From positions 1 through 20,827 of IMG/VR virus record IMGVR_UViG_3300028592_000089: a DNA stretch of 20,827 nt. One strand, written 5' to 3'. The position numbers were made by a program, and so were the translations under genes. The notes below the pieces were generated by a model. It worked only from the letters and a program-made list of their open reading frames with translations. It did not search any database and was not told the DNA's origin. Within the stretch, counting starts at the first letter, position 1; the number at the start of each line of letters is the position of its first letter. Positions 1 through 20,827 of this stretch are shown here, in pieces. The DNA comes from a virus.

Positions 1-85
1 GCTCAGGGGTGAGGGGCGTGCGTTTGACTGCCGGCGCGGCGGCCTTCGTGGCGGATGCGGCGGGTTTCTTGTTGGCTGCTGCCAT
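1..85 (-). CDS. N-terminus of an unknown late protein, cut by the window edge
   Basis: An ATG at position 85 is preceded by a strong AAGGAG Shine-Dalgarno six bases upstream. It opens a frame of 28 codons without a stop up to the window edge. The visible peptide starts MAAANKKPAASATKAAAP and is Ala/Lys/Pro-rich, as in flexible N-terminal arms of phage structural proteins. It is the first gene after the major capsid gene, where head-completion or neck proteins usually lie. A hairpin at 117-148 sits between the two genes. The function cannot be told from 28 residues. Confidence 0.75.
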   Translation of the reverse strand, partial: MAAANKKPAASATKAAAPAVKRTPLTPE

Positions 86-116
86 GGTGTGCTCCTTGAA
101 AGGGATGGGATGAAGT

Positions 117-148
117 AAGCCGCCTCGACGGGATTGCCGAGGCGGCTT
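117..148 (-). terminator. Hairpin after the major capsid gene, possible (partial) terminator
   Basis: A perfect 11-bp stem (AAGCCGCCTCG paired with CGAGGCGGCTT) has a 10-nt loop. It lies between the capsid gene stop and the ribosome-binding site of the next gene. On the minus strand the stem is followed by TTACTTC, a weak U-tract, so partial termination or mRNA 3'-end protection is as likely as full termination. Extra copies of capsid mRNA relative to downstream genes would be a reasonable purpose, but that is inference. Confidence 0.6.
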
Positions 149-184
149 GCGTTCCTCACTCACAGGCCTTGCGGCCCTCGCGGC

Positions 185-1378
185 TTAGAAGCCGTCGCGG
201 TATGCGATCGTCTCGGGGTAGACGACTTCGACGACGCCCAGGCGGCAGAAGTACGTCGACTTGTGGTAGATCGAGTCGTACTGCACCGGGGTGCGCTGCA
301 GCGGGGTCATGGGGAAGCGCAGGTACTTCTTGTCCTTGCGGTACGCCACCATGCGGTCGGCACCGCTCACGCCGATGTTGCCGCCGACGCCCGCGCCCAC
401 CAGCCACTTCGCCGGAGCGATGACGATGTTACCCAGGCCCTGCGCCACCAGCAGGTTGTTCTCCATGATGAACTTCAGGATGGAGCCCGTGCCAGCCGAG
501 GTGACCGGCGTCGAGTTGATGTAGCCGAACTTCAGCGGCGGCAGGAGCAGCCGGTTGGGCAGCACCGCGTAGGCCGAAGCAGCCCAGGCCGAGAAGATGA
601 TCTCGTTGATGTCCGCGAGGATCTCGTTGGGCGTCTTGTTGCTCCACAGGGGGGAGCCACCGACGCCGTTGGGCACGTTGGCGATGTTGGTCACCAGCGC
701 GTTGTTCACGAGACCGCCGACGGCCAGCGTGGCATCACCCACGTAGACCTGCTCATCGGTGTCCATCTGCAGCTTCAGCTGGAGGGCTTCGTACTTCTGC
801 GCGTCGATGGGGCGGCCCATCTTCGCAGCGCTCTCGAGTTCGAGGATGGAGTACTTGATCTCCAGACCCCACGGGGTCAGCGGGTTCGGGATCTTGCCCG
901 TGTCCACGCCGACACCGGAGATCTGGTCGGTGGCCTTGCCGATCCAGGCCTTGCCGTTGCGCACGCCGTTACCCGTGCCCAGCGAGCCCTGGCTACCGAA
1001 GGCCGTCAGCGTGAAGCTGGAGACTTCGTCGGCGATGGTCACATCCTCGCGCAGCTCGATGTCGCGGCTCCAGGTCACAGCCGCGAGCGGCGTGTTGATG
1101 GTCTGGTCGAGGCGTTCGAGTTCGCCGATGAGGAAGGCGCCCGTGCTGTCCACGGTGCGCTTGCCGTCCCAGGTGCGGTAGCTGTGGTCCAGCACCTTGC
1201 CGCGCATGTTGCCGTAGCCGTCGAGCGGCGTGAAGGGCAGCATGGCGTTGTCGAACGTCAGCGCCGTGTCGCGGGTGCGGGCACGGATGATGGCCGGCGC
1301 ACCGGGGAGCACCAGAGGGCTTGCGCCCATGGCGACCAGTGCTGCAGCTGCCACGTTGGAGGAGAAGAGGCGTTTCAT
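185..1378 (-). CDS. Major capsid protein, DUF2184 type
   Basis: This 397-residue protein looks like the DUF2184 family of phage major capsid proteins, which form the icosahedral head shell. Features I recognise as typical of the family are the central region with SAWAASAYAVLPNRLLLPP and the C-terminal block RTPVQYDSIYHKSTYFCRLG followed by VVEVVYPETIAYRDGF. Its position directly after the protease/scaffold and cement genes fits. The ATG at 1378 has AAGGAC eight bases upstream. The first 29 residues are odd for a capsid protein: MKR, then an Ala/Val/Leu-rich stretch ending in PGAPA, which resembles a Sec signal peptide. They are followed by IRARTRD, a motif also found after the leader of the neighbouring cement protein. 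The leader may be a propeptide removed during maturation. Confidence 0.85.
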   Translation of the reverse strand: MKRLFSSNVAAAALVAMGASPLVLPGAPAIIRARTRDTALTFDNAMLPFTPLDGYGNMRGKVLDHSYRTWDGKRTVDSTGAFLIGELERLDQTINTPLAAVTWSRDIELREDVTIADEVSSFTLTAFGSQGSLGTGNGVRNGKAWIGKATDQISGVGVDTGKIPNPLTPWGLEIKYSILELESAAKMGRPIDAQKYEALQLKLQMDTDEQVYVGDATLAVGGLVNNALVTNIANVPNGVGGSPLWSNKTPNEILADINEIIFSAWAASAYAVLPNRLLLPPLKFGYINSTPVTSAGTGSILKFIMENNLLVAQGLGNIVIAPAKWLVGAGVGGNIGVSGADRMVAYRKDKKYLRFPMTPLQRTPVQYDSIYHKSTYFCRLGVVEVVYPETIAYRDGF

Positions 1379-1436
1379 TTTGTCGAGTCCTTGAATCTGT
1401 TGAAGGATGGTTAACCGGTCTGACGTTGGCCTTGGC

Positions 1437-2039
1437 TTACGCCAGCGGTGCCGCCACCTGGATTTCGGTCACGCCGCCTGCATCGGTCGGGCCGTTCCAC
1501 TTCGCGTTGGTGATCGCGATGGTGTTGGCACCGTTCGCCACGCTCTCGAAGCCGCCCTGGACGTGAGCGCCGCTGGAGGCCGTCACCCACACGAACACGG
1601 CGCCGCCCTTGGTGGGCTGCTGAGTCGCGAAGTTGTTGCAGCGCGCCATGATGAAGCCCTCGTTGAGGACGTCGATCACCTGGTTGCCCAGGGGACCAGG
1701 AGCCGCGCCGAGAGGCGAGGCCATGCCGCCCGTTTGCTGCTGGGTGGGGTAGGGGCGCACGAGGATGCCGTCGATCTTCGTGACCGCGGTATCGCTGGCC
1801 AGCACAGCACGGTAGCTGTTCGTGGCCGTGTCGATCAGCACGGGGTCGCCGTAGAGGCGCGGCGGGTTCGTGGGGTTGCTCAGGCCCGGCAGCACCGAGA
1901 AAGGATGCGTGCGGTTCGGGTCACCGGGGAAGCCTGCGGGCATGCGCAGGTTGTAGGCAACGTCGCGGGTCTTGGCGCGCACGCCCGAAGAAGCGAGAGC
2001 CAGAGCAGCAACGGCGTAGGCGATGAGAGACTTTTTCAT
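1437..2039 (-). CDS. Capsid cement/decoration protein with signal-peptide-like leader
   Basis: The ATG at 2039 has an AGGA element 7-8 bases upstream, which is preferred over an earlier in-frame start at 2123 that would run into the preceding gene's end. The product is about 200 residues. Residues 1-22 (MKKSLIAYAVAALALASSGV then RA) look like a classical signal peptide. The rest is rich in Gly, Pro, Ala and Thr, predicted beta-rich, with FPGDPNRTHPF near the N-terminus and a C-terminus resembling the DUF2190/Gp24-like structural cement proteins that stabilise capsids. Its place between scaffold and major capsid genes supports this. The family assignment rests on general similarity and position, so it is moderate. 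Confidence 0.65.
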   Translation of the reverse strand: MKKSLIAYAVAALALASSGVRAKTRDVAYNLRMPAGFPGDPNRTHPFSVLPGLSNPTNPPRLYGDPVLIDTATNSYRAVLASDTAVTKIDGILVRPYPTQQQTGGMASPLGAAPGPLGNQVIDVLNEGFIMARCNNFATQQPTKGGAVFVWVTASSGAHVQGGFESVANGANTIAITNAKWNGPTDAGGVTEIQVAAPLA

Positions 2040-2100
2040 TTCGTAGTCCTGTTCAGGAAGTTGAAGATTGGGATGCTGGGTTGTGGTCGGGCTTTTCGTC

Positions 2101-3516
2101 TTATTGGCCCTTCCAGAAGTCATCAGCAGCCTTGTTGAAGTCGGCCGGGCTGGGGAGCTTCGGCGCGCCGACGTCGAGGATGCCCGTGGGGGCGCCCATC
2201 GTCTTGCTGTCGCGGGTTGCCGTGGCGTTGTTGGCCGCAGCCTTCATGCCAGCCGCAGCCGTGAAGAGCGTGGCGCAGCCCGCGCAGTCCATGCTCAGCA
2301 GATCCACGGCGTTGCCACCGTTGGCAGCGAGCAGCATGACCGCGCCTTCGGGAGTGGCGCCGAAGGCATCGAGCACCTTGCGGCGCACGTTGCACATGCG
2401 GTCCACGGTGGCGGCGCGCGTGATGGCAGCGTCGAAGGTCGGCACCTTGAAGCCAGGCTGCAGGATCTCGGCCTGGCTGGCGAGTGCCGTGTAGCTCGTG
2501 GCGAGTGCCGCGCTGTCGCCGGTGGAGGCCTTGGCTTTCTTGCGCTTGCCGCCCTTGCCGTCGTCTTCCATCTCGTCGTCGTCCTCTTCGGTCGCCGCGT
2601 CGATGGTCTTGCCGGCCTTGAGCAGGGCCTTGATCTCTTCGATGCCGCCTTCGAGCTTCACGAAGCGCTCCTCGGTGGCAGCGGCGTCCAGGGTCTTGGC
2701 GTTGCCTTCGTTGGCGGGGCCGCCGTAGTTGTGCACGTGGACATGCGTGGCCAGGCCGCCGTCTTCTTCGCCCTCACCTTCGAGGGCTTCGAGTTCGGCC
2801 TGGGCATCACGCACCTTCTGGCGCGCGGCTTCTTTGCTGGCTTCGTCGACGAGTTGAACGCGCGCATTGCGCAGGGGAGTACGGGATGCCATGGGAGTTT
2901 CCTTTAGTGGCGTGGGTGGAACAAAGAAAGCGTTGTCGCCGATTGCGCAGCGAGGACCACAGCGGCCTTTTTCGACCAGTGCGATGTGGTTGCCGATGAT
3001 GTTGGATTGACGGCCGAAGCCATCACCGAGATCGATGTAGTCGGCGTCGTAGCCGGCGCTAACTTCGATCTTGCCCTTGTCGATGGCCTCGATAAGAGCC
3101 TTGTTGGTCACGACGAGATCCGCGAGGAGCACGTCCTGATCGTCGCCCGAGCCCTGACGTACGTTGATGGCGAAGCCACCGGCGATGCCATTCCAGTTGA
3201 GCGGCGTCACGTCGTCGGGCGGATGGTCGTTCGTCAGCGCTGCTGCGTTGAAGCTCGACATCGTCAGGGGGTTGAAGAGGTCTTCGGTCTTGCGCTCGAT
3301 GTAGACGATGCCATTGGCACCGGGCTTCACCGGCACTTCACCGGGGCCATAGAGGAGCCAACCACTCCGGGCAATGGGGACGGCCGTGCACAGCAGATTG
3401 CCGTTGGGCAAGAGCTGGCGGTTGGGGCCGATCTGGTGGACGGTGTGCACCGCCATCACTTTCTCTTGTGTTGGCGGCCCACGGTCGAGGGTCGCACGTC
3501 GAATAGGGGTCTTCAC
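2101..3516 (-). CDS. DUF2213 prohead protease fused to scaffold-like C-terminus
   Basis: A GTG at 3516 with a very strong AGGAGG five bases upstream is the most likely start, giving 471 residues; the longer open frame extends into the head-fibre gene. Residues about 60-195 match the DUF2213 type of phage maturation protease, with candidate catalytic His98 (in LTNDHPPDD), Ser153 (in IEVSAGYDADYI) and His177 (in GNHIALVEKGRCG). Residues 215-250 are a charged coiled coil. An acidic/basic linker at about 310-330 leads to an Ala-rich C-terminal domain, as expected for a scaffold. Such proteins guide prohead assembly and then cleave head proteins. They may act on the leaders of the two downstream capsid proteins. 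Confidence 0.75.
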   Translation of the reverse strand: MKTPIRRATLDRGPPTQEKVMAVHTVHQIGPNRQLLPNGNLLCTAVPIARSGWLLYGPGEVPVKPGANGIVYIERKTEDLFNPLTMSSFNAAALTNDHPPDDVTPLNWNGIAGGFAINVRQGSGDDQDVLLADLVVTNKALIEAIDKGKIEVSAGYDADYIDLGDGFGRQSNIIGNHIALVEKGRCGPRCAIGDNAFFVPPTPLKETPMASRTPLRNARVQLVDEASKEAARQKVRDAQAELEALEGEGEEDGGLATHVHVHNYGGPANEGNAKTLDAAATEERFVKLEGGIEEIKALLKAGKTIDAATEEDDDEMEDDGKGGKRKKAKASTGDSAALATSYTALASQAEILQPGFKVPTFDAAITRAATVDRMCNVRRKVLDAFGATPEGAVMLLAANGGNAVDLLSMDCAGCATLFTAAAGMKAAANNATATRDSKTMGAPTGILDVGAPKLPSPADFNKAADDFWKGQ

Positions 3517-3529
3517 TGGATCCTCCTGT

Positions 3530-3949
3530 TTAAGTTGCGATGGTCCCGGACGTGCGGAGGGCCGCAAGCAGGGCGTTGAGTTGCGTGACGGCGCTTGCCT
3601 CGTCCGTGGCATCGACGACAGCTACGCCTTGGAGCACGAGGCCCCGCGTGGCGGCGCCGGCATTGGGCGGCGCGTAGTCACCAGCCTTGGCCGTGACGCT
3701 GGTCGTGCCAATGGCAAGGCTGCTCGTGCCCGCACCGATGGCCGTGCGTGCTGCCGCCTGCGTGGCGCCAGCTGCGATGACGGCCGGCTTGCCCGTGATG
3801 TCATCCCAGGCTACGGCACCAGCGGAAGGCGTGTAGGCGCTGCCGTCGGGCAAGAGGATAGTGGTGTTGTCCTCGCTCACGCGAAGCACGCCGAGGGCCA
3901 GCAGATCGCGCAGGATGGGTGACGTCTGCGCGCGTGGAGTGGTTGCCAT
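3530..3949 (-). CDS. Putative head fibre protein
   Basis: This 139-residue protein contains the WDDITGKPAVIAAGATQAAA segment (residues 48-67), a repeat unit type common in phage fibre proteins. It is followed by Ala/Gly/Thr-rich sequence and a short C-terminal helix LNALLAALRTSGTIA, which resembles phage head-fibre proteins. The gene lies between the Mu F-like and protease genes rather than with tail genes, which favours a fibre anchored on the head. AAGGAC precedes the ATG at 3949 and the stop is 13 bases before the start of the protease gene. A short tail fibre is the alternative. Confidence 0.55.
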   Translation of the reverse strand: MATTPRAQTSPILRDLLALGVLRVSEDNTTILLPDGSAYTPSAGAVAWDDITGKPAVIAAGATQAAARTAIGAGTSSLAIGTTSVTAKAGDYAPPNAGAATRGLVLQGVAVVDATDEASAVTQLNALLAALRTSGTIAT

Positions 3950-3961
3950 TGCTTGTCCTTT

Positions 3962-4711
3962 CTAGAGTTCGGGGAAGATGGGCTCCGCATAGCAGCGGCA
4001 GTTAGGGCCGCAGCCTGCGTGGTAGGGGTCGAGGTTCTTGTCCGTCTTTGGCGGCGAGTCCCAGCGAATGAACTTGCCGTTCTGTGCCTTGTGGGTTTCG
4101 CGCACGTCGCTATCCTCACTCGTGCGCCAGATGTAGCCCTCGCTGCCGACTTGCATGGCGCGGGCCTGATGGAAGTTCGCCGACGTGCGGGCCACCTCCG
4201 TGCGAGCGATGAGGCGGGCACGGCTCTTTGTCACGCCCGTGCTTGCCTGGATCTCGCGGCTGATGCTCTCGGCCCGGCGCCCCGTGGAGAGGGCCTCTGT
4301 GGTGAGCTGGTGCACGCGCTCGCCCGCCTTCGTGGGGATGCTCTTAATCAGCTCCACGTTCTCGGCCATCATCTCGCGGTACACCACGCCTTGGGGACTG
4401 GTGGCAAGCTCACGGCGGATCTCGCGGCCCATCTCCTTCCCCACGCGCTTCCAGATCACTTCGTTGCGCCGGTTGACGTCAGCCACCATCGAGTTAGCCA
4501 CGCTGGTGGCCCAGGGCGTGATGAGGGCGCTGTAGCGGTTGAGCATGTCGAGGAGGGCACCCATGTCGGAGACCACGCCATTGGGGGCCATGGCGTCAAT
4601 CATGGCCCCCACCTGCCGCGCTACCGTGAGGAGCCTACTCTGATACGAGCGCTCGACGCCGCTGGCCACCTCCCACTGACTTCGCTTTCCCGTTCTGTCC
4701 AGTCGTGCCAT
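3962..4711 (-). CDS. Mu F-like minor head protein
   Basis: This 249-residue protein has the hallmarks of the phage Mu F/SPP1 gp7 family, minor head proteins made next to the portal and carried in the head. Residues 145-185 contain the RARLIARTEVARTSANFHQA segment typical of the domain. The C-terminus has VRETHKAQNGKFIRWDSPP and the Cys/His cluster HAGCGPNCRCYAEP (Cys234, 238, 240), as in family members. The N-terminal half is helical. The ATG at 4711 has a GGGGGA element five bases upstream and overlaps the end of the portal gene by 77 bases, which suggests coupled translation. Confidence 0.85.
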   Translation of the reverse strand: MARLDRTGKRSQWEVASGVERSYQSRLLTVARQVGAMIDAMAPNGVVSDMGALLDMLNRYSALITPWATSVANSMVADVNRRNEVIWKRVGKEMGREIRRELATSPQGVVYREMMAENVELIKSIPTKAGERVHQLTTEALSTGRRAESISREIQASTGVTKSRARLIARTEVARTSANFHQARAMQVGSEGYIWRTSEDSDVRETHKAQNGKFIRWDSPPKTDKNLDPYHAGCGPNCRCYAEPIFPEL

Positions 4712-6248
4712 CGTCGTCCCCCGGTAGTGAATTGTCCTCCTCGCCTGTGGCCCCCTTGGCCTTGGCAGTGGCCTCGGTGATCATGAGCTGCTGGTCGAGT
4801 TCGCTGATGGGAGGCTGCACCTCGTCATCGGCTGCCTCAATGGCCTCGCTCGTGATCTTGCCGAAGATGCCGGTCGTGCGGCTGCTCTGGCGAAGTTCCT
4901 GCATGCCGGTCTGCTGAGTGACAAGGCCTGCGTCGAGGGCCTTCGTGACGGCCTCTGCGACCTTGCCTGCCACCTCGGCCTTCTTCTCGTCGTTGAGCTG
5001 CTGAAGGCTTGCGAAGTCCAGGGCGAAGGTGGGCGGCAGCACAATCGACTTGCTGGCTGCCGTGAGCTTGTAGGTCATCAGCACGCCCTGGGTCATCTCC
5101 TTGCGCTGCTTCTGCTGGATGCTGTCGTGGTACGTGCGCATGCCGCTCTCGTCGTCCGTGCTCAAGCCACCGGGGGCCTGGCCGAAGAGGCGAGTCATGG
5201 GGATCTGCAGGGCACCACTGACTTGCATGGCGAGCTGCGTGATGACAGAGTCCACGCCCGAGAAGGCACTGGTGGCCTGCACCTCGAACTCGTCTTCGCC
5301 ATCGATCAGAGTCATGCCCTCGATGCCCTGGAAGCGCCGCATCATCTCCGTGTAGGCAAGGAGGCCATTCAGCACCTGCCCACCTGCGGCCACGATCTCC
5401 CGCAGGTTCGGGATCTTCAGCGTGCGCAGGTGCGCCTTGAAGACCAGCTGCGCGGCTCCCGTGCTCGCCGAGTCAAAGGCGATGAGCCGGTCGTAGAGGC
5501 GCTCGAGTACCGAGATGCCCCAGAGGTTTTCTGTCATGGCCTGCTGATAGGGCAGCTTGATACCGACGTGGCGCAGCACCACCCGGCTGTGGTGGATGAC
5601 TTGCCCGCGCAGGGCAGGGGCGTTGCTCTGCACCTTGTAGTACTTCGGCAGCCCCATGTGGGGGCCGTAGTCCGTGACGAGATCCTCCAGGCTGGGCTCC
5701 ACCATCCAGCGGTCGAGGACGGTGAGGCCCTTGAACTGGTCGGGGCCCACGCTCTCCAGGCGCAGTGGCGTCTTGGGGTCCTGGCCATCGATCAGCGCTA
5801 CGACGATGGAGCCCCCGTAGAGGCGCCCCCATTGGATGCCCTCGTTCAGGCTGTCCCACACGCCGAGATTGGTGATCTCGTGTTCGAGATCCTCTTGGTC
5901 GCTGGCGTCCATCTCCGTCATGAAGTCCACGCCAGCGCGGGTCATGTCGTCGGCAATGATGTCGATAGCCACGCCGCCCAACCAGGAGCCGCGGTGAATC
6001 CACTCGAGTAGCTGGCGGTTGCGCGTGATGGGGTTGAAGCCATAGCTGCCAGACGTCAGGGCGTTGTCGGCTCCCACGCCGAGCTTGTGGGCGAAGTTCA
6101 CGAAGCTGTCGAACGTAGCGCTCCCCACGAGCTTCTTGCCGTGCTCCGGCGTCTTGTAGCCACCGGCGATGGTAAGGGCCTTGCGGGCACTTACGTCTTC
6201 GCGCTTGGCATCGCGCACGGCTGCGCGGACTGATAGCTTTGCAGCCAT
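4635..6248 (-). CDS. Portal protein, DUF1073 type
   Basis: This is a protein of 537 residues from the ATG at 6248, chosen because AAGGAG lies five bases upstream; a GTG two codons earlier is too close to it. The sequence fits the DUF1073 group of portal proteins: an N-terminal segment with RNRQLLEWIHRGSWLGGVAI and DIIADDMTRAGVDF, a central WGRLYGGSIVVALIDGQDP, then PMTRLFGQAPGGLSTDDESG in the stem region. The portal forms the dodecameric DNA channel at one capsid vertex and anchors the terminase. In databases this family can carry the confusing name 'anti-CBASS Acb1 family' because some members are fused to a 2H domain. Here that domain is a separate gene just upstream. Confidence 0.88.
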   Translation of the reverse strand: MAAKLSVRAAVRDAKREDVSARKALTIAGGYKTPEHGKKLVGSATFDSFVNFAHKLGVGADNALTSGSYGFNPITRNRQLLEWIHRGSWLGGVAIDIIADDMTRAGVDFMTEMDASDQEDLEHEITNLGVWDSLNEGIQWGRLYGGSIVVALIDGQDPKTPLRLESVGPDQFKGLTVLDRWMVEPSLEDLVTDYGPHMGLPKYYKVQSNAPALRGQVIHHSRVVLRHVGIKLPYQQAMTENLWGISVLERLYDRLIAFDSASTGAAQLVFKAHLRTLKIPNLREIVAAGGQVLNGLLAYTEMMRRFQGIEGMTLIDGEDEFEVQATSAFSGVDSVITQLAMQVSGALQIPMTRLFGQAPGGLSTDDESGMRTYHDSIQQKQRKEMTQGVLMTYKLTAASKSIVLPPTFALDFASLQQLNDEKKAEVAGKVAEAVTKALDAGLVTQQTGMQELRQSSRTTGIFGKITSEAIEAADDEVQPPISELDQQLMITEATAKAKGATGEEDNSLPGDDDGTTGQNGKAKSVGGGQRRRALVSE

Positions 6249-6258
6249 GGGCACTCCT

Positions 6259-6819
6259 TCATGTTTCTAGGTCGCTTTGCGAGAGGATCGGACTTCTCGT
6301 TTCTGCGGCGAGGGTGATGGGCTCATCGTAGACGGGGATGAGATCCTCCGATGTCGGTCCCATGAAGCCCATGTCGTAGGCCAGCGTGATGTGAGGGCGG
6401 TAGCTCGGGTAGTCCCAGCTCGCCCCTGCCTTCACGTAGTCGGCATGCCGGGCGTGCAGCTGTGGGCAGTCCAGGCACAGTACGATGGCCTCGCCAAAGC
6501 GCTCGATGCTTCGACCGCCTGGGTGAACGATCATGCCTCCGCTCATCTTGGGCACGCTGCTTGCCTTGATGGGCTTGCGCGTGTAGGCCACCGTCACGTG
6601 CGGATCCATGACGAGGGGGATGCCCCAGGTGGCCGCCCATCCAGCCAGGGCATCTGCGCTCACCTGGGAAAGAGGGTAGGCCGCATAGAGGGGCGTGGCC
6701 TCTTCCTTCGTGCCGTGCACATAGGGTTCGAGCTGGGCGGCGAGCATGTCGCGCGTCAGCCCTCGCTTCGTTGTCCTGCCCTGCATGAGCTGATGCAAGT
6801 GGACGTAGGCGCGGCTCAC
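6259..6819 (-). CDS. Acb1-like 2H phosphoesterase, probable anti-CBASS protein
   Basis: The 186-residue product has two HxT motifs, His74-Val-Thr76 in DPHVTVAYTRKP and His143-Ile-Thr145 in RPHITLAYDMGF. These are the paired catalytic signature of 2H phosphoesterases. Phage Acb1 (T4 57B) is a 2H enzyme that degrades cyclic oligonucleotide signals of the CBASS defence and is often fused or adjacent to this type of portal. The order terminase, 2H protein, portal seen here matches that pattern. The start is a GTG overlapping the previous stop (GTGA), so translation is probably coupled. A 2'-5' RNA ligase-like or cyclic phosphodiesterase role on another substrate remains possible. Confidence 0.7.
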   Translation of the reverse strand: MSRAYVHLHQLMQGRTTKRGLTRDMLAAQLEPYVHGTKEEATPLYAAYPLSQVSADALAGWAATWGIPLVMDPHVTVAYTRKPIKASSVPKMSGGMIVHPGGRSIERFGEAIVLCLDCPQLHARHADYVKAGASWDYPSYRPHITLAYDMGFMGPTSEDLIPVYDEPITLAAETRSPILSQSDLET

Positions 6820-7160
6820 AGCTTGCCTCGCAGGTAGTCGAGGGCCTCCGCCTTGTAGGCCGCCACGCTGGGGTGCGCGCGGTTCGTGGCAATGGCTTCG
6901 ATCTTCTCGATGCCTGCCGCCACGGCCTCGGGGTGCCGGCTGTAGAGGGCGGCGGCGAGATGCTCGCGGATGGCCGTGACCACCTGGGGGCTGTTCCCGC
7001 TCACCGCCTTGGGAGCCGTAGGAGCCGTGCGACGGTGCTCCGTGGGGGGATGGGGCTGCGCCTGGCTTTCAGGGGCTTGCTGCTCGATCTGGGCGTCTTC
7101 CTGCGGCTCTTCTGCGGCGAGAGCTTGGGAAGTCTTAGCCTTCTGCTTGTTCGTTGCCAT
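6816..7160 (-). CDS. Unknown small protein with disordered N-terminal half
   Basis: The ATG at 7160 has AAGGAG six bases upstream, which fixes this start over a longer open frame from 7262. The 114-residue protein has a Gln/Glu/Pro-rich first half (about residues 10-60), probably disordered. The second half is helical, with REHLAAALYSRHPEAVAAGI and a short C-terminal helix ending in LDYLRGKL. It overlaps the gene before it by 26 bases and the Acb1-like gene after it by 4. I do not recognise a family. A minor head or packaging accessory role is suggested only by position. Confidence 0.7.
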   Translation of the reverse strand: MATNKQKAKTSQALAAEEPQEDAQIEQQAPESQAQPHPPTEHRRTAPTAPKAVSGNSPQVVTAIREHLAAALYSRHPEAVAAGIEKIEAIATNRAHPSVAAYKAEALDYLRGKL

Positions 7161-7479
7161 TTCGGGCTCCTTTCTTGATGAGGTAGGGGCGGATGCTCCA
7201 GAGATCGCCCACGCGTTCGTAGAAAACGAGGCACCCGATGCGGGCCTGCTGCACGGCACCAACGCGCATGTAGCGCAGCAGGCCGAGGTTCAGCAGGGCA
7301 TGGCCCTCGTAGGCCACGTAGACTGTTTTGCCGAAGAGCTTGCAGTTGCTGCGCGTTCCCGCACGTGCCCAGCGCAGTCCAGGCATGGTGAAGCGCGCGA
7401 GGTCCGGGCCCGGGTTCTCCCAGTGGAACAGCAGGAAGCTCCAGCGCCAGGCAAGCAGCCTGCGAATCGATGCCATCAT
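7135..7479 (-). CDS. Unknown small protein after the large terminase
   Basis: The 114-residue product starts at an ATG (7479) with AAGGAG five bases upstream. It begins 10 bases after the terminase stop. The N-terminus MMASIRRLLAWRWSFLLFHW is basic and hydrophobic. The rest contains aromatic and basic patches, such as LFGKTVYVAYEGHALLNLGL and CLVFYERVGDLWSIRPYLI. No family is recognised. It is not clearly a membrane protein, since the hydrophobic stretch is short and rich in Trp. Confidence 0.65.
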   Translation of the reverse strand: MMASIRRLLAWRWSFLLFHWENPGPDLARFTMPGLRWARAGTRSNCKLFGKTVYVAYEGHALLNLGLLRYMRVGAVQQARIGCLVFYERVGDLWSIRPYLIKKGARNGNEQAEG

Positions 7480-7489
7480 GTTCTCTCCT

Positions 7490-8983
7490 TCAGGTTGTCG
7501 TTAAGCCGCGCTGTGGCAGGCCCGCATTGGCTTGGCCCAGGCGCTCCCACATGCCCATGGCCCCCTGGCGTTGGATGTAGCCATCTAGGCCGTAGCGCAC
7601 GCCATCCCAAGTGTGGTCATGCTTCTGCACGAGGATAGGCAGCACGAGGGGTTGTCCCTTCTCGTCGACCTGCTTGGGGTCCACCTTCCAGCGCCACAGG
7701 AAGGCCTCGCGGGCATGCTGCACGCAGCGCGTGTGGATCACTATCTTGTTGAAGCTACGCAAGGTCTGGATGCCGTCCTTGACGCTGCCCTCCCACTTCT
7801 CGGCTGCGCTCATGGCATAGCCCTTGCGCCGGATTGCGCTAATGGTCTCGGGGCGAGCGCCGTCAGCCTTGATGTGCCAGTCCTTGCTATCGGGCACGCT
7901 GCCATAGAACTCGTCGTACTCGTCGGTCTCTACGTGCGAGCCATAGGCCTCGTGGCTGATGTAGAGGTCGTCTCCACGTGCCCCCGCCTCCCTAACGTTG
8001 GCGGGGAGGATGAACATGCGGCTGAGCGTCGAGGGATCCTGACTGTAGCCGAAGTCGGCGCCGAAGAGCAGCCGCGGTGCTTGCTTCCACAGCTCGTCGT
8101 CGAACTCCATGGTGACGTACTTCTGGTTGAGCACGATAGCCGAGGAGATCTTCTTGGGCATGCCAAGCCAGATGTGCTCGTAGAGGTGGAAGTCGGCTTC
8201 CCGATCTGCTTCCATTTCCTCCCGCAAGACCGACGTGAAGAAGGGATTGCGGTCGTAGTTGACCTTGTGCACGATGCTATTGGGCCGCTTGGGCTCACAG
8301 AGCGTCTCGCGCGGATCCGTGGGCGGCGCCTTCACGAAGCGTTGGTATGTGGCGTCGTTCTCGTCGATCAAGTTGAAGCTCACCCAGACCTCGGAGCCCT
8401 CCTTACGCATGGTGGGGGTCAGGCTCTGCCAGCTATTGGCCGTCACGGTCTGGGCTTCCTCCACCCACACGATGTCCACGCCTTCCATGGAACGTATGCC
8501 ATTCTCGGCGCCATGTAGGCCCTTGAAGATGAACTCCGAGCCGATGCGCGAGTGGATGCTGTTCGCCGTGACAACGAACCAGCTATCCATGCCCAGGCGA
8601 GTGATCGTGTCCTTGAGCAGCTTATGTGAGCTGTCCTTGATGCTGATCTGGAACTCGCGAGTGCACAGAATACGTAGCGGGATCTGGCTGGCTAGCCGGA
8701 CGAGGGCCTCAGCGAATGCCCAGGACTTAGCGGAGCCACGTCCACCCCAGTAGACTTTGTTGCGTGCCTTCTTGTAGTAGAGGTCGCTTAGCGGGTGGTT
8801 CTTGTCGAGGACAAGGCTCGGGCTGTTCTTGAACTCGGGGCGCAAGTCCCCGTGGTCGCTAATCCTCTCTGTGGCGGCGAGGCGACTCGCTTTGATCTTC
8901 TCCCTCCTCGCCTTCTCCGTGAGCGCCAAGATCAAAGCCTGCTTCGGCGGCAGCGCGCGCAATGATTGCGTCAAGTTCGTCAT
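7490..8983 (-). CDS. terL: Terminase large subunit (PBSX/Terminase_3 type)
   Basis: This is the packaging motor ATPase and nuclease. With the ATG at 8983, which has GGAG six bases upstream, it is 497 residues long; a GTG 12 bases upstream is less well placed. The Walker A motif GGRGSAKS is at about residues 80-87 and the Walker B VDIVWVEEA at about 169-177. The nuclease domain follows with FGADFGYSQDPS (Asp near 310), KADGARPETI (Asp near 374) and HDHTWDGVRYGLDG near the C-terminus, supplying the acidic metal ligands. Length and motif order are normal for the family. Its start overlaps the small terminase gene by 125 bases. Confidence 0.95.
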   Translation of the reverse strand: MTNLTQSLRALPPKQALILALTEKARREKIKASRLAATERISDHGDLRPEFKNSPSLVLDKNHPLSDLYYKKARNKVYWGGRGSAKSWAFAEALVRLASQIPLRILCTREFQISIKDSSHKLLKDTITRLGMDSWFVVTANSIHSRIGSEFIFKGLHGAENGIRSMEGVDIVWVEEAQTVTANSWQSLTPTMRKEGSEVWVSFNLIDENDATYQRFVKAPPTDPRETLCEPKRPNSIVHKVNYDRNPFFTSVLREEMEADREADFHLYEHIWLGMPKKISSAIVLNQKYVTMEFDDELWKQAPRLLFGADFGYSQDPSTLSRMFILPANVREAGARGDDLYISHEAYGSHVETDEYDEFYGSVPDSKDWHIKADGARPETISAIRRKGYAMSAAEKWEGSVKDGIQTLRSFNKIVIHTRCVQHAREAFLWRWKVDPKQVDEKGQPLVLPILVQKHDHTWDGVRYGLDGYIQRQGAMGMWERLGQANAGLPQRGLTTT

Positions 8984-9269
8984 CGGGCACTCCACTAATC
9001 ACTTCAACAGTACTGATCTTTGGCGCGTAGTAGGGCGCTGCCGCCTTCATGGCATCCACGCGGGTCTGGAAGTCGTAGGGCTCTGGCTCTTCGATGACAA
9101 GGCCACGCTTCACCACGACTCTATGCATGGGCTCTCCACGTGCTACCTGGAGAAGCAGCTCGTGTGGCAGCAAGCCCTGCAGCTTGGCTTGCTCGATAGC
9201 CTGGGCTGCCAGCTTGTTCATGCTGCCTACAGGCCTGCCACCCTTGTTCTTTGGCTTTGGTGTTTCCAC
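8859..9269 (-). CDS. terS: Terminase small subunit-like protein
   Basis: This is a 136-residue protein directly before and overlapping the large terminase gene. It begins with a basic KPKNKGGRPVGSMNKLAAQA segment, a form common in small terminases and DNA-binding N-termini. It carries TRVDAMKAAAPYYAPKIS (residues about 69-86), a block often seen in phage small terminase-like proteins. The C-terminus is acidic then basic. Small terminases recognise the packaging start site on DNA and regulate the motor. The start is a GTG at 9269 with AGGAG about nine bases upstream. Family membership is judged from motif and position, since these proteins diverge strongly. Confidence 0.72.
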   Translation of the reverse strand: METPKPKNKGGRPVGSMNKLAAQAIEQAKLQGLLPHELLLQVARGEPMHRVVVKRGLVIEEPEPYDFQTRVDAMKAAAPYYAPKISTVEVISGVPDDELDAIIARAAAEAGFDLGAHGEGEEGEDQSESPRRHRED

Positions 9270-9312
9270 GGTATTTATCTCCTATGCCCACGTTGAGGCG
9301 CTGACGCACGAA

Positions 9313-9347
9313 AGCCTACGTAAGGCTCGTTAGGTCTTACGTAGGCT
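9313..9347. repeat. 12-bp perfect inverted repeat upstream of terS
   Basis: AGCCTACGTAAG and its exact complement CTTACGTAGGCT are separated by 11 bases. Each arm contains the palindrome TACGTA. Reading on the minus strand it is followed by TTTCG, too short for a convincing terminator. It ends 44 bases upstream of the GTG start of terS, so it could be a terS leader element or part of a packaging site. Confidence 0.65.
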
Positions 9348-9362
9348 ATGTGAATAGTGGGG

Positions 9363-9460
9363 GCCACCAGAGGCTGCTTCGCCTGTCATGCCCAAGAGGG
9401 TGAGTGCACCCGTGCAAGAGAAAGCCTCATGGCTCCCGCTGATGCATATCCTCTGGTGGC
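9363..9460. repeat. Long-range stem enclosing smaller hairpins
   Basis: GCCACCAGAGG (9363-9373) pairs perfectly with CCTCTGGTGGC (9450-9460). The 76 bases between them include GGGTG-AGTG-CACCC and AGCC-TCAT-GGCT hairpins, giving a multi-branched shape about 98 nt long. It lacks the T-arm and anticodon arm of a tRNA. It may be a structured RNA or a DNA cruciform. Confidence 0.5.
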
Positions 9461-9752
9461 TTATCTGGGAAGGGCCTCTCAGCCCCTCTGTCTCGTTGCC
9501 TGCCTAGGTTCCCATGGCTGTCGCCAAATTCCAGGGCTTACGGCATTCGCGAACGCAGGGTCTAGCGTGGTGCCGCGCATATGTCAGCTGGGGCATTCAA
9601 GGAGCCGAGCTGCTCCTCTGTTAGTGCTGGTTACGTTATCCAGCTCGTGAGGCATCGACGTATGACGTTCATCTGCACATGCTCTTGTGCTTATCCCTTG
9701 CTTACGCGAAGAGAAGGCCAGGCGCTTCTTAGCTATAGGCCATCGCGGCTCA

Positions 9753-9804
9753 TTGCCCACATAGGGGCCTATCGCCCACAGAGCTTGTGGGCACACGTGG
9801 GCAA
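9753..9804. repeat. Nested hairpin structure
   Basis: The outer stem TTGCCCAC (9753-9760) pairs with GTGGGCAA (9797-9804). Inside are the near-palindrome ATAGGGGCCTAT and the hairpin GCCCACA-GAGCT-TGTGGGC (9774-9792). The two stems share the GCCCAC/GTGGGC sequence, so alternative pairings are possible, as in a switch or a set of repeated protein-binding sites. Confidence 0.5.
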
Positions 9805-9943
9805 GGGTTGGTTGCCTTGCGCCTCTCGTGAATGGTGGGAAGGCCATGCGGCTAAGTCATGGCTCAAGCTGGAGTAGCGCGCTGACAGATCCATCGCCGG
9901 AGGATGGGTGCCCCGCTTCGCCTCACTTGCCTCTAAGGCCTGG

Positions 9944-10159
9944 CTACAGGCTTCTTCCCTTATTCGTTGGCTGCATTTCACGTGCACTGATGATCAGCAC
10001 TCCAGGCTTCTCCCGCTCCAGCACGTAGCCACTCACCAGATAGTGCTTCACCGTTCTTCCAATGCTCACTCTCATGTGGGGATCATCCACGATCTGCTGC
10101 GTGAGTTCGAGGAGATAGGCTGGTGTGCCCTGGATGACCAGCTTGGATTCTTCAGGCAT
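9944..10159 (-). CDS. Unknown 71-residue protein
   Basis: The ATG at 10159 follows GGGAGG by five bases and overlaps the stop of the upstream gene by eight bases, so the longer open frame is rejected. The product starts MPEESKLVIQGTPAYLLELT and has a likely beta-alpha-beta fold: a strand, a helix with TQQIVDDPHMRVSIG, and then YVLEREKPGVLIISAREM. No family is recognised. It forms an apparent translation-coupled pair with the upstream 120-residue gene. Confidence 0.7.
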   Translation of the reverse strand: MPEESKLVIQGTPAYLLELTQQIVDDPHMRVSIGRTVKHYLVSGYVLEREKPGVLIISAREMQPTNKGRSL

Positions 10160-10514
10160 GGCAGCCTCCCATGAGCCAATCAATCTGTCGTGGCTCGTAG
10201 CCCATGTCGACGAGAGCCAACACAGTGCGCGCCACGTTCTCCGCCATCCTGCCACGTGCAAGGCGTTCATTCCGCAGAGCACGCAGATCCACGTCGTTGT
10301 AGAGGATCTCTTCAGCCGTGAAAGCGCGCTGCAGATGGCAGCCCACAGAGATCTCCTTGGGCAGTGACGTGATCTCCATTTCTGGGAGCACGTCGAGCTT
10401 CAGATCAACGACAAGAGATCCGTGTGGGCCATTGCGAATGGGGCCCACGACAACGCAGCCCACCTTTTCGCCGCGCTCATTGCGAAGATCCACGCCATCG
10501 ATGTGTAAGCTCAT
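10152..10514 (-). CDS. Unknown 120-residue protein
   Basis: The ATG at 10514 has AGGAG six bases upstream. An ATG at 10589 in the same frame would overlap the preceding gene and has no such site, so the short form is chosen. The N-terminal half is strand-rich (KVGCVVVGPIRNGPHGSLVV and LKLDVLPEMEITSLP). The C-terminal half is helical and charged, ending VDMGYEPRQIDWLMGGCHA. No family is recognised. Coding is supported by the ribosome-binding site and the coupled overlap with the following gene. Confidence 0.72.
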   Translation of the reverse strand: MSLHIDGVDLRNERGEKVGCVVVGPIRNGPHGSLVVDLKLDVLPEMEITSLPKEISVGCHLQRAFTAEEILYNDVDLRALRNERLARGRMAENVARTVLALVDMGYEPRQIDWLMGGCHA

Positions 10515-10540
10515 TTCTTTCTCCTGGGAGGGCATCCGAC

Positions 10541-10563
10541 TAGTAGCCCGGGTGGGGCTACTA
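10541..10563. repeat. Intergenic 9-bp hairpin
   Basis: TAGTAGCCC and GGGCTACTA form a perfect stem with a 5-nt loop between the 155-residue and 120-residue genes. There is no U-tract on either side, so it is more likely an mRNA processing or stability element than a terminator. Confidence 0.55.
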
Positions 10564-10575
10564 AGCTGAGGCTCT

Positions 10576-11043
10576 CTAGAACCTTGCATCGCCGTGACGT
10601 TGCTTCCACAAGGTCATCGGGCTCATCTTCTGCCGCATGGCCTCGCCCACGAAGAATGGGCTCGTTGGTGCCAGCATCTGCGCGTTGTGCTCGCCCTTGT
10701 TCAAGGCAAGCAGTGGTTCGTTGAGCGTGACTTCCAGCTTGGTGACGTCATCGGAGCTAAGGAAGGCTTCGATGCTGAACTCGTCGCTTGTCGTGTGGAG
10801 CAAGCTGGGTTCAGCCTGCCGCCACGCCTCAAGCGCCCTGGAGAGCGCTTCATTCACGCTCCTCAGGCCCTCGGCATCGGCTTTGAGGCGGAGCTGCTGG
10901 TGGAGCGCCGATGTCATCTCATTGTGAATGACGGCCATGAGGCGCGTGAAGCAACTCATCTGCAGCAGGGCGTTGTTCTCGGCCTGCCACTTGATTTGCG
11001 CGGCCTCGCGTTGCGCCAGGCTCATGGTGAAGAAGCTCACCAT
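10576..11043 (-). CDS. Unknown 155-residue protein
   Basis: The ATG at 11043 has TAGGAG three to four bases upstream and overlaps the stop of the 25-residue micro-ORF before it. The protein is largely helical, with an N-terminal heptad-like region (SLAQREAAQIKWQAENNALL, then LRLKADAEGLRSVNEALSRA). The more ordered C-terminus contains FFVGEAMRQKMSPMTLWKQR. No catalytic motif or family is recognised. Confidence 0.68.
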   Translation of the reverse strand: MVSFFTMSLAQREAAQIKWQAENNALLQMSCFTRLMAVIHNEMTSALHQQLRLKADAEGLRSVNEALSRALEAWRQAEPSLLHTTSDEFSIEAFLSSDDVTKLEVTLNEPLLALNKGEHNAQMLAPTSPFFVGEAMRQKMSPMTLWKQRHGDARF

Positions 11044-11114
11044 GGTCTCCTAAAGGCTCGGACGATGTGCCGTCTGGGCTGCTTGCGAATGACCCGCGGT
11101 CGCACTCTACGCAT
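11037..11114 (-). CDS. 25-residue arginine-rich micro-ORF
   Basis: An ATG at 11114 has AAGGA seven bases upstream. It overlaps the stop of the nuclease gene (ATGCGTAG), and its TGA overlaps the start of the next gene. The peptide begins MRRVRPRVIRKQPRRH and ends FRRPW, with 10 Arg, one Lys, one His and no acidic residue. Overlapping both neighbours in the ATG/stop style used elsewhere in this genome, and having its own ribosome-binding site, make it a likely real gene. It could bind nucleic acid or serve as a translational coupling peptide. Both are inference. Confidence 0.5.
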   Translation of the reverse strand: MRRVRPRVIRKQPRRHIVRAFRRPW

Positions 11115-11655
11115 GTTCGTTTCCTTGCAGTGGTTGGAGCCTATCTATACGCTCAAGGGCGTCCCAGAGCCGTAACCCTGCGAGGCGCGCAATGTCAATG
11201 ACTTCATGCGGCAAGAGCTTCTCCGCATCCCTGTTCGGCTTTGAGCGGCGCCATGACGCAATGCTGGCTCGGCCTGGACTCCCGGAGGCCAAGAGAATGC
11301 CCGAGGCCGCTGGAACGAAAGCCGCCAGCTCAGGTGTCCAGACCTCTGTTGGGATCAGGTAGTAGTGCTTCCAGATCTTGGGCGGCCATTCCCTGGGGCT
11401 AGGCTCACTAGGCCTGCGGCTGCGGGACCAAGGCCGCTCTCGCCACCACTTGTCCTTCTTGGCATCAGCCTTGAAGTCGCTGCGGCTTATCTTCATCTCC
11501 ACGTCTATCAGACGGCAATCCTTGCTGACGACGAGGAGGTCGGCCTCGTGGCCTGTCCAGCCGCAGCAGGGCACAGCCAGGACTGAGTTCTGAAAGAACT
11601 GGCGGACGAGAGCTTTGGTGAGGCTTGCCTCACTCCATGGCATGGGCTTCTTCAT
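11107..11655 (-). CDS. PD-(D/E)XK-type nuclease-like protein
   Basis: The ATG at 11655 has AAGGGA about six bases upstream, giving 182 residues. The core has HEADLLVVSKDCRLIDVEMK with Asp39, Glu53 and Lys55 in the D-x(n)-E-x-K spacing of restriction-like nucleases. This resembles MmcB-type DNA repair proteins and phage homologues. After it come a Trp/Arg-rich stretch (residues 65-92) and IWKHYYLIPTEVWTPELA, also common in that group. A role in phage DNA recombination or repair, or in host DNA breakdown, is plausible. Its ribosome-binding site lies in one arm of a 19-bp inverted repeat, which suggests regulated translation. Confidence 0.6.
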   Translation of the reverse strand: MKKPMPWSEASLTKALVRQFFQNSVLAVPCCGWTGHEADLLVVSKDCRLIDVEMKISRSDFKADAKKDKWWRERPWSRSRRPSEPSPREWPPKIWKHYYLIPTEVWTPELAAFVPAASGILLASGSPGRASIASWRRSKPNRDAEKLLPHEVIDIARLAGLRLWDALERIDRLQPLQGNEHA

Positions 11656-11661
11656 ATCTAT

Positions 11662-11814
11662 TCCCTTTTCTGTGCCTTGAGCTGATCCAGCCATGCCGTG
11701 AAGCTGCTGGGGCCACTCATATCGCATAACGAAGCCTGCTAGGTCAAGCCTAGTGGTGCAACGAAGGGGTTTGTGGGTGGCAACCCGCCCAAGCCTCAAG
11801 GCACAGAAAAGGGA
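11662..11814 (-). promoter_or_regulatory. 19-bp inverted repeat that can hide the nuclease ribosome-binding site
   Basis: The arms are 11662-11680 and 11796-11814, exact reverse complements with no mismatch (minus-strand downstream arm TCAAGGCACAGAAAAGGGA). The downstream arm contains the AAGGGA Shine-Dalgarno element of the gene starting at 11655. In an RNA covering both arms the site would be paired with UCCCUUUU and closed. An RNA starting inside the 115-base loop would leave it open. A candidate promoter does lie in the loop (11718-11747). Confidence 0.65.
11718..11747 (-). promoter_or_regulatory. Candidate sigma70-like promoter inside the inverted repeat loop
   Basis: On the minus strand TTGACC (11747-11742) is followed after 18 bases by GATATG, preceded by TGC as an extended -10 element. 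The -35 is five of six to consensus but the -10 is only three of six. CTAGG-TCAAG-CCTAG (11739-11753) overlaps the -35 and could be an operator. The start site would fall near 11711. Confidence 0.35.
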
Positions 11815-11928
11815 GATGGTCAAGTCCACTGCGGCGGCTCACATGGGGCAGTGGGGGAGACATGGAAAGGGCTTTCTCTTCAGAGCAACCAACGGCGCCA
11901 ACCCGTTGGACCCCGAGTAGGGACTCAA

Positions 11929-12040
11929 CCATCACAGGAGCGCCTTCGGCAAGCGGCAGTGAAGGTTTCTTAGGCCTCGTTGCCATTATTAGGGAGCCGG
12001 GTTCACCGCTACCTACTCTCCGAAGACTCTCCTGTGATGG
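11929..12040 (-). ncRNA. Long structured element, candidate non-coding RNA
   Basis: CCATCACAGGAG (11929-11940) pairs perfectly with CTCCTGTGATGG (12029-12040). After a 3x3 internal loop CTTCGG (11944-11949) pairs with CCGAAG (12020-12025). Further in, AGCGG pairs with CCGCT and TGAA with TTCA, leaving a terminal region near 11965-11998. The coaxial arrangement over 112 bases is unlikely by chance and no gene overlaps it. Strand is assumed from the surrounding genes. A DNA-level role such as a cruciform is possible. Confidence 0.4.
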
Positions 12041-12047
12041 CTTAGAA

Positions 12048-12073
12048 AGAAGCCCGGTCCGACGCGGGCTTCT
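12048..12073 (-). terminator. Hairpin with modest U-tract
   Basis: A 9-bp stem AGAAGCCCG/CGGGCTTCT has an 8-nt loop and is followed on the minus strand by TTCTAAG. It is the third leftward terminator-like hairpin in a row and directly precedes the structured element at 11929-12040. Confidence 0.5.
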
Positions 12074-12185
12074 CCACTCAAGCATCTCGGAGCAATTGCG
12101 CTACATATAGCCTCCAGGTGGTCACCGCATGAGAGGCCCCCACCGCGGGGGCGCCGTGCAGCTCGGCATGCCAATCTATACGCCG

Positions 12186-12227
12186 CTAAAAAGGATCCCC
12201 GGAGGCTCCGGCTGTGGCCTCCGGGGA
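12186..12227 (-). terminator. Strong intrinsic terminator
   Basis: A perfect 11-bp stem TCCCCGGAGGC/GCCTCCGGGGA with a 10-nt loop is followed on the minus strand, after TCC, by TTTTT. It lies about 160 bases downstream of another terminator without a recognisable gene between, so it either backs up the first or ends a small RNA. Confidence 0.75.
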
Positions 12228-12380
12228 GCTGGGCAGAAATGCGAGGAGGGGCAACCCTTCCCAACGTTGAAAGGGCCCTGACTTGCGCCTTGTGGCGGGG
12301 CTCCGGGAGACTGGCGGCGGCCCTGCCCTGCGTCCTCCATGCCTCTCGATGGCGCCCAGCCACCACGCGATTTCTCCAAT

Positions 12381-12405
12381 GAAAAAGCCCGCTTGTGGCG
12401 GGCTT
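12381..12405 (-). terminator. Intrinsic terminator of the DUF932-to-deoxyribosyltransferase operon
   Basis: On the minus strand AAGCCCGC-CACAA-GCGGGCTT forms an 8-bp stem leading into a run of five T. It lies about 100 bases after the stop of the last operon gene (12507), matching the style of the terminator at 17774-17793. Confidence 0.85.
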
Positions 12406-12443
12406 CCCGTTGCGGTGGCGGAACTTCCACCACTAGCAAATTG
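12381..12443 (-). ncRNA. Candidate small RNA between a promoter-like site and the terminator
   Basis: A promoter-like pair TTGTTG-17-TAATAT (12478-12450) sits just after the last gene of the operon. A transcript starting near 12443 would be about 62 nt. It would fold into a GGTGG/CCACC hairpin (12414-12431) and the terminator hairpin. The -35 matches only half the consensus, so this is tentative; the hairpins may simply be the operon's 3' end. Confidence 0.3.
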
Positions 12444-12506
12444 CTGCGCATATTAGCTTGTTTTCACCAAGCCAACAAACTTTTGCGTTTTGCCCACAAA
12501 AAGCCA

Positions 12507-13370
12507 CTAGCCCTCCCCAGTCTCTGCCTGCACAGCGAGGGCTGCGCTCTTGGTCAAGTCCACGATGGCGGAGCGCAGTGGGCCTGCCGGGCCAAGCAAT
12601 CGGCTTGCCCAAGGGTCTTTCGACCCGCTGCGCGTGGTGGTGTCGATAGGCGAAGCAGTGGGGAGCGCCAGCTCATCTGCTTCTGCTGCGCGTTGCGCTC
12701 CATCGGTGTGCGAGCCGCCGATGCCGTGCCCCTTGCCCCAGCTTTCCAAGAAGTAGACTGCCTTCCCCAACTTTCTGGCGTACTCAATTTCTCGCAGCGT
12801 GGATTCGCCAATGTAGGCGTGCAGATTGAGAACGAAGATCGCATCACTGGCTTCGATCTTGCGGAAATGCGCTGCGTCGAGTGCCGTCTTCTGCTCTTCC
12901 GTGTACCACTGCTTCACGCCAGCCTTGTCGCTTGGGTACGCAGTCAGAGAGAAAACGGTGTGGCCGGCCATCGTCAATGCCTCGTTCCACGCCTTGAACA
13001 GCCGCTCGAAGCGCGCGGAACCGCACAGCGTGATGATTTGCGAGCTGCGCGCCTCCTGCCTCCGCGCATCGATAGCGCCTGCTACTGCCTCAGGTGCTGG
13101 TGCTGGGAGGGTGGAGCCGCAGGCGTACATGCATGCGCCGTTGAAGGCGCACTCTCCAGCGTCTCCAGCGCAGTTCGCGGAGGGCGCAGGGTTGGCCGGC
13201 TTGGAAGCTTCGTAGACGGCCTCCAAGGCCTTGCGCATCTTTTCGCGGACCTTGTTGACCCTCCACTGCCTGGAAGCCCACCAGTCCACGCCTGGGACTG
13301 GATCCTTGGCCTTGCCAAGAAGGACCATGGTGGCGACTTCCACCATCTCGTCGGTGATAAAGTGGCTCAC
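12507..13370 (-). CDS. Nucleoside 2-deoxyribosyltransferase-like protein
   Basis: The protein has 287 residues, starting at a GTG whose GTGA overlaps the previous stop. Residues about 112-209 look like the nucleoside 2-deoxyribosyltransferase/DUF4406 (SLOG-like) fold: IITLCGSARFERLFKAWNEA with the CGS nucleotide-binding turn, then SDAIFVLNLHAYIGESTLRE with Glu189 in the usual catalytic GES position, and GKAVYFLES. Family enzymes cleave or exchange the glycosidic bond of nucleosides, nucleotides or NAD-like molecules. The N-terminal 110 residues contain four cysteines (67, 74, 80, 84) that may bind metal. The C-terminal tail (210-287) looks disordered. The substrate cannot be inferred. Confidence 0.65.
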   Translation of the reverse strand: MSHFITDEMVEVATMVLLGKAKDPVPGVDWWASRQWRVNKVREKMRKALEAVYEASKPANPAPSANCAGDAGECAFNGACMYACGSTLPAPAPEAVAGAIDARRQEARSSQIITLCGSARFERLFKAWNEALTMAGHTVFSLTAYPSDKAGVKQWYTEEQKTALDAAHFRKIEASDAIFVLNLHAYIGESTLREIEYARKLGKAVYFLESWGKGHGIGGSHTDGAQRAAEADELALPTASPIDTTTRSGSKDPWASRLLGPAGPLRSAIVDLTKSAALAVQAETGEG

Positions 13371-13723
13371 AGCTGCGTCCCCACCATGTCGCGAACATTC
13401 CGAAGCATGGCATCGGACAGGGTGGCGGCCTCTGAAGCCGCCTTCACCACCATCTCTTCTTCCCTGTGCTTGAGGAGCTGCTCCAGCTCCTTGTCCAAAC
13501 GAGCGGCGCGTCGGTTCTGGTAGGAAGCCATGGCCTCCGCGTATTCGGCTTCGCCTTCGTAGCTGATGCGCAAGCGAATGGCCTCAGCTCGGGCCATTTG
13601 GATCTCTTCCTCCAACGTCAGAGTCTTCACGGGCTTCGGCCTGTGGCACCACGCCGTGTAGCCGATGGCGCCGATGATGAGGAGGATGATTGCCGCAAGG
13701 CCAACGATGGTTCCGGTGTTCAT
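13367..13723 (-). CDS. Small membrane protein with coiled coil
   Basis: The 118-residue protein begins with a transmembrane helix (GTIVGLAAIILLIIGAIGYT, residues 4-23). A charged helical region follows (about 38-95, rich in Glu, Ala and Arg), predicted as a coiled coil. AAGGA lies five bases before the ATG at 13723. The topology resembles an inner-membrane spanin (Rz-like), but no holin, endolysin or outer spanin is nearby and the operon does not look late. It is best called an unknown membrane protein. Confidence 0.7.
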   Translation of the reverse strand: MNTGTIVGLAAIILLIIGAIGYTAWCHRPKPVKTLTLEEEIQMARAEAIRLRISYEGEAEYAEAMASYQNRRAARLDKELEQLLKHREEEMVVKAASEAATLSDAMLRNVRDMVGTQL

Positions 13724-13732
13724 GTCGATCCT

Positions 13733-14011
13733 TCAGTAGTAGACAAAGACGATAGCCGTGGCCGCAAGGAACGTGAGGGCCCCGATGACGTAGCGCTGCT
13801 CCCACAGAACCCTGGGGAACGTGGGGCGTTGAATCAGGCTGGCACGGCGAGCGCGAATGAGCGCCGCAGGATTAGGCGTCAGCTGGGACTCAATCTCTGC
13901 AATGCGTCGTTCCAGATCCTTGGGCACGCGCTGATGGAGCACGCGATAGCTCTTGCGTTGCTCCATGAGGGCCATGAGTTCGCGCCGCAGGGTTTCAACG
14001 GTGGTGACCAT
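13733..14011 (-). CDS. Small C-tail-anchored membrane protein
   Basis: The 92-residue protein starts at an ATG with AGGAG six bases upstream. The first 65 residues are charged and helical, with LRRELMALMEQRKSYRVLHQ and IEIESQ-type heptads. The last 20 (YVIGALTFLAATAIVFVYY) form one transmembrane segment at the very C-terminus. It lies nine bases upstream of the other small membrane protein gene, whose helix is N-terminal. The two could face each other or interact. No family is recognised. Confidence 0.72.
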   Translation of the reverse strand: MVTTVETLRRELMALMEQRKSYRVLHQRVPKDLERRIAEIESQLTPNPAALIRARRASLIQRPTFPRVLWEQRYVIGALTFLAATAIVFVYY

Positions 14012-14020
14012 GTTCTTCTC

Positions 14021-14719
14021 CTAGTCAGTGAATGCGCCGGTGATCCCAGCTTGGTCGAGGAGGGCAGCGATCTGGTGCCACGCCTCCGTTTCGGTCTGCT
14101 CCAGATACTCGACGATCCACGTCCTGTGCTTGGCCGCCGTCATCTGGCTGCAGTGGGCCACGCTGGCCAGGTAGACCAGCGTGGTGGCGCGCTTGGTGAA
14201 GAATTCCTCCACCACGGCTTTGCGCAGATGCGGCTGCGTGCTGAGGCCGCGCTTGCCAGGCTGGCGCAAGACTTCCCCGGTCTCCTTCAGCATGAAGCAA
14301 GCATCGGCCACAGCCTTGTCCCAGCGCAGATTGCGGGCCCAGCCCGAGCAGCAAGGCCTGCGGCACGTGCAAGGGCTGTGCGAACGCGTCAGGAGGCCCG
14401 TGAGCACGATTTGATGGACTTGATCGAGCTTCTGGAACTCCAAGAGGATAAAACCCGCCTGAGCGGCCCTCTCCTGCGTGTTGAGCTTTTCAGGCTTGCG
14501 CCTGAAGGCTTCCCGCACGAGGCGATCCCGCTCAGCGTCACGGGCCTCCGCGCCCTTAGCGAAGTAGGCTGCCTTGGCCTTAGCGCCCTTCGGCACCTTC
14601 TTCTTGATGCCCTCAACCATGGCCGTCGTCATGCTCGGCTTGGGCATCTGAACGTCGGCAGCATTGAGGGCGAACACAAGAGCCTTGCGCGTGTCGTCGA
14701 AGAGCGGCTGATCCGTCAC
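14021..14719 (-). CDS. Cys-rich putative DNA-binding regulator (antiterminator-like)
   Basis: The most likely start is a GTG at 14719 that overlaps the Nudix stop as GTGA, like other junctions in this operon, giving 232 residues (MTDQPLFDDTRKALVFALNA). Longer forms from ATGs at 14827 or about 14773 would overlap the Nudix gene heavily. The C-terminal half has a HSPCTCRRPCCSGW cluster (Cys117, 119, 123, 124), which may bind zinc. A helix-turn-helix-like segment follows, LVYLASVAHCSQMTAAKHRT then WIVEYLEQ. This layout resembles phage Q-like or late regulator proteins I have seen. The assignment is from memory of pattern only. Confidence 0.5.
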   Translation of the reverse strand: MTDQPLFDDTRKALVFALNAADVQMPKPSMTTAMVEGIKKKVPKGAKAKAAYFAKGAEARDAERDRLVREAFRRKPEKLNTQERAAQAGFILLEFQKLDQVHQIVLTGLLTRSHSPCTCRRPCCSGWARNLRWDKAVADACFMLKETGEVLRQPGKRGLSTQPHLRKAVVEEFFTKRATTLVYLASVAHCSQMTAAKHRTWIVEYLEQTETEAWHQIAALLDQAGITGAFTD

Positions 14720-15366
14720 AGCCCGAGCCCACCACGACCAGACACGAGATAGCGCACTGCGGCCTGGCTCCATGGCTCCAGTCTCACGAAGATGTGGGGC
14801 TCCGCCAAAGCTTCCAAGGTGAGCCACTGCCCGTGCTCCACCACTGCGGCTTCATGCTTGCCCAGGCGTCTCGGATCGGCGATCACGGCGCCGAGGATCC
14901 CCGCGTGCACGCGGCTGACTTCCGTGGTGGGATCGCAAACGAGAGCATTGGCGAAGATGATCTCCGAATGGTGGCCTTGAAGGCCGACCTCTTCCATCAG
15001 CTCACGCACGGCCTCAGCGGCGCACCAGTCCTGCAGAGTCATGGCATGAGGAACCTCGCCGTCGATGTGGCCGCCGAGGCCAATGCTCAGGGCCCCATGC
15101 AGACGGTTCTCTTCGCCACCTTCGCCGCGGTGGTAGACAAAGACGCGGGTCGGGCCGCTCTTCAGGCTCCACGAGCCATTGTCGATGAGCATGATGTAGG
15201 GGATGAGCTGGAGCGTGCTCTCGTCCTTCTCGCAAATGGCGCGGTCAATAAGTCGCGTAGGAGTGCGCCAGAAGTCAGGACCATGGTCGAAGACTGCCGT
15301 AGCCTTGGACGTCTGATAGGCGAGTGGAGCATCAGCTGTGTTGATGCAGAGTGCGAGCTTTGCCAT
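14716..15366 (-). CDS. Nudix hydrolase-like protein
   Basis: The 216-residue protein has a Nudix box of the form GLGGHIDGE (residues 96-104), a longer than usual insert, then AAEAVRELMEEVGL (REUxEExGU at 121-129). Nudix enzymes hydrolyse nucleoside diphosphates linked to another group. The N-terminal 60 residues and the insert differ from the short MutT type. Standard folding with an insert of about seven extra residues seems possible because GGHID-type boxes are known. The ATG at 15366 has AAGGAG six bases upstream. It lies between a QueD-like gene and a putative regulator. The substrate is unknown. Confidence 0.7.
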   Translation of the reverse strand: MAKLALCINTADAPLAYQTSKATAVFDHGPDFWRTPTRLIDRAICEKDESTLQLIPYIMLIDNGSWSLKSGPTRVFVYHRGEGGEENRLHGALSIGLGGHIDGEVPHAMTLQDWCAAEAVRELMEEVGLQGHHSEIIFANALVCDPTTEVSRVHAGILGAVIADPRRLGKHEAAVVEHGQWLTLEALAEPHIFVRLEPWSQAAVRYLVSGRGGLGL

Positions 15367-15376
15367 GTGGATCTCC

Positions 15377-15877
15377 TTAGTAAAACCATGAGGCGCTGTT
15401 CGCGCCGTGTTCGCTAACCTCGACTTCTGCGCAGTGCAGATACTCGGGGGGCACGATCTGAGCCTGGCGCAGGCCCGCGAGATAGCTCACCATGAGCCAG
15501 TCGTTCACCATGACGCCGATGTACTCAGAGAAGCCTTCGCACCCCGTCTTGGGAAGAATGCGCAGATCGATGAGGCCCTTGTCATTGAGCGCCTCGAACG
15601 CGGCCAGCTCGGGATCATCGCGAGCCACCAGCGTCTTGTGGTCGAACATGTCTTCGAGCCGCTGCTTGATCGGCTTCAGGGCCCCGAAGTCGACCACCCA
15701 GTTGCGGCTGTCGAGGGTCGTAGACTTGAAGACGAGCTTCACAGCCAGCGCGTAGCCATGCAGCTTGTTGCAATGGCTTGTGGCTCGCCACTGGCGGAAC
15801 GTGGCCGAAAGGCCCACGTTATGCCCGTAGGTCTTCGTGCTCTGGTGAGCGAAGTGGAGGCTTGGGTCTTTGTTCAT
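15377..15877 (-). CDS. QueD-like protein (6-carboxytetrahydropterin synthase family) with altered zinc site
   Basis: The 166-residue protein aligns by eye with QueD/6-pyruvoyl-tetrahydropterin synthases: SHCNKLHGYALAVKLVF, WVVDFGALKPIK, FDHKTLV and VSEHGANSASWFY. Catalytic candidates Cys36, Asp79-His80 and Glu156 are kept. Of the three zinc histidines in E. coli QueD, only one (His40) is clear. The AAH position reads ATF (Phe27) and HGH reads HGY (Tyr42). QueD makes the pterin precursor of queuosine and 7-deazaguanine bases, and phages use that pathway for DNA or tRNA modification. No QueE, QueC or DpdA homologue is in this window. It overlaps the P-loop gene by 4 bases. Confidence 0.72.
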   Translation of the reverse strand: MNKDPSLHFAHQSTKTYGHNVGLSATFRQWRATSHCNKLHGYALAVKLVFKSTTLDSRNWVVDFGALKPIKQRLEDMFDHKTLVARDDPELAAFEALNDKGLIDLRILPKTGCEGFSEYIGVMVNDWLMVSYLAGLRQAQIVPPEYLHCAEVEVSEHGANSASWFY

Positions 15878-16290
15878 AGCGTCTTTGCTTTCTGGATGTG
15901 GTCTATTGCTTCACTGATGGACTTGTAAGCGCCCGCGAAGGCATCACGCCGAGGGCCTTCCGGGAGATAGTGCTCCAACTCCACCAGCTTGTCAGCCATG
16001 GAGAGGAGCTGCATTTCCAGACTGGGTCCGGTCGCCTTGATGGCTTCGGCGCGCTCGCCGTCTGTTCTCCGCGTGCGGATCTGCTCGATGTGGACTTCCT
16101 GGCCACGCAAGGGTTGACGGATGGCTCCTGCCATGAGCTGGAAGGTGCGCTGAGCTATGGCGTGTTCGGTCATGCCCTCACCGCTCATGGTGACGGTGGC
16201 CCCCATGATCTCGGTCATGACGGCTTTGGCAAGCGATGCCGCCCAGCTCTTGCCTGAGCTGGGCGGCCCGGCGATCGTGATCTTCAGCAA
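15874..16290 (-). CDS. Small P-loop NTPase
   Basis: The 138-residue protein begins with a strand and a Walker A motif (MLKITIAGPPSSGKSWAASL; motif at residues 8-15). No clear Walker B or full kinase core is visible and the rest is helical (LEMQLLSMADKLVELEHYL), so it is shorter than typical nucleotide kinases. The start is a TTG at 16290 with AAGGAG seven bases upstream. It overlaps the QueD-like gene (ATGA). It could be a nucleotide-binding partner of its neighbours. The function is unknown. Confidence 0.68.
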   Translation of the reverse strand: MLKITIAGPPSSGKSWAASLAKAVMTEIMGATVTMSGEGMTEHAIAQRTFQLMAGAIRQPLRGQEVHIEQIRTRRTDGERAEAIKATGPSLEMQLLSMADKLVELEHYLPEGPRRDAFAGAYKSISEAIDHIQKAKTL

Positions 16291-16311
16291 CTTAGTTCTC
16301 CTTGAGATAGG

Positions 16312-16332
16312 GGGGCCCCGGATGGAGGCCCC
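16312..16332. repeat. Intergenic hairpin between DUF932 and P-loop genes
   Basis: GGGGCC and GGCCCC form a 6-bp stem with a 9-nt loop, just upstream of the AAGGAG of the P-loop gene. There is no U-tract. It may stabilise the upstream mRNA segment or separate expression levels in the operon. Confidence 0.45.
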
Positions 16333-16347
16333 ACGGATATATACCGA

Positions 16348-17388
16348 TCAGACCTCGGCGGCGCTCAGCAGCTTCATGGCCTGCTGTTTGAAGTTGGCGC
16401 CACGCCCGAAGAAGGCGCTATCCAGGCGTGTGTCGTCCGTGCGGCCCATGGCGTGGTCGACGTACTGCGTCACGGCATTGAGGAGGCCCCAGCGCGTGCC
16501 CTTGGCCGTGCGCATCTCGGAGCCCATGCCCGCGCCCTGGAAGAGATCCAACACGCCGGTCACCACGCGCGAGTCGTCGGCTTCCATTTCCTTGCTCAGA
16601 TTAGCCAGGCTGCCCATCCAGGCGAGGCTGCTGATCTCGGCCTTCTTGGCTTCGCGCTGAGGATCGAGGATGCGCGCCAGGACATCCCGGGCTTCGTCGA
16701 GCTTGATGGGAGTCTCAGCCATCTCGTTAGCCTTCGCCATGAAGAGCTTGAAGCTGTCCACGCTCACGCCCAACGTGCGGCGCACGGCATCGGCGTCGAA
16801 AACCTGGCGGTGGCTGATGCGCACGCTCTTGGCGTTAGCATCGTTGAGCGCGATGGCCAGGGTGTTGGCACAGACGACGCGAACTGCGGTCAGCATGGCC
16901 GTCGTCTTCATGGAGCCGTCCATGCTCGTAGCAAGCAGGAGGTTCTGCATCACCTCGTCGCCGCCCTTCTTGCTGCCCACGATCTGACCTTCGCCATTGC
17001 TTGCCATGGCCCAGAGCTTGCGGCCACCGCGGAGCGTGCCCGCCGTGTGGATGTGCCAGCCACCGCTCTCCGTCATGTCGCGGAAGAACTCGAGGACGTC
17101 GGCGGGCTGCACGATCTGGTAGTTAGCGCCCACGATAGCGAGGGGCTCCTGCGTGTCGCTGCGGATGAGGCCCTTGTAGTCCTCGAAAACGGTGGCCCCA
17201 GCGCCGATGCCTGGGTGGACCATGCTTGGGGTGCCCTGGACAGCGCTCCAATCCATGCCCGCCTCCTTGGCCCAGATACCGAGGCTTGCGCCCTTGGTGA
17301 CGCGCTGTCCCAGCTTGTGCCACGGAGTTTCACCGACGAACGCCATTTCGGCGCGGCCATTTGCTCTCAAGGTAAGTTCGTGTGCCAT
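16348..17388 (-). CDS. DUF932 phage/plasmid-type protein
   Basis: The 346-residue protein matches the DUF932 family, widespread on phages and plasmids and without an established biochemical role. Recognisable parts are the N-terminal TPWHKLGQRV, the core FRDMTESGGWHIHTAGTLRG and GGRKLWAMA, then TAVRVVCANTLAIAL and SVRISHR, and the C-terminal WGLLNAVTQYVDHAMGR. The ATG at 17388 has AAGGAG eight bases upstream. It is the second gene of an operon driven from the repeat promoter at 17694, with a 20-bp palindrome in the gap before it. A role in replication or early takeover is often assumed for such proteins but is not shown here. Confidence 0.88.
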   Translation of the reverse strand: MAHELTLRANGRAEMAFVGETPWHKLGQRVTKGASLGIWAKEAGMDWSAVQGTPSMVHPGIGAGATVFEDYKGLIRSDTQEPLAIVGANYQIVQPADVLEFFRDMTESGGWHIHTAGTLRGGRKLWAMASNGEGQIVGSKKGGDEVMQNLLLATSMDGSMKTTAMLTAVRVVCANTLAIALNDANAKSVRISHRQVFDADAVRRTLGVSVDSFKLFMAKANEMAETPIKLDEARDVLARILDPQREAKKAEISSLAWMGSLANLSKEMEADDSRVVTGVLDLFQGAGMGSEMRTAKGTRWGLLNAVTQYVDHAMGRTDDTRLDSAFFGRGANFKQQAMKLLSAAEV

Positions 17389-17435
17389 TCTTTAAGCTCC
17401 TTAGGTGTTGAAGGGCATGAGCGACGTTGCTCCAC

Positions 17436-17455
17436 TAGCGCTGCGCGCAGCGCTA
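17436..17455. promoter_or_regulatory. 20-bp perfect palindrome upstream of the DUF932 gene
   Basis: TAGCGCTGCGCGCAGCGCTA is its own reverse complement with no spacer. It lies in the 78-base gap between the 76-residue gene and DUF932, upstream of the AAGGAG site. A spacerless perfect dyad suits a dimeric DNA-binding protein. In RNA it would form a stem with a tiny loop. No U-tract follows. Confidence 0.5.
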
Positions 17456-17466
17456 AGAGAGTTGGG

Positions 17467-17697
17467 TCATTCTTTCTCTAGGGCTTGCATGAACTTTCGG
17501 CCTGCCGCCCAGCAAACGCCGGCTGTGGCCTCCTTGTAACCGCATGCCACGGCAGCGGCGATGAAGTCAGCACGTGCCGTCGCTGTGCCCCAGGTGAGCC
17601 CAGCCACAGAGCGCAAGATGGGCGCCATGCGCAGGCCCTCTTCCTCGAAGGCCCTGATGTCTTCGATGAGCTGGGGAGTTGTGCGGGCTGCGTCCAT
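17467..17697 (-). CDS. Unknown 76-residue protein, probably leaderless mRNA
   Basis: The gene starts at an ATG (17697) that lies about seven bases after the predicted -10 element TAGAAT of the promoter repeat, so the transcript would begin at or next to the start codon. There is no Shine-Dalgarno. The peptide begins MDAARTTPQLIEDIRAFEEE and is mostly helical, with a Cys and Trp pair in the C-terminal GVCWAAGRKFMQALEKE. An ATG 32 bases upstream in another frame lies inside the promoter and is unlikely. No family is recognised. Confidence 0.6.
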   Translation of the reverse strand: MDAARTTPQLIEDIRAFEEEGLRMAPILRSVAGLTWGTATARADFIAAAVACGYKEATAGVCWAAGRKFMQALEKE

Positions 17698-17758
17698 GTG
17701 TCGATTCTAAAGACTTTATAAAGACCCATGCAACGGGTTTGTCGCCAAAAATTAAAAA
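17694..17758 (-). promoter_or_regulatory. Promoter repeat, copy A
   Basis: This 65-bp sequence is identical to 20010-20074. Read on the minus strand it starts with an AT-rich stretch (TTTTTAATTTTTGG, UP-element-like). It then has TTGCAT and, after 18 bases, TAGAAT, a fair sigma70 pair. The palindrome CTTTATAAAG lies in the spacer. The repeat ends at the ATG of the 76-residue gene. It immediately follows a terminator, as a promoter of a new unit should. A site for a phage-encoded polymerase or regulator is an alternative reading. Confidence 0.7.
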
Positions 17759-17773
17759 GAATTTGCGGACATG

Positions 17774-17793
17774 AAAAAACCCGCCGAAGCGGG
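17774..17793 (-). terminator. Strong intrinsic terminator with UUCG loop
   Basis: On the minus strand CCCGC-TTCG-GCGGG is followed by TTTTTTC. It begins 21 bases after the stop of the signal-peptide gene and ends just before promoter repeat copy A, so it closes the ParB unit. Confidence 0.9.
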
Positions 17794-17813
17794 CCCAGGT
17801 GGCCGTGGCATGT

Positions 17814-18251
17814 CTAGCGTCCCCAGCTCAGTACGTCCTTCACGGCATCGGCTGCCATTGCGTTGACGCTGCGCTCAGCATCCTTGACATCCATGCCCAC
17901 GCGGCTAATGAGGAAGTTGCGGATGGGAAGGCCGCACACAGAGGCGGTGAAGCTCTCCAGATGCTCGCGGCGCTTCATGCCCTCCCGCAGGCCTGCCACG
18001 GCTGCCGTATGCATGCACTTACTCGTGCGCTGGATGTGCTGCACCAGCAGAAGGCGATCCCCGGCCAGATCCTTGTCATAGGTGATGGGCTGCGCCTTGG
18101 CAGGCGGCACCAAAGAAACGAGCAGGGCGCCAAGGCCCAGGATCAGCAGGCGCCACAGGCAGGCCCGAATGAGGCCTGGGTGCTCTTGGCTGGGGGCGTG
18201 GCTACGGATGGCAATGGCGCCGCGCGCCGTGTGGAAGTAATGGAAGTTCAT
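17814..18251 (-). CDS. Unknown protein with signal peptide
   Basis: The ATG at 18251 overlaps the previous stop (ATGA), giving 145 residues. Residues about 29-54 (RACLWRLLILGLGALLVSLV then PPAKAQ) form a hydrophobic segment with an AKA-Q signal-peptidase-like site after an unusually long, basic N-region. The predicted exported part has about 90 residues with two cysteines (in SKCMHTAAV and SVCGLPIRN) that could form a disulphide. A periplasmic phage protein made from an early-type operon might act in superinfection exclusion or host envelope changes, but there is no direct evidence. Confidence 0.62.
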   Translation of the reverse strand: MNFHYFHTARGAIAIRSHAPSQEHPGLIRACLWRLLILGLGALLVSLVPPAKAQPITYDKDLAGDRLLLVQHIQRTSKCMHTAAVAGLREGMKRREHLESFTASVCGLPIRNFLISRVGMDVKDAERSVNAMAADAVKDVLSWGR

Positions 18252-18424
18252 GATGTTTCTTTCAAGGATTGTGCAATGGCGCCGAGCTGGAACCACTTCC
18301 AGTCCCTGGCAATCTGTGGGTTAACGTAGGTTCCCTTACGCGAGCGCTTCAGCCCGCAAGCGGCATTCTTGTTAGCCAGGCGCTCGAAGTCGGCGCGCAG
18401 CACCTCAGCGACATTAGGCTCCAT
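18248..18424 (-). CDS. Unknown 58-residue protein
   Basis: The ATG at 18424 has AGGAGG six bases upstream. It overlaps the preceding stop by 11 bases and the next start by 4. The peptide starts MEPNVAEVLRADFERLANKN and contains a basic GLKRSRKGTYVNPQIARDWKWF segment. The sequence pattern (short helix, then YVNPQIARDWKWFQLG) is often found in small phage proteins of unknown role. Confidence 0.7.
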   Translation of the reverse strand: MEPNVAEVLRADFERLANKNAACGLKRSRKGTYVNPQIARDWKWFQLGAIAQSLKETS

Positions 18425-18665
18425 TGGCGGCCTCCTGAGCCTTGAGCAAGCGCGCAGCGCCTTCAGCAACTTTCCTGCGCATCTCACCGTATCTGACCCC
18501 CTCCCTGTAGGCAGCCACGCTGCGCGGGGTGGTGTAGGGAAGAGGCAGGTCGTCGTTCGCCTCGCCGACCCGCATCCCCAGCCGATAGGGCGTGACCTTC
18601 ATCCCACGCTCCCGTATCGCAGCCTTGTGCCCATCAAAGGGCCCAGGCTTTTTCTGAGCGCCCAT
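18414..18665 (-). CDS. Unknown 83-residue basic protein
   Basis: The ATG at 18665 lies one base after the ParB-like stop, so translation is probably coupled; the upstream Shine-Dalgarno is weak. The product begins MGAQKKPGPFDGHKAAIRER. It has a Pro/Asp-rich middle and an Arg/Ala-rich C-terminal helix (RSVAAYREGVRYGEMRRKVA). No family is recognised. Confidence 0.68.
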   Translation of the reverse strand: MGAQKKPGPFDGHKAAIRERGMKVTPYRLGMRVGEANDDLPLPYTTPRSVAAYREGVRYGEMRRKVAEGAARLLKAQEAANGA

Positions 18666-18666
18666 G

Positions 18667-19683
18667 TCAGAAGTCCAGGCTGATGGCCTTCATGCCCGCC
18701 GCAGCCTTCAGGGCCTGCAGGGCGCCGAAGCTCGCGGCGAGGGCAAGGGCCTCGTCCTTGGCGATCCAGGCCGCCATATCGAACTCGAGCGGCTTGCCCG
18801 CGTCCTTGAGCTTCTCGGCCATGCCTTCGGCGAGCTTCTTGCCCATCTCGCTCAGCTCGGCATCGCTGAGAGCGCGGATCTTCAGCACGCGGCCCTTCTT
18901 CTCGGCTTTCTTGGCGCGGGCGTCTTGAATGGCAGCCTTCACCTTGTTCAGCTTGCCCTTGTCCTTGCCCGCCTCCACGGCAGCCTTCGTCAGCTCAGCC
19001 TGGACTTTCTTGTCCTTGCCGAAGCGGGCAATGGTCTTTGCCATCGTCTTCCCGATCGTGCCATCGGTAGCCGCCTTCACGAGGCTCTCATCGCCGTCGA
19101 GAAGGGCCATGATCTCCGTGACGTGCATGTGCGCCTTGCCCGTGGCCGCGCAGATCTGCTTAATCGTCATGCCCGAATCCTTCATGTCCTTGAAGGCATG
19201 CGCTTCTTCAATGGGCGTGAAGTTCTTGGCACCGTTCGCCACGTACATCTGGATGAGGCTCGTCACGTCATCCTGATCCTTGTCCACGATGACGACGAGC
19301 ACGCCTTCGGCGAAGGCCAAAGGATCCTTCTTGAGGATGCTCATGATGGCCGTGAGGCGGCGCTCACCATCGATCAGCTCGAAGTTCTTGACCTGGGCGC
19401 CCTCAGGGCCCTTGCCATCGTCGATGACCGTGGGGGCAATGCGCTTCACGCGCAGGGGCATGAGCAAGCCATTGGCCTTGATGCTCGCCGCGAGTTCTTC
19501 GAGGTCGCCGAAGTCGAAGCGCTTGTTCAGGCGTGCGCCGTCGGCCTTCAGCTTGGGCGTGATGGTGCGGGGGTCGGCGTAGAAGGCCGAAGAGCGCTTC
19601 ACGATGCCAGCGGCTTCCTTGCGGGCAGCAGGGGCGGAGGTGGCTTCAGCAGCTTGGGCGAAGGCGGCGGGGGTCGAGGTCAT
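18667..19683 (-). CDS. ParB/Spo0J N-domain protein
   Basis: The ATG at 19683 with AAGGAG six bases upstream gives 338 residues; the longer open frame lacks support. The ParB-like core has LEELAASIKANGLLMPLRVK (residues 61-80) and the GERR box in FELIDGERRLTAI (106-109). IEEAHAFKDMKDSGMTIKQI (158-177) leads into a probable helix-turn-helix with GKAHMHVTEIMALLD. The C-terminal 120 residues are Lys/Ala-rich helices, unlike the ParB dimer domain. ParB proteins are CTP-dependent DNA clamps in partition; phage relatives also act as regulators or nucleases. No ParA lies nearby, so partition is uncertain. Confidence 0.82.
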   Translation of the reverse strand: MTSTPAAFAQAAEATSAPAARKEAAGIVKRSSAFYADPRTITPKLKADGARLNKRFDFGDLEELAASIKANGLLMPLRVKRIAPTVIDDGKGPEGAQVKNFELIDGERRLTAIMSILKKDPLAFAEGVLVVIVDKDQDDVTSLIQMYVANGAKNFTPIEEAHAFKDMKDSGMTIKQICAATGKAHMHVTEIMALLDGDESLVKAATDGTIGKTMAKTIARFGKDKKVQAELTKAAVEAGKDKGKLNKVKAAIQDARAKKAEKKGRVLKIRALSDAELSEMGKKLAEGMAEKLKDAGKPLEFDMAAWIAKDEALALAASFGALQALKAAAGMKAISLDF

Positions 19684-19765
19684 AGAAAGCTCCTTGGTGA
19701 TTGAGAAAGGAAGGCCCGGAGAATACCGGCCAAGGCCCTCAGCGCGAGGGCTATGGTCGAGGCTC

Positions 19766-19969
19766 TCAGGCGCAGATCCAAACGTTGCACTCCACGGGGA
19801 AGTGGGCGCCCATGCAGGTCCGCATGCCATCATCCGTAGTGCGCACGTATTCGACGCCGTAGCCCTCTTCCGTGTAGCGGCTAACGCTTGTGATCTTGCC
19901 GCCTGAGCTGAAAACGTCGCCAACCTTCAGATCGGCGGCCTTGACTTGCTTGAGAGTTGCGGTGGTCAT
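19766..19969 (-). CDS. Unknown 67-residue protein, first gene of the ParB unit
   Basis: The ATG at 19969 has GGAG seven bases upstream and is preferred over the longer frame that runs through the promoter repeat. The peptide MTTATLKQVKAADLKVGDVF then SSGGKITSV-type strands and GYGVEYVRTTDDGMRTCMGA look like a small beta-barrel, similar in style to short phage proteins with an 'L-KVGD-F' motif. A 15-codon open frame ends on its start codon (ATGA). Confidence 0.7.
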   Translation of the reverse strand: MTTATLKQVKAADLKVGDVFSSGGKITSVSRYTEEGYGVEYVRTTDDGMRTCMGAHFPVECNVWICA

Positions 19970-20013
19970 CTTGAATCTCCAGTTGGGCGGCTTCGTCGAA
20001 GCGCTGAACCCAT
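19966..20013 (-). CDS. Possible leader peptide at the promoter repeat
   Basis: In copy B the ATG at the end of the repeat opens a 15-codon frame (MGSALRRSRPTGDSR) whose TGA overlaps the ATG of the next gene. The same ATG in copy A begins the 76-residue gene. If the transcript starts at this ATG, the short frame could be translated as a leaderless leader peptide. No further support is visible. Confidence 0.3.
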   Translation of the reverse strand: MGSALRRSRPTGDSR

Positions 20014-20074
20014 GTGTCGATTCTAAAGACTTTATAAAGACCCATGCAACGGGTTTGTCGCCAAAAATTAAAAA
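20010..20074 (-). promoter_or_regulatory. Promoter repeat, copy B
   Basis: This copy is identical to copy A over 65 bp, with divergence beginning immediately outside both ends. It precedes the ParB transcription unit. The elements are TTGCAT-18-TAGAAT with the CTTTATAAAG palindrome in the spacer and an AT-rich upstream part. Confidence 0.7.
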
Positions 20075-20090
20075 TATTTTCAGCGACGTC

Positions 20091-20115
20091 CCTGGGGCCT
20101 GCAATGGGCCCCAGG
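20091..20115 (-). terminator. Hairpin between the first gene and promoter copy B
   Basis: CCTGGGGCC and GGCCCCAGG form a perfect 9-bp stem with a 7-nt loop five bases after the stop of the first gene. The nearest T-rich stretch on the minus strand starts about 15 bases later, within the promoter's AT-rich part, so this is at best an imperfect terminator. Confidence 0.4.
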
Positions 20116-20119
20116 CCTC

Positions 20120-20809
20120 TTATATAGAGGTGCCGTTCGGCGAAGCCTTGCCCAGCTGGGCCGCCACGCGGTGGGCGAGGCCTGCGGCGAGGTATCCAGG
20201 GAACTCGGCATCGAAGATGGCGCGCACGTCATGGGCGACGTTCGCCACGAACTTCGGCGACACGGGAGCCCGCGTGTGTGCCGCCACTTGCTTGGCCCTG
20301 GCCACAACGAGATGGGCGAGCATTCGATACACGGCTTGGCGCTTCACCACGGTCGCGGCGGCAAGGCCACTGGAGGCCATGAAGTCGGCTACAGGGGCCC
20401 AGTTGTTAGAGGGACTTAGTACGCGCTTGAAGACGAGGGGGCCTTGCCCTGCCTCACCGCTGCCCCCGAAAGCTCTTGTGTAGGCCTCATAAACGCTTGT
20501 AGCCCACAGGTCGAGGTCACGGTCTGCCTTCCCCGTCAGCTTTTGGGCCTCCAAAGCCAAGTGGGCGAGGAGTTTCTTGCGGCCAGCTGCGGAGAGCATC
20601 TCAATTCCGCCGAGGAGCCACGTGAGCCGCTCCTCTTCATTCATTTCATTTTTTGTGTCGGGCTGAGGCGGGATGGTGTTAGGGGGGTGGTTGACCCCCT
20701 TTAGGGGGGCCACCCCCCTACCTCCCACCCCAGAGCCTTTGGTGGCAACCGCGGTAGCCTCACTAGCTTTAGTGCGGGCAGGCCTTGCGAAGCTAACGCG
20801 CTTGTTCAC
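20120..20809 (-). CDS. Unknown 229-residue protein
   Basis: A GTG at 20809 with AAGGAG six bases upstream begins the frame. The N-terminal 55 residues are low-complexity (Ala, Lys, Gly, Pro). Their DNA contains a nested G/C hairpin at 20680-20720. From residue 56 (MNEEERLTWLLGGIEMLSAA) the protein is well ordered and helical, with a basic C-terminal region. An alternative start at the ATG near 20644 lacks a ribosome-binding site. No family is recognised. Confidence 0.65.
   Translation of the reverse strand: MNKRVSFARPARTKASEATAVATKGSGVGGRGVAPLKGVNHPPNTIPPQPDTKNEMNEEERLTWLLGGIEMLSAAGRKKLLAHLALEAQKLTGKADRDLDLWATSVYEAYTRAFGGSGEAGQGPLVFKRVLSPSNNWAPVADFMASSGLAAATVVKRQAVYRMLAHLVVARAKQVAAHTRAPVSPKFVANVAHDVRAIFDAEFPGYLAAGLAHRVAAQLGKASPNGTSI
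20680..20720. repeat. Nested G/C-rich hairpin inside a coding region
   Basis: TAGGGGGGTGG (20680-20690) pairs perfectly with CCACCCCCCTA (20710-20720). The loop itself contains CCCCC-TTTA-GGGGGG. The reading frame is unbroken across it. Confidence 0.6.
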
Positions 20810-20827
20810 GTAGCTCTCCTTGTCAGG

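Follow-up and report, generated by a model that had tools for sequence, protein, structure and literature searches.

What do two identical 65-bp sequences do in a phage genome, and what keeps them identical? The window analysed here, a stretch of 20,827 nt from an IMG/VR virus record, carries one sequence at 17694-17758 (copy A) and the other at 20010-20074 (copy B), about 2.3 kb apart. Sequence comparison confirmed the first-pass annotation that the two are identical and that the match breaks off right at both ends. The window is a fragment, 100% identical, of G001 (IMGVR_UViG_3300028590_000013), a 72-kb record with terminal overlap that was taken as a complete genome, and the 65-bp match is the longest exact repeat of that genome. 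The search for further copies that the annotation had proposed returned only these two in G001 at up to three mismatches, and both copies in the relatives. No copy in hosts or prophages was found among 84,980 bacterial and archaeal genomes. Rfam gave no match at gathering score in the window, and only chance-level matches at 17300-20200.

The repeats have the architecture of promoters

Sizeable conserved genes surround the repeat on the minus strand, and the predicted promoters read in that direction too. Block B runs from copy B through a 67-aa ORF, parB (18667-19683, minus strand; a ParB-family protein with an HTH_ParB domain), small ORFs and a conserved 144-aa ORF (17814-18248, minus strand; homologue ZHS_92) to a terminator with a UUCG loop. 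Copy A follows this terminator directly and is itself followed by a 76-aa ORF and the DUF932 gene (16348-17388, minus strand), the core of block A. Elsewhere in the window, a QueD-like gene was observed at 15377-15877; in Edwardsiella phage vB_EpM_ZHS (OM621816; hereafter ZHS), ZHS_65-67 are annotated as queuine tRNA-ribosyltransferase, GTP cyclohydrolase I and 7-cyano-7-deazaguanine synthase, and such queuosine/7-deazaguanine genes possibly serve DNA modification.

On the minus strand, each cassette consists of an AT-rich tract, TTGCAT, 18 nt that include the palindrome CTTTATAAAG, TAGAAT and CGACACATGG. The -10 boxes TAGAAT are located at 17704-17709 (A) and 20020-20025 (B), and placing them at -12 to -7 gave predicted transcription starts at 17697 and 20013, the same positions as had been proposed from the first reading. 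The TTGCAT-18-TAGAAT pair reported there is present in both copies, but its -35 part (17728-17733 and 20044-20049, minus strand) is weaker than stated. Compared with sigma-70 boxes, the -10 matches at 5/6 positions with a spacer of 18, while TTGCAT matches TTGACA at only 3/6, which is why a strict promoter scan reports no pair. The TTGC of the -35 is retained in the window, ZHS and the relative G004 (L016), in the further lineage L035 it is not found at this spacing, and the -35 is weak in every lineage. TTAGAAT, followed by the start-site CAT, is without variation in the eight copies of these four lineages. The start bases predicted in ZHS are the A of CATGGGTTC and the A of CATCGCAAC (L004, about 13600 and 16303). 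A scan with a loose -10 pattern returned mainly unrelated contigs.

The sequences ahead of the cassettes also agreed with the first reading. The UUCG-loop hairpin before copy A is a true intrinsic terminator at 17796-17777 on the minus strand, with GGGCCCGCTTCGGCGGGTTT followed by more T, which closes the parB block; terminators at the matching position were found in ZHS, G004 and L035. The hairpin before copy B (20091-20115, minus strand) was confirmed, though no U-tract stands directly behind it on that strand; at this place L035 has a clear terminator. Across lineages, each copy combines the palindrome with a sigma-70-like -10 box, a weak -35 and AT-rich sequence upstream, mostly right after a terminator. 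We infer that the 65-bp repeats are promoters, transcription itself being predicted.

The promoter pair and its palindrome are conserved in six lineages

To place the repeats in context, we compared six lineages that carry the palindromic operator: the window phage (G001), ZHS with the almost identical G003, G004, L035, and two deeper relatives, L165 and L169, which were reached via DUF932. Both promoters were found at corresponding places in all of them, usually with one preceding the parB block and the other the DUF932 block. The first-pass annotation had counted copies in relatives that were not upstream of genes as evidence against its reading; in ZHS, G004, L035, L165 and L169 the copies lie directly upstream of gene blocks. 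In L165 (ParB 59% identical), two promoters with TCTTTATAAAGA precede a 126-aa ORF-parB block and a block leading to DUF932, respectively. In L169 (ParB 49% identical), two promoters with AATCTTTGTAAAGATT precede small genes and parB-DUF932, respectively, and beyond operator and -10 nothing recognisable is left of the cassette. L169 has two extra sites, one before another gene and one about 45 nt upstream of an HTH protein gene, in that gene's own promoter. Exact operator sites were absent in four lineages with ParB at 40-50% identity (G009, G010, G011 and G013). In the distant relative L171, the 14-bp unit GCACCCACCACCAT was observed to be repeated in a long tandem array upstream of DUF932, at about 2983-3130.

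The operator GGTCTTTATAAAGTCT lies in the promoter spacer at 17711-17726 (A) and 20027-20042 (B) on the minus strand, with the core palindrome at 17714-17723 and 20030-20039. The window contains TCTTTRTAAAG two times, where 0.01 occurrences would be expected. Thirteen sites from the six lineages gave the consensus A[A/G]TCTTTRTAAAGA[C/T]T, whose CTTT and AAAG arms are invariant except for one base; the operator in copy A of L035 is degenerate (CTATGTAAAG). Shuffled sequence yields practically no operator sites, and the number of exact matches in L165 and in L169 exceeded that in every shuffle. The same palindrome is therefore present in several promoters and conserved beyond background, down to 49% ParB identity and always within the spacer. 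A scan of the genomes for repeated longer palindromes yielded no candidate.

Since the pair is found at corresponding places in six lineages and has kept its palindrome and -10 although the neighbouring sequence diverged, the promoter pair is judged to be as old as the phage group. A palindrome at both promoters in each lineage is as expected for a shared regulator, as the first-pass annotation had suggested, and the predicted co-regulation of the two blocks is well supported by the comparison.

The two copies evolve in concert

The first-pass annotation had attributed the perfect identity to recent copying or strong constraint. Both appear to hold, with constraint acting on operator and -10, and copying, as concerted evolution, on the rest of the tract. 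Eight sites differ between the window phage and ZHS; at each of them both copies within a genome agree, and none differs strictly by locus. In L165, a 25-bp tract ahead of the operator is private to the two copies, and in L035 GGTGAAAATC together with a longer operator-to-(-10) distance is common to both. The copies of G004 are 75% identical to each other and show no recent homogenisation. Two observations identify B as the putative donor in the window. Copy A is of the B type at -56, -3 and +3, positions at which the A copies of ZHS and G004 have a different base in common, and the A-type leader CATCGCAACAAGGAGC that ZHS, G004 and L035 carry has been lost from copy A. We conclude from these patterns that the copies evolve in concert and that, in the window, B was copied onto A.

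Selection alone, with both sites tracking one co-evolving regulator and no recombination between them, would explain the constraint on the operator. It is an improbable account of the remainder of the tract, as the lineage-specific shared bases lie mostly outside operator and -10 (such as CCC versus GGT at -40 to -38, or the 25-bp tract of L165), and as copy A of the window is B-type at -56, -3 and +3 against the A copies of ZHS and G004. At the other extreme, the 65 bp of perfect identity and the B-type flanks of copy A, which show copying, could be the trace of a mere recent duplication, a scar of recombination or an attachment-like site at the borders of the parB block, with no regulatory meaning. 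We consider this very improbable, given that the pair occurs at corresponding places in six lineages, that palindrome and -10 are conserved amid diverged surroundings, and that the gene order around the pair is maintained. We found no description of concerted change of two phage promoters in the literature searched.

A common repressor is the favoured regulator

Our best explanation of the whole, to which we assign a probability of about 0.68, is that the copies are paired promoters with a shared operator for a phage repressor, the HTH protein being the likeliest, and that recombination has copied B onto A in the window. Under this model, two host sigma-70-type promoters would drive successive minus-strand blocks, small ORF-parB-...-144-aa ORF and small ORF-DUF932. 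The operator in the spacer would be bound by a dimeric DNA-binding protein of the phage, with the winged-HTH protein as the most likely and ParB as a less likely candidate; RNA polymerase would be blocked at both promoters, so that the two blocks would be shut off together. Recombination between the copies would keep them alike, in the window by copying B onto A.

Repression is favoured over activation because the distance between operator and -10 varies while the overlap with the spacer persists. From operator centre to -10 it is 9, 9, 9, 12, 10-11 and 11-13 nt in the respective lineages. A contact activator is normally intolerant of varied phase, and a repressor site allows it. If the palindrome were instead the target of an activator, or of a phage sigma-appropriation factor comparable to T4 MotA, that replaces the missing -35, the blocks would be turned on jointly, as genes of the delayed-early or middle class. 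The -35 that is weak in every lineage and has no strict sigma-70 match would fit such a factor, as would the fact that spacer plus -10 are the most conserved part; however, the range from 9 to 13 nt corresponds to about 140 degrees of helix, and a weak -35 can be offset by an AT-rich UP-like tract. We therefore regard activation as unlikely.

The preferred candidate for the repressor is the HTH protein (ZHS_85), whose gene lies just past the window's right end, at about 206-658 of G001 on the minus strand. A winged helix was predicted at high confidence over about residues 10-70, and the nearest structural matches, with weak E-values, were RacA, excisionase, BldC and gpNu1-type DNA-binding domains; the fold fits a terminase small subunit too. 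The L169 operator in the promoter of this gene suggests autoregulation. Only a partial site, TCTTTATCAGAA, is present in the HTH gene promoter of the window phage, ZHS and G004, and part of this site doubles as a -35 of the opposing promoter. A third operator, CTTTATCAG, in the divergent promoter region of these three phages was first rejected, since TATCAG can be read as the -35 (CTGATA) of the opposing promoter; it was readmitted as a possible degenerate operator site because L169 has a good site ahead of the same HTH gene. Two likely promoters of G001 were observed besides: at about 719 (minus strand), TCTTTATCAGAA lies between divergent promoters and resembles half the operator, and at about 6321 (plus strand), TCTTTATATAAT overlaps the -10 and also resembles half the operator.

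ParB (ZHS_89 in ZHS), encoded between the copies, might itself be the regulator and autoregulate its operon, like KorB-type ParB proteins. It is present in 6/6 operator-bearing lineages, in each of which one of the two promoters precedes parB. Yet ParB was found as well in lineages without the operator, its putative recognition helix differs among the window, L165 and L169, which have the same operator, and no KorB-type site TTTAGCSGCTAAA was found in three genomes; we hold this to be a rather doubtful reading, if a slightly less unlikely one than activation. The HTH gene is likewise present in the operator-less G009, G010 and G013. Neither protein is proven as the regulator, since both occur in lineages without the operator.

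The first genes behind the two promoters are unrelated

In the window, the 76-aa ORF behind copy A (17467-17697, minus strand) begins with an ATG whose A is the predicted +1, so copy A would give a leaderless mRNA; an in-frame ATG further on, with a GAGGG motif at 17628, is an alternative start. This ORF had no homologue outside this phage in the phage and viral collections searched. The 67-aa ORF behind copy B (19766-19969, minus strand) has a GGAG ribosome site. The nine proteins encoded first behind copies A and B in four lineages proved mutually unrelated on comparison, whereas parB, the 144-aa gene and the DUF932 gene are conserved. The edges of the exchange are sharp, with a conserved leader before each first ORF and a conserved hairpin segment after it, beginning at or next to the stop codon. 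No Pfam families were found in these proteins, and the sole convincing PHROGs match was that of the L035 protein behind copy B to phrog_32956 (unknown function). The first-gene positions were considered as an exchange hotspot, and no hotspot is claimed because, by our own count, 12 of the 31 small ZHS genes have no relatives in either G001 or G004, which places these positions within the background of small genes.

The homogenised operator promoters may still be docking points at which each block swaps its first gene, which would bring new small genes under the common repressor at once, with the leaderless gene of the window, fused to a borrowed start site, as a product; we put this forward as speculation.

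Conserved segments were also observed around these genes. The predicted 5' end of transcript B contains a hairpin (19985-20011, minus strand) that folds in four lineages with one two-sided compensatory change, thin support in that 135 of 500 shuffles reached it in the four sequences. A leader peptide, MGSALRRSRP, behind copy B was rejected, as the reading frame is not preserved and the changes agree with the hairpin instead. Between the 76-aa ORF and DUF932 (17419-17469, minus strand), four lineages conserve GACCCAACYCTC-hairpin-TGGRGCAACGTCG, in which CTCT/GGAG versus CCCT/GGGG and an altered hairpin suggest an RNA element ahead of DUF932; this segment has no Rfam match. A strongly conserved non-coding segment (GACCATAGCCCTCGCGCYGAGGGCCTTGGCCGG) lies between the 67-aa ORF and parB (about 19690-19768, minus strand) and is nearly identical in ZHS and L035.

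Comparison with known systems

Operators of phage repressors are often palindromes that overlap the promoter, with one operator common to several promoters. The pair described here resembles them in this respect and, in one lineage, in the apparent autoregulation of the candidate regulator, and differs in that this candidate has a winged helix of the Nu1/excisionase/MerR-like kind. Of the annotated ZHS genes, none was recognised as an integrase or a CI-like switch, and we know of no operator that matches the sequence.

Promoter early stem-loops (PeSLs, 'mobile regulatory cassettes') of T4-like phages (Arbiol 2010; Comeau 2014, via PMC4503421), as far as they are outlined there, likewise combine a terminator stem-loop with a host-type promoter, are repeated within a genome and are tied to small-gene exchange. 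In our phages a terminator stem-loop is similarly joined to a predicted host-type early promoter, the terminator preceding copy A in four lineages. Unlike the PeSLs of that outline, which stand at high copy density in T4-like phages, the cassette occurs in two copies per genome, whose positions are fixed and correspond between lineages, and the phage, at about 72 kb, is not of the T4 type and differs in gene content; the cassette has a palindromic operator, and its copies appear to evolve in concert. The first genes are unrelated in four lineages, as gene shuffling of the PeSL kind would have it, yet the background of small ZHS genes is similarly variable.

Start-associated sequences (SAS/ESAS) of cluster K mycobacteriophages are repeats conserved just upstream of phage genes; part of each is an inverted repeat, whose consensus varies by subcluster (PMC3203893). 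They occur in many copies at translation starts, with 17-bp inverted repeats, whereas here two copies are centred on promoters and the inverted repeat lies within the -35/-10 spacer. PeSLs and SAS/ESAS are the closest known systems, and by the tests run the promoter pair is a member of neither; it would be a compact case of regulatory DNA evolving in concert within a phage, and offers a defined regulon, a testable operator and a candidate regulator for a little-studied group of DNA phages that includes an isolated Edwardsiella phage.
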